A stretch of 64,000 bases of DNA from Melastoma dodecandrum (Eukaryota; Streptophyta; Magnoliopsida; Myrtales; Melastomataceae). Positions within the stretch are counted from its first letter, which is position 1; the number at the start of each line of letters is the position of its first letter. A program made the position numbers and the translations under genes. Of this stretch, positions 1 through 64,000 are shown piece after piece. Under the pieces are notes generated by a model that made no database searches, was not told the origin of the DNA, and saw nothing but the letters and a program-made list of their open reading frames with translations. The stretch covers positions 2,807,501-2,871,500 of the forward strand of contig JARUPY010000602.1 of the NCBI GenBank assembly GCA_029817715.1, read 5' to 3'.

Positions 1-3000
1 AGATGAAAAGGGAACTGGAGGCATCAAAGAAGGCGTATGAGCTTCTCAGATTGCAGATGGAAGATGAAGCCAAGACATCAAAAGGCTCTTTTGAGAAACA
101 AGTCAAAGAACTAGAGCAGCGATTGACGGTTATGAGAAATAAGGAGATCAAGGAGAAAGAAAGTTCCAGCGAGGAAATCACGAGGATAAACCAGGAACTG
201 GAGGCATCAAAGAAGGCAAATGAACACCTCGCATTGCGGATAGAAACGGAAGCAAAGAGATTGAAAGATTCATTTGAGGAACAAGTAAAAGAACTTGAGA
301 AGCAGTTGGCAGAATCAAGAAATAAGGAGATAGAGGCGAAAGACGCCTCCAGCATGGAAATCTCATCTCTAAAGCAGGCATTTGAGACATCTAAGAAGGA
401 GAATGAGCTCTTCGCCATGCAGATGGAAGCGGAAGCGAGGAGGTCGAAAGCTGCCTTTGAAGGGAGAGTCAAAGAACTCGAGCAACAACTAGTAGAATCG
501 AGAAACAGTTGGATGAAAGAGAAGGACAGCCGAGCCACAGAGATCTCTTTGCTAATGAAGGAGCTCGAAGCAACAAGGAGTACCAACGAGCTTCGAGTCC
601 TACAACTGGAAAAGGAAGCGACCATGTCTAAGGCAGCCAGTGAGGCAAAGATCAACAAACTTGAGCAGCAGTTGGTGGATTCAAGAAATAAGTTGACAGA
701 ACTCAAGGAGTCAATGGAAATGAAGAACGAGATGTGGGCCAAGAAAACACAGAATTACCGACGCGTCGTAGAAGTTCAAATTATCGCACTTCGGGTATGC
801 CATAATCACTCCATCATTAGTATTTCCTTATAATTCAATTTGCTGCGCACGCGGTAATATCAAACGTGACACTAAATCGGGAAAAGTGTTTAGGAACTCA
901 GGTCATCCTCCCAATCAGTCAAGCAAGAAGTTCGGAAAACGAAAGAAACCTACTCAGAACAGTTTAACCACTTCAGTTAGTTTCTCTATGCTTCCATTGC
1001 CACTGAGTAATCCAATCTCGACCATGCCTCATTTCAGTTTTTTGGCTTTGATTGCAGGAGCACAACTCAAGCCATTGGCCGATGCAGCACAAAACTATCA
1101 CGCTCTCCTTGGGGAGAACCGAAAGCTTTTTAATGAGATCCAGGAACTAAAAGGTAAACTATGGCCGGCTTCCACTCTCATTAGCTTTAGATTTGGGTTA
1201 TTCTTAAAATGTTAACGGGATGCCACTGCAGGAAACATTAGAGTATACTGCAGGGTCAGACCGTTCTTGCCTGGGCAGAAAGAGAAGCAATCTATCGTTG
1301 ATCATGTTGGCAATGATGGTGAAATTGTTATCATGAATCCAGCTAAACCAGGAAAAGATGGTCGTCGAGTATTCAAGTTTAATAAGGTCTTTGGTCCTGC
1401 TAGCACCCAAGGTTTTCAACTTCATTTCTGTTGTGCCGAGTATTTCTTTTCCTGTTTAGAAATGTCTTTGCACTAGGAATGACTTTCTTTTTCGATTTTC
1501 CTCAGGGGATGTGTATTCTAATGTTCAACCGTTCATCCGATCAGTACTTGATGGATACAACGCCTGCATATTTGCTTATGGCCAAACCGGCTCCGGAAAA
1601 ACTTACACCATGGTAACTTTTGTGAAAACTTTGGCCATTACATTCAGAATACAGCTCATTCATATGTGAAATATCGGCAGACTGGTCCAGATGGAGCAAC
1701 TAAAGAATCCTGGGGAGTCAACTACAGAGCTCTAAATGATCTCTTCGAGATCTCTGAGAAGAGGAAAAGCTCGATACTTTATGAGATCACGGTTCAAATG
1801 ATCGAGATATACAATGAGCAAGTCCAGGACTTGCTATCCAGTGACGGGGCTAAGAAGAAATATCCTTTTTGTCTGGTGAACATTTATTTGCTCTTCACGT
1901 TCTTGTCATATCAATAACTTTCAGGTCGAAAATTACTTCTGTTGTTTGCCTTAACGAGGCGTACGTTAGGAGTTTCGCTTGTCGGACAGTCTAGCGGCTT
2001 AGCTGTGCCTGATGCCAGCATGCACCTTGTCAAGGCACCTTCTGACGTCATGGATTTAATAGAATTAGGTTTTAATAATCGATCTGTAGGTGAAACTGCA
2101 ATGAACAAGAGGAGCAGTCGGTCTCATAGGTTTGCCTTCTGAATCTTTCCTTCTTAATGATTTTATTATGATTCCGTGACTTATTCAAAGGGAAACAGCA
2201 TTGTCTCTATACATGTTCGTGGTACGGACTTGAAGAGCGGCACTACTTCACGCGGTTGTCTTCATCTAATAGATCTTGCCGGAAGCGAAAGGGTAGACCG
2301 ATCTGAGGTGACGGGAGACAGGCTTAAAGAGGCGCAACATATAAATAAGTCGTTGTCAGCACTCGGCGACGTAATATTTGCGCTTTCACAGAAAAGTGCT
2401 CATGTGCCGTATAGAAACAGCAAGCTTACTCAAATCCTTCAGAGCTCCCTCGGTACTTAGTCCATATTTTATATACTTCCATTTTTGCATTCACGCAACT
2501 CTACTGAATTACATGATTTCATTGATCGATGATTGATAACAGGCGGACAAGCGAAGACGCTCATGTTTGTGCAGCTAAATCCCGACACGAGCTCATATTC
2601 GGAAAGCTCAAGTACATTGAAGTTTGCCGAAAGAGTCTCTGGAATTGAGCTCGGTGCTGCAAAGAGCAGTAAAGACGGAAAGGATGTGAGAGACCTAATG
2701 GAACAGGTTTGATGTCATCGTAACCCTACCCTCGAAATTTAAAGGACACGATGCGTAAATGTTGAGGAATTCTTTTCTAAAATTCCAAGTTAAATTCTTC
2801 TTCGACTGATTTCCTCGACGTTCGTGAAGGTCTCATCTCTAAAGGACACCATTGCCAAGAGGGATGAAGAGATCGAGCGTCTTCAGCTACTCAAGGATCT
2901 CAAGAATGTATACCCTAGTGTCATCTCTGATAAGCTGTCGGAATCTGATGCCTCGTACTCCGCAGAGGAACAGGCAAATGCTTCCGTTTATGACAACGGG

Positions 3001-3421
3001 GACCGGGATTACGACGAAAGGACTAGTAATCCTTCCGAGCCATCCACTGAGAATTCCCCGGAAGGAAGCGAACGTTCAGATGGTTTGGACAGGTAAGCGC
3101 GTCGCTTTGGATACTCTTACCTCCTCCACGATAGAACAACATCGTTCTTGGTGCTAATCACCTCCAACTTATTTCATCTTCCGCAGGGTTAGGACAGCAT
3201 CAAGAGTTTCCCGCATAGCGCAAAAGATCGGCCAAAACACGTCGTCTCCGAAGGGCACAACAAGTAAGCAACACCATCTCGCTTCCCATTCGTATCCGCT
3301 CATAAAATCTCAGAGACGCCGGCATCACTGATCGCAATCTTCCTTAAAACCTTTTCCAGGCATAAAGAAGACGCCAGTGTCCAGCAGCACTTTGAACAAG
3401 CCTCCTCGACCGCGGACATAG
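1..3421 (+). CDS. Kinesin-14 (KIN-14) motor protein, 3' part of gene, 5' end outside window
   Basis: Microtubule motor of the plant KIN-14 family, expected to be minus-end directed. Exons by splice consensus: 1-794, 894-975, 1058-1153, 1232-1411, 1506-1612, 1681-about 1870, about 1925-2129, 2199-2452, 2543-2706, 2830-3092, 3187-3263, 3360-3421 (TAG). The limits between the sixth and seventh exons are uncertain. The first exon is a long coiled coil. Then come the KIN-14 neck and motor start ([12 protein letters not shown]), the P-loop GQTGSGKT, switch I (NKRSSRSH, split by an intron), switch II DLAGSE and [14 protein letters not shown] tail of about 120 residues, Ser/Glu-rich and then basic, ends at the stop. 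The neck Gly-Asn just before the motor core is the family mark of minus-end kinesins. Any N-terminal calponin-homology domain would lie outside the window. No break is seen. Confidence 0.93.
12..743 (+). repeat. Four tandem 183-bp coding repeats (61-residue coiled-coil units)
   Basis: Within the first kinesin exon the motif ELEASKKA...[15 protein letters not shown] recurs with a spacing of exactly 183 bp (61 codons). For example, the same 22-base string begins at 12 and again at 195. Four units are readable, the fourth being the most diverged. The unit length keeps the frame and the heptad pattern. Confidence 0.85.
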
Positions 3422-3703
3422 ACTCATGCATAACGTCTCCGTCAACGGCACTGCATCCGGGGTAGATTACGGGACTACTGCATTCGTGATTGCTTCCACC
3501 GTTGGGCCTCCTTGAATGAAGAGGGGTGCATAATTTTGGTTTTATTTTTCTCTTTTGAATTTTTGTTGCGATTTGGGCAGTTTAAGAGGGTCCCATGGGT
3601 TATGATACCCCCGACCCTATAGACTAGCAGCAATTCATTCATCAATGTTGTTTATATACACGTGTAAAAAGTTCTTCTCTTGATTGCAGTCAAGCCTGCA
3701 CCT
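3422..3703 (+). other. Kinesin 3' flank / probable 3' UTR
   Basis: There is no coding signal. The T-rich stretch after the kinesin stop is the likely 3' UTR and polyadenylation region. The Copia element begins at its end, so the insertion lies 282 bp downstream of the kinesin stop codon and could affect 3' end formation. Confidence 0.5.
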
Positions 3704-4027
3704 TGTAGAGTTGAGAAAGAATGATTTGAGAAGGAAGAGTTCTATTCGTTGAGGATTAGTTACAAATGAACCAATGACCGCTATTTATAGGGAGGGTCTA
3801 AGATGGATTCATTCTCTACTTTTCTAGAACTTTCTTATCTAGACTAATCCTACATCCTTCTAGACTAATCTTAAGAACCATCTAGACTAATCTTAAAAAC
3901 CTTCAACACTAATCTTAGGAGTCTTCTAGACTAATCTTAAGAATATTCTACACTAATGTTAGGAGCCTTCTAGGATAATCTTAGGAACTTTCTCGAGCCC
4001 ATAAGAGAGGTGTTGTTATTTCTAACA
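3704..4027 (-). repeat. Copia 3' LTR (324 bp)
   Basis: It begins TGTAGAG and ends TCTAACA on the + strand and is the pair of 8294-8617. A TATA box (CTATAAATAG on the minus strand) lies at 3781-3790. The stretch about 3835-3995 is a minisatellite of about 22-bp units related to TTCTAGACTAATCTTAAGAA. Confidence 0.95.
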
Positions 4028-4038
4028 CTCCCCCTCAA
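4028..4038 (-). promoter_or_regulatory. Copia polypurine tract
   Basis: On the minus strand this reads TTGAGGGGGAG and abuts the 3' LTR. It is the expected primer site for plus-strand DNA synthesis. Confidence 0.8.
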
Positions 4039-7000
4039 CACCGACTTGTTCTTCTTGTCATGCCAAGTTTTGTCCGAAACTCTTCAAGCTTGTTTGTGTT
4101 AAGTCCCTTAGTGAAGACGTCGGCAATTTGACTTTCCGTTCCAATGTATTGTAGCTTGATGTCTCCTTGTAACACCTTCTCTCGTAAGAAGTGATAGTGG
4201 ACTTCTACGTGCTTAGTTCGTGCATGAAACACTAGATTTTCTGCTAGTTGGATCGCTGATCGGTTGTCGCATGATAGAAGAACTCCATCATCAGTTTGTT
4301 GGTAAAGATCTTGCATGAGTTGCATTAGCCAAATAGCTTTTTGTGTTGCGGTTGCAGCAGCTCTATATTCCGCTTCTGTTGTTGAGAGTGAAACTGTTGG
4401 TTGTCGCTTACTGCACCATGATTCTTCTCCCCCTGCAATACTGAAGACATATCCTGTCGTTGATCTTCTGGTATCACGGTCACCAGCATAGTCAGCATCA
4501 CAGTATTCGACAAGTCTGCAATCCCCTTATCTTTTATACAACACCCCATAGTTCAACGTACCCTTAATATATCTCAAAATTCGCCGAACTGCTTCGAGGT
4601 GAGGCTTCTTTGGAGTTTGCATAAACCTACTCACCAAACTGACTGCATAAGAGATGTCCGGTCTTGTATGTGTTAGGTAGATCAGACTGCCAACCAGCTG
4701 ACGGTACATTGTTGGCTCTTCAAGATCCTTGCCTTCATTTGCACTAAGCTTAGCATTTAACTCGATAGGTGTTGATATCGGCTTGCACTCTAACATCCCA
4801 TATTTCTTTAGCAGCTCCCTTGCATATTTCTCTTGACATAAAAACAAGCTTTCTAGAGTGCGGTCAACTTCTAATCCCAAGAAGTGCTTGAGTTCTCCAA
4901 GCTCCTTCATATGGAAGCGCACTGAGAGATTTTCCTTGATCTGTATGATCTCATTGTCATTATCTCCTGTGATGATGAGATCGTCCACGTACACAAATAC
5001 TATTGCAATTTTCTCTTATTTGAATTTGACGAAGAGGCTTGAGTCGGCGACAGTGAGAGTATATCCACTCTGCACTAAGAAATCCGCAATCTTGCCGTAC
5101 CAAGCTCTTGGAGCCTGCTTCAGCCCGTATAGTGCTTTCCTTAGTTTGCAGACATAGTTCGGACGATTCTTATCTGTAAACCCCTGAGGTTGTTCCATAT
5201 AGATTGCTCTGTCTAACTCTCCATGTAGGAATGCATTCTTCACGTCCATCTGCCAGAGTTTCCAGGACTTACTTACTGCTAAGGCGAGTAGAACTCTGAC
5301 AGTTGTTATCTTCGCAACTGGACTGAAGGTCTCGTCGTATTCCAAGCCGTACTGTTGAGAGAATCCTCGAGCAACGAGACGAGCCTTGTATCTCTCCACC
5401 GAACCATCTGTGCGAGTTTTCACCTTATAGACCCACTTGCAGGATATGGGTCTTACCTCGCTAGGTTTTGGAACCAAATCCCAAGTTTGGTTTTCTTCCA
5501 ATGCTCGAATCTCTTCACTCATTGCCTTTTGCCATACCTTAAGCTTTGATGCTTCTTCGTAGCTTGATGGCTCATGTGGATCAACGTCTTCTGCAAGTGA
5601 TGCATCTATGTATCTTGTTGGAGGTCTTCGTTGCCTTGTGGACCTCCTCAGTGGTGTCGTCCCGTCACCAGTTTCTTCTTCCACTACATTCTCTTCGAAT
5701 GACCTCTGGTACACTCCTGTTTGCCAAGGCCTCTCTTCTTCTATGTCATTATTCCCTGTTATAGTGGGCCCTTCATCAGTCTCCTCAATGGTTGGTTTTA
5801 GGGTTACTTGCTCCCCCTGCTTCAATTGAGCTTCTTCTTCTGGTTCCTTTGAAGGCACCCACCAGGAAGTTGCTTCATCAAAGACGATGTTCCTTGATAC
5901 AGTGCACTTGTTAGTCATAGGATCATCTCCATCCTTTTCTCTCTGTGTCATATCCTACGAAGATACACTTGGTCGCCTTCTTATCGAACTTACTCGTAGG
6001 TGGTTAAGGATGAATACATAGCAAACACACCCAAAGACTCTAAAGTGGCTCACTGTAGGCTTCATATTCCATAGTAGCTCGAATGGTGACTTGAAGTCAA
6101 GGCGGGCTTGCGGTAGCCTATTTGCAACATCTGCAGCTGTCTTCATGTACTCTGCCCAATATCTTCCTGGGACATTTCTGGCATGCAACATACTTCTGCA
6201 TACTTCTGCAAGATGCCTGTTCTTTCTTTCCGCCACACCATTCTGTTGGGGCGTGTGGGGACAAGTCAACTGTCGTTTTATCTTGTTCTCTTTTAGGTAT
6301 TCTGCAAACTCCCTAGAGGTATATTCCCCCCATTGTCAGTACGTAGGCACTTCACCTTTGTCTGCAAATCGCTCTCCGCCTTGATCTTGAACTCTCTGAA
6401 TTTTTGTAGGACTTCTGACTTCTCCTTCAGACATACTTGGAGTAGTCATCAATGAAGGTCACCATGTATTTGCAGCCACCAACTGATGTATGCTTCACTG
6501 GACCGAACACATCAGAGTGGATTAGCTGGAGTGGTTCATCTGCGCTGTACTTGGACTCTTCATACGGTAGCTGGTGTGATTTACCATACTGACAGCCTGA
6601 ACAAACATTGTCGACATTCACTTCCAATTGCGGAAGGCCCTTCAGCATCTCCTTATTCATCATTACTTTCAACTTGTGGTAGCCAACGTGCCCAAGCCTC
6701 TCATGCCAGAGATCCGCTGTCTCGTTCTTCTTCACTTTATCTATATATGCAGATTCTGCAGACATGACGTAGATAGAGTTGACCTTCCGCCCTTCCATGA
6801 ACGGTATCCCTGAAAACTTTAACTCACGGTAAACCTTCACATCTTCTGGCCCAAACACCACGAAGTTGCCTGGGGCTGTTAGTTGGGCTACTGACAAAAG
6901 ATTCTTCTTTATTCCAGGAACATAGTAGACTCCTTGTAGTTGCACCTTGCTGGAACTGTCATCGATGGCTATAACAGTCTTCCCGACATGGGCGATGGGC

Positions 7001-8105
7001 AGTCTAGAGTTGTTGGCGGTGACGACGACTCGCTGTCCTTTGTATTCCGACAACTCTTGCAACTTCTCTTGGTCACCCATCATATGGTTGGAGCACCCAG
7101 AGTCAAAAATCCAGTTCTCTGTATATTCCACAGAGTTATTGTTGACCACTACAAGAGCCTGGTCTTCTGACGGCTGCTTTTCTTCTAGCAAGGCAAGGGA
7201 TGTTTCTAGATTCCACTCTTCTTCGGATTCATTTCCGTCTTGACTTCTTGATGTGGCAACATTTCCTTCTATATTATTCTTCTTGACCCAGCAGTCTCGG
7301 GCGTAATGCCCCTTCTTACCACAATTGAAGCATTCATCATTTTTCTGTTGAGTTGGCCTTCCTTGTCTCCTTTGTTCTTGTGGTCGAATATGTTTTTGCT
7401 GCTCACGTTGACCGTTTTTGCCACCTCGAGGGAAGCTTCTCTCACTATCTTTAGCAAACCCTTTATATTTTCTTTCCTTGTTACTGTATAACGCTTCTTC
7501 TTCATTTTTCAAAGTCATGCCCGCCAACTGTTTTGCCAGCGTATCCTGATTAGCTAGTAAATTTTCTAAATCCTCTAATGACGGCGGCGTGGGCCATCCT
7601 TGCACCGCCGCAATAAATCCCTTATATTCTGGCCTTAAGCCATGGATAATAATCCTCCTCATTCTATCATCGCTAATCTTGGATCCTGAGTCTAAGTCTG
7701 ATATTTCCCGACAGATAGACTTTACTTTTGTAAAGAATTGATTAATTCCTAAATCTCCTTGTCTAACTGCCGACAAATCGTTCTCTAGCAACTGTAGCCT
7801 CATATCATTCTTCTTTGAGAACTTGGCGCTAGTATATCCCAGGCATCCTTTGGAGTAGTGGCGTACCTTATATGCTCCAGCATTTCCTCCTCTATGGTAG
7901 TCTTAATGGCGAACATGGCCTTCCCTGCCTTAATCCTCCATTTTCTCAAAGCGGCATCATCCTCTTTCGGTGGGGTCGTCTCACTTCCACCAATGATCTC
8001 CTAGAGAACTTGGCCTTGGAGATATGACTCCATACACGTCTTCCACGTGCTATAATTTTGGTTATTTAGTTTCTTTAGCATGCCGATAGTATTAAACTCC
8101 GCCAT
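4035..8105 (-). pseudogene. Copia gag-pol polyprotein, broken
   Basis: The frame starts with ATG at 8105 (minus). Gag runs to about 7400, followed by the zinc knuckle CFNCGKKGHYARDC, the protease motif WIFDSGCSNHM (about 7100), the GAG-pre-integrase LWHERLGHVGYHKL, the integrase core, reverse transcriptase (WQMDVKNAFLHGEL; YVDDL near 4990) and RNase H ending at 4035. Visible damage: an in-frame TAG in gag near 8000, a frame change near 7830, a break near 6425, a one-base loss in a G run near 6330, two compensating shifts near 5995 and 5935, and in-frame stops near 5014 and 4525. No functional product is expected. Confidence 0.9.
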
Positions 8106-8278
8106 ATCGAATTTATCTTCTAGAAGCGTAGCCTGGTCCCCGACCTATGCCCGACGCAATCCCAAATTGCAGCTTCATTGACAGAATTTTGGTAGTACCT
8201 CCGCTGGACTTCTGCAGATTCTCTGCTGGACTTCGGCAGAACTTCCGTTGAACTTTGACGCCTGGACCCTAACTACCT

Positions 8279-8291
8279 GGCTCTGATACCA
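8279..8291 (-). promoter_or_regulatory. Copia primer binding site, initiator tRNA-Met
   Basis: The minus strand reads TGGTATCAGAGCC, two bases inside the 5' LTR. This matches the usual plant Copia primer site, complementary to the 3' end of initiator tRNA-Met. Confidence 0.9.
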
Positions 8292-8293
8292 AA

Positions 8294-8617
8294 TGTAGAG
8301 TTGAGAAGGAATGATTTGAGAAGGAAGAGTTCTATTTGTTGAGGATTAGTTACAAATAAACCAATGACCGCTATTTATAGGGAGGGTCTAAGATGGATTC
8401 ATTCTCCACCTTTCTAGAACTTTCCTATCTAGACTAATCCTACATCCTTCTAGACTAATCTTAAGAACCTTCTAGACTAATCTTAAGAACCTTCAACACT
8501 AATCTTAGGAGTCTTCTAGACTAATCTTAAGAACATTCTACACTAATCTTAGGAGCCTTCTAGGATAATCTTAGGAACTTTCTCGAGCCCATAAGAGAGG
8601 TGTTGTTATTTCTAACA
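8294..8617 (-). repeat. Copia 5' LTR (324 bp)
   Basis: Pair of 3704-4027, with the same termini and internal 22-bp repeats and a TATA box at 8371-8380 (read on minus). Transcription of the element would start here and run to lower coordinates. Confidence 0.95.
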
Positions 8618-9066
8618 CACCTTGTTGGCTCCTCAAGCATTGTAGATACAATATTTCGAGAATCATTCCAATATTATGGAATTCATTTGTTTTAAAAGAC
8701 ACTGGACATTTGGTAACCAGTGGCAATCATAACCTCATGATTTTTTATATGCTATGGACGATTTTGCGGTAGATTTGTATAAATTTTTTTGAACCATTTC
8801 AATAAAATTCACCTTAATATAAACCTTCCATTCGTTACATATCGAACGAATTTCCTATAATACGAAACTCCAAACTATGTTAAAACATAAAATTGAAAAA
8901 AAAAAACACGATCTCGAACAAGACCGTTGCACTTTACCGTGCGATGCATTTTAGCGGTGCCCTAAACAAAAACATGATAAATAATTTCAAATTTTACACG
9001 TCAAACTATCCTTTTTATTTTTCTAAAAATTCTGGAATTTCTTATCAAATATTTGTGTCCATCCCT
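8618..9066. other. AT-rich intergenic DNA
   Basis: This is the continuation of the kinesin 3' flank after the Copia insertion. No coding signal, RNA gene or clear repeat is seen. Confidence 0.4.
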
Positions 9067-9893
9067 TAGGGGTGAACAGGTTCTAGGTTTTCAGGTTCTG
9101 GATGTGAAATCTGGAACTAAACCTATAATGTTCGGTTCTTAATTTTTAGAACCTAGAACCTATTCGATTAATCAAAGACCCACCCAAGAACTTACCATAC
9201 CTGTTCTGGTACAGGTTCTGGTTCCGTCAGCGTCACCCTCTGACTTTCGATTCTAGTTCCGTCAACGACGTCACCCTCTTACTTTCGATTCTAGTTCCGT
9301 CAACGGCGTCGCCCTATGAGCGGTTAGTGTTTCGATTCTTATTAAGATGTCCCTACGCAAAAAACGTTAATGAACAAAACATTTCTATTCGAATTTATCT
9401 ACATTTAATTCATGTCCATGTTTGTTTAATATTTGTACATATGCCTAGTAAATAAACTTCGAAAGAGCAGATACTATTTCCTAGAATGGAATTGATTTAC
9501 AAATTACAATTTAAGAGGGATATTTTATAATTTACCATATGATCATTGTTCTCTAAGGGCCAGATGAAATATAAAAGTTCTTAGCAAAGTATCACATGAT
9601 AATATGATAGACAATTAACACGAAACATAGCTTTAATCAATATTTTTTTCTTATTCTGAAGCTAGCTTATGTCACATAATTAATTGAATAAATTAATAAT
9701 ATAAATTAATTATTATATCAGGTTTCAGGTTAGTTATGAGGTTAGAACTTGGAATCGTACTTGGTACCGCCAGTTATAAAAAATTTAGAACCTAAAATCT
9801 GTCCGATTTTATCAAGAACCTGCCCCAATATCAACCCTGTAGTATCGATTCCGACCGGTTTCAGATTTTACCCTGACCCAGTGCTCACCCCGA
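9067..9893. mobile_element. Possible non-autonomous hAT-like element
   Basis: The ends form imperfect terminal inverted repeats: TAGGGGTGAACA at 9067-9078 against the reverse complement of the right end, TCGGGGTGAGCA (9882-9893), 10 of 12 matching. The flanks CATCCCT (9060-9066) and CATCCGC (9894-9900) could be a degraded 7-8 bp target duplication. Sub-terminal copies of GGTTCTAG/AGAACC motifs in both orientations are typical of hAT ends. There is no transposase. The call rests only on the ends. Confidence 0.4.
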
Positions 9894-11719
9894 CATCCGC
9901 CCGCTTAAATGAAGGTCAAGAATAGAGGCTCAAACTTCTAGAAGGGGGGGAGGTGGAAAAGTACAATGAAAATCTGGTTAGGATTGAAAACTGGATCTGT
10001 TTTCCTTTTTAACAACGAGGGGAGTAGTAAACAAAAAAGGTTACGAACCACTTGACTTCGTAAGAGACAGGAAAGAAGAGGAGAAATTAAGGCATAAACA
10101 GTATTCCAATCCAACCAGTCCATTTTGAATTTGATCACATTTCTTTCTTTTGTGCCATATAAAGATAATAGAAAATACACTAAGGGTAAGTATTTATGTC
10201 ATTCAATGTTATGACCGATGTGGATTATATTTAATAATACGGGGGTAAAATCTGTTTCTGGGGGGGGTGGGGGGGAGGGGGGGTGGTGGTGTTTGCTTCT
10301 AACTTTGGCTTGTTTTCTGATCATTCAGAATCATCTGGTTTGAGTGGCATACAAATGCTCAAGTTGTCGACCGTGCCACGACTATGCAAGCTACGTAAGA
10401 GTACGTACAAAAATCACGACGCGTAGATCAGCTGATCGAATCGACGAAAAGCTCTTTTGCTACATCATAACCCGCCACCCAAGGCGACCCGATATCCTTG
10501 ATCGTACGGCAAACGTGTGCCCCGTGTTGCATAATGTCCCGAAGAAGCTCGTATGTGGCGAATACTTCGCTAGTCAATGGAGTGCATTAGTCAACAAAAC
10601 ATATTAAATCGTCCAAGCGATTGAACAGTCGTAGCTGATGACCATTAAATGTATATAGGATTAAGGGAGGGTGGGATTAATTAGGAGGAGGGCGTGACGA
10701 TTGCAGGGGGTGGGGGGAGGGGAGTCCAAACACTCAACTTGTGGTTGAAATTAATGTTTTATTGTAATGAGAAGTTCATATTGGACAAACCTAATTTAAA
10801 GAGGGATTTAATGTTTGATTTTCTTTTGTGTGGGGGTGGGTAGAAAATGGTTGAAGTTGGTTGGGTTGGACAGGATCCGAAACATCATTCACCATTATAT
10901 TAATCCCTTTGGTAAATTATTTACATTCGAATTACGGTCATATCCCACGTAATATACTTACTAATCTACAGTTAGACACGCTCTCCCTCCGAACCACCAT
11001 TTGCTAGTGATAATCAAGCACGCATATATTGGTTTCCCTGTCCTCGAAATCGTGATGGTAACGCTCGCGCTAATGATCTCTTTCGCTGGGTCCGAGATTT
11101 CGAAAGCTTACGTATCAGCACGTTCCTTGACGTATGGAGAACCTAAAAGCGATGATGCAACGTTTGACTAACCGGAGATACGTACGCGGACGAAAGGTAT
11201 GGATCGTGGACGGCGTTATTTCGCTGAGACTTGCTTGGTTATGAAATGAAATAACTAAATCCACCTCTAAGCCTCTGACCCAACTAGTTCAACTCTACTG
11301 TTTTGAATATTTCTTAGCTAACACGAAGATCTTCATGTACATGTCAATACACGTGTTCATCCTGTTGATTGCCCGAATTGCCCTCGTCCTATTCATTGGC
11401 GACTCGATCCGCTTGGTTGCGGTATGCGAGGGCATTTCGGTGAACTCGAGTCGAGCAAGAATTTCCACACCTGCATGCAGGCACAACAGCCCATCATTGT
11501 CAACAAGTTAGCTGTAATTCACAGCAATAAACAAAGACTCTTTCAATCCTTTCCTCTTCTTCCTCCTCCACCCTCGAGGCTTCATCTTGAAGGATCATCC
11601 GAGTAGTACCACAATCACGATAACCCTATCATCGCGAGTGTCTCTTATTTATAAGGGTTGTCGAGCATAGTTAAGCCGGCCCCGGGGGGATCTTTTGAGT
11701 TTCTTTTAGGGGAGTATCC
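9894..11719. other. Intergenic DNA with G-rich tracts, upstream of NAC gene
   Basis: No gene is recognised; the short open frames lack family features. G tracts at 10259-10291 and about 10671-10727 could form quadruplexes. The last few hundred bases before 11720 are the presumed NAC promoter and 5' UTR. Confidence 0.4.
11646..11654 (+). promoter_or_regulatory. Candidate TATA box of NAC gene
   Basis: TATTTATAA lies 66 bp before the NAC start codon. The spacing would give a short 5' UTR of about 35 bases. It is plausible but unproven. Confidence 0.4.
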
Positions 11720-12919
11720 ATGGAGGATAACTTCCTCCCGCCTGGGTTCAGGTTCCATCCCACAGACGAGGAGCTCATCACTCATTACCTATCGAGGAAG
11801 GTCTCGGATGCCGGGTTCTCTCCGAAGGCCGTGGCCGATGTCGATCTCAACAAGTGCGAACCTTGGGATCTTCCAGGTACTGTATCAACCATCATGCCAT
11901 GGCTTTGTTGGAATTTATTTTACCGAAATATGCATTCGCACTGATGTTTCATCGCGTTTTGTCAGCGAAAGCGTCGATGGGGGAGAAAGAGTGGTATTTC
12001 TTCAGCTTGAGGGACAGGAAGTATCCGACGGGGCTAAGGACGAATAGGGCAACGGAGGCGGGGTACTGGAAGACAACGGGGAAGGACAAGGAGATACTGC
12101 GCTCTGGGATACTGGTGGGGATGAAGAAGACCCTCGTTTTCTACAGAGGGAGAGCTCCAAGAGGCCAGAAAACCAACTGGGTCATGCACGAATATAGGCT
12201 CGAGAGTAAGCACTCCATCAGGCACTCCAAGGTAACTAAATTTTAGCTTTTAATGTGCAGTGGAAGGCCTTGCACCTCGAAGACGAATGCTTGTTCAGTT
12301 TGCATTAGCGTTTTTATTTTGTGCACAGGAGGAATGGGTGATATGCAGAGTCTTTCAGAAGACGAACGTCGTCAAGAAACCGCAGCCCATGCCATCAGAC
12401 GAACAATCCCCCGACTCACCATGCCAAACTAACTCCGACCTCCACGATCAGATTGGAGACCTGGAGCATATGCCCAATCTGATCGATGGCAACCCAAATA
12501 TGCCCCCTGTCGGGTTTACTGACAACATCCCTACCCAAATCCACACCAGTCAAGACAATCACCCCCAAGCCCTCTTCCCTTCAAGCGACCTAAGCTGGAC
12601 TTCATATATCCGAGACCAAGCTGCCGCCATATCTCCACTGCTGACGTCAAGGTTGGCGGTCAATTCCTTCCTCCTCAAGGCACTTCAGATGAAGACGTAC
12701 CACCCTCAATTACCCTCAGGCAACGAGTACCCCTTAATCCCGAATGTTGCCTTCATTCCAAATCCACAATTCGGAGGCCAACATCTGGGGGTGTCAAACT
12801 TCCGTCACGGCTCGTTCCCGAGCTCGTCATCGGACGTAAACCTCGAGCAGCAACAACAGCAGCTACTGCAACAGGAGGAGCAACCATTTAGCTGGACTCC
12901 GTTTAGCGAAGACATGTAA
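11720..12919 (+). CDS. NAC-domain transcription factor, NAM/CUC-like
   Basis: Nuclear DNA-binding regulator. Three exons, 11720-11876, 11966-12231 and 12329-12919, join in frame to 337 residues, with introns at the positions usual for NAC genes. The NAC domain fills residues about 6-155: [93 protein letters not shown]. These motifs are closest to the NAM/CUC2/NAC100 group as I know it. The C-terminal half is a divergent Pro/Asn/Gln-rich activation region with a Gln run near the end and the terminal motif [11 protein letters not shown]. In the DNA-contact region the usual WKATGKDKEI reads [11 protein letters not shown] saw no obvious miR164 target site. The gene is intact. Confidence 0.93.
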
Positions 12920-13275
12920 CGTGGGAAATCCCCAAACCATTCATCCGTCGGAAGTTACTAACATTCTCCCCCTCCATCTTGGTAATAAAACAATGTTAGA
13001 AGAAATGTTACCCGAGGACAATCTTCATGTTAAAAAAACAAGGTCCTCCTTTTAGTTTGATATTTATGGAGTTTGTCTTTGCACGTACTCGTCATCTGTC
13101 CAAACCCAAATACTCCTTTCCTTTTGATGATATTGGTCTACATTCAAATTTTGCAAGTTCAAATAATGGGATGGACTAAATATTTTGTTTCAAGCTCAAT
13201 TTCTAGCTCATCTTATAGCCCTGTCTACTTGAAAGTTATCAATTATGAGAAAATTAGCTGCCTAGATTGACCCTA
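12920..13275. other. NAC 3' flank
   Basis: AT-rich, with a possible AATAAA signal about 65 bp after the stop (AATAAAACAATG near 12983). No further gene is seen. Confidence 0.4.
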
Positions 13276-13399
13276 GAGCCCTATAAATAGAGGCATCTAC
13301 AAACCATTTGGACACACCTCTCACACACAAAATTCTCTTATCTCTGTTATTCTCTTGAACCCCATTGGATTATAAAGAGAATCTAGTTATTTTTTTAAG

Positions 13400-13800
13400 A
13401 CCCCTCGGCGGGTGGTGCGGCGGCGAAGGCCCCTCGGCGGGTGACGCGACGGCGAAGGCCCCTCTAGCGGATTCTCCGAAGGCCCCTCTGCGGGTGGTGT
13501 GGTGAAGTCTTCTCGGCAGGTGGTGTGACGGCGAAGGCCCCTCTAGCGGGTTCTCCGAAGGTTCCTCTGCGGGTGGTGTGGCGAAGGCCTCTCGGCGGGT
13601 GATGCGGCGGTGAAGGCCCATCTTGCGGGTTTATCTCCATCCGAAGGCCCTTCTAGCGGGTATAGCTCCGAAGGGCCTCTCCTGCTGGTTTATCTCCGAA
13701 GGCCCCTCTTGCGGGTAAATCTCCGAAGGCCCCTCTTGCTGGTTATCTCCGAAGGCCCCAAAGCGGGTACATCTCCGAAGGCCCATCTTGCGGTTACATG
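13400..13800 (+). repeat. Degenerate minisatellite, unit about 20-40 bp
   Basis: Repeated CGAAGGCCCCTCT(T)GCGGGT cores are separated by short variable spacers (GGTGGTGCGGCGG early, TATCTC late). At least a dozen cores are visible. Spacing varies, so this is not a CRISPR array. Confidence 0.75.
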
Positions 13801-13959
13801 TCCTAGGAGTTATATCTTCCAGTGGTCATATTATACACACACCGATATTCTTCCCGAGCAATATTCTTGGATATTATATTATTTGACGACGGCTATATTC
13901 CTCTGTCGACAATACCACCCCGAAGTTCTGTTGAATCAAGCCTACAGGCCCTAACAATT

Positions 13960-14215
13960 TGATCAAGATATCAAAGCTTTGTCGGATCACGCCCAAAGGC
14001 CCCGACGACGAAACTCTGTTGGATCAAGTGCAAAGGCCTTGACGACTTCATCAAGATATCGAAGCTCTATTGGATCAAGCCTACAGGTCCCAATAATTTC
14101 ATCAAGATATCGAAGCTCTGCCGAATTACGCCCAATAGCCCCGACGACTTCATCAAGATCTCGAAGCTCTGCCGGATCACGCCCATAGGCCCCGACGACT
14201 TCGTTAATATTTCAT
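13960..14215 (+). repeat. Tandem array, 51-bp unit
   Basis: The string TCAAGATATCGAAGCTCT recurs at 14051, 14102 and 14153 (last copy TCAAGATCTCG), a 51-bp period. A shortened, more diverged unit lies before it from about 13962. Confidence 0.8.
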
Positions 14216-14260
14216 CCCGAAGTTCCGCTGAAATTCTGCCAGAGCTCAGGCTCACCATCT

Positions 14261-15159
14261 ACAACTGTTATTTTTCGAAGATCAAATCAAAGGACTCACA
14301 TGTTTCGTCCGTGACTAGAGATTTAACCCACTGCATTTTTCATACGACAATTTGTACGCTTATATTTCTCTGCGAGGTTTTAGTGTTCTTGAACTTTTAA
14401 ATGTAAATTTTGTACTTGTTACGTTGCTATACGTTCATGGCAGTCTTCTATAAATAGAGAAACGAACATTCCGGCTGGCGTTATACTTTCTTTTCTTTTT
14501 GTTAGATTAATTACTGGTGAGATGCATCTGGTGTGAGCGCTTTCCACTCTGAGATTAACAAAATTAAATTACTGCCATGTAGTGGGATTAAATAATAAAC
14601 CCAGATGTGGTAATTTCACCACCATACAAATCAAATACTAATATTTTATTATCTCCCCTACAAACCCGACAACAAAATCAGATCCCCATCAACACGTACA
14701 GTCCCATATTATAACTGTTTTCCCTATAATTAATCTTGACTGTCCACCTCAATTTCTCCCCTCAATCAAGCCTACAAGGAATTCCAGAAATAAAAAAGTG
14801 AAAAAGCCCAATTGTCATTATCGTTTACAAAATAAAACCCAGATGCCCATTTTTTGAAATTACATTAAAGAAAAAAGAGAAAAATGAGATGTCCACATTG
14901 TCATTGCTCCATTTGTCCTCCAACTCAACCCCATTTGCTCTGCTATTTATATCCCATTCCTTCCCTCTCCACCAACCACCATTTTTGCGCAAACCCCAAA
15001 TCTCACCACCAACAACATCCTAACCATGCCAAAAAGCTCACCCTAATCGAATTACCCGAAAAAACCTTTTTTACATAGTTTTACAGATTCTGTTGCATCC
15101 CGATATAGCCACGATCAAGTTTTTCTTTTTTTTGTGATCATTGCGTTTCTTGTCCGGCA
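14261..15159. other. Intergenic DNA and VQ-gene promoter region
   Basis: AT-rich, without recognised genes. A second TATA-like CTATAAATAGAG lies near 14450 with no gene assigned to it. The last 200 bp (CT-rich) look like the promoter and 5' UTR of the VQ gene. Confidence 0.4.
14942..14951 (+). promoter_or_regulatory. Candidate TATA box of VQ gene
   Basis: CTATTTATAT is followed by a pyrimidine-rich stretch and an ATG-poor leader of about 180 bp before the start codon at 15160. Confidence 0.45.
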
Positions 15160-15855
15160 ATGAGCCCTTCTCAATTCTATTTCGATGGAGACGATGCGCG
15201 GAATGCCGACAACGATGCCACGGTTGGTGGGCCCACGTATCCCCCACCTTTGGGGGTCAGCAAGGGGTCGCATTGCATTAAGAAATCGTCATCGTTGCTC
15301 TCTAGTGGTGTCGGGAGGAATGGAGGCGATCGGGGTCGACCTCATGGTAATCGTAATAGTGGAGGTAGCAATGGGAAGGCAGGCCAACATCACCATCCGG
15401 TAATAATCTACACGCATTCGCCCAAGGTCATCCAGACGCATCCCCGGGATTTCATGGCGTTGGTCCAGAAGCTGACAGGGATGTCCCAATCGGAGGAGGA
15501 AGACGTGGGAGCCTCCACCCTAAAGGCGAAAATGGAGGATCATGATCCGGATGTGAATAGGAGCGCTGCCGGTAGGCACGGTGGGGGAAGCGAGGACACG
15601 GACGCGTCGTCGGTGTTGACGGAGGAGCACGGGGTGGCCGATCACGGGCAAGTCAATTCGTGTTTCATGCCTCCGGCCTTGGATCGGCCGGCCAACGTCA
15701 GTCTCAACGTTCCTTTTTACGTGTCAAATAAGTCGGATATCTTGTTGTCGAACAATCAGCCTGTTCATTACAACCTAGGTGATCCGACTTTGTTCAACTT
15801 CATTCCGAATAACAATGCTAGAAACACGTTAACATACCCTGATTTTCGAAGTTAG
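15160..15855 (+). CDS. VQ-motif-containing protein, intronless
   Basis: A 231-residue protein in one exon. The core is PRDFMALVQKLTGM at residues about 98-111, which fits the FxxxVQxLTG motif of plant VQ proteins. The preceding HPVIIYTHSPKVIQTHP is the conserved run before the motif in the MKS1/VQ8/VQ20-like group. VQ proteins are small nuclear cofactors that bind WRKY factors and are often MAP-kinase substrates. The rest is low-complexity Gly/Asn/His and Ser/Asp sequence, as is usual for the family. Lack of introns also fits. The start at 15160 gives the full conserved part. No damage is seen. Confidence 0.9.
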   Translation: MSPSQFYFDGDDARNADNDATVGGPTYPPPLGVSKGSHCIKKSSSLLSSGVGRNGGDRGRPHGNRNSGGSNGKAGQHHHPVIIYTHSPKVIQTHPRDFMALVQKLTGMSQSEEEDVGASTLKAKMEDHDPDVNRSAAGRHGGGSEDTDASSVLTEEHGVADHGQVNSCFMPPALDRPANVSLNVPFYVSNKSDILLSNNQPVHYNLGDPTLFNFIPNNNARNTLTYPDFRS

Positions 15856-16840
15856 GATAAAATGAGATCTGGGGATTTTTGGATTATTGACTTAGATCTT
15901 CGAAAGTGATTCATTTTATTTCTACGTGCTTTTGTGTTGTTTGCTCCATGCAAAAATAAAAGCATTTTGCTTTGAAAGAAAGTCGTTTTCTTGGTGGCTG
16001 AAATAAAGCCTTGTGTATATATTAAAAAAAAAGAAATAGTTTCGGCTCGTATTCTTTTTCTTAGCAATTACCGTTAATTTCTTTGTAATCATTAATAAAT
16101 TTGAAATCCATATGAAATCAACATAAGCTAGTATATACATAAAAAAATTAATCCAACGAAATTTCTAAATCACATAATAAAAATAACAATAATAATACTA
16201 TTTATAATTCGAGATGAATTAAATTTCATCTTATAACGTGATTTTATACCCTTTTCTATTAGAAAGAAAGGACAAAAAATTTATGTTCATTAACTAGAGC
16301 CGATGTTATTAAATAAAAAAGTAAACATAATATGAAGGGGGTTCTGTATAAAATAATTGAACAAGAAGGAAATTGTGTGAGCATAACGTAGTATCAACTA
16401 CCTTAAAATGGTGGAAAACTTTTGTAAAACTGTTGCTCATATCAAGGAGGAATATTTAGTGTTTCGGATGCGAAAATAATTTTAATTTCTTGATTCCTTT
16501 TTTACTCTCTTAAAGACTGAATGACTGACTCTTTAGTTTAATAACCCTATTCAATTCTCGTTTAAATCTATTTCCGTTATTCAACGTTCAAATCACATTA
16601 TCATAGATTATATTATATTCATTAAATGCTCCTTGTCTGTAATTTATTCCAAGTAGGCGAGAAATGTTCCTTTTTACTGTAGTTAACAAAACTATTTTGC
16701 CTTTTACGGTTGCGAGTTTCAAAATTACCGTTTTATGGCAGTTTCTTTTCTAACACTTTTCTTACCCTAAAATTATCCCGAAATTTTTCTAATTTTGTAA
16801 TTTAGTTCCTCAAGACAAAATTATCAAATTTTTCTTAAGC
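15856..16840. other. AT-rich intergenic DNA
   Basis: No gene is recognised. The VQ 3' UTR probably occupies the first 200 bp. The part next to 16841 could be additional pararetrovirus leader, but it has no readable frame. Confidence 0.4.
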
Positions 16841-16853
16841 GGCTCTGATACCA
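16841..16853 (-). promoter_or_regulatory. tRNA-Met primer binding site of pararetrovirus
   Basis: The minus strand reads TGGTATCAGAGCC. In caulimovirids this site marks position 1 of the circular genome. Here it lies at the 3' end of the reading frames, as expected for a linearised, terminally redundant copy. Confidence 0.65.
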
Positions 16854-16947
16854 ATTAAACAGACTGAAAAACTAGCTTAGCCAATTAACTCTCCAAGAGT
16901 TAAATATCTGCATGCTAGATATTCTTCAGCAATGCCAGGAATCGAAC

Positions 16948-17256
16948 TTAAGAAGATTTTCCTAATTGTCTTTGTCGTCGGCGTTCCACCAATCTCAAAT
17001 ATTCATTTGAATATTTTGAACTAGCCGTAAATCCTAAATTGGACTTACCTTCAAGGAAATATTCCTCAAATTCACTCTGTACTAGAGTCAGTTCTTCTAA
17101 TTTCTTAGAATAACTTTCTACCAGCTTGGATAACTGCGTTATTTGTGCCGATAGAATTTCTAAACGATCTACTACAGTATTGAGAAGACCGGTAGTAGAA
17201 TCCTTGCCCACACCGTGATCCAAATGGAATAATTCAGGATTTGGACAGTTAATCAT
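16948..17256 (-). CDS. Short coiled-coil frame in the pararetrovirus leader region
   Basis: 102 residues with a strong heptad-like middle (LEILSAQITQLSKLVESYSKKLEEL) and a basic C-terminus (ERRRQRQLGKSS). Small coiled-coil, basic-ended proteins are known as virion-associated proteins in this virus family. The resemblance is general and the assignment is a guess. Confidence 0.35.
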   Translation of the reverse strand: MINCPNPELFHLDHGVGKDSTTGLLNTVVDRLEILSAQITQLSKLVESYSKKLEELTLVQSEFEEYFLEGKSNLGFTASSKYSNEYLRLVERRRQRQLGKSS

Positions 17257-17502
17257 AAGAATGACTCGTGCACTTGCACCACTTCAATTAAGTTTTTCTT
17301 AATTAAAATCTTCTCTCGAGATAGAAACATAAACAACTTAAAATAAGATGCTTATCATACCTTACTTAATTGGATAGCTCCGAGGGTTCACCAAGCTTCC
17401 GCAACTTTGGAAATCCAAGAGTTACTCACTTCTCAAGGTTGAGAATTCTGTGAGATGGAGATGCTCTTCTGTGTCATTCCGAATGCCCTTACCTTGAGGG
17501 TC

Positions 17503-17509
17503 TTATATA
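17503..17509 (-). promoter_or_regulatory. TATA box, candidate pregenomic RNA promoter
   Basis: The minus strand reads CTATATAAGACC (17510 downward), located after the last large frame and about 650 bp before the tRNA-Met site. Caulimovirids place the pregenomic (35S-type) promoter in this position. Confidence 0.5.
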
Positions 17510-18064
17510 GACACTCCTCCTCCTAAACAAGGTTTAGTCTCAAGGACTTTTCCTCCAAGGTTTCGATTCGTAAATCTAACCTTAAGTTAGTCTTAACCAG
17601 TTCTGATTAATTCTAACCACTCTTGATTCCTTAAGGTATTCTTTGGAGAACGATCAAAGAATTTTGACTCAGAGAAATGTGAGAGAAAATTCTCTATTCA
17701 GATCGCCTCCCCAAATGAGGTAGAGGGTTGTGAAATATATACACAAGAAACTGGTGCCTATGCACTATTTGCCAGCTCAAAAGTAAAATAATTTACTTTA
17801 TCAAAAACATACAAAGCTAGCTAGAAACAAAGTTGTCTAATCTATCTTTATACAACTTTCTTCTCCCGTCTGCATCATTGCTTTGTTGCGGGAGATTCCT
17901 TCTTCTTTGGCGTTTGATGTCTCGCCAATTCCCTCAGAGAGTCCTCGTCCTTCAAAATTTTGTCGGGCTCTCTCTTCATTTTGCTCAAATCGCTGAGCTA
18001 AGGATTTGTCGGTGTAGTCAGCGATTTTTCTCCAGACTTCAAATGTGTCTGTCCGGAGGCATAA

Positions 18065-18502
18065 CTAAGAGTTTTCTCTCTTCCAGAAACTATCCAGAAG
18101 ATCTAAAACTCTTTCCCATCCTTGCTCCCCTGCTTGCTCATTTGCATAACTTAGATAGGAACGGAGGATCGTAACGGTTGTCATCCCGTCACCTAGCACG
18201 TAATACAATTCCTTACGGGCGAATACATGCTCCAACACATCCTTCAAGAACTCAACTTTTATGGCTTTTCTCACAGTTTTGTCTTTGTAATATTTTCGCC
18301 GTAAACCTTTATGATCAAGGTCCTGTCGTTGAGGCTCTATCAGATGCCTACTCTCACTAGGATGGATGTCCCAGACTTGCCTGTTGGGAAGAATTACTTT
18401 CCCAAACTTTTCATGTTCTTCCTCTTCCAACATAGTGCTAGTGATCAATGCCGTGACATATTTTGGTCCATATCCAAGGCATCCGAGTATAAACTTTACC
18501 AA
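18065..18502 (-). CDS. Unassigned frame of pararetrovirus
   Basis: A 145-residue open frame downstream of the acidic frame, separated by about 185 bp with stops. It includes CLGYGPKYVTALITSTML and many charged residues. No domain is recognised. It may be the C-terminal part of the same protein as 18688-19236. Confidence 0.35.
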   Translation of the reverse strand: MVKFILGCLGYGPKYVTALITSTMLEEEEHEKFGKVILPNRQVWDIHPSESRHLIEPQRQDLDHKGLRRKYYKDKTVRKAIKVEFLKDVLEHVFARKELYYVLGDGMTTVTILRSYLSYANEQAGEQGWERVLDLLDSFWKRENS

Positions 18503-18687
18503 ATGAGGAAGTGGTTCTATCTGTTCTGGTTCTTATCTGTCAATATCCAGAATGTCGACAAAACCTGCATACAAATATGGTAAAGCTACTCCCACCATTC
18601 CTGAATTAATTCTCAGGGACGGCCACTTCTCCGATATCCAGTACAGATAAGGACGAAGTACAGAGTTTTCCTCAAGTGGGAATTCTC

Positions 18688-19236
18688 TCAATTCACTACT
18701 ACCTTTGGGGTCTCAAAATCTTTAACTTCATATGGTATTATGGACGTAGTTGTAGTGAGAATCTGCTGCCTTTCCCTCATGGTCTTAGACAGTTCTTCTC
18801 CATCCGAAGCCTTATACAACACCTTAGACTCCAGATCTTTGATGTACTCTATCGCCTTTGCTGCAAAAAACTCAATCTGGCGTTGAAAATTGTTTTTAAT
18901 GCCACCCATGGGTCCTCCACAAACAATAGTTGCATCCCAAGATAGGGATCCATCTTTGAAAGAGTCTAAATCAAAATACCAAGATCCATCTAGATCTTCA
19001 CGATTTTTATCATCGTGAGCTTGCTCACCAGGTTCTCTAACCGAACCTCCTTCATGAATTACTTCATCAAGGTTCTCCTGAGTTTTAGGATTACCTTCTT
19101 CGAGTGTGGATGGTATTTCGTAGTTGAAATACTCGTCATATTCCATTTCTATCGCGTCATCAAGTTCTTCCTTCTGAAGCGGCTCACCTATGAAGGCTTT
19201 GAATTTTGCCTCCTCCTCAGTATACTCAGTCTCCAT
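18688..19236 (-). CDS. Unassigned acidic frame of pararetrovirus
   Basis: A 182-residue open frame begins three bases after the stop of the zinc-knuckle frame. It has an acidic first half (EEELDDAIEMEYDEYF) and a second half with WDATIVCGGPMGGIKNNFQ. The two could be one protein interrupted by a stop. The position after RNase H is where caulimovirids carry the translation transactivator, but I see no clear transactivator motif. Confidence 0.4.
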   Translation of the reverse strand: METEYTEEEAKFKAFIGEPLQKEELDDAIEMEYDEYFNYEIPSTLEEGNPKTQENLDEVIHEGGSVREPGEQAHDDKNREDLDGSWYFDLDSFKDGSLSWDATIVCGGPMGGIKNNFQRQIEFFAAKAIEYIKDLESKVLYKASDGEELSKTMRERQQILTTTTSIIPYEVKDFETPKVVVN

Positions 19237-19239
19237 TTG

Positions 19240-19914
19240 CTATTTCTCCTCCTTTCGACTTTGTAATAAAGCCTTATAGGATTTGACAACTTGATTTATG
19301 ATGATTTTCTGCTCTTTGGCCAGGAGATTATGACAGTTTTCAAATTGTTCCGTGGTTAACGGGTACCACCAAGGTTCTTCAACCTTTCCATCCTTCTCAG
19401 GACCAGAAGATATAAGCTGTTTTGCTTTTCTCCTCTTTTTGGTTTTTCCTTGGGAATCCGCCTGAGCTTCTTCCTTCGGATCTACCATCTTCGCCTTTCC
19501 TTTAGAATTGGTCATAACTTTTTCTTTGGGTTCAGCCATTCCCTTTTGGGAATTAACTTTCGTTTTTCCTTTAGAGTTAGCCGAAGCTTTCTCCTTTGGA
19601 TCAACCATCTCCTTACGGAGATCTGTCTTCGCTTTTCTCATGGAGTTGATAACTATCTTCTCCTTGAGAATAGCCACTCCCTTCTGGGAATTCGCAGTTT
19701 TTGGCTTACTTGGACATTCGAAGGATCTATGTCCAGGTCGCTTACACTGCCAGCAAAGAGCTGATTTCGTTCCTGAATTGGAACCAGCATCACTATGCTC
19801 ACCCTCTTTCTTATTAGGACATACCTTTTTGGTGTGTCCCTCATGCTTGCATCCCCAGCAAATCTTCCTCTTCGTGGCTAGATCCATCTGCAAGTTCTCT
19901 AGAGAGAGAATCAT
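19240..19914 (-). CDS. Double zinc-knuckle, Lys-rich repeat protein frame after RNase H (unknown)
   Basis: An open frame of 224 residues overlaps the end of RNase H. Two CCHC knuckles lie near the N-terminus (CWGCKHEGHTKKVC and CWQCKRPGHRSFEC). They are followed by several degenerate repeats of about 20-25 residues built on K(V/M)DPKEKA.ANSKGKTK, and a C-terminal part with WWYPLTTEQFENCHNLL. Nucleic-acid binding is inferred from the knuckles and basic repeats. It is unusually intact compared with the decayed regions before it. I do not recognise the family. Confidence 0.5.
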   Translation of the reverse strand: MILSLENLQMDLATKRKICWGCKHEGHTKKVCPNKKEGEHSDAGSNSGTKSALCWQCKRPGHRSFECPSKPKTANSQKGVAILKEKIVINSMRKAKTDLRKEMVDPKEKASANSKGKTKVNSQKGMAEPKEKVMTNSKGKAKMVDPKEEAQADSQGKTKKRRKAKQLISSGPEKDGKVEEPWWYPLTTEQFENCHNLLAKEQKIIINQVVKSYKALLQSRKEEK

Positions 19915-20250
19915 CTATTATGTTTTTATTTGAAGATATGTATTCGACATCGAATTTATAATAGCTAAACCATTCCTGCAACCTCAAAAGTCTAGTCTGC
20001 CTAGTCTCTTTGAGGTTCAGACTCATAAACCTTTTTACATAGGCTGAGTCAGAACGCACTAAAAATTTCTTTGGTGCCAAAAAGATGTAAAAGCTTTTAT
20101 TCCATTTTTTAAAACCAATACCTCTTTTTCGTGTATCGGGGTATCGGAGTTCGTACCCCTTGAAACTACCCGACCAATACTTATAAACGGGTTCGGGCTT
20201 TCTTCCTTTAATTTTAAGGACAGCCCCCCAAAACTCGTTAGAAACATCAA
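19841..20250 (-). pseudogene. RNase H of pararetrovirus
   Basis: Readable parts include DVSNEFWGAVL near 20230-20262, KKFLVRSDSAYVKRF near 20050, and the end motif NIIDDSLSREL near 19920. This is the layout of caulimovirid RNase H following reverse transcriptase. A frame change lies between 20059 and 20250. No integrase follows. Confidence 0.75.
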
Positions 20251-20289
20251 TTTTCAGGACTAGCTCATCTTTATCAGATGGTAAAGAGA

Positions 20290-21133
20290 GTTAAGGTAAA
20301 TTTTTAACCTTTCTCTTAATACTCTGAATAGCATGAGTATCATCATCTTCCCATAGCCAAAGATTCACAGAAGATGTCTCCTTTGAAATCCTCCCTAAAT
20401 CTTGGGAAAGATCTTTCACAAACTTCCTAGCATAGTTAACAAATCCACAAAATCTCTAGACTTGTTTTCTATCTTCAAGTCTGTCAGGAAATTCGACAAT
20501 TTTCTCTACAATATGATTTTGTAATTTAATTTTTTCTTTTTCGATCTCCCTGCCAAGAAAATTAACCGATTCCTTAAATCATTCTATCTTTCTTTCTGAT
20601 ACAATCATGCACTCCTGTCGGAAGACATCAGTCACCTTATCAAGGTGCCTCATGTGATCGTCTTCAGTCTGATTGTAGACTAACACATCGTCTATGTAGA
20701 CCGCACAAAATTTTCGGATCTGCTTGAAAGCAATATCTATTTTGCGCTGAAATACTCATGGAGCATTCTTCAGGCCGAACGGCATCACCAGCCATTCAAA
20801 CATTCCCTGTGGAGCATTAAAAGCAGTTAGAGGAGCCGAATCTTCTTCCATCTTGACTTGCCGGTAACCACTTTTCAAGTCAAATTTAGAAAAGAATTTT
20901 GGTTGGCTCAAACTAACCCTATCAATTAAATCTCCTGTAGTAAGAATCTTATAGCCATCATCTTTAGTAGCTTTGTTAAGCTGACGATAGTCTATAGCCA
21001 TTCGTGCTTTTCCCCGCACCTGCTCGGCATGATTTATTACCATAAAGGCAAGACTAGAATGCGGACTGTAGCTATCCCTAATCAAGCCTTTTCCAAACAA
21101 CTCAGGAATTTGTTTCTCAAATTCCTCAACCAT
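20290..21133 (-). pseudogene. Reverse transcriptase of pararetrovirus
   Basis: The open part 20756-21133 has KARMAIDYRQLNKATK, FFSKFDLKSGYRQVKM and FEWLVMPFGLKNAP, all classic reverse transcriptase blocks. After an in-frame stop near 20755 the catalytic YIDDVLVY is readable at about 20674-20704. The thumb/connection region continues to about 20290 with two further stops. The overall type is Ty3/Caulimoviridae. Confidence 0.85.
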
Positions 21134-21184
21134 CTCAGTTGTGTATGTAATGTTTCTGGCTCTTATAATGGTTCCGGGATCTTT

Positions 21185-22330
21185 TTATTCGAGTATGGCC
21201 TTTAGGCTATTCCGACTCCACAATTTTGATGGATCTTCACTAAAATTGTCGGCAAGTTTTACAAGGAACTTATCCCATTTTGTCCCTGTCAAATTTACTG
21301 CCCTACACACTTCTTGTTTAGGAAACAAATCGTCATACCAGTTAGAACTCCTGGTATCTGCTGGAGAAATTAGGGTTTGCACCCATAAGTTGTTTTCTTC
21401 CAACCGTATATTACCACGCTGAGATCGCACTCTGAAAGCCCTTTCACACGGTGAACTACCACAATATTCTGTCCGTTTTACCGGATATAACCCAAATTTT
21501 AGTCTTAACTTAGGTTCTTGTAGAATACTGATCTTTACACCACCTATGGAAACATGATGGATATCCTGCACAAAAGGTAAATTTTCCTTTTGTCCCTTTA
21601 GAAAAGCATTACCAAGAATGATATTTGCCTCCAATAAAGGATGGGCCAGGATCTCTTTAATGATGAATTTTTGTCCACCAATAAAGACAGGCACATTATT
21701 GGCCTGATGGCTAACAATTGTTGTCATCCCATCAACATTCACCATATGGATGGGTTTTTACAGTGGTTTCCACCACTCATCTGGTAGCGCATTGAGTCAT
21801 GCACAACTTATGCTACACCCAGCGTCTATCAAAGTATCTAGAGAATACTCATAGTATCCAGGGAATTTGAAACTTAGAGCTATATATGTGCTCAAGTCTT
21901 CTTTCCTGACACTAAATCCAATGTTTCTGGGCACTTTTTGGGATGATTCTATCATCCTCCAGATCTCGTCTACTGATATAGACCTCTGCTCGGCTATTTG
22001 TTCAATAACCTTACAAACTTCATGAATATTGGATAAAGAGTTATCTGGATAGGTAACTCTCATCATCCTTATTGATTCCTCTCTCGGTTGATCTACTGGA
22101 TCTTCATAGACTGGTAACGATACCTGTCTATATCTTATGATTCTACCTGTATATTGAGACGGGCTTCTCGAATCTAGAGAACGTCGAGACATTTCCTCAA
22201 CTAGTGGGGGCACAGATGCTTCTGCTAGTCGAGACATGATTATGTCATCTCCCACATCACTAGCTCTAGAAGAAACTTCAGAGAGTGTATGAGTTCTTGG
22301 CTCTCTCAGGATTGGCATCCTCATAGGCAA
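21185..22330 (-). pseudogene. Linker and aspartic-protease region of pararetrovirus
   Basis: There are two open parts. The part 21797-22330 ends with TLIDAGCSISCA, an aspartic-protease-type active-site strand in which the usual Ser or Thr after Asp is Ala. The part 21185-21745 continues with ILAHPLLEANIILGNAFL, which resembles the second half of a retroviral-type protease fold (ILGN..L), and then leads to reverse transcriptase. A stop separates the parts. The altered active site fits loss of function. Confidence 0.6.
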
Positions 22331-22363
22331 ATGCCTGTCAGCTTTATCACTACCTCGAGATGG

Positions 22364-23070
22364 TTATCCCAACATTAAAGTAATCTTGTTACCTCTCTGT
22401 CGGATATTAGCTGCACTAATCAGTCTAGAGCTACTCCCTGATTCATTCATAACCCAATTTCTTAGCCAGGTTAACTCCAATAGGTTTACCTCTCGCATAT
22501 GAAATTGTTGATAGTTATTATGACCTTTTTCAAACAACTCAGTCAATCTTGAAATGTTTCTCACACCAGGACTAGTGGTATTTACCAATCGATAAATCAC
22601 CCTAGTGTGATACGCCAAAAACTTGGCCTGGGGATTCATTCTATCCATATTTATTGATTTAATGTCAATGAATTCCCCAAACACCGGTCATTCAGGGCCA
22701 TCATGAAATTTGGATGGACCTGGAACCATACAGGACCTTGTGCAAGGTTGGCCTGTATATCTTATATCAGCTAATCTCTAAATTCTCTCCATCTTTTGTC
22801 TAGTATAGCTGCTACCATAGGACTATATGCTGGAAGATGAAATAGCGGAATTAATCCTACCTGGATTAACCCAATGTGTATATAGTTATATACACCTCTC
22901 GTACGTTGCATGGTTTCCCTAATGCGTTGTACCTTTAATAATGGGATATCCAAAGTCTCAAGTTCCGTACTTGTAACTTGAGCCGTTGCTTCTGACTGTG
23001 AAATGTCTATTATAGATCTAAAATTAAATCTAGATACATTATAGACTTCTCTCACATTAACATTAGGCAA
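22364..23070 (-). pseudogene. Movement-protein-like region (30K superfamily) of pararetrovirus
   Basis: The open part 22771-23070 contains VYNYIHIGLIQVGLIPLF and later DKRWREFRD, a pattern I associate with caulimovirid movement proteins, which let virus pass through plasmodesmata. After stops near 22765 and a frame change near 22680, the part 22364-22684 has NPQAKFLAYHTRVIYRL, again in the order expected for these proteins. The assignment rests on motif memory. Confidence 0.6.
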
Positions 23071-23075
23071 CCTCC

Positions 23076-23463
23076 ATTCTAGGACTGACTGGGATGGATC
23101 TTCGTACTGGTGAGATTCTGCCAGTACCTAATTCGCTGTTTCCAATGGAACCAACTCATCACCATCTCTACTTTGATATACTCTCATCATGAACATATGC
23201 ATTTTCTAGAGATCAGAATCCTCTTCTGAGTCTGTATCGTAATTTGATACAACTTCATAGATAGATACCATTCCAGGACTGACTGGGATGGATCTTCGTA
23301 CTGGTGAGATTCTGCCAGTACCTGATTCGCTGTTTTCAATGGAACCAACTCATCACCATCTCCACTTTGATATGCTCTCATCATGAACAGATGCGTTTTC
23401 TAGAGATCAAAATCCTCTTCTGAGTATGTATCGTAATTTGATACAACTTCATAGATAGATTCT
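23076..23463 (-). repeat. 194-bp direct tandem duplication inside the pararetrovirus
   Basis: The sequence 23076-23269 recurs at 23270-23463 with a handful of differences (for example AGGACTGACTGGGATGG at 23081 and 23275). Because 194 is not a multiple of three, the duplication by itself breaks the frame between the acidic region and the movement-protein-like region. Confidence 0.85.
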
Positions 23464-23802
23464 ACTTCCGAGTCCAAGTCAGAAATATCCTGCTCATCTA
23501 TTGGTTTATAAGCCAGGATTTCTTGATCATGACTCCTATCATCCAAAAAACACCATTCGGAATCTTTCTCTCCTTTGGTTCTTCTAAGGACAAGTATTCG
23601 CTTTGTGGGTTTTTGATCCACAAAACCAGCAACAATTGCAATTGCTCAACGGTTTCCCTTTCGGACACTTAGGTTCTCTACCATGCTTCCGCTTAAAGGC
23701 ATCGATCCTATCTTTATCCTTAAGGTTATTCCGTCTCCTTACAAACCTTCTTGGTTTGTAAGCAGGACCTCTCTTTTGCTTGTTCTGGAGGTCTCTCTTT
23801 GG

Positions 23803-24372
23803 TTAAACTTTCCTTTTATTGTATCCAACAAATTTTTTCTTCTTCGGAAAGTTTCTTGCTCTCATTGATTCTCCTGAGGTATCACATCCATACCTTCTAT
23901 GTACATATTCAATCTGAGAACAACAGCTCTTGTTTAGGTACGGTAGTTTTTTAGTCGCTTCCTTAACCTGGAGCTCAGTACACGCCTTCCTCATTGCGTA
24001 CTTAACCGCCTGAATTTTTCCTCCGAGTCCCGAAACAATTTTTTCTTCACTCAGAAGTAATTCATAAGCCTTTTGCGCAACTTCCGGCCAAGAATCTGGA
24101 AGTTTTGCAAAAAAGGTTCCCAATATGAACTGTTGAAAGACTACGTCCAGATTGTAATAATACTTCTGGAATTCACATACGTAGCTATCAAACAGACACA
24201 TATCACAGATCTGTAGTTTAACCAGAGCAGTCAACGATTGCTCTTTTTCCACAGTTTCAGTGGATAACGAAAAACCACAGAACTCCCGTTTTAATGCATC
24301 AGCGATGATTGTTAATACACCATCGACGGTCAGCACTCGATCTATCTTTTCTTTGATGTCTGTATGAGCCAC
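23803..24372 (-). pseudogene. Coat (capsid)-protein-like region of pararetrovirus
   Basis: The 189-residue open part contains a YYYNLD...FFAKLPDSWPEVAQKAYE stretch and then a Cys- and Lys-rich end (CCSQIEYVHRRYGC, KKKKFVGYNKRK). This is the pattern of caulimovirid capsid proteins, as far as I can judge without a search. A recognisable but interrupted continuation lies at 24373-24600. A CCHC knuckle follows in another frame at about 23590-23632 (CWFCGSKTHKANTC), and then an acidic stretch (23400-23600). The frame changes show decay. Confidence 0.6.
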
Positions 24373-24624
24373 AAAAGATTTCTAGTATTTCTGCGTTGTT
24401 CCCATGAGGGTTGCTACACATAACTCGTATACTGATCCAGGGGATAATATCCCAGCAGACGCAGTCATTCGAATTAGTGATAACCACTCATCTATCTTTC
24501 CAGATACGTGCTTCTCACAGTCGATATCTAGAAAAGCACCAGGGGTTATTATTGGCTTTAATACGTTATCCCTTGGAATAAACTCTTGTTTGGTTCTATG
24601 GGGATAATCGGGCCTATAAATTTC

Positions 24625-25149
24625 TCATTTCGCAGTCACCAATTCATTAAACGTTCTATTGTCTAAATGAACTGGAATTTCCTCTGCCAGACCTAAGGCT
24701 TTCCTTAAGTCTTTTGCCAACTCCCCACTTTGGGAGTTCAAATTTACATTTCGCTTTCGTGAGTCTAAAATATAAGGAGATACTGACTCCTTGTACATTT
24801 CTTCCACACTCTTGCCTTGATCCTGTTTGGAATTTCTTCCTCCCAGTTTCAATTTTTCGACTGGTTTTCCCGTGGTACTCTTCAGTCCAGAAGTTGCCTC
24901 GGCTTCAGGCCTCTTTAAACTTCTTTCATGCTCAGGAGTGTCTAGCATCTTATTGATTATAGAGCCTACTCCTTGAGCCATATGATTTCGGCTTTCAAGA
25001 CTCTCTGTACTCATTTGAATAGTTAGCTGAGCCAAAATATCATTTATACTCTTGCTAATTCCAAAAGGAGACATTCTAGACTCTGAAACAAATTCCAATC
25101 GTGACGGAGTTCCAAAAGGATTCCCCGAAGATTTTCCTTCTCTAGCCAT
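24625..25149 (-). pseudogene. Pararetrovirus N-terminal reading frame, function unknown
   Basis: A 174-residue frame rich in Ser, Lys and Glu, starting MAREGKSSGNPFG. No domain is recognised. It precedes the coat-protein-like region and may be its N-terminal part or a separate small protein. The frame is open, but its continuation toward lower coordinates is interrupted. Confidence 0.45.
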
Positions 25150-25669
25150 TGCAATGAATTAACCGAAACTTTTTCAAGATTTTGAGATTTTTATTTTAAG
25201 AGTAGAAACAAAATAAAAAAGGACGGTAAATTGGTAATATTGAAATTTTTTATCCTATAGGATAAAATAGTTTGTTTTTTAGCTGTAAAATGGAACTTTC
25301 CTCGCAAGTAGACATTAAAAGAATCTTGCAACCAAAATTTCCCACAAGGCAAACCCAACACAACACGCCTTTCTTCTTCCCCAATGTAAACCGCAATTGG
25401 GTTATTTGCGTTGGTAGCGTTCGGATTAAGGGATGTGTAAAAGGGCTTCTTTTTTTTGTTTGGGGGAATTGCAAGTCCTTGTCTTGACTGGTAGAAGCTG
25501 ATATTCCATGGAAGGGGAACTGGGAAATCCCCACCAGGGATGTTGATTTTGGTTTGGGCTTCATGGGTTGTGCTGGGATTTGATTGGTTCTGGGTCGTGA
25601 TTCGTTTAGTTTTCAAGCTTTGATTTTTACGGTGCTGTGGTTTCCTGAGGAGGTGAGGTGGATTGAAGT
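25150..25669. other. Junction between pararetrovirus and DUF639 pseudogene
   Basis: No gene is recognised. The last 200 bp may be promoter/5' UTR of the former DUF639 gene. The exact end of the viral sequence is not visible. Confidence 0.35.
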
Positions 25670-27841
25670 ATGGCTGTGGCTAGCAAGTCTAGTAATGGGG
25701 TTGAAGGGATGGTGAGGAGCAGGTCGTTCAAGTGGGTATTATGGAGGCGGGGTTCGGTAGAGGATGATGATTCTGGTGAGACCGAATCGGGTGATTAACC
25801 AACGGCTCGTAAGAGTTGGATCCCAGAGCTTTCTCCCTTCACAAATGTTGTCGTTTGAAGATGCTCCAAGTGTCTCGCCGGTTTTTGTAGTTTTCCATAA
25901 TATATGTATTTGCTGTGTGAATTGCTTTAGTTGTTGTAGTGGATATTTTTTGTGGCGTCTCTGGATTGGTTGGTAGCTAGTAGTTGCATTTCAAAGTAAG
26001 ATTACAGACACGTACTTTGATTCTTCTGTCGGCTCTTATAATCAGAAGGGATTTGAACAATGGGGATGCTTGTGTTTGCATTTTTGTGTGGGCAGCTGTT
26101 AACTGTGTGGGTTTTCATAGTCAAATAACTACTAGAAATGTTGCAGAATAGTCAGTATTTCTCCAACTGAGATTTGAGAAAGCTTTGGAAAGGAGGCTTG
26201 TGATGTGGTAAAGTGTCCATCATGCTTCGCTAAGTATTGTTGTTTCAGGACGCTGGCTTTCTGGATAAGTGCCAACCTTAATCATCTCTCGGACAAAAAT
26301 TTCCGGCTCCAAACCTACGACATGATGGTTGCTTGGGATACTCCTGCCGCATCCAGCCTACCTCTTCTCGATGTAAGTTTGTGCTTTCCGCTAGTTATAT
26401 TCCTTCTTAATGCTGCCAGAGACACTTAGACTGGCAATGGCCTATATGTTGTTATCGGTCGGTCAGGATGTTATTGTTGGAAAGGAGGCTTTCAATCGAT
26501 TCGCCCCTGCCATTCCTCTTGTTGTCAACGTTATAATCTCAGAAAACTTGTATGAGTTGCTGAGTGCTTCAACAGGTGGACGACTTCAATTCTCCGTATA
26601 TGAAAAGTACCCCTTGGCACTTGAAATGAAGCATTCAAGCTCGAGTGGTTTAGTTGTTCATTTAATGATTTGTGCAAGATTTTTCATTTCAGAAACATGC
26701 CCCACCTTTTCAATTAATTGTCCTTTGAAATTTTGTACAAATGCAGTAGACAAGGCATTATTATCATTTGTTGATTCTTAAGCCTTTTTTTTCTTTGTGC
26801 TTTTTGAATTTGTTGTTATACCCACACTTCTTATCTCTAAGACATTTTATATCTTTTTCATTTTACATTAGAGTGAGAAGAAGACTGAAAGCCATACAGA
26901 TTCCTCCCTTCTTTCTGCAATGAGGTTTAAGTGCTTGAAGTGGATGGCACAATCATGAGTCATCAGCCAACCCATTCTTGAACATGTTGGAAAATATGCA
27001 TGGCCTGGTAAGTTGGTGTTAGGTGTCTTAATGACAAGGCATACTGTCCCAAAATCATGATGACTTTTATGACTTCTGGAATTTTCCCTACCCTTTTTTA
27101 TCTTTTGGGAACCACCCATATCTTTGAATAGTTTTTGAGAGAGCGCCGGTTATTCAGGATTATGGAATAATAGCACTGATATGTGCTATTTTTCTAGGGA
27201 ATGGTGATTTTCCCCCTTTTTCCAGTAGTCAATACAAATTAGGTGTGATGTATTCTAATTTGGAATGCCTACTTTAGAGAAAAAGAAGGTTTTGACATCA
27301 AACAATTGCTTATGGGGGTATTTTGACTCTGTCACTTCTGAAGAGAGTCATGTAACTTCAATTCATCTGAATTATTACAAAAGGACCTAGTGAGTAGAGA
27401 AACAAGTATTTTAGGTCTGACATTACCATAACTCGTTGCTTTCCATGGTAGGGAAACTTAGTTTAATTTATGGGGACTTTATGGAGAAATGAATTTGGGT
27501 TATTATTGTGATAAGCTTTAAATTCTTTTATTTCCCTCTCATAAATCAACTTCTTTAAATTATTATCCATATTCTTCATGGATGCTAACCATTTCATTTA
27601 ACGACGACAGTTACAAGAAAAACATGTTGTTCATGCGAGCTTTGATGATTATAGAGTTGATCACCACTTCCACACTTTCGGAGGGTGTACATTACATTTA
27701 CTACTTCTCTTGATACTCCGTGTAGGCTCGATCACTCTGACCGCGATGGGGCATTATATTTCGAGTTGGGGAAAAACTCCAAAAGCCGGCCTCTTTCTTT
27801 ATCTACTATTTTGGAGTTGGGTAGGCTGGATCATATTTCAT

Positions 27842-27976
27842 CTCTGATACCAATTGATAAAATGGGTTCTGCCTCACCACCTGAAAAGCTAGTCGGAGGG
27901 TGGGAGTGGACTCACTCCTTATATACTATTTCGGGTGGGAAACTCACCCGATGTGGGACTCAATTCTCATGCATCA
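27842..27976 (-). mobile_element. TRIM-type solo LTR with primer site
   Basis: On the minus strand an LTR of about 122 bp (27976-27855) runs from TGATGCATGAG to TTTTATCA, with GAGTCCCACATCGG (typical of plant TRIM LTRs) and a TATATAAGG promoter motif. It is followed at once by TGGTATCAGAG (27852-27842), an initiator-Met primer site. It interrupts a DUF639 exon, and further inserted sequence continues to about 27780. Confidence 0.65.
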
Positions 27977-29399
27977 CAAAAACATACAACTTAACGGAGA
28001 GGTTGGAACAGGTCAAATCTCTGGCCCATTGGGTACTCGAGTTTTCGACAGGGTGATCTCCTATAAATCAAATAACTTGTATGGCATTGATATATGCTGT
28101 CAATAGAGTTTTGTTTTCATATTATCTTTTTCTTATTATAGAGTTTGCGAAGCTCAAAGGGCACTCTAGGAGGGTTTATTGGCTTTCAATTACGAAGGAG
28201 ATTCTTTTTGCTCATAGATTCATTGATAAGTTCAAGATAATTGGGATTGAGGGGGGGAGAGGCTTTGTCGAAAGCCGTTCTAGGAATTTTGTGGACAAAA
28301 GCTATTCGACATATGAGATTGTCGTCTCCTGTCAACTACGGGACTCTTCTAATGTTCAGTCTCTGCGATCAACTTCTAGGCTGGGGGATTGTGTTCAGAA
28401 ACAAGGGGGAGAGTGTAAATATGGATAGTCTTGTGGTTGGTGATATGGCCATAGGACAGGTGAGTTGCTTAGAGAGAGCGTTTAGGGAATCTATAAACAG
28501 TTACTAAGAAGTTGCAGCAGCACAAGCGTCTATCGATGGAGTGGAAGTTAATGGAATTCATGTCAATTTGGCAGTGATGAAGGTATTAGTCATCCTTTCT
28601 TCAAAAGTTTATTTCTCTGTTGTGCTACATCCTACCCCCTTGTGTCTAAACGATCTAATAATAATCATTAATGGCCATTCTTGTGCAAGCAGTAGTTGCT
28701 CGTTCCTATAACTATTTTGGGAGACTGGCTTAGATCCCTGGCTCTATGGGATGATTGTTTAAAGTCATGGGTTTTTTTGCTTGGTTGGTAGTTTCATCAT
28801 TGTTAGGTCAATGCTTGATTCCAATTCCTCACTATTCACATTGTTGTTTTTATCATTCATTTCCTGCCGGAGCAATGACGTTTCAATGTGTTACGTGTAA
28901 TTTCTGAATCTACTCTGCCAGTAGATGGCTTGGCTGTGCCGCTGCATTCATATCGTTCTTGATAGCTGCATTTATCACATTTGCTCGATTTGGTAATAAG
29001 GGGAAGGTGGTCCTCCAAATTAAGGTTGTTTCTCCACCAAAGAGTTGTATGGAACAGCTTTTGGCCATACACGAAGAAATCGCTTTAATTGAAGGTTTCA
29101 TTCAGGATGGGAACATAGTGCTCCTTAAGTTACGGGCCTTGTTGTGATCTTCTTTCCCACAGGTGACATTCTCGTTATGTAACCTGTTGTTGGTTTTCAG
29201 CATGCTTGATTCACTCCCTGTTGCACAAAACAACTTGGATGGCTGACTATTTGTTAAGTAAGCTGAAATAACAATCTTTTCAAGGTAGACTAGTTAGTTC
29301 TCGAAATCTAGACATCAATCAAGTCCTAGAACTATACTCTGTTCATTTTGAAACCTAAAAGTGCTTGGACATCTGAATACCTTGGATAACTCTCTTCTT

Positions 29400-29585
29400 T
29401 TTTTTTTTTTGGTTGCTCGCCCGGTTTCCGGAGCTTCGCTCCGACTAATCCGGACTCGACCCGGGTAGGACACCTGGCTATGGTGGGTGAGTCTTCCAAC
29501 AGGGGTGGCTGCGTACGGTAGGTTTCGAACCCGAGACCTCCTTAAGCGAATCCAAGCTTCTTACCACTTGGACCAATCCCATATT
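29400..29585 (-). mobile_element. tRNA-derived SINE
   Basis: The minus strand starts GGGATTGGTCCAAGTGG (A-box-like) and has GGTTCGAAACC (perfect B box) about 45 bp later. It ends in an A run (T run 29400-29410 on +). A 10-bp target duplication CTCTCTTCTT flanks it at 29390-29399 and 29586-29595. It lies in what was an intron near the 3' end of the DUF639 pseudogene. Confidence 0.88.
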
Positions 29586-29927
29586 CTCTCTTCTTGATCT
29601 GATAACTTCGCCCTCCTGTGTGATTTTTGTGGAGCAAGCCAGAGATTCTTAGTGTCTCTTATCATCTTGGGTGTAATTATAGATTTTGTACCATGTAAAT
29701 ATATCATCCCGGCAATCTTTCTAAACACGTTCACCAAGCTATCGCAACCTCTGAGAAAAACTACAGAGGAAGTCATGCGGAGGCTGAGGGATTGGTGGTT
29801 GAGTATACAGACGGCTCCTATGACTGGGGAAAGGCCAGGAGACGAAAGAAAGAAAAGAGCGATCCCCTTCAGGAGCACCCACCATTCGTTGCTGTACATA
29901 GATTGCGACATTCGAGCCTCCGGGTAA

Positions 29928-32899
29928 GTAGTTCTTTGATACACCCGATCATATTATAAGGCGTGTCTGGTGTGCAGAGTGCTCCCCGACTAGTACAGGG
30001 AGAAGGGGAACATTGTTATTTGGTTGTGAGTGTTACATGATGGAATGGTGTTCCTTTGGAAAGCATTGTGGTGTTCATATGGCATGGTGGATCATATGTT
30101 TGTTCTGTCCCCTCGAACGAGGATTTGACGAGGGCCCAGTTCCTAACGACTACATGTATGAGTACCTATCATGATCCTTATTAGCATTACTTGTACTTCT
30201 CCCCACTCTAAATCATAAGCCAATGGTAATCCGAGTGTATTATTCTTCCAGATCACCATTAGTAAAGCATTAATCATATCTGATTGAGGAATCTATCAAC
30301 TGATCTGTGAGAGCTAGGAACACCCTTGTTGTCTTATGATTTTGCAATTCGGAATGATTCTATCATTATAATCAAATCCATACTTTTGATTATAAAACAT
30401 TTTTCTGTCAACCTGCTCCGGTACCATGACGAATGAGACGAGTAATTTTGAGTGCGCTACATGATTAATTATCCTCACTGATCAACACAACATGTTATCT
30501 TTCTTATGCATATGTTAGAAAGACATTATAATACATAAAACATCACTAAATTTAAATGTAATGTCTCCTCAATCAGAAACACTTCCCATGTCCCTAATTC
30601 TATATATTTCATGCAACTAACTCAAGAAAAAAAAAATCTATACTCAAAGCTATCTAGGTTATACCATACATGTGTCATAATCATCAGATAGTAGACAAAG
30701 CATTAGTATCTACATGAAATTTGATATTATTGGCCTATGTTAATTTAGGTGCCAAAAAAAAACATGAAAAGATCGGTAAATTCTTTATGGCATGTTTCCT
30801 TTACTGCTCCAAAATACATGGTACTCGCTAAAATATCGTTCCTAAGATAGATGGTCCAAAACCAACCCTTTACAAGAAGTATTAATAGGTGGAAGGAAAT
30901 TTGGATAACTTATCGTTTCGACATTAATTGTCATAGTAATGAGATCACAGGAGGCTGCTGTATTCGGATCTGGCGACAACTTGTGTCTATAAATGTTGAC
31001 AACTTCCCCCCGTGTATCCACTATTTTATATGATCTTTGGGGTTGTCTGATTTGACTGGTTGAGGAGAGAAAAATATCGAGTGAAGGGGATCAGTTTTTC
31101 AATTGCCTTGCCTGCATAGCATTTCCGAGATGCTTCTCCTTCATTTACCTCGAACGATTTTTATGAATAATTTTCGTAATCAGAGATATTACGAATGGGT
31201 TGTGAACTTATGGCGGCCCCCCCATCTAAGTTTCCTGGAAGATGCTGTCTGAAACAATTTCGCTACTCTTTCTTCCATATTCCCCGATGAAATTGGTTTC
31301 GCAGCTTCCTCTCCTATGCATTTTGCGTCCATTTCATGGCCATGAAACTCTAATCTTAATCCTTACTATAGAATCTAGTATCAAAGTTCAGTTGTCGCAA
31401 TCTCATGAGTTTGAATAACCAGAGGTGAGATCGCGGAGTATTTATTCGTTTTCGGAGCTCCTGACTAACTTCTTTTTCATTAATAATGGTTTCCGAAATC
31501 GTAACTCGATCAAGCGAACCTGATCTCGAATTATCTCGAGTAATAATATATGGTTGCTTCTCGCGAAATCGATTCGATCCGCTCATAAGTTTCCGAATGG
31601 AGATGACGAAAACAATCTAACCCGTTGGTAAATGACAATATATACGTATGGTTTTTGGCTTGTCGGATCAACCTAAGTCACGACAATGAAAACCTCCGAC
31701 AAAAGTTTAGATTGTCTGGAGACATTAGTTAATCGAACCAAAATTCGCCTTGTACAGGTCAATATTTTCCCACGTCAAAACCGAAATCACGACAACGAAA
31801 TTATTAGCACACGGTGGAAAAATTTTAACCATGGAGGTTTACACATACTCGAACGCGACTCCCGACGCAACCGGCGTCGTCTTCCTTTTATAAACCAACC
31901 AGATGCATGTATGGAATGGACCGATACCAAAAGCTCCTCGAATTTCCCATATAAGGTCAATAAACACCAACATATGGGATGCCAAACATTTCTATTATTA
32001 CGTGGGTGGAAGCTGTGCGTGGATAGAGACCGGTAGATGGAATCCTCCACACCAAACCTTCATATTCTCTTTCACGAAGACAAAAGACTCCCTTTTCCGA
32101 TCGATTCCTTCGGGGTGTACGGGCATGCCTAACTTTGATAAAAGAACCCAGTTAAAGTTTCCTTTTTATTGTCCCATTTCTTCTAGGCATGCAAAGTCAA
32201 TTCAAAACCTTTGAAGAATCACGTCGAAGATTTCCTTCAGGCACAACAGTCACATGAAATGAATCAAAATCCCTTCAGTGACCAAGTGCCAAGGTTATTA
32301 CAACCACGGTAGAATATATACCACCTGCTATCGTTCGTGACAGGATGATTTGGGATATATTATGGGTACAAAGGAATTTGAGGTGCTATATTAAATTTTT
32401 AAGTACACCCACAAATTCACTCCCACTTGGTAGGCTCCACCAACGCCTCACAATCATGTCGATACCTTTTTTCTTTTCTGAATGGAAAACATCTTCTTTG
32501 GTGGGTATTTTTTTTGGGGTGGGGGGGGGGGGGTGTTAGAGTTGACTTCGTGTAGTCGCCGTTAAGTCTTGCAAATACGTATTGTAAAATGGTAGCCCTT
32601 ACCGTTCTTACCAAAGGTAATCGGCACTTGCCGTCCTCCTTTCTCACCTGCGTTTCGTAGCTGTTTCCTAGTCCATTCCCGGAAGCTTCAAAAGACCAAA
32701 CCGTAATAAAATCGACTAATTTCGACCTTATTTCATTGCCCCCTTCTCCCAATCTCGAGCTCAATAACATAACCCCTCCTTTTGTTTCCTCCTTCTCCCC
32801 CCCACCACCCATCTCCACCAACCTCTTTACTAAAAGATCCCTTTCTTTAGCTCCTGATCTCCCTGCTTCTCTTATAACTATAGAGACGGAGATTCGACC
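29928..32899. other. Intergenic DNA upstream of CBP60 gene
   Basis: About 3 kb in which I recognise no gene. Short frames on both strands have no family features. A homopolymer G tract lies at about 32517-32534. The last 200 bp are C/T-rich and probably the CBP60 5' UTR and promoter. Confidence 0.4.
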
Positions 32900-35800
32900 A
32901 TGGCCGCGAAGCGATTCCGCGACGAAAATCCTTGCCTAGACAAGGGTCAGCCCCGGGAGAAGCGTGTCAAGATCCGGCTGGCTTCGTAAGCGATCCGAAG
33001 CCTTTTATTAAGGGAACGATTTTTCTTTTCCTTAATTTACAGAATAACAAAAAAAAAATCCATTTTCTTGAGTTCGGAGAATTGTTTCAATTTTTTTGGT
33101 TTATCAGTCAGCTGGTTATTAAAAAATATAAGAAGGGTTTCAATTTTTGTTTTTGTTGAACTAATCGTTTCCGTTGTTTCTGTTCTTTCAAAAACATTGA
33201 CAGGGTTATAAGGAAAGTGATGATGGAAAACTCCATGAAGATTTTTTACGAAGCCCTTGATCCCATGATTAGAAGAGTGGTAAGAATTACCAGCGAAATT
33301 TCAATTTCATCTTATTTGTATCAAACTCAATTTTGTTTCTCCAGACATTCAAGATCGCCATTTCCTCTAAGTGTTTGAAAAAAGAGATCTATATGCATGT
33401 GATATGAATTCCAAGTTTCTCTTCCCTTAACTTGATCGATATGGAATGTTTCTTTAGGTGCACGAAGAGATGGAACGCAGCCTAAGACGTTGCACTCGGT
33501 CACTCCCCCGGTCAACCTCGCTCCAGCTTCCGGCCCAAGAGCCATCAACCCTCGAGCTGTGGTTCAGCAATAGCCTCTCGCTCCCGATATTCACTGGGAC
33601 CAAAATCAAATACCAGGATGGCGCACCCCTTCGTATCCTCTTAATTGATAAGAGAGGTAGCCCCGTTTTCCTCCCAAACCCTATCAAGATCGATCTAGTG
33701 GTCCTCGATGGAGATTTCCCTTCCGGCGAACGAAATGACTGGACGAGCAAGGAGTTCAACCACAGCATTGTCCTCGCGAGAGAAGGGAAAAGACCCTTGC
33801 TCGCAGGGGATATTAGCACAATCATGAGGAGCGACTGCATGGTATGCGTCGGGGAACTTGAGCTGACAGATAATTCAAGCTGGATCAGGTGCAGGCGCTT
33901 CAGGATTGGAGCTAGGGTTTCCCCTGGGAGCTACAGAGGGGCACAGATCCGCGAGGCCATCACTGAGGCTTTCGTCGTGAAGGATCACCGCGGTGAACGT
34001 AAGCCCGTGCTCTCATTTAGGTTTATTTTCGTTATTTCGCCTCATGAATAAACACGGAACAAGACTAGATTCTTAAGGGATTAGTGAGAGTGTGGTTTGC
34101 CCCTAAATCAACATAAGAAAAAGCTACCAATAACAATAATAGCACATCTATCATGATCTTTCACCTAAACATCCAAAAAAACAATTAGATAAGAAGATGC
34201 CTAATCCAAGCTAATAGCATACTAGTGAAAACATGTACCTCCCGCACAAAACAACTCACTAGCCATCGCACTCACGCCCACGCATCCACGGTTTCATACA
34301 TTCCTTGTTGTTTTTCCTTAAGTAATACTAACTTAACATAAGCAACCCTAGATCATACTTTAATCGACTACTTTTAGCACCCATTGATTAAATGTGGTCT
34401 GTAAGATTTTCCTTGGCATAGAAGTGAAATAGATAGTTTTGAGTCTGAATTCCATATGAACGTTTGTTTATACAATGAGGTGGATTAGCTTTTATCTCGT
34501 TCAAAGTTAGGTATCCCCTATATGATTTTAACCTGATGTCGATATTTAATACAAATAATAACAATAAGGGTTTCTAGAAAAGAAATTGGTGGGAAGACTT
34601 TTTGGGGGGGTCAATGTCCTGCCGGCTGGTTTCCTCCTGTCACTTCTTCGTTGTCTTCAATAAGACCAAGAACGTGTCGTTTTCTGGTATTTATTATATT
34701 TGGCTAAGACTTGTGACTTCAACAAGTGCTATGAAACTGACCACAGGCATCACTAGATGCTTGTCTTGTTGTGATTGTAATCAAAACCCTAAGTAACACT
34801 TCATCGACTCATTGGGTCGTAATTTAATGAATTCATACTTCTATAAGTAGTCGATGACTACTAGGCCTTTCTAATTCGCCTAAGCTGTTATCCTTTGACT
34901 GTTACTAGTATGTTTTTAGGTAATATTTATCATTCGAGAATCATTTAGCCAAAATAAAAAGGAATGGATGACGAGAAAGGTTCTAATTCATGTTCTTCTT
35001 CTATAGTTAACCTAAGGGTGTAGTTTTGTTTAATCAATGCTTATTGGGAAGATGCATCCATGGCGACTTGTCTAATTTTTGCCGATGAAAATGATATTCA
35101 GTTTGCCAAATTGCCCATATTTTAAATCATACAATTAATTTGCATGCGATGGCTTGTACAATACCTTTCAACTTGCCCACTTGATTATTTAGTAATGTTC
35201 CGGTCTGAGTAAAATTTTGGTCCCCCTTCAATCAGTGTACAAGAAGCACCACCCGCCGTGCCTGAATGACGAGGTGTGGCGGCTCGAGAAGATCGGCAAG
35301 GATGGAGCTTTCCACAAGAAGCTCACCGCTGCGAAAATCAACACCGTCCAGGACTTCCTCAAGCTCTCTGTCATCGACCAGCCAAGGCTTAGGGAGGTAA
35401 GGGGCGCGGGCACCGCTACTTCCGCCTGCCTATTTGGAGCATCCGGGGGTTGATTTTTGACTGCACGACTTGTTTGTTTGGAACAGATATTGGGGTCCGG
35501 GATGTCCGAGAAGATGTGGGAGGCAACCATAAAGCATGCGAGGAAGTGTGAGATGGGCAATAAACATTACATCTACAGAGGGCAAGACTTCTCCATCTTC
35601 CTTAATCCGATTTGTCAAGTCGAGAGGGCGTCCATAGGAGGCCAGTTCTACTCGAAGAAAGATCTCTCCAGCATCAATCGGGTAATAATTAAGTCCTCGC
35701 TTAGCTCCATGTTACCGCCAGTCCGATTCACTCACAAATTCCCAGTTTTTATCCAGAAATCCTCTTCTTCCCATCTTCAGCCGTTCATGGAAAAGCTCGT

Positions 35801-36197
35801 GAGACAAGCTTATTCAAACTGGGGATCTCTGGAAGAGACCGAAGCTATGCCTATGGACGAGGCGCCTCGACATCCCGGAGGTGTCCCTAGTTTCACTTTT
35901 TTTCCGATTGTATATTTCTTTCAGGTCACAGATTTATGATGACTTCATCGACTTTATTTATATTGCTTAGGCGAGATGGAGGAGCACCACCCGAACCATC
36001 AAATGGCATATCTACCATCCAATGCGACACTTGACGGGGTCAACGCCTGGCACATGGGGCCGGAGTTTATTGGCGTCCCATTCGAGCAATATGCGACTGG
36101 ATACAATATCACTGAGGCACCCTTTGATAGTAACCCAACCCTTAAGCCTCCCCTCGCTGGTGGACATAAAAACAGTTCGAACCCCCCGGAAAAATAG
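32900..36197 (+). CDS. CBP60-family calmodulin-binding transcription regulator
   Basis: Plant CBP60 proteins are nuclear DNA-binding regulators, several controlling salicylate synthesis and immunity. Seven exons, 32900-32985, 33204-33279, 33458-33998, 35236-35396, 35487-35681, 35781-35880 and 35971-36197, join in frame to 461 residues. Family blocks: [21 protein letters not shown] near the N-terminus, [138 protein letters not shown]. Intron 3 is long (1237 bp). Length and order match CBP60a-f-type members. All splice phases fit and no break is seen. Calcium/calmodulin control is expected from the family, not visible here. Confidence 0.95.
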
Positions 36198-37064
36198 CCG
36201 ATTCGTTGGTATGGCTGATGGTATTTCGCGTCCATAAGTAACCTCATAACTTGTGATTTAATATAAGGGCTCATTTTAGGAGGCTCTCTGGTGGGATCTT
36301 CACGATGGTTTATAGGTATTCCTTGCTTCTTTTGGTTGTACGCTTTGAAAAATAACCACACTCGTGCTTGTAAATACCTCGTACTTGTAATCGACCGTTA
36401 TCATATGTGTAAATAGACACATGTATATGTTGAAGTGGAAACCAAGTTCCACGTTGGCTCCAAGCTAGTATATAATTCAAACGTACTACTTCCTCTATCA
36501 TCAATTAATTTTAGAATGAGATTTGGACGGTTCGGGTATTCCAACACTATATGCGTCTAGGCAGCCACGGTAAGTACAGTGCAAACTATTGTTTCACCTC
36601 TTAATAAGGGGGAAACTCCCCCTTTTTCCTTCCTTTTCGGTTGAGATCAAACACAGCTGAGTGGTATGTATAGCTCAACTGAAAAGAGAGAGTTCATGGA
36701 AGATCTCCAATCCGCTCAACACCGTGTGCGATAGAGTTTCAGATTACTTGATGCATTGGCGAACTATCACAAAGTTAGTCATCTGTTCGCCTGCCGATTA
36801 TGACTTTGAGGAATGAAAATGATATTCCTCAATGATTGATAGTAAAGTACAGTGCCGCATACAGGTGTTCATATTTCTCCGACCTTCTTGACAAATGGGG
36901 ATCACATGACCGCACCAGGATCATCTCCCTTGGGTGATTTTCTGTATGTTTTGGTCTTTCAATGTGCTTCCCGGATATTTCCCCTCGAAATGGAATGCTC
37001 CCGGTGCCATCTCCTCAAGCCGCAAGGGTTCGCACCAACAATTTCCGCGAAGACGGCTTCTACC
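36198..37064. other. CBP60 3' flank and Gypsy insertion site
   Basis: No gene is recognised. The left copy of the Gypsy target duplication, CTACC, is at 37060-37064. The interrupted sequence resumes at 50034. Confidence 0.5.
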
Positions 37065-38127
37065 TGTTCGCCTATAGAACGGATCACGTCGGAAATATTT
37101 GGCAAAGGACTCACAGGAATTGAGTTTGTGGTCGCCAATAAGAAGATGCACAATTTTATTGAAACTAAATGCAAGTCTTACAATCTTAATGAACAAAGAA
37201 AACAGGGCTTACAGCCATTAGAAGTGGAAAAAGTGCAAGTGTCGACAACGATGTGGAAATCTGTGACGGCGGAGAACTGGTGACGAAGGCCTTGGAAGCT
37301 CGCTCCGTCGGTGGTAGTTGCTGGCGGGGATCTGTGACGAAGGCCCTACGAGCTCACTCCGTCGGTGGTGTCGCTGGCGGAAGATTGACGGCAAAGGCCC
37401 TACGAGCTCACTCTGTCGGTGGAAGGGTAGTTGACCTAAAAACCGGGTCAGGGCATCTAATTCCTAAGGTTGACGAACAAACTTCAGAGTTTTTGGCTGT
37501 GTATGGTCGTGTTTTGTCTTTGGAAACTCCTTTGCTATTTATAGAGAGCTCGTACGTGTCTAACACGTAACGAGTGGATCTTGTTACAGATCGTGTCATG
37601 GATCGTGATTCCTAGTATCGTGGGAGTGTCCCAACAACTCCCCATGAGATACGGGATCACGTTCCTGAAAATTAGAATCGGTTACGATTCTTAACAATCG
37701 TGACTTTAGGAATAAATAAATTTATTCCCATCTCGTCGACTTGCTTTGTTTGCACGGGCTTTGGCTGCTTGCCTTTGTTCAGGATAATGTCGACTTGACC
37801 CTATAAGTAGACCTAGCTACTATTGGGTCATATTGGTAGTCATATCTTAGTGGTGAGTTGACCTAGTCGACTCTATAAATCGTCTTTAGTAACTCCATTG
37901 TGGGTCGACTTCATCATGAGTTATCCCAACTGACCTCGTCATGAGTCGACCTGGATGACTTCGTCATGAGTTAATCCAGTCGACCTCATTATGAGTCGAC
38001 CTGGGCGACATCGTTCTGAGTTAGCCAGTCGACGTTGTCATGAGTCGGCCTGGGCGACTTCGTTCTTAGGCAGTGTGATGATTCCTGGGCTCTAAGCCCA
38101 GGCCCAAAATTATTTACTATGTCAACA
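37065..38127 (-). repeat. Gypsy 3' LTR (1063 bp)
   Basis: It contains three tandem units of about 55-60 bp (TGACGAAGGCCCTACGAGCTCACTCCGTCGGTGG type) at about 37262-37430. A TATA box read on minus (CTCTATAAATAG) lies near 37540, and a run of CATGAGTCGACCTGGGCGAC-like units lies at about 37900-38070. Confidence 0.96.
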
Positions 38128-38128
38128 T

Positions 38129-38142
38129 AAGCCCCCCTTTTA
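38129..38142 (-). promoter_or_regulatory. Gypsy polypurine tract
   Basis: The minus strand reads AAAAGGGGGGCTTA just before the 3' LTR. Confidence 0.8.
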
Positions 38143-38182
38143 TGCTGGGTTAGCTACGCTGACTTAGCAAAAAATTATGCCC

Positions 38183-38190
38183 TATATAAG
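38183..38190 (+). promoter_or_regulatory. TATA box of the antisense PMD gene
   Basis: TATATAAG lies 56 bp from the LTR end and 148 bp before the PMD start codon at 38331. The intervening leader is C/T-rich. This suggests the captured gene has a promoter of its own, possibly with upstream elements supplied by the LTR read backwards. Confidence 0.6.
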
Positions 38191-38330
38191 GGAGAGTGAG
38201 CGTCCTTTTCCCGCCCATCTCCTTACTTGCTCGACACTCCTTCCTCCTCAAGAAACCCAGAAAACCCTCGTTCTTGAAACTCTCCGTCCCTTCCATCTCT
38301 TTCACCAAAATCTCTCCGATCTTCAAAAAG

Positions 38331-41285
38331 ATGGCAACTTTCAAATCCTTCGAACTCCACAATGCTCGTGCGGGGCCGGCCGGACCTGTTCCGGTCGCGG
38401 AAGACCAAGGATCGGGCGTCGCTCTTGGACCCATCTTGCCGGAGCATCTGTTTCCAGAAGTGGTGCCACTCAACTACCTCATCACAGAGAAGCCTATCCC
38501 GGTTTGTCATCCCAACTTTATTAATCCCCTCAACTGGGAAAAGCAGGGGACCTTTTTGTGCTTCCCTTCTGCTACTAAGGCCGAGATGATAGAGTGGTTA
38601 GAGATGTGGGAGGATCATTTTGAAAATCGATTCAGGGACCAGAAGATTCTCAGATTTTTTAGGATGTCAATAGCTAGTAAGAGCTGTGATCCTAGGGTTT
38701 GTGCGGCTATTCTGCCTTTCTGGAACTCCACAGTGAACTGCTTCTATTTCCCAGAAGGCCCTATGTCCATCACTTTGGCAGATTTGAAGTTTTTGACCCG
38801 GAGCAAGATTAATGGCTGCCCAGTGCGTCAATATGCCCAGGCAGGAGACATTAGTCCAAAGGGAGCCCTTCAATATATGGAAGTGGTAAACAGACACTTG
38901 CAGATGGCCTCAGTGGGCAAGAAGAAGGGGGAGAAGCGTACGACCGCAGGGTTCGGCGCCCAGGAAGAGATCGAATTTCTCAGCACCTGGCTGAGCAAAT
39001 TTGTCTATTGTTTCCCTGGGAAGAAGGTTGGCCATACGTCTTACGCAGTGGCAAACTTTTTGAGGGAGACTACTGAAGAAGTCGCCTGGGGTCCCTTCAT
39101 CCTTGGTCTGCTTTACCATGATCTGGAGAGGGCGACTTCTCAAATTAAGCCATTCCCAAAGCATCCAGCAGGAGGCATGCTTTGGTTGGTCCATCTATGG
39201 TCAGCCATGTGGATGCCAGGGTTGACTGGATTCAAGGTCCCCACGACGCCCCCTGAGGCTTTGTACTATGGGGAGAGCATCTTGAATCGATGCTGCCAGC
39301 GCAGAGACCACTGGCTCCCGACTTCAGTTACTGGCCATATGAAGCATATAGCTGATTTCGCGAGAGCAGATCGACGCGACTGGGCGCCTCTCCCAGGTCA
39401 CAAAACAATTGCCCAAAAGGTCGACCCCCAGATCGCTCCAGGCTTTTGGAACGGGGCTCTCACTAGCAGGGATTTGCCTGTAGTCTTCGACAACTACCTG
39501 TCCTTTGAAGTCTATAACCCTCAGTTGTGCGCAAGACAGTTCGGGTTCATCCAGAGTGCGGCGGTCCCTTTTGTTGATGCCACTGGTGGCCTACTTGGAA
39601 GGGCGACGAAGATCCCGTGCAGGTCGGGTGACGACAAGTTTCTGGAGTTGCTTAGCAGAAAGGCGCAACTCCTCAAGATGGAGTTCCCATCCAGTTCCTT
39701 CTCTTGCTTCGCCACACAGTTCTTCACTGTGTTGTGGTCATCCATGTATGAGGAGCTGCGATCCTTGATGCACTTCCTCGAGGTCTCCGACGAACCCGAT
39801 TTCTATCTTGATGATGCTCAACTCAAAGCGAGAGGTAAGGACTTAGCTTTGTCTAAACAGCATGGAGTTCTTAATATTATACCTAAGTTTTCTCTTCTTC
39901 TTTTCCTTTTAGGATCATTACTTCCTCGGGGCCCCAGCAAAGCGAAGCTCAAAGCCCCCCTTGCCCCTGGTCCCTCCAAGCCCAAGCCGATCGACAAGGG
40001 AAAGGCCAAAGTCGCAGGCCCCAAGCGAACGACTAGAGGCGACTCTTCTAAGGCCAACGTCGCCTCAAAACGCAAGGAAATCGAAGAGGAAGAGGAGGAA
40101 GACCCCGATGAGATGCCTCTATCAAAGAGGAGGAAGTTGGTGAGAGTACCATCTCTAGTGACGGCTCCTCTTCCCAAGTCGCCGACTACCGTAGCGGCGA
40201 CTTCTTCTTCCAGGTCGCCAGCAGCGGTGGCCCTACTCAGATCGCCAGTAGTGAGTTCATCATCTGCTGCGGCGCCTGCGACCTCATTGACGGTCGATAT
40301 CGCTCGAGGAGCGACTACAGAGGTATGACTCTACTGATTCTAATTCATCTTGAGCTCCTGTATCTAACTCGCACTATATTGCCTAGGGCGAAGCTTCAAC
40401 CGGAGATGGTGGCCAACCTACTCCCTCTGTGTTCGAGACAGGTCCAACGACTTCAATCGCCGAGGTGAGCCCGACTCCTTGCTAAGATATATTACTCTAG
40501 TTCGTATATGAACTTTGGTTTTATTATACTCTATTCTAGGAAGAGCAGGCTCCTGAAGTCTTGTTACCAGAAGAAGGAACCGCTATGGTTTTACTCGATC
40601 CTTTAACTTGGTCGACGCGAGAGGAGGCACCACCTCAGGCGATGCGAGAGGAGGAAGAACAAGACGTTCCTTCTTCTTCAATCCACACTCCTGCACCACC
40701 AATGGTATGTGTTCTTCTTTCACACAAAGCATGGCGTTGTTATCGCGACTCTAACCGCGACACTTGACAGGCTCGTCCGAAGAGAGTGAAGACGACTGCT
40801 GGTCGCACGAAGGCTCCTACTCCTCCCACTTCTTCGGGCGAAAGCTCTGAGGATTTACTACCTTCGGAGGTAAGTATTCGATTGCATGAAAGTGTCGACT
40901 TTTCAGGATACTGTGTCTTAGCAACATTTCATTTCTTTTTCTGCAGGATCCTGCTGCAGCGACCTCGACTAGCGACTCATGGATGAAGCTTCACGAAGAT
41001 GTTGAAGAGTTGTGCCAGCTTCTGCATATCGATCCGTTAGAGATCTACTCATTTAAGAGGATGCAGAAGCTGGTTAAAAGAATCGAGGCTTCCCCTTGGG
41101 TCACGGATGAATTGTTGGGGGCCTGCAAGAATTTTAAGTCGACGTACTGGACCCGTTGGAGGGATTATGACGCCGACTTGCTTATCTTGGAATCGACTGA
41201 CTCGAAGATTCAGTTGATCAATCAAGCTCGAAAGCAGGCCTCTAAAGCTGCACAGGACGCCCGCCAGCGTTTGGTCGACGTGTAA
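38331..41285 (+). CDS. Plant mobile domain (PMD, aminotransferase-like) protein, captured, antisense in Gypsy element
   Basis: Exons 38331-39834, 39913-40322, 40387-40464, 40540-40704, 40771-40869 and 40947-41285 join in frame to 864 residues. ATG 38331 is the first good start after the TATA box. The PMD fills about residues 50-490: PRVCAAILPFWN, FYFPEGPMSITLADLKFLT, WLSKFVYCFPG, LLYHDLE, LWLVHLWSAMW, VYNPQLCARQFGFIQ. A Pro/Lys/Ser-rich disordered region with KRKEIEEEEEED and SKRRKLV (possible nuclear signal) follows, then the start of a coiled coil. PMD proteins (MAIN/MAIL1 group) act in the nucleus in gene and transposon silencing, and PMDs are often found in transposons. Intron 1 is 78 bp and could be read through without a stop. 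A TAA at 41283 ends the frame early. Confidence 0.85.
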
Positions 41286-41519
41286 GAAAAGCTGACCGAG
41301 GCAGAGAGGCAGATAGAGTTTTATACTAACCTCAAGAATGACCTGACTCGGCAGCTCGCGTCGATCAACACTCAGGAAATCGAGGAGCTGGAGACCAGGG
41401 CTAGAGAAGAAAAAGAAAAGGTCGTTGACCTCTATGCCCAGCGGAATAGGGTGAACGCGAAGCGCCGAGCTCGCGAGTCCCTTATCTTCGATTTCAGGAA
41501 GGCTGGCGGTTTTGATTAG
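41286..41519 (+). pseudogene. Coiled-coil C-terminal extension of antisense PMD gene after a stop
   Basis: Directly after the TAA at 41283-41285 the same frame stays open for 77 codons to a TAG at 41517-41519. It encodes a typical coiled coil (EKLTEAERQIEFYTNLKNDL, then EIEELETRAREEKEK) with a basic end. This is the coiled-coil tail seen in related PMD genes. The stop is probably a recent nonsense change. Confidence 0.7.
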
Positions 41520-41655
41520 ATGATTTGTAATTAGAACGACAATATAATCACATTGCTTTCACTTTAATCGATTGAGCATGTCGTTTCTCAAGCTAATCTC
41601 TGCGCATAATTATTCTTCTGGAGAATATCACTTGGGCGAAGTTTAGCGCGACCCC

Positions 41656-44600
41656 CTAGGAGTTAAGCGCTTCCCAAATCAATGGAATCCTTCGTTTTAG
41701 GATTCCACGATGAGCTTCCCAAATGGTCTCGCGGTAGGGCTTAAGATATTTACCATTGACCTTCAATGGATGTTTATCCCCTTCTCTGGTCATAAGTCGA
41801 TATGTGTTAGACGAGTATGTCTTGCACACTTCATGTGGACCCTCCCAATTAGGAGACCATTTACCCAGGACTTGGTCCTTCGATTTAAGAGGTAGGACCA
41901 TCTTCCATACTAAGTCGCCCACTTTGAAGCGCTTATGGACAACCTTTTTATTATAATGCCTAGCAATTCTTTGCTTATGTACCTCGAGTCGGTCTATTAC
42001 ATCGAGTCGCTTCTTTTCCAATTCTTCTAAAGCGAGGTACATTGCTTCGTCTTGCAAGTCAGGATGAGCTACCCTGAGCGACTTGTATCGGATCTCAATA
42101 GGTAGGACAGCATCTTGCCCATATACCAGCGAAAAAGGGGCTTCTCCTGTGCTGTCTCTCTTGGTGACTCTTAAAGCCCACAAGGTGTCTTGTAATAGTT
42201 TGTGCCATTCTCTTGGATTTGCACCAACCATTTTTTTAATGTTATTCTTTATGAGCTTATTAGTAGCTTCAGCTTGTCCATTCGACTGGGGGTAATAAGG
42301 TGTCGAATTTGTGATTGAAAAGCTGAACTCGGCGGCGAATTCACGCACCTTCTCATTATTGAAAACGGCGCCATTGTCCACTACAATATTCTGGGGAATC
42401 CCGAATCTATAAATGATGGAAGATCTGAGAAAATTGATCACCTCTTTGTGGTCAATTTTCTTATATACTTGAGCCTCGACCCACTTGGTAAAGTAGTCAG
42501 TAGCGACTAGAATGTATGCGTCGCCTTTACTCGAGTGTGGGTGAATCTCCCCGATTATATCCAGGGCCCAAGTCCTAAATGGCCAAGGCTTAATGACTGA
42601 GATTAAGTCGGACGCTGGAGCTCTCGTCGCAGGACCATGCTTTTGGCACTCTTGACATCCTCTAGCCATTTCTATGCAATTTTTTAGCATTGATGGCCAG
42701 TAAAATCCATGTCTTTTAATGACCCAAGACATCTTAATGCCTGATTGATGGGATCCACATAAACCTTGATGAGTTTCTAACATTATGGGAGTCGCCTCGT
42801 CTAAGTCGACACATCTTAGCAGTACTCCTTCCTTGGTTTTCCTGTAGAGTACTCCATCTATGAGGGTATAAGACAAAGCCTGAGTCTTAATTCTTCGGCT
42901 TGCCTTTTGAGCTGGGTCCGTCAGGAAGTCGATGATGGTCTGTCTCCAATCTTTATCGCTTACCAATATGTCCAATGCGAACAAGTCGCTTTGTGGGACT
43001 AAATGAGAAGCTATTTCGGGGACACAATTGTTTCTTCCTCTAGCCTTGTATCCCGAAGCTTTTTGGGCTAAGTCGTTAGCGATGGTGTTTTCCTCCCGGC
43101 CTACAAAGAGGAAAGTAATTGTTTCGAACCGCTCGACTAGCTTTCGAGCGACTTGATGATAAGGTGCGAGTTTCTCTTGACATAGAGAGTCGCCATTCAT
43201 CTGGTTAATAACCAGTTGAGAGTCTCCCATTACTCTAGCTCTCCTGGCTCCCAAGGTTAATAATTCCTTCAAGAGCGTGATCAACGCTTCATATTCAGTC
43301 GCATTGTTTGTATGAGTCGCCGACAAACGATATGCTAGGCGAACGTCTTTTCCTAGTGGCGAAAGTATGTGGAGGCCTATGCCTACGTCGGATTTCGCCG
43401 AAGATCCATCAAACCAAGCTTGCCAGACATTCTCAATGGATTCCTCCTGATCGATTGATGTAGATGGATCGTGGTTCACTAAGAAGTCGGCTAAGACCTG
43501 TCCTTTCACCGACTGTTGAGGTTTGAAACGCAGATCGTATGCGGATAGGACCAAGCTCCATTTACTAATTCTTCCGGTCAATAGGGGACTTTCGAAAAAG
43601 TATTTCATGACTGGAGACTTGGCAATGACATGAACCTCTTGGGATCCGATATAATGTCTCAGCTTCTTAACAGCATAGAAGACTGATAGGCACAACTTTT
43701 CCTTAATTGTATAGCGCTTTTCTGTGGCAGTCAGTTGTCTTGACAAATAGTAGACTGCTCTCTCAGTTTTGTCCTCCGCCTCTTGGGCTAACATGGCACC
43801 GATGACTGATTCAGTCGCTGCCACGTAAAGCAGATAGGGCTTTCCTATCCTAGGAGGGGCAAGCACAGGCGGCTTCATTAAATACTCCTTTAAGCCTTCA
43901 AATGCTTTTTGGTGCTCGTTGCTCCACACAAAATTTCCCTTCGCCTTCAGTAAAGTCGAAAAAACTTCTGTCCGTCCAGCGACGTTACCAATAAATCGCC
44001 TTAGATAATTGATCATCCCTAAGAAAGCCTGTAACTGCTTCTTATTACTCGGAGGGTTCAATCTTTGAATGGAATTTACTTTGTTCTGGTCGACTTCTAT
44101 GCCACGTTGATGGACTAGGAACCCTAGGAAATGTCCTGCTCTGACTCCGAAAGCACATTTGAGAGGGTTTAGTTTGAGCTGATGCTTTCTCATTTGAATG
44201 AAAGCATTTCTAAGGTCATTAACATGTGACTTCTCATCCTGCGACTTGACCACTATATCGTCTATGTATACTTCGACTGTTTTGTTAATCGAGGCATCAA
44301 ATATAGCGTTCATGGCTCGTTGGTAGGTTGCCCCAGCGTTTTTGAGTCCGAATGGCATGACTACCCATTCGAAAATGCCTAAGGGACACCTGAACGCAGT
44401 TTTATGGATATCCTCCTCAGCTAGGAAGATTTGGTTATATCCTGAAAAACCATCCATGAAGGACATAATTTGGTGCCCTGCAGTCTTGTCAACTAAGTCG
44501 TCTGCGATAGGCATGGGGTACTCATCCTTTGGAGTGGCACGATTCAAGTCTCTGAAATCGATGCAAACTCTAATCTTACCATTCTTCTTAATGACGGGAA

Positions 44601-45225
44601 CTATACTGGATATCCATTCGGTGTACCTCGATGTCCTTATATATCCAGCTTTAAAGAGTTTCTTGACTTCCTCGAATACTGCTTGAGTGACTTCATGAGT
44701 CATTCTCCTGGGCGCTTGTTGGACTGGTTTAAATCCCGTTTTGATTGGTAACTTGTGTTCCACAAGTCGGCGATCTAGGCCAGGCATCTCAGTGTAATCC
44801 CAAGCGAAACAGTCTTTAAACTCTTCTAGAGTAGCTTTGATAGAATTGAAAAGTTCTTTATTCATTGAGGAACTGATGAAAACAATTCGAGGGCTTGATG
44901 CCTCGCCTAAATTGACGCTCACGAGTGAGTCACATGGCATCATCAGTGACTCACGACTCTGGACACCGCCTAAATCGGTGTCAACGTTATTACAAGACCT
45001 GGCTTCGAGATTGATGCTGCTTATTTGGCATCCTACTTTCCTAGACATCCTAACATGCTTCTGAAGTCGCTGTAGGATATCAGCGACTGCATGACCTTTC
45101 TCCTTACTGTCCATACATCCCTTCGTGTAGGAGTCTATCGGGCTCCAACTCCGTCGCAGTGCTCTCCTGGCTCTTAGGCGCTTCTCCCTTGTTGCCGCTT
45201 GGGCTGTTGTTCGTCTCGCCTTCAT
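41656..45225 (-). CDS. Gypsy pol: reverse transcriptase, RNase H, archaeal-type RNase H, integrase
   Basis: An intact frame of 1189 residues. Reverse transcriptase: RVCIDFRDLNRATPKDEYP, FMDGFSGYNQI, EWVVMPFGLKNAGATYQR, VYIDDIVV (near 44270). First RNase H: YLLYVAATESVIGAMLAQE to KLRHYIGSQEVHVI. Second RNase H: WFDGSSAKSDVGIG, NNATEYEALI, VMGDSQLVINQ, the Tat hallmark. Integrase: HHCC finger (HQGLCGSHQSG ... CQECQKHG), D in WALDIIGEI, D in VVDNGAVF, E in GQAEATNKLI, and a C-terminal GDLVWKMV/WEGPHEV domain without a chromodomain. All catalytic residues seen are present. The frame overlaps gag-PR by 122 bp and is shifted by +1, so expression needs frameshifting or splicing. The true pol start is unknown. 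Confidence 0.95.
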   Translation of the reverse strand: MKARRTTAQAATREKRLRARRALRRSWSPIDSYTKGCMDSKEKGHAVADILQRLQKHVRMSRKVGCQISSINLEARSCNNVDTDLGGVQSRESLMMPCDSLVSVNLGEASSPRIVFISSSMNKELFNSIKATLEEFKDCFAWDYTEMPGLDRRLVEHKLPIKTGFKPVQQAPRRMTHEVTQAVFEEVKKLFKAGYIRTSRYTEWISSIVPVIKKNGKIRVCIDFRDLNRATPKDEYPMPIADDLVDKTAGHQIMSFMDGFSGYNQIFLAEEDIHKTAFRCPLGIFEWVVMPFGLKNAGATYQRAMNAIFDASINKTVEVYIDDIVVKSQDEKSHVNDLRNAFIQMRKHQLKLNPLKCAFGVRAGHFLGFLVHQRGIEVDQNKVNSIQRLNPPSNKKQLQAFLGMINYLRRFIGNVAGRTEVFSTLLKAKGNFVWSNEHQKAFEGLKEYLMKPPVLAPPRIGKPYLLYVAATESVIGAMLAQEAEDKTERAVYYLSRQLTATEKRYTIKEKLCLSVFYAVKKLRHYIGSQEVHVIAKSPVMKYFFESPLLTGRISKWSLVLSAYDLRFKPQQSVKGQVLADFLVNHDPSTSIDQEESIENVWQAWFDGSSAKSDVGIGLHILSPLGKDVRLAYRLSATHTNNATEYEALITLLKELLTLGARRARVMGDSQLVINQMNGDSLCQEKLAPYHQVARKLVERFETITFLFVGREENTIANDLAQKASGYKARGRNNCVPEIASHLVPQSDLFALDILVSDKDWRQTIIDFLTDPAQKASRRIKTQALSYTLIDGVLYRKTKEGVLLRCVDLDEATPIMLETHQGLCGSHQSGIKMSWVIKRHGFYWPSMLKNCIEMARGCQECQKHGPATRAPASDLISVIKPWPFRTWALDIIGEIHPHSSKGDAYILVATDYFTKWVEAQVYKKIDHKEVINFLRSSIIYRFGIPQNIVVDNGAVFNNEKVREFAAEFSFSITNSTPYYPQSNGQAEATNKLIKNNIKKMVGANPREWHKLLQDTLWALRVTKRDSTGEAPFSLVYGQDAVLPIEIRYKSLRVAHPDLQDEAMYLALEELEKKRLDVIDRLEVHKQRIARHYNKKVVHKRFKVGDLVWKMVLPLKSKDQVLGKWSPNWEGPHEVCKTYSSNTYRLMTREGDKHPLKVNGKYLKPYRETIWEAHRGILKRRIPLIWEALNS

Positions 45226-48200
45226 CCTTGGTCGTGACTACTTCTTGCAGGACCTCATCTATGTCCTTGTCTGTGAAGTCGGGCCCCCATCCTAGGGGTC
45301 CGACTGTGGGGTCTCCCAGCTTGTAGCGCTGATCCAAAGTAAGGTCCTTGATTGTCTTACACGTCTCTGTATGCAAAATACCCTTGTCACAACAGGAGTA
45401 TTCATCAGCCTTAACGATTTCTATCTCGGAGTCAAGCCATAAGATTAACTCCCTATGCAAAGTAGATGGAATCGCGGCGGCCTTATGAAGCCAATCGCGT
45501 CCTAAAAGCGCATTAAATGAAGGGGCTATATCGATTACAAAGAAAGCAGTTTCCTGCTCGTGTCTCCCGACGCCTAGGCGCACGGAGCATATGCCCAGGC
45601 ACTCGGATTTTCTCCCATTAAAGCCACTTACAGCTACGTCTGTTCGCACCAACTCGCTAGGCTTGTACCCAAGTAATCTAAACTTGGCAAGGGGAAGAAC
45701 ATTGACAGTGGCGCCATTGTCTATTAAGACTCGGCCCACTAAGACACCATCAAAGGTGGCTGAGATATACAGCGAATGCATATGCTGTTTCATGCGATCT
45801 GATGGTTTCCTCAACCAGTGCAGAGGGAAGCCAGAAGGAAATGTAATGACTTTAGAGTCGAGAGTTTTACCTTCCGGTGCCTCCGACTTGTTGTTGCAGG
45901 CGAACTCCGCAGGGAGGGTAAGAGCGTTGCAGCTCACGAGGGGCCTTTGCTCTGCGTTGAAGTCGCAGGGCTTATCTCCTCGTAGAGGAGTGTAGTCAAA
46001 GCTCGAGCCTGGGTCTTCCGAGTAGTCAGTAGACTCGACTCGCTCGGGCTCTGCGACTTGTTTCCCTGTGGCATGGTTCCCGCCAAAGGGTGGTATCACA
46101 GGGGTCATTCTTGGTTTCTTCTGGGCGTGACTTAGACGCCTTTCTTTTCTCTTTTGAGCCCTTACGGGAAGCGTAACCTTCCTTTCCGCCTTCTGCCATT
46201 GAGACGAAGGGTTAAGTGCTTTGACGAACCTTGGTTTCTTAGAACCAAAAGGAAGTCGACTTACCTCCACAAACCTTCCGTCAGCTGGGTCATATCCTAC
46301 CTGCACAGGGTTATCTGCTGGCCTATTCGAAGAGGGCTTGTTAGGGTTCGAATTACCTGAGCCCTCAGGACAGACTGCCTTCACCAGCATCTCCCCTTTT
46401 GCGGATAAGTCGACGAGACGCAAGAAGTAGTTAACGCAGCATGCTGTGCAGAGCTGGGTGATGAGTATGCGGTTGTGAGCGATCAGCTTGCACTTTTGGC
46501 ACAGCAGCTTTTCGTCCAGGAATTGGGCAATAGGTGGCCCCCTCCGCAGTTCCTGAGGATCAACTGTCTGCGACGCGTAGCGGGGCCTGCGATTCACGGC
46601 CTGCTGAGGTTGGTCCGCTTCCTTATGCTCCTCTACCGGTCTAATCTCCTTGACAGGGGTAGTTCTAGTGTACCCCTGTTTGATGACCCTTTGGCCAGAC
46701 GAGTCTATGAACTCCAGTCGCCGTGCCGGGCGTTCTGTTCCCCGGGCGACTGCCTCTCCATTCCCCTTGTGACCCTGGGGACCTCCTCTTCCTCCTCGCA
46801 AGGTTAATCGACAATCTGCGCTAGGAGGGCTTTTGAGGGCGTGAGAAGATCCTCGGGAAGTGTTCAGCGACATTGCTGCTTCCTCAAACGGGGTCAGGTC
46901 GTACCATCCCTCCGTCTTGCTGTCCAGTAGGTATTTCTTGAACGTGTGGCACTGATCCGTAGTATGAGTGTCGTTCAAGTGCCAGTGGCATAGCCACTTC
47001 TCCCTTCCTTTGGGCAATATGAAGACCCCACGCTCAGCCAGTCGCTTCATCAGAGCATTAGCCACCAAAGTTTCGCCGGTTGCTTGTAAGTCCTGCGAGG
47101 GTTCAGCAGAGTCGTTAATAACTTCTAAGAGATTAACCTCAGCATCAAATATGTCAAACGTATGAATGGCGACTTCATCCCCGAATGGACTATCATCCAC
47201 CACGGCGACTTCGTCGACCTCGGGAAAACGGAGCTCTTTAGACTCTATTAAATCCTGGATGATATTTCTAAAGGACAAACAGTCCTTGGTAGCATGGGTG
47301 AAGGACCCATGCCACTTGCAGTAATTCCTATTCTTTTCCCTCTCTGTCTGAGGGACTCGATGGCCGGGCTTAAGCCTAATCCTTTTCCTTTGATATAGCC
47401 AGTCGAATATAGCGTCGACTTTATCCGTGTCGAAAGAATATTTTCTTTCCTCGGCATTCTTTTGGGATGCCTTAGCTTTGGAATTCTTCTTAGTCAGGGG
47501 ATCGCATATAGTCGACTCCCCCTTGACAAATTCAGCCACGTCGACTTCATAAGTGTCGACTTGGTAGGCTCGAGTCAGCTGAGCTTCCTCTGTAAGGAGC
47601 TGATAATACTCAGTAGCCCTCCTTGCTAAGTCATACAGGTCAGCAAAGCGCTCGCCCTGCAGCTTTTTCCGGAACGGGATAGTCAGCGCATTTAATGCGA
47701 GAAGTAATTGATCCTTCTCCGGTATGGGGGGTGTACACCGCAGTAGGGCCTTCCTAAGTTTCATTAGAAACTGCCCTGGGTGTTCTCCGTTAGCCTGTTT
47801 AAGGCGCATTACCTCAAACATCGACATGGGGGTGTCCAGTCGAGCAAAGGTCTTAACGAACATAGACTGCATCTGAGTCCATGAGGCTACTGACCCTGGT
47901 GGCAGACTCGCATACCACGTAAAGGCATCTCCCGTTAATGAGTTAGGGAAGAGCTTCAGTTTCCAAAAGTCGTTCCCAGCCGCCTCACCAAGTTGGTGAG
48001 TGAAGCGAGCGACATGCTCGAGTGGGGTCATTTCATCCTCACCCAAAAAACGAGTGAAGTCGGGCACCTTATAACCTCTAGGTAGAGGGAAATCCCTGTC
48101 GACATATGCAGGATAGGGAGACCTGTACAAACAGGCATCGTCTCGCCGAGCTATTCCGGGGACGACTTGCTCTATAACCTGAGTTATGGCCTCCCTCAAG

Positions 48201-48943
48201 TCTGGGGGTACACCGCCTACTGGGACCTGCGCTGGAGGTCGAGTCGACCTTATCGGGCTGTACGGAGAACTTTCCCCCATTGTCTGATTCGCTGGATTCC
48301 TCACGTAGAAGGAAGGCTCCTCCCGAAAGTTTCCACCTCGGGATCCAAACTCATAGGGGTCTCCAGTCGCGTCGATTACAGGTTCTTTTCCAGGGCGATG
48401 AGACGGAATAAAATCCTCCCCTCGATCTGTTTCCTCCTGAAAGTCCTCTGCCTCATTCCAATACGTATTCGTTGGTTGATTACGTGAAGAAGAGGGTCGA
48501 CCAGGGGGAACCCGATTCCCGGGTTCGAAAAGAGCATTTGTCCTTATGTCGGATTGCTCAAAAGTCACGTTACGTGGCCCTTGAGTAGTCCTGCGAGCGT
48601 CTGCCATGAACGTAGACTCCCTAAAGGGGGCCTCTCTCATACGAGGTCTTACTCTTTCCTCGTCTCTCGGGCCAGAAAGACGCCCTATTAGAGTTTGGAC
48701 ATCCATTAGAATACCCTTCATATCAGTCAACTCCTGACACACATCCCCCAGTTCCTTGTGGAACTCCAGTCTTGAAATAAATTCGGACGGGGTATGTGAA
48801 TCAAAAGTGGACTGGTTTGTAGCTGCCTGGCCTCCTAGGGCCGGCGCTGGCAAGTCCATTCCCGGAGGAAGTTCTGACTGATTTTCCCCATTTAAAGGAT
48901 TTTGAGACTCATGGGCAGTAGTACTTCGAGTATTTCTCGGCAT
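45104..48943 (-). CDS. Gypsy gag and aspartic protease
   Basis: The start is placed at ATG 48943, just after the primer site. The open frame extends back into the LTR, but that part is not expected in the protein. 1279 residues. The gag core (FWKLKLFPNSLTGDAFTWYASLP) is at about residues 318-400. Two zinc-knuckle-like units, CKWHGSFTHATKDC and CHWHLNDTHTTDQC, follow (C-x2-H forms are common in Tat elements). A CQKCKLIAHN segment comes next, and then the protease with VLIDNGATVNVLP at about residue 1069 and LLGRDWLH after it. Asp-Asn-Gly replaces the usual Asp-Ser/Thr-Gly. The frame is fully open, which fits the very young insertion. Confidence 0.93.
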   Translation of the reverse strand: MPRNTRSTTAHESQNPLNGENQSELPPGMDLPAPALGGQAATNQSTFDSHTPSEFISRLEFHKELGDVCQELTDMKGILMDVQTLIGRLSGPRDEERVRPRMREAPFRESTFMADARRTTQGPRNVTFEQSDIRTNALFEPGNRVPPGRPSSSRNQPTNTYWNEAEDFQEETDRGEDFIPSHRPGKEPVIDATGDPYEFGSRGGNFREEPSFYVRNPANQTMGESSPYSPIRSTRPPAQVPVGGVPPDLREAITQVIEQVVPGIARRDDACLYRSPYPAYVDRDFPLPRGYKVPDFTRFLGEDEMTPLEHVARFTHQLGEAAGNDFWKLKLFPNSLTGDAFTWYASLPPGSVASWTQMQSMFVKTFARLDTPMSMFEVMRLKQANGEHPGQFLMKLRKALLRCTPPIPEKDQLLLALNALTIPFRKKLQGERFADLYDLARRATEYYQLLTEEAQLTRAYQVDTYEVDVAEFVKGESTICDPLTKKNSKAKASQKNAEERKYSFDTDKVDAIFDWLYQRKRIRLKPGHRVPQTEREKNRNYCKWHGSFTHATKDCLSFRNIIQDLIESKELRFPEVDEVAVVDDSPFGDEVAIHTFDIFDAEVNLLEVINDSAEPSQDLQATGETLVANALMKRLAERGVFILPKGREKWLCHWHLNDTHTTDQCHTFKKYLLDSKTEGWYDLTPFEEAAMSLNTSRGSSHALKSPPSADCRLTLRGGRGGPQGHKGNGEAVARGTERPARRLEFIDSSGQRVIKQGYTRTTPVKEIRPVEEHKEADQPQQAVNRRPRYASQTVDPQELRRGPPIAQFLDEKLLCQKCKLIAHNRILITQLCTACCVNYFLRLVDLSAKGEMLVKAVCPEGSGNSNPNKPSSNRPADNPVQVGYDPADGRFVEVSRLPFGSKKPRFVKALNPSSQWQKAERKVTLPVRAQKRKERRLSHAQKKPRMTPVIPPFGGNHATGKQVAEPERVESTDYSEDPGSSFDYTPLRGDKPCDFNAEQRPLVSCNALTLPAEFACNNKSEAPEGKTLDSKVITFPSGFPLHWLRKPSDRMKQHMHSLYISATFDGVLVGRVLIDNGATVNVLPLAKFRLLGYKPSELVRTDVAVSGFNGRKSECLGICSVRLGVGRHEQETAFFVIDIAPSFNALLGRDWLHKAAAIPSTLHRELILWLDSEIEIVKADEYSCCDKGILHTETCKTIKDLTLDQRYKLGDPTVGPLGWGPDFTDKDIDEVLQEVVTTKDEGETNNSPSGNKGEAPKSQESTATELEPDRLLHEGMYGQ

Positions 48944-48946
48944 GTT

Positions 48947-48964
48947 CTCCCACTGTGGTCGCCA
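48947..48964 (-). promoter_or_regulatory. Gypsy primer binding site
   Basis: The minus strand reads TGGCGACCACAGTGGGAG, six bases inside the 5' LTR. It starts TGGCGAC as expected for tRNA-Arg-type primers used by Tat elements, but the match beyond the first seven bases is imperfect. Confidence 0.6.
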
Positions 48965-48970
48965 AAAACG

Positions 48971-50033
48971 TGTTCGCCTATAGAACGGATCACGTCGGAA
49001 ATATTTGGCAAAGGACTCACAGGAATTGAGTTTGTGGTCGCCAGTAAGAAGATGCACAATTTTATTGAAACTAAATGCAAGTCTTACAATCTTAATGAAC
49101 AAAGAAAACAGGGCTTACAGCCATTAGAAGTGGAAAAAGTGCAAGTGTCGACAACGATGTGGAAATCTGTGACGGCGGAGAACTGGTGACGAAGGCCTTG
49201 GAAGCTCGCTCCGTCGGTGGTAGTTGCTGGCGGGGATCTGTGACGAAGGCCCTACGAGCTCACTCCGTCGGTGGTGTCGCTGGCGGAAGATTGACGGCAA
49301 AGGCCCTACGAGCTCACTCTGTCGGTGGAAGGGTAGTTGACCTAAAAACCGGGTCAGGGCATCTAATTCCTAAGGTTGACGAACAAACTTCAGAGTTTTT
49401 GGCTGTGTATGGTCGTGTTTTGTCTTTGGAAACTCCTTTGCTATTTATAGAGAGCTCGTACGTGTCTAACACGTAACGAGTGGATCTTGTTACAGATCGT
49501 GTCATGGATCGTGATTCCTAGTATCGTGGGAGTGTCCCAACAACTCCCCATGAGATACGGGATCACGTTCCTGAAAATTAGAATCGGTTACGATTCTTAA
49601 CAATCGTGACTTTAGGAATAAATAAATTTATTCCCATCTCGTCGACTTGCTTTGTTTGCACGGGCTTTGGCTGCTTGCCTTTGTTCAGGATAATGTCGAC
49701 TTGACCCTATAAGTAGACCTAGCTACTATTGGGTCATATTGGTAGTCATATCTTAGTGGTGAGTTGACCTAGTCGACTCTATAAATCGTCTTTAGTAACT
49801 CCATTGTGGGTCGACTTCATCATGAGTTATCCCAACTGACCTCGTCATGAGTCGACCTGGATGACTTCGTCATGAGTTAATCCAGTCGACCTCATTATGA
49901 GTCGACCTGGGCGACATCGTTCTGAGTTAGCCAGTCGACGTTGTCATGAGTCGGCCTGGGCGACTTCGTTCTTAGGCAGTGTGATGATTCCTGGGCTCTA
50001 AGCCCAGGCCCAAAATTATTTACTATGTCAACA
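48971..50033 (-). repeat. Gypsy 5' LTR (1063 bp)
   Basis: Near-identical partner of 37065-38127. The TATA box on minus near 49446 would drive the genomic RNA toward lower coordinates. Confidence 0.96.
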
Positions 50034-51285
50034 CTACCTCCCTCCAATTCATGCATCGAATCTTGAATTGTGTCATCCACATATAGAATACATTGGAAGT
50101 TACGAAATGGTCGTCGCGATTTGATTAATCAAAGGCTACGTCCTCGAGCGATATCCCCGAAATTGGACAAGGATATAATTATGTATGTTCTTGACTTGGT
50201 CGCGGAAGTCCCTAGCTCCATCAAAATGATTTGGTAAGTCAAGAGAATATCGAAAAGGCTACTCGGATAATATACAAATTTTGTTCGTAGGAGATGAAAT
50301 GGCGCCGAACTGATTGCCGATGTCTTCGCATTTAAGTTTTTCTTTTGGCAAAATATCTACTTTCAGTCTAGAATTTGGCCAAAATAGTTTGCGTTAACTT
50401 AATCTGCTATGGTTTTCTCACCGACTTTTATTTTTATATTAATATTGATCAATCTTGAATTTCATCGTACGAAAGTTTATCATACGAAATGGGATAATAT
50501 AGCAACCTTCGTAAGTAGGGTTTTCTATTTTAGGATTTTGATGGCCAGATTAAATAAGTTAGAAGCCAAAGGGTTCGATAGTTATTAATGTAACCAAGAA
50601 TACACAAAATCGAAGAAAGACGGATGATAAGTCAGTCGTAGGGACCTCTGTTGCGAGGTAAAATGAACGATGAGGTAGATGAACACGAGTACGAGAAGTT
50701 GACGGTCCACTATTATATGACGCATATCAGACTTTGTTAAAAGTCTTATTTTGCTTTCGCGACCAGATCTAATATCAACGAAAAAATCAATATAAAAATA
50801 TAAATTAGTGATTAAGTTAAGTTCAAAAGAGGGAGTTGGCCTATGGTATAAAAAATATAATTATGTTATAATTGCGGTGCATTTTATTTTATAAAGTATG
50901 GTACAAAAATTATGACAACACTAAAGTCATTTGAAATGAATATAAATAATGTCGTTACTAATTTAATTAAAGGCTAGATACAGAGTATTTTATGTCCGGT
51001 CCACTGAGAGAATGCATATTTAATATTAAAGAATAGTGAGTGCCCTTTGTCCTTTTTAATATATAAAAGGACAAAAGAGGAGGCAGAAATTGACGGGCCA
51101 CCGTTAGTCCAAGGGCATTATTTATTTATTGATTGATCTATTGGGGTTTGTCTTTTCTGAAATGTCTAAAAAACACTTTGAAATTATTTAGATAATGTCG
51201 AGTATTAATAATTTCCCACTTTGGTGATATGAAAGAGTGCCTTAGCCTTCTAGACGTCCCATGCTATTACAGTGTAGATTATTAT
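50034..51285. other. AT-rich intergenic DNA
   Basis: It starts with the right CTACC target duplication. No gene is recognised up to the LRK10L stop codon. Confidence 0.45.
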
Positions 51286-53758
51286 CTACCGGGAACTCAG
51301 CTGCGCGCTCGCGGTGTGCGTCACCGACGAGCTTGACATGCTGTCCCACTTGCCGGTGACCGAATCTGGTGAGAACGAACGGGAATCATCCTTCAACAGG
51401 GCGGAATCATCCGATGGATCGTCTCCTTCCTCTGCCTTCACATCCCCTTGCCCCAGCTTTTGTATCTGTTTTAGTGTCCTCAGGACTTCCTGCATAGACG
51501 GCCTGTCGTCGTGCTGAGGCTGCAAGCACCGGAAGGCCAGCTCGGCCACGGCCGTGATCATCTCCCTTGTCCTGTCGTCAGATTGGAACCCAAGGTTCGC
51601 ATCCACAAGTTCGTGCAACGCATTGGCCTGCATCTTGTTGATGGCCAATGCCGAGAGGTTTATTTCCTGCCTACGCCTCATGATGTCGACTGCTGGCAAC
51701 GAGGATATGAGCTCAATCAGCACGACCCCGAAGCTGTAGACGTCGCTCTTTTCCGTCAGTTGGTAGCACTGGTGATATTCAGGGTCGACATAGCCCGGGG
51801 TCCCCTGGGGGGCAGTTGAGATGTGTGTGACGTCGAGCGGGAACAGCCGCGACAGCCCAAAATCGGCGACCTTGACTGTGAAATTCTCATCAAGGAGAAT
51901 GTTGTTGGTTTTCAGGTCTCGATGGATGATGTCGGAGGCGTGGAGGTACACCAGCGCGCTTGCGGTCTCTACGGCGATGTTTAGGCGGGTTAGCCATGGT
52001 GGTAGCCCAGGCTTAGCCAGTTTCCCGTGAATGTGGTCGGAAACTGTCCCATTGGGAATGTACTCATACACAAGCAAGAGCCTGCTGCTCTGCCTGGATG
52101 TGCAACCATACAGTGAGATGAGGTTCGGATGCCTTAAGCGAGCCAGAATGTCGACTTCATTCATGAACTGCTCGACTCCGCGGTAGTTTTGCTCATACAG
52201 CCTTTTCACTGCTACAACTCGCCCATCTCTGAGTTTTCCTGACAAATGAGCAGATCGTGTTTGTATGATCAATTTTCTTCAGAGACTTCCATCACCCATT
52301 CGAGTCACTTGTTACTCAACAAAATCAAAGCCCGGGTTTACCTTTGAACACCTTGCCAAAGCCCCCATTGCCGAGTTCTGCAGCACAGTCGAAATGGTTT
52401 GTGGCCTTCTCTAGCTCTTCATAGTCAAAAATAGGTACACCAAAGCTGAAACTTCCCTTCCCAAAATCTGTTTGGGAAGAGAACATAGAGGAGATACTCC
52501 TCGAGACTACGGACGTTTGAGCGTACTTCTTCCTGTGACGCGTATACACTACGAAGAAAACAATGGACATCATCGCCATGAACCCGGTTCCTGTACCAAC
52601 ACCTGAAATTAAAGAACGTGAACTCTTAAGTGAGAGATTTGGCTCCTGTTAGAGCTCAAAACGAAAAACGTCGAAAAAGACGCGAAACAGAGACAAAAGT
52701 GGCAAGCTCCTACCTACTGCAATTTTTGTTCCGAGTTTACGACCTGCAAAGAAAAACCACGAATAACATGGCATTAGTAAGACAGAGCTTCTTGAGATGA
52801 GCTTTCAGTGTTGGCGATGCACGGGAAGTGTAAATGGAGCCACAATGAAACTGGTAAGAACAAATTTGTGCTACGAGAGAGCAGCGTCTGCACATATCAG
52901 ACAACAGCAGCAGCATATTCACAGAGATCGAATTTCAGGATTGAAATTACAAGATATCACAGATGTTGCATGAATACCATTTCCGCAGGTTGTGGCACGC
53001 ACACCACTGGGGCAAAAGCAGACTAACTTGTCACTGCCGTCGTACCCACACCGGCCACCACTGCCCGCACAGGCAGTACAATTATCCGCCAACCAGTTCA
53101 TGAGAAACCCCACCTTTGCCAAGGTCGATATGTTCGTGGTTGGAGAGACATCCACCGGTGCGCTGATGACGGATTGACAAGTATTGCTCCCTGAGGAGTA
53201 GCTCCCCGAGGAATAGCCTCCAGAGGAGTAGCCCCCTGAGTAGGAGTTACCCGAGGAGTTTGTGAAATAGGCCACATCGTCGTAGAAGTAGGCGAATGAA
53301 TGTAGCGAAGGATCCGTGTAGCATTTCACGTCATAGATAAAATCATAAGAAGGCTCCGATGTACAGTTGTAGAAGAAGTAGAGATCATGACTCCCGGAGA
53401 CGAGACCGAAAGGGGTTCCACCCAGGCTAAAGTTCGAAAGAGGGGCGCCACAGGAGCTCTCATAAGCGACGTCATCAACAAGGAGGAGGGAGGAGTTGGG
53501 GTAGAATATGCTCTTGGCGGTGAAGTTCTTGTTGGAGATCGAGAGGATCGGGCGTTCGTCCTTGCACGAGATCCGGAAACTAGGATGGCCGCAGTAGGAG
53601 GGGTGTTGGCCGTAGATCCAGAAAGGGTAGGAGATGTCGGTGCCGTTGGCCTGGCATCTCCGAGGGGCGCATTCCAGGTAGTGGGAATCGTCGGACAGGA
53701 CACGGGGGGCGAGGGAGAAGGCGGAGAGGAGGAAGAGCAGGGGGAGGAGATGATTCAT
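51286..53758 (-). CDS. LRK10L-type receptor-like kinase (GUB_WAK / WAK_assoc ectodomain)
   Basis: Plasma-membrane receptor kinase. Four exons on minus, 53758-52978, 52743-52714 (30 bp), 52602-52342 and 52238-51286, all introns phase 1, joining to 674 residues. Signal peptide MNHLLPLLFLLSAFSLAPRVLSD. GUB_WAK pectin-binding-type domain from YLECAPRRCQANGTDISYPFW. WAK-associated Cys-rich end (NCTACAGSGGRCGYDG, CFCPSG). Transmembrane segment around MAMMSIVFFVVYT. Kinase: GNGGFGKVFKG, VAVKRL, IIHRDLKTNNILL, VADFGLSR, GTPGYVDPEY, DVYSFGVVLIEL. All catalytic motifs are present. Ligand unknown; relatives act in cell-wall sensing and defence. A Tyr/Ser/Gly repeat lies in the ectodomain. Confidence 0.95.
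53186..53262 (-). repeat. Short in-frame tandem repeat in the receptor ectodomain
   Basis: Units of about 21 bp encode (G/S)YSSG-type repeats (YSGGYSSGGYSSGSYSSGS) between the GUB_WAK and WAK-associated parts. This is a likely length-variable site between alleles. Confidence 0.75.
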
Positions 53759-54073
53759 TTGGTATCAAAGGGGTGGCGAAACAAAGAACAGGGGAGGAGA
53801 TGGAGGAGGGAAAGGAAAAAAAAAGTAAACGAGGAGAGTTGGTGTGGATTTGGTGTGAACTTGATGTGGAAGGTGCGCGGTGCGGTTGTTGGGGTTTGGA
53901 CTTTTTATTACAAAAAAACATCGGCAGTTCGAAAGCTGGCAGAAATCCAGGATCCACATAAACCCAATTATGTCAGATTCAACAAGTTGGGCTGGCTGGA
54001 TGGCTGCTGTTGGTAGAGTTGGAAACTCTCTGCTTTCACATTTGCAAAGCATTCTGCCTGAAATCCAAACACA
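53759..54073 (-). other. LRK10L promoter / 5' UTR region
   Basis: Upstream of the receptor start on minus. C/T-rich leader, no gene. The foldback element begins about 320 bp from the start codon and may touch the promoter. Confidence 0.4.
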
Positions 54074-54081
54074 GGATTGAG

Positions 54082-55134
54082 ATGAAGCGGCTAACGGGCA
54101 CGTAACGGTTACGTAATTTACTAATTTTTTTAGTAAATTTTACTAAAAGTTGACCGTTACTAACGAAGTCAATACAAAATTAGTAAAAAATGTAGTAAAC
54201 TTTACTAAAATCCGATCAACTTTTAGTAAAGTCAACGCAAACTTAGTAAAAAAATATGTAAATTTTAGTATTTTTTACTGTTCACAGCAGTTCAAGTTTA
54301 CTAATTTGAATAGTGTTTCTGAACCTAACTTCGAACCTATTTTTAATGTGAAATTACCGGTTTAACCCGTTATAGGGGAGAAATTAGGTTCGTAAATAGG
54401 TTCGGATTTCACTGATTAGTAACGGGGGTAAAACGGTAATTTCAATACATAAATAGGTTCGTAATAGGTTCGGAAACACTATTCTAATTAGTAACAGTTT
54501 ACTACTTTTTTTAGTAAAAACATGTCAAAATTAGTAAAATTTACTAAATGGAAAAGTTTCTTACTAAAAAAGACACCAGAATTAGTAAACAATTACTAAT
54601 TATTGGCTTAATTCGTACATTAAAAAGGTAGTAAAATTTACTACATTTTTTACTAATTTTACGATGACTTTACTAAAATTGTTCGAGTAAAGTCAGAGCA
54701 AAATTAGTAAAAAAAAAGTAGTAAAATTTACTACATTTTTTACTAAAATTGGTTTGACTTTACTAAAATGCGAAAAATTTTTAGTAAAGTCAACGCAAAA
54801 TTAGTAAAAAAAGTAGTAAAATTTACTTTTTTTTTTTTACTAATTCTGCGTTGACGTTACTAACGGAAATGTTTTAGTAAAGTCAGAGCAAAATTAGTAA
54901 ACTTGAACTGCTGTTAACAGTATAAAAGTAGTAAAATTTACATACTTTTTTACTAAGTTTTCGTTGACTTTACTAAAAGTTGATCGGATTTTAGTAAAGT
55001 TTACTACATTTTTTACTAATTTTACGTTGACTTCGTTAGTAACGGTCAACTTTTAGTAAAAGTTACTACTTTTCTTTAGTATTAATTAGTAAACTACGTA
55101 ACCGTTACGTGCACGTACCGTTAGCCGCTTTCCC
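54082..55134. mobile_element. Foldback / MITE-like element with giant imperfect inverted repeats
   Basis: A 1053-bp element. The ends are (ATG)AAGCGGCTAACGG and, inverted, (GGA)AAGCGGCTAACGG. It is flanked by GGATTGAG at 54074-54081 and 55135-55142 (8 bp, 9 with one mismatch). The outer 230 bp or so pair with each other at high identity, and the inside is packed with TTTACTAA/TTAGTAAA motifs in both directions. No transposase. An 8-9 bp duplication with long inverted repeats fits a Mutator-derived or hAT-derived non-autonomous element. Confidence 0.85.
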
Positions 55135-55615
55135 GGATTGAGTGTTTTGTTTTTTTGTCCTTTTAGGATTTGACTTTAGAGATGTTATTATCCTTGTAGA
55201 GTAATGTTTTTTGTATTTGGGTTAGCTCAGGCTCGTCGGGAAAAAGTATTATATCACCATGGAGAAAATATATGAAAAGAATTAAAAAGATATTTTTTTT
55301 TCTGGGAGAAATTCTCATAAACCATATCAATCCCAGCAGAATGTGCTGAACACATCATAATAGAAATGGTAGGTGAGCTAAAAAGGATAGAAAGAAAAAT
55401 GAAGAAGAGAACTTCATGCCACGTGTTTGGTGAAGTGATGGAGTACTGTGCTATTTCTACGTATTTTATGATTGGCTTTTATTACCTTCAATTACGGGTA
55501 TTAAATACGGATTTATTTCTAATGTAACAATGCATCGATGTAACCCTAGTAACCCTAGTTTCATATCGATACATATAAAAAAGAAAAAAAAACCATAATA
55601 TAACTAAAGGAGTAA

Positions 55616-56036
55616 ATGAGTCGGGTCGAGGCTTGCAAACTACTCAACTCACCTCGTCTCCTTACCTGAGTCTAGCTTGACAAAAGTTAAATTTTGGTGA
55701 GCTCGTCGGATCTTAATTATTAATAGTCAAACTAGGCTATGCCTTAATATTTTATGGTCAAGTTGAGTTCGTGTCAACTTACTGATTCGACAAGCCGTTC
55801 ATTTTCTCCTCTTGACAAATTTTATTGTAAAATAAATAATTAAAATGAAATTTCTGAAACGTATAAAAGACTAAAATAAAATAAAATGACCCTGGCCGAG
55901 CTCAATCTCATGATCAGCCTCAAAAGTTGTGGTCGGGCTCAAGTCCAGGTCAATTAAACAGAGCCCGCCCCGACCCTGATAATTTTTTACTTAGGTCAAG
56001 TTCGAGAGTGAGGTGATCGAGACCGACCCAACTCAT
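55616..56036. mobile_element. Possible small inverted-repeat element
   Basis: ATGAGTCGGGTCG at 55616-55628 matches, inverted and with one mismatch, 56024-56036. The inside has several GGTCGGGCTCAAGT-like motifs seen in non-autonomous DNA elements. No target duplication was found. Confidence 0.35.
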
Positions 56037-56589
56037 AACACTCTTAAATATATATAATAAAAAAACAACTTATTGGATTTTTTTTTTACTTACATTTGTT
56101 TTTGTTTATTTTACTAGAAAGATATCTTACTACTAATTCTACTTGCATTTTTTTTTTTTTGCTAATGAAACTTTATATAAGTTTATGTACGGAATAAATA
56201 AATTATTTTATACTAAATATTTCTTAAAACAAAAAACTTACCGAATTTTGTCAAATGCATTTTCTTTTTAAAATACTAATTATTTGTACAAAATTTATGT
56301 AACTTGACTATCTTGTATGTAATATACTTGTACATGTACACTTTTCAATAAAAAACTATTTATGAAATACGAAAAATTTGTATTTTATTACAAAATTTGA
56401 AAAAAGTGACATCAACATGTACATGTATTTTGTTATAATATACTGTTAAATAGTATTAATAAAATTTTAGTAAATAAATTTTTACATATACTTTACGAAT
56501 TAGTTGTTCTATGAATAGATAAACTAATTAGTAAACTTAGAAGTATAAGGTCTAGGCTACCAGCTCTACTATTCATATTCACCGTTAAA

Positions 56590-56730
56590 ATAGGGATCTG
56601 GTTGGTATTTGAAATCTTGTCATGATCCCTAATTCGAATCCCATCATGCACATTCCACTTATAAATACGGTTGGTCTCTTGGGTGATGGCTAATAAAGCC
56701 GGCCACGAATCCCGCTGATATAAAAAAAAG
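56590..56730 (+). mobile_element. Possible SINE fragment
   Basis: A degraded B-box-like AATTCGAATCCC at about 56629 and an A-rich end (TATAAAAAAAAG at about 56719) suggest a tRNA-derived SINE. The A box is not clear. Confidence 0.35.
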
Positions 56731-57071
56731 AGGGATCAACAAATAAAAAATTAGTATTCTATGAAAAATTTTTATAAACTTGCGAAAAATATGTTGTGGT
56801 ATGACAAAATAAAATTTCTATAATTGTTTTGAAAATACAAATTTTATTTATAATTTTATGAAAAAAACTGAAAAGAAGAAAAAATAGCAGTGGGAGGCAA
56901 ATAAAACGCTCCGTTTCTCATCTGGGATGTGATCAAACAATATGCTCAGAGCGTAGTGAATGGTTAGTTCTTGGGTTCCTTTTTGAATTTCAAACGGTTC
57001 ACTTTTCTGCTTTCCCTCGTCCAATTCTCTCCTTCCTCCTCCTCCTCTTGTAACCCTTGCTTCGCCCGAAA

Positions 57072-60035
57072 ATGGCCCCCAAGAAAGCGGTTGATGACGA
57101 TGGGGGATGGTTTGCTTCTCTTGCTCGTCAACCTACTTCAGCTAATGGACTGATTTATGAGCTAGACTCGAGGACAGAGTGCACGATCTTGAGCAACGAC
57201 AATGCTCCTAGGATGGTGTTGGGTCCGACTTTCGACCCTGGTGATTCTAAGGCAAGGCAACTTGTCTCTGATCAATATCTGGAGACTATTGTCAGATGTC
57301 CTCTGGCTTATCTCCCTCAACTGAAAGACGTCCGCAGTTGGCACAATGCAAGACTTTCTTGCTTCCCTGTCACCCCAGCGTACTACACTAAGTGGGTCAA
57401 CCGGCTTGACTCCCACCTTGGGGGTAAATGGGACGTGTTGGGTATCCGTCAACTCGTTTTGTTAAGTGCGAAAGGGGTGTCAGCAGATGTGAATTTGTGT
57501 TTCGCGCTGTGCCTTTTCTGGAACCCTTGCTTGAACTGCTTTTTCTTCCCCGAGGGACCCATGTCCATCACGTTGGAAGACATCGAGGTTTTAACCGGTT
57601 GTTCTCCGGGGGGAATCGCTCCCAGCTACATAGCTCAGGAGTCGAATTCCTATACCATAACAAGAGGGTATTTTTCTTCGTATTCTGCCATTCTGAACAG
57701 ATATGTCTGGCTTGATACAAAAGCGAGGCCTTCCCATAGAGAGGAATTCAACTTCTATGTCTTCTGGCTAGCAAAGTTTATCTTTGGATGCCGTGGGTTC
57801 CATCCAAGCGGATTTTTTGCCCCGCTAGCAAGTCAACTGCTGAAGAACAGGAGGAATAGTGCCATTAAGTTTGATCATCTCCTTTTAGGACTTTTGTACA
57901 GATCTTTACATGAAGGGGCTGTCGCCAGAGGATTTCACAAGGAATGTTTTCCAATTCTCTCGGTTGGTGGTCCTCTATGGTTACTGCAACTGTGGGCACA
58001 GATGTACTTTCCATCCCTTGCCCCGAGCAATGGGGATTTCAGTGCAAACATACCCTGCTATGGATTGAAATTGGCTGGACTTTCCAAGAACAAGGTCGGC
58101 CATGGGGTCACCTACTACGTAAAGCAAATCCTTAGTTCAGGCCGAGGTAGTGATAGGAACTCAAGACTCTGGAGACCCTTCCCTCCGAATCATCCAGTCC
58201 TTGGAAGGAAAGATAGCCCTGGTCCAGGGTCCACTTCTTTCTGTCTCTGGTCTAATGTCTGGTGTCCAAAGGACTTATTCTTCCCCACAGTGGATGGAAT
58301 CGCTTGTGAGGTGTACAATCCACAGCTTTGCGCTCGGCAATTGGGATTTATCCAGGGATGTGCTATCCCATATTCCCGAGGACTTAACCAACATCTAGAC
58401 CAAAGGATTTGCATCCCCCTCAAAGACGCAGAGGTGTATCTCCAAGTCCCTCCTCGTTCAGATCCTGTTGAAATTCCCTCTTTGAAGACGACATCCTTGG
58501 GGGCGACGAAATCGTTCGAGATCCTATGGGAAGAGGTCTGGACTCGAGTGACATGGTATCTTCACAGGCTCTCTGATGTGCCTCATTTAAGAAAGCGAAA
58601 GAATGAAGGTAACAGTAGCCTCTCTTTTTCGTTGGTACTTCTTGTACGTAACTGTCATCTTGACTTCTTCCTGTGTAACTCGTTTATAATATTACAGATC
58701 AACCCTTAAGCTCTCGAGGCAAATTCGGGAAAACCAGAGCTAAGCCTGCTCAAATTGCTATCCTTGGAGGTGGACGAAGAGAAACTACACGCCCCCCTTT
58801 TCATATTCTCGGGGTTACTCCTACTACTGCTAGCGCTTCTGATCATGACATGACTGATGGAACACATGTTGAACCTAATGAATCCCTGGATAGAGCAGTT
58901 TGGTCTTCTTCTTCCTCCGATGGTGATGACAACGATGATGCTGCTAATGATGACGACGACGACGACAATGCTGCTAATGATGATGACGACAATGACGATG
59001 CTGCTAATGATGACGACGACGACGACGATGCTGCTAATGAGGATGATGATGATGATGACGACGATGCTGCTAATGATGACGATGACGACGACGATGCTGC
59101 TAATGATGATGATGACGAAGATAGAGCTAATGAGGACAATGACGATGATGATGCTAATGATGATGATGATGATGATGGGAAGGACGACAAAGGCGATGAT
59201 GAGGACGAAGATGGAGCTCAAACTACTGCTAGTAGTCCAACGAGCCATACTCCATCAACTTCTCCTGTTATGCCTAAAACAGCCGGATGCCAGGTATACT
59301 GGTTAATAGTGGTTCGTTCTTTATCATTCATTTCCTCCTTGAGACCATAAAATGCCAAAGCTTTGGTTTTAGGCTTCTTCCTCCTTGCCGTTGCATCTTC
59401 AGCTATTGGAGGAAGACACGAGCTCCTTCCGTCCATCAGTTGTCTTATCCCGGGATCAGGTCAAAATACAAGTGGAGGGTGTTCTTCGGATTCTAAGGGG
59501 CCCACTATCCGACAAGTCTTTCGAAGAACTGTCTCCCTTGTTGAAGGAGCTGTCGTCTCCCTTTGCTCCTTTTGATATCGCCAGTGCCTGCCACGGCTTC
59601 TTGAGGGAAGTACAGGAAAAGTGGCCATTATTTGAGATTGCCCAGGGGAAATTGACTTCCCTTGAGCAAAAGAAGCAAGATCTCGCCCAGTCCCTTGGAG
59701 ATATGTCTAAGCAAGGAGGAACGGTTCTATCGAGCTATGAACGTTCCCGAGACAGGCTGAAGACCCTCTGTTCCAATCGTAAGGAGGTTGATGCCGGGAT
59801 TACTGCCCTCCTTAAGGAAAGAGATATCCTGGACACGGAGATCGTGAATGCTGCAGATGAGCTTGCTCCCTTGCGCGAACAACTTATTCAATCCAAAGCC
59901 AAGGAAGAAGAACACAAGCGGGCTACAGTAGACTTGTTTTCGGAAATCAGCGACGTTCAATCGAGTCTCAGGCAGCGAAATTCATGCATTGTAGATTTTG
60001 TTGATAGCTTGGAGAAGGCTTTGAAGTCTTTGTGA
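57072..60035 (+). CDS. Plant mobile domain (PMD) protein with acidic repeat and coiled-coil tail
   Basis: Exons 57072-58608, 58698-59293 and 59403-60035 join in frame to 921 residues. PMD at residues about 60-500: LCFALCLFWN, CFFFPEGPMSITLEDIEVLTG, FWLAKFIFGC, HLLLGLLYRSL, LWLLQLWAQMYFP, VYNPQLCARQLGFIQGCAIP. The second exon encodes a disordered region with a long Asp-rich array (DDDDDAAN units). The third encodes a coiled coil (SLEQKKQDLAQSLGDMS, LREQLIQSKAKEEEHKRA). Nuclear function in silencing is inferred from MAIN/MAIL1 relatives. I see no LTRs around it, so it may be a host gene or an old capture by another element. No damage is seen. It is a paralogue of the PMD gene at 38331. Confidence 0.85.
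58915..59210 (+). repeat. Asp-codon tandem repeat (GATGCTGCTAATGATGACGACGAC type)
   Basis: Repeats of about 27-36 bp made of GAT/GAC runs separated by GCTGCTAAT encode (D)4-8-AAN units, at least six copies. This is likely to vary in length between alleles. Confidence 0.9.
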
Positions 60036-61444
60036 AAACAGGCATCCTCCAATGCATCATGCTTTAAACTGCCATCATTAATCAAGTGTTATTCGCATTT
60101 GGTTAAGCTTGGATTAATTTTAACCTTCATGTCTATTTTAAAGGTCATTAGAAATGATTAATGCGGTTTTTAAATTAATTAAAAGAGTTAATAATATTTT
60201 GTTTATTTAATTTAACATTAGTTTAAGCGTCCATGTTAGCATGGGACGTTGTGATTCCTCAATCACCAACATTAAATATTGGCCGTTGGATCAAGACTGT
60301 GAAGCCAAATTTCAACCATTGGATCAATTCTCGCTCTTTCTCCTCGTTTCCTTCCTCTCTTGCAATGTTGTGATGGCCTCCTCCAACATTTCATTTCACT
60401 TGTTTGCACAACCTAATCTGACCGCGTTCGCACAAGGTGAGTTTATGGTCTCGCAGAATACCCCTCGATCTACCCATAACTGGCTCGGTCGAACAGCCGT
60501 CAATGGTCGTGAAGCAGCCGCGGAGACTGGATCTGACCCGAAATGACCTCAACACAGGAGTCGGATTTCGAGTCCATCTCTCGCCCTCCCCCCATGCATG
60601 AAAGCATCCATGCGGTGTTGCTCACCACCATCGTTGTCGAACCCTCTTCTAACCAACAACCCATGTCGTTCTCTCGTCTGCGACGATGGATATGATTACG
60701 AAACTTCCCAACTGCACCACAAACTTCATAGATGCGTTTTTTTAGTAACTATGTTGGGAATATTTAGCAAAAGAACATAAAATTCAATATTTTGTCAATA
60801 ATGTGGTCCACGTGAATGATTAAACAAGAATGAATACTTACAAAAGGAAAAAAAAAACACTTAAAAACTAAAAGGTAGATGATAACCCAATTTCTTTTAA
60901 TTGTGATTGTGCTTCCTTTTTGTTATATGTATAAACCTATTTATACTAAAACCCAACGAACGGCCTCATATTTCGAAGTTATTTTCATGTTGAGGGGCTT
61001 TAGTCACATTATTGCTGATTCGCCTCCTTTTGTTTATTGTCAGGTGAATTTCAACTACCTACTCAGTCTTGTGACACGTGTTTCATGTTTTTCACCAGAA
61101 ATGGGTGGAAAACTACTAATCTCTTTTGATAAAGTAGTGTCTAGGTCATATTCATCATTAAGCTATTGTTGGAACTGGATGACACTCCTCATTCAGAGAA
61201 CGAGCGATCGAAAGGCGTAGTCCAAGCAATGACAACATGCTGCGGTAGGTGAAAACCAAAGGATTTCTATCTACAAAATTTTCACTTCATCTATATGTGG
61301 TTTTCACCACATCTGTTTTCCTCCCTGGCCACGCACGAGAAGAGGGACTGACAGCTCCTCCCCATATATCCTGGCACTCCTAGAGTTTCAAAAACGCGCC
61401 AAAAGTTGAGGCTCGCAGGTATGTCCGATGCAGACGAAGTCTCT
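60036..61444. other. Intergenic DNA downstream of PMD gene
   Basis: No gene is recognised. Short frames (for example 60241-60546) show no family features. Confidence 0.4.
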
Positions 61445-61520
61445 GTTAAGATATAAAATATAAACCAATCATTCACCGATAAGCTTAGGTGAAGGCTTGG
61501 TTTATATTTTATATTTTAAC
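61445..61520. repeat. Hairpin-forming inverted repeat
   Basis: A 33-bp arm at 61445-61477 (GTTAAGATATAAAATATAAACC...TTCACC) pairs, with a few mismatches, with 61488-61520 around a 10-bp loop. A third, diverged copy of the arm lies near 62685-62716. Confidence 0.8.
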
Positions 61521-61659
61521 ACGCGTCCTCAAGTCGTGCTGTCATTTTTTGCTCTGGACCCTTGATTCAAAGGATAGACGGACTCTTTCGACCTCTCGCC
61601 ATATTTTGTCAAAAAAACATTCCAGCCAACCGGACAGCCGACTAGTGAAGGTTCTACCT

Positions 61660-62337
61660 TCCGTGAAATGATTGGCTCACTACAATATTTAACTTTGACA
61701 CGACCCGATATCGCTTTCACTGTCAAACAATTGAGTCAATTTCTATGTTCTCCGACTGAAGAACACGTTCAAGCTGCGACGCGGATTCTCCATTATCTAT
61801 GCAGAACGACCAGTGTTGGATTACCCATTCTCTCTACAGACACTTCCAAATTGATGACTTATGCGGACGCTGATTGGTAGGTTGCCCTTCTACGAGGCGC
61901 TCAACAACAGGCTATGTAATCTTTCTAGGTTCAACACTCATTTCTTAGAAGTCCAAGAAACAACCAATGGTTGCATGAAGCTCGACCGAAGCAGAGTATC
62001 GGGCTATTGCCTACGCAGCTGCCGAGGTCATGTGGCTAACCTCTTTGGCACAAGAACTTTTCTTTTACCCTTGAAGCGTCCTCTAGTCATTTGTTGCGAC
62101 AATATTCGGGCCATGTTCCTTGCTGAGAACCCCATCCAAAACACTCGGACAAAATACATCTTCATTGATTATCATTTTGTTCTAGAACAGGCACGTCGTG
62201 GTGCTCTTCTCATTAAATACGTATCAACCAAGGAACAGTTCGCCGACATCTTCATAAAGAACCTCGGTGGCTCCTCGTTCGTCGCAGAAAGACTCAATCT
62301 CACCCTCCGGCCAGAGCGTGAGATTGTGACTGGGTGA
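61660..62337 (+). pseudogene. Copia reverse transcriptase tail and RNase H remnant
   Basis: The part 61668-61880 reads MIGSLQYLTLTRPDIAF, VKQLSQFLCSP and LMTYADADW, the end of Copia reverse transcriptase and start of RNase H. After a frame change and rearrangement, 62040-62337 reads VICCDNIRAMFLAENP, RTKYIFIDYHFVLEQ and STKEQFADIFIKNL, the end of Copia RNase H. The catalytic DNxxA region is altered (CCDNIRAMFLA). Most of the element is missing. Confidence 0.85.
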
Positions 62338-62546
62338 AAACCAACACTTACTACAGTCATTAAATGTCTTTTATTGTCTTTCCAATATCTCGATATCACA
62401 ACAGTCGTGACGCTTCGTATCTGCAGTACATGTACATTTAATTGTGTTCAAGGCATTATATAATGACGCCATGTATTCTTCACTGGAATATGGTTTTCTT
62501 TTCTTCAGAAATACAATTATTGTTTTTTCATGGTCAAATTGGTATA

Positions 62547-62558
62547 TGGTATCAGAGC
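62547..62558 (+). promoter_or_regulatory. Copia-type primer binding site (initiator tRNA-Met), + strand
   Basis: TGGTATCAGAGC about 210 bp after the RNase H remnant. The DNA between could be a short LTR (62338-62546), but its ends are not clear. Confidence 0.6.
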
Positions 62559-64000
62559 GGTCTTAGGTTCAAACCCCCGCACGCAAAATCTAAAAAATAT
62601 GGCAAGAGGCCGAAAGAGCTCGCCTAGACTTCATTCAAGCGCCTAGAGCCAAAGATGCCAGTTCGATTCGGCTTGAGGGTGCGTGTTAAGATATAAATAT
62701 AAATTAACCCTTCACCTAATAGTTTAAGCTTTTAACTCAAACGGTAAGGTTTTACGATTTCGAACCCATGACAACAATATTCGATTGTTTCCGGCATGAA
62801 TGGAGCTTCCCTGGGCAAATGGATGCCCAACATTCTTCGCCAATTCCTTAATGCAAGGCAAACCTCCTCTTCCTCATGTGTGCAGCCCCGTGAACATCAT
62901 AAGACCCGTGAATTTTTCTTTTAGTGATTTTATACGTTGCCTCTTTTGTTTTTTTTTTAAACCAGAGGAATAAATAGCATCATGCCTTGATGATTGTTTT
63001 TTTATTATTACTCTCAATTCTTTTCTTCCCATGGATATGGTGATTCGAGGTCATGGAGGGACTTCCCATCGCGAGCGTATAAATTGGGAGTCCCTCCCGA
63101 GCTTGCACGAGTCCCCCATCGTGGGTGCATGAACTCGGGAGGTACATGAGTGTTCGAGTCTCCTATTGTGAGCTTGCGCTCGTCCATCTTCGAGAATCGA
63201 CTACTACGGAGTCACAATTTCAGTTTATTTAATTATTTAACTATTCTTAGTTAGAACTTTTTTTACCACTTTTCGATATTAATTGCATAAACATTGTTGG
63301 TAGGAGTTCAAGGATTCGACGCGATGGACCAACAATTTGACCTTGACGTTAGCAGCCAACCTTAGCACACCCTTGAAGGAGCACTTGAAAATGGTGCAAA
63401 AGACAGGATGGGCGCGATGGGCCATAATGGAAATGCTTAGACTCATTCGACGAAACCCACCGATGATATTCCATCCTAGTGGGTCACAGTACTTAAGAAA
63501 GTGCAATCTTCCCAAGTTAGTTTTATAAATTGCGGGCACAATATGATTGTCCCATAAAATGAAATAGTTTTTTAAGTAAGTCCTCATTACATATGCGAAA
63601 ACTTAATAAATCAAAATCCTCGAATTATGAACTGTTTTTTTCAATTTAGACAATTATTTTAAAATTAAGTCGATAACGACTTTGTTAAGATAAGACAAAC
63701 ATATTAACAAAAGAGGATTTGATCATGATCAAATTAATAATAACAAATGAATCGATTACACAGCCTTCTTCGCAGTGCCTCGGCGGCGCTCGAACCGAGA
63801 AGTCGATCTGACGACGCGAACCCGAACCCGTGTTAAAATTCCCACTCGCTTACAGAATTCTCAGCATCAGTCGATAATTCCTTTTTTTGGTGTTATTTGC
63901 AGTTTGTTTGAGGAAGTAAGGTCAAAATCCATTGGAAGTCACTTTCAATTTGTCGTAAGTGGAAAGCAACGGTGCTAATAATTATTTATGCCTCTCTACC
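62559..64000. other. Intergenic DNA to the window end
   Basis: No gene is recognised. A small region at 63040-63190 has repeats of the type CGAGTCCCCCATCGTGGGTGC in variable copies. The open frame at 63775-63978 has no visible family feature. Confidence 0.4.

Follow-up and report, generated by a model that had tools for sequence, protein, structure and literature searches.

An antisense, intron-bearing PMD gene under purifying selection in a Tat-type Ty3/Gypsy retrotransposon of Melastoma dodecandrum

An element that transposes by way of RNA would be expected to shed its introns within one cycle. A stretch of 64,000 nucleotides from Melastoma dodecandrum, referred to here as the window, contains a retrotransposon that carries a gene with five introns, and the question raised by this locus is how such a gene can be there and whether it belongs to the element.

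The host element, of 12,969 bp, occupied positions 37065-50033 of the minus strand. Its 3' LTR (37065-38127) and 5' LTR (48971-50033), both of 1063 bp and on the minus strand, differed by one mismatch and were flanked by a 5-bp target site duplication (TSD), CTACC, at 37060-37064 and 50034-50038, in agreement with a preliminary description of this DNA as holding a very young Gypsy element. A polypurine tract, AAAAGGGGGGCTTA when read on the minus strand, adjoined the 3' LTR at 38128-38141. The primer binding site, TGGCGACCACAGTGGGAG (48947-48964, minus strand), resembles what we take to be the complement of the tRNA-Arg 3' end; no tRNA to compare with it was detected in the window by ARAGORN. 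The gag-pro gene (45104-48943, minus strand) was counted from the first ATG, 3 nt past the primer binding site, and overlapped pol in a different frame. Domain matches in pol (41656-45225, minus strand; 1189 aa) identified reverse transcriptase, RNase H, a second RNase H (RVT_3/aRH) and integrase. The Tat clade is marked by an additional RNase H, sited between RNase H and integrase in the angiosperm Ogre/Retand groups. In this element RT_RNaseH matched residues 461-563, RVT_3 611-723 and the integrase domains 810-979, an order that placed the element in Tat. The separate frames of gag and pol, the PMD and the presumed tRNA-Arg primer look Ogre-like, but no ORF precedes gag; an ORF placed antisense after pol, ahead of the 3' LTR, is Retand-like. 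A protein search with pol retrieved 2772 relatives, and none of the 120 listed bore a lineage label. No further copy or piece of the element was found in the rest of the window at E 1e-5 (blastn), and two viral-contig scans gave no matches.

The antisense gene was located, as the preliminary description had it, between pol and the 3' LTR, on the plus strand and opposite to gag-pro and pol, and its PMD was identified by a PF10536 match (E 2.6e-22; 79.9 bits against a curated cut-off of 34.9). The TATA box described at 56 bp from the LTR was also found, with TATATAA beginning at 38183 (38183-38192, plus strand) and the LTR ending at 38127. The six plus-strand exons comprised exon 1 (38331-39834), which carries the PMD match at residues 112-410; exon 2 (39913-40322), of low complexity and with the basic cluster SKRRK in its translation; exons 3 (40387-40464) and 4 (40540-40704); exon 5 (40771-40869), with the basic cluster PKRVK; and exon 6 (40947-41519), charged and coiled-coil-like by eye. 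They were separated by five introns with GT-AG borders, of 78, 64, 75, 66 and 77 nt (39835-39912, 40323-40386, 40465-40539, 40705-40770 and 40870-40946), the first in phase 1 and the others in phase 0, exactly as had been proposed. The six-exon structure thus stood, but the frame was not open to 41519 in this copy, since an in-frame TAA at 41283-41285 in exon 6 stops the protein at 864 aa. On the strand of the gene, up to 712 consecutive codons were free of stops, compared with no more than 213 in any of 300 mononucleotide shuffles; this, together with conservation of the gene at 29 further loci in the genome, indicated that the frame is not due to chance. Structure prediction for exon 1 from 13 sequences gave a mean pLDDT of 36, too low for use.

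Other copies were ascertained on pol, not on the PMD, and an antisense PMD was present at the expected place in all 40 pol matches scored, the best of 1768 candidates (30 matched by hand against lists and the remaining 10 by short probes). Thirty loci, including that of the window, were excised, and all of them had an LTR match on one side, pol on the other and the PMD antisense between them, the LTR being partial in several and rearranged in one (L033). A nested insertion or capture in a single copy was ruled out by these 30 loci and the 40/40 pol matches; the PMD is the element's own gene, as the preliminary description had supposed. In the 30 aligned copies the start codon was present and the TATA box identical in every one, and 149/150 splice donors and 150/150 acceptors were kept, the only altered donor belonging to intron 3. 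The expectation of an open, spliced gene in the other copies was borne out in part: the gene and its splice sites were there, but the full spliced frame was open in only 12/30 and broken in 18/30, the window copy among them. The stop at 41283-41285 was private to the window copy (1/30).

To be copied in this way the introns have to pass through RNA. In the genomic RNA, introns in antisense orientation have CT...AC ends and escape splicing, so that reverse transcription restores them intact. Persistence through copying was indeed observed, because 299 of the 300 splice-site dinucleotides were kept and the copies proved to be independent insertions: of 20 further copies, 8 had LTR pairs that were not comparable within the fetched pieces, and 10 of the 12 measurable ones had a TSD of their own. 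These TSDs were counted after sliding the alignment to the LTR start, the raw alignment edge giving 6/20. The antisense transcript, for its part, could be spliced to give a PMD protein, as predicted from the sequence and from gene models. Retention of intron 2 would introduce an in-frame stop in 29/30 copies, and retention of intron 1 would leave no in-frame stop in 20/30. A profile search gave matches only among Melastoma candidum proteins. Intron 1 was removed in 7/7 aligned M. candidum models, of which only P0001 reached the last exons, and by alignment this model lacks exon 3. In two models, P0002 and P0009, the PMD is continued by sequence antisense to the same gag-pro.

A gene that is copied faithfully might nevertheless be a passenger, that is, a host PMD gene inserted or captured once and carried along with no use to the element. 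The 18 broken frames and the weak constraint on exons 2-6 (omega 0.56, 0.41-0.81; exon 6 alone 0.42, 95% 0.25-0.75) are what this explanation would predict. Nevertheless, omega was 0.16 (0.10-0.26) in the PMD domain and 0.23 (0.16-0.34) in exon 1, similar to the 0.21 (0.16-0.27) of the end of pol, whereas four of the five control frames of exon 1 were near 1 (+1, 1.08; +2, 1.15; reverse, 0.98, 0.28 and 1.28), the reverse frame at 0.28 probably reflecting aligned third positions. The share of broken frames was also like that of pol, with exon 1 open in 21/30 copies and pol, over its final 499 codons, in 18/30. Outside the PMD match, residues 1-111 (omega 0.39, 0.16-1.18) and 411-501 (0.62, 0.25-1.91) were indistinguishable from neutral. 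The comparison of shared with singleton N/S said little: no difference was obtained for the whole gene (p 0.80), the PMD domain was borderline (p 0.052), and exons 2-6 (p 0.72) and pol (p 0.29) went in the opposite direction. Purifying selection on the PMD is about as strong as that on the end of pol.

Divergence per site was also recorded for the introns (mean 0.027), the exons (0.025) and synonymous sites (dS 0.050); that the introns diverge less than synonymous sites may be due to composition or to constraint.

Furthermore, a second PMD type was found, separated from the first by a dS of 1.5-1.8 with an omega of 0.07-0.09. Over such a distance, and with the PMD in all 40 pol-ascertained copies scored, a useless passenger is extremely unlikely, and the neutral decay that would have counted against the preliminary description was not observed. 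The five introns were in the same places in both second-type copies read (L077 and L078), with one of their ten acceptors not AG at the aligned place (intron 3 of L077); exon 1 of L077 also carries a stop. In the second type pol was antisense directly downstream of the PMD in 14/14 read, and 4/4 upstream pieces contained both TATATAA, at about the same distance as in the first type, and the polypurine sequence. The element is thus very probably a young copy of an abundant Tat Ty3/Gypsy family whose standing genes are gag-pro, pol and an antisense, intron-bearing PMD with a promoter-like box.

The conserved box (30/30) and the convergence of the PMD gene and pol, whose ends are 136 bp apart, are also compatible with the antisense RNA itself being what matters, convergent transcription tuning or silencing the sense RNA, a role discussed for some antisense retroelement transcripts in the excerpted part of PMC7264820. 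This explanation is unlikely, since selection acts on codons and both the frame and the splice sites are kept. From these comparisons we conclude that the PMD is probably an accessory gene kept by selection, and that lying antisense would allow its introns to survive retrotransposition. The maintenance of both protein and introns through RNA-based copying suggests that the element needs the PMD protein.

The origin of this protein was considered in relation to the other PMDs of the genome. A search with PF10536 gave at least 139 matches (117 of 2690 candidates scored); those listed were other, higher-scoring PMDs, and that of the window was not among them. Probably genic and MULE-linked PMDs exist in the same genome, and a recent capture of a host MAIN/MAIL1-like PMD, used as a decoy, would have had a source there. 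The element PMD is, however, only 23% identical to L001 (probably genic) and 25% to L002 (MULE-linked), in a comparison confined to PMDs of this genome; the two element types are already about 1.5 dS apart; and Gypsy-encoded PMDs form clades of their own, PMD-A, in the part of Ikeda et al. (2017; PMC5418596) used here. Such a capture is accordingly very unlikely, and at 23% identity to L001 a decoy acting by close mimicry is not evident.

With its PMD, basic low-complexity middle and coiled-coil-like end, the product would be an accessory protein that works in the nucleus and serves the family in trans. Our best guess, a tentative one, is that it would keep the family transcribed by interfering with the host PMD-dependent silencing (MAIN/MAIL1-PP7L). 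In Arabidopsis MAIN and MAIL1 (PMD-C) act with PP7L in a TE silencing pathway; they share the PMD family with the element protein but are host genes. It is also possible, at somewhat less than even chances, that the protein serves another nuclear step instead of counter-silencing: the targeting of integration to chromatin, the passage of the pre-integration complex into the nucleus or transcriptional activation of the element's LTR. The clusters SKRRK and PKRVK would fit such a step, and related antisense proteins are nuclear (Grande gene23) or have a predicted DNA-binding TRP28 (PMC7264820, in part; PMC11963269), while the link of Arabidopsis PMD proteins to silencing in the portions of PMC5418596 and PMC7156037 drawn upon argues against it. 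A fuller version of the counter-silencing reading, in which two diverged, intron-bearing cassettes directed against the host PMD pathway are swapped by recombination in the style of an arms race, is doubtful.

A spliced form exists of HBZ, the antisense gene of HTLV-1. HBZ, named in PMC11963269, is like the present gene an antisense retroelement gene, and it encodes a nuclear regulator, but it belongs to an animal retrovirus, its protein is unrelated and its antisense promoter lies within the LTR itself. Closer in kind is gene23 of Grande (Gómez-Orte et al., 2013, via PMC7264820), which is antisense, has a promoter of its own and encodes a nuclear accessory protein, and for which the excerpt of PMC7264820 names no PMD. 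The antisense ORFs of Retand (Vicient, 2025; PMC11963269) share the interval between pol and the 3' LTR, occur in the surveyed recent copies and are thought to be regulatory. They carry TRP28 in 97% of clusters, whereas the element described here has a PMD and five introns, and TRP28 (Transposase_28, PF04195) was absent from its antisense ORF, PF10536 being the only domain matched up to E 1; the main text of that paper uses neither the word intron nor the word PMD. A PMD in a Gypsy element is common to the PMD-A elements and to those of the Tat group surveyed by Neumann et al. (2019; PMC6317226), who found it in 57% of Ogre elements and set a minimum of 250 codons for the extra ORFs they counted; the antisense 3' position with five introns is not described in the parts of PMC5418596 and PMC6317226 consulted. 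Gypsy PMDs and antisense Tat ORFs were hence already known, as the preliminary description had stated, and the part that appears new is the intron-bearing antisense PMD gene, for which no report was found in the literature consulted.

On the counter-silencing reading, an accessory gene would have been maintained, introns included, over a long time by an element whose replication passes through RNA. The keeping of the introns in 30 copies and in two of the second type would make this family a natural case of a retrotransposon carrying a normal eukaryotic gene. Surveys limited to uninterrupted reading frames may overlook genes of this kind or cut them short, and with a PMD selected about like the end of pol, the question of why transposable elements carry PMDs would become testable.

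The antisense PMD gene of the window comprised six exons on the plus strand (38331-39834, 39913-40322, 40387-40464, 40540-40704, 40771-40869 and 40947-41519), and reading of the junctions confirmed the five GT-AG introns of the preliminary description, the first in phase 1 and the rest in phase 0. Its product matched the plant mobile domain (PF10536, E 2.6e-22, residues 112-410), and the longest stop-free stretch of the plus strand was 712 codons, whereas none of 300 mononucleotide shuffles exceeded 213. The gene had been described as extending to 41519; an in-frame stop at 41283-41285 had been overlooked, and the protein of this copy ends after 864 residues.

The gene was carried by a minus-strand element of 12,969 bp, whose LTRs (37065-38127 and 48971-50033, 1063 bp each) differed by a single mismatch (37138/49044) and were flanked by CTACC at both outer ends. 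Assuming 1.3e-8 substitutions per site per year, this mismatch corresponds to an estimated age in the tens of thousands of years. The start ATG of gag-pro, at 48943, was located 3 nt beyond the primer binding site TGGCGACCACAGTGGGAG, which we take to be tRNA-Arg-like. The pol domains followed the order RT, RNase H, second RNase H, integrase, the same as that described for Ogre and Retand in the account of Neumann et al. (PMC6317226). Pol and gag-pro overlapped by 122 bp in different frames (45104-45225, minus strand), and pol expression may depend on frameshifting or on an intron in the sense direction, as it does in Ogre. A remnant of another Gypsy pol, with 30% identity to that of the element, was present at 20141-21142 (minus strand).

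The genome (373 Mb, 607 contigs) was searched with the DNA of the region between pol and the 3' LTR, yielding 41 matches (the best 40 of 534 candidates scored), 37 of them full length at 95-100% identity. In all of the 30 loci cut out, that of the window included, the PMD gene was antisense, with an LTR match on one side (partial in several loci, rearranged in locus L033) and pol on the other. Since this set had been ascertained on the PMD region itself, a second search was carried out with pol (42400-44900), which gave 40 matches, the best 40 of 1768 candidates. Comparison by hand with the match lists of the first search and of a search with the M. candidum protein P0001 (below) placed the PMD gene at the expected spacing and on the expected strand in 30 of them, and 151-bp probes at the expected place of exon 6 matched this exon, antisense, in the other 10 (10/10). 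Therefore, none of the 40 best-scoring pol matches lacked the gene; older copies lie outside this set, and these family counts are lower bounds drawn from the best-scoring copies only. The presence of the antisense gene in other copies was thus verified, and its being open held in part: the whole spliced frame was open in 12 of the 30 copies and closed in the rest.

Exon 1 alone was open in 21 of these 30 copies; for pol, the final 499 codons were open in 18. The stop of the window copy was found in one. The start ATG and the TATA box TATATAAGGG were kept in all 30, as were 149/150 splice donors and 150/150 acceptors. If retained, intron 1 would leave the frame open in 20/30 copies, and intron 2 in 1/30. 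The far end was read in 20 further copies; both LTR ends were clean in 12, with an LTR divergence of 0 to 1.55% and matching 5-bp target site duplications in 10. Splicing does not remove introns that lie antisense to the genomic RNA, and by inference each copy with a duplication went through genomic RNA and emerged with its introns.

Selection across copies was estimated from pairwise omega (435 pairs, codon bootstrap). The values were 0.16 (0.10-0.26) for the PMD domain, 0.23 (0.16-0.34) for exon 1, 0.56 (0.41-0.81) for exons 2-6 (0.42 for exon 2 and also for exon 6) and 0.21 (0.16-0.27) for the end of pol, the intervals being guides because the pairs are not independent. Residues 1-111 (0.39, 0.16-1.18) and 411-501 (0.62, 0.25-1.91) were not distinguishable from neutral. 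The control frames of exon 1 gave 1.08 and 1.15 (shifted) and 0.98, 0.28 and 1.28 (reverse); the 0.28 is probably a shadow, since third positions are probably shared and the reverse strand of the region had no stop-free run above 170 codons. The proposed comparison of dN/dS across copies, with control frames mostly about 1, did not yield a neutral PMD domain. The comparison of shared with singleton changes did not tell selection apart from decay over the whole gene (p 0.80). For the PMD domain p was 0.052, and the trend was opposite in exons 2-6 (p 0.72) and in pol (p 0.29). Divergence per site was 0.027 in introns and 0.025 in exons, both below the synonymous 0.050; the low intron figure may reflect composition or constraint.

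The PMD proteins of Melastoma candidum formed 10 clusters with 31 member sequences, from an annotation described as combining RNA-seq, homology and ab initio prediction (PMC9911893). By alignment, model P0001 had exons 1, 2, 4, 5 and 6, joined at identical positions, and six other aligned models ended earlier. Two close models, P0002 and P0009, ran from PMD exon 2 into antisense gag-pro. Their ends matched the antisense strand of the element's gag-pro at 19/19 and 23/27 residues; therefore, the antisense linkage is present in M. candidum too. No GT or AG was found at the window places matching the P0002 junction, which may thus have arisen by a deletion between short homologous stretches and not by splicing.

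P0001 shared 68% identity with the element PMD over the whole protein and 77% over exon 1, and as a query it gave 46 scored places in the genome of the window, among 15,947 candidates, revealing a second PMD type. Pol was antisense downstream in all 14 loci with 1.2 kb read (86-94% protein identity; split over two frames in locus L059), and upstream of the gene the end of the LTR, the polypurine tract and the TATA box were arranged in the same way in 4/4 pieces. The whole second-type genes at loci L077 and L078 had five introns at the same places (donors 10/10, acceptors 9/10). L077 carried a stop in exon 1, and both would meet an in-frame stop if intron 1 were retained, so splicing would be needed there. 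Between the window's gene and the second type, dS was 1.5-1.8, near saturation, and omega 0.07-0.09. The second type also occurred in six of the 40 best pol matches (contig positions C498:3409743, C500:1471655 and C471:57492; loci L084, L085 and L087), on pol with 95-97% DNA identity to that of the window, despite the PMD types differing at dS about 1.5. Elements seem to exchange PMD cassettes, perhaps through template switching.

The window holds another PMD gene at 57072-60035 (plus strand), with 28% identity to the element PMD, and no LTRs were found around it. As read from the sequence it had three exons (phases 1 and 0); its product has a long repeat rich in Asp and an end resembling a coiled coil. 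Its phase-1 GT-AG intron at 58609-58697 followed the PMD at almost the position seen in the element gene; this intron may therefore predate the divergence of the two genes. Elsewhere in the genome, at locus L002, the PMD was directly preceded by a MULE-like transposase end with a CxC..CxH motif, presumably SWIM-type, and loci L003-L008 gave PMD matches similar to that of L002. The arrangement at L002 is in a eudicot; the MULE-PMD fusions described by Ikeda et al. (PMC5418596) are those of grasses and Amborella.

PMDs encoded by Gypsy elements (PMC5418596, PMC6317226) and antisense frames in Tat and related elements (PMC11963269, PMC7264820) have been described before. No report of an intron-bearing antisense PMD gene was found among the papers listed by the literature searches; Gomez-Orte 2013 and Steinbauerova 2011 may cover part of it, and the words "intron" and "PMD" are absent from the main text of PMC11963269. 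In the element gene, the coding frame is under selection, the splice sites are conserved, a promoter-like box is present and the antisense placement is constant. Its product would act in the nucleus as an accessory protein of the element. The function may lie in counter-silencing or, with roughly equal likelihood, in integration or LTR transcription. The element PMD as a counter-silencing factor is favoured only through MAIN and MAIL1, because these PMD proteins act in TE silencing (PMC5418596, PMC7156037), and anti-silencing was suggested for MULE PMDs by Ikeda et al. (PMC5418596).
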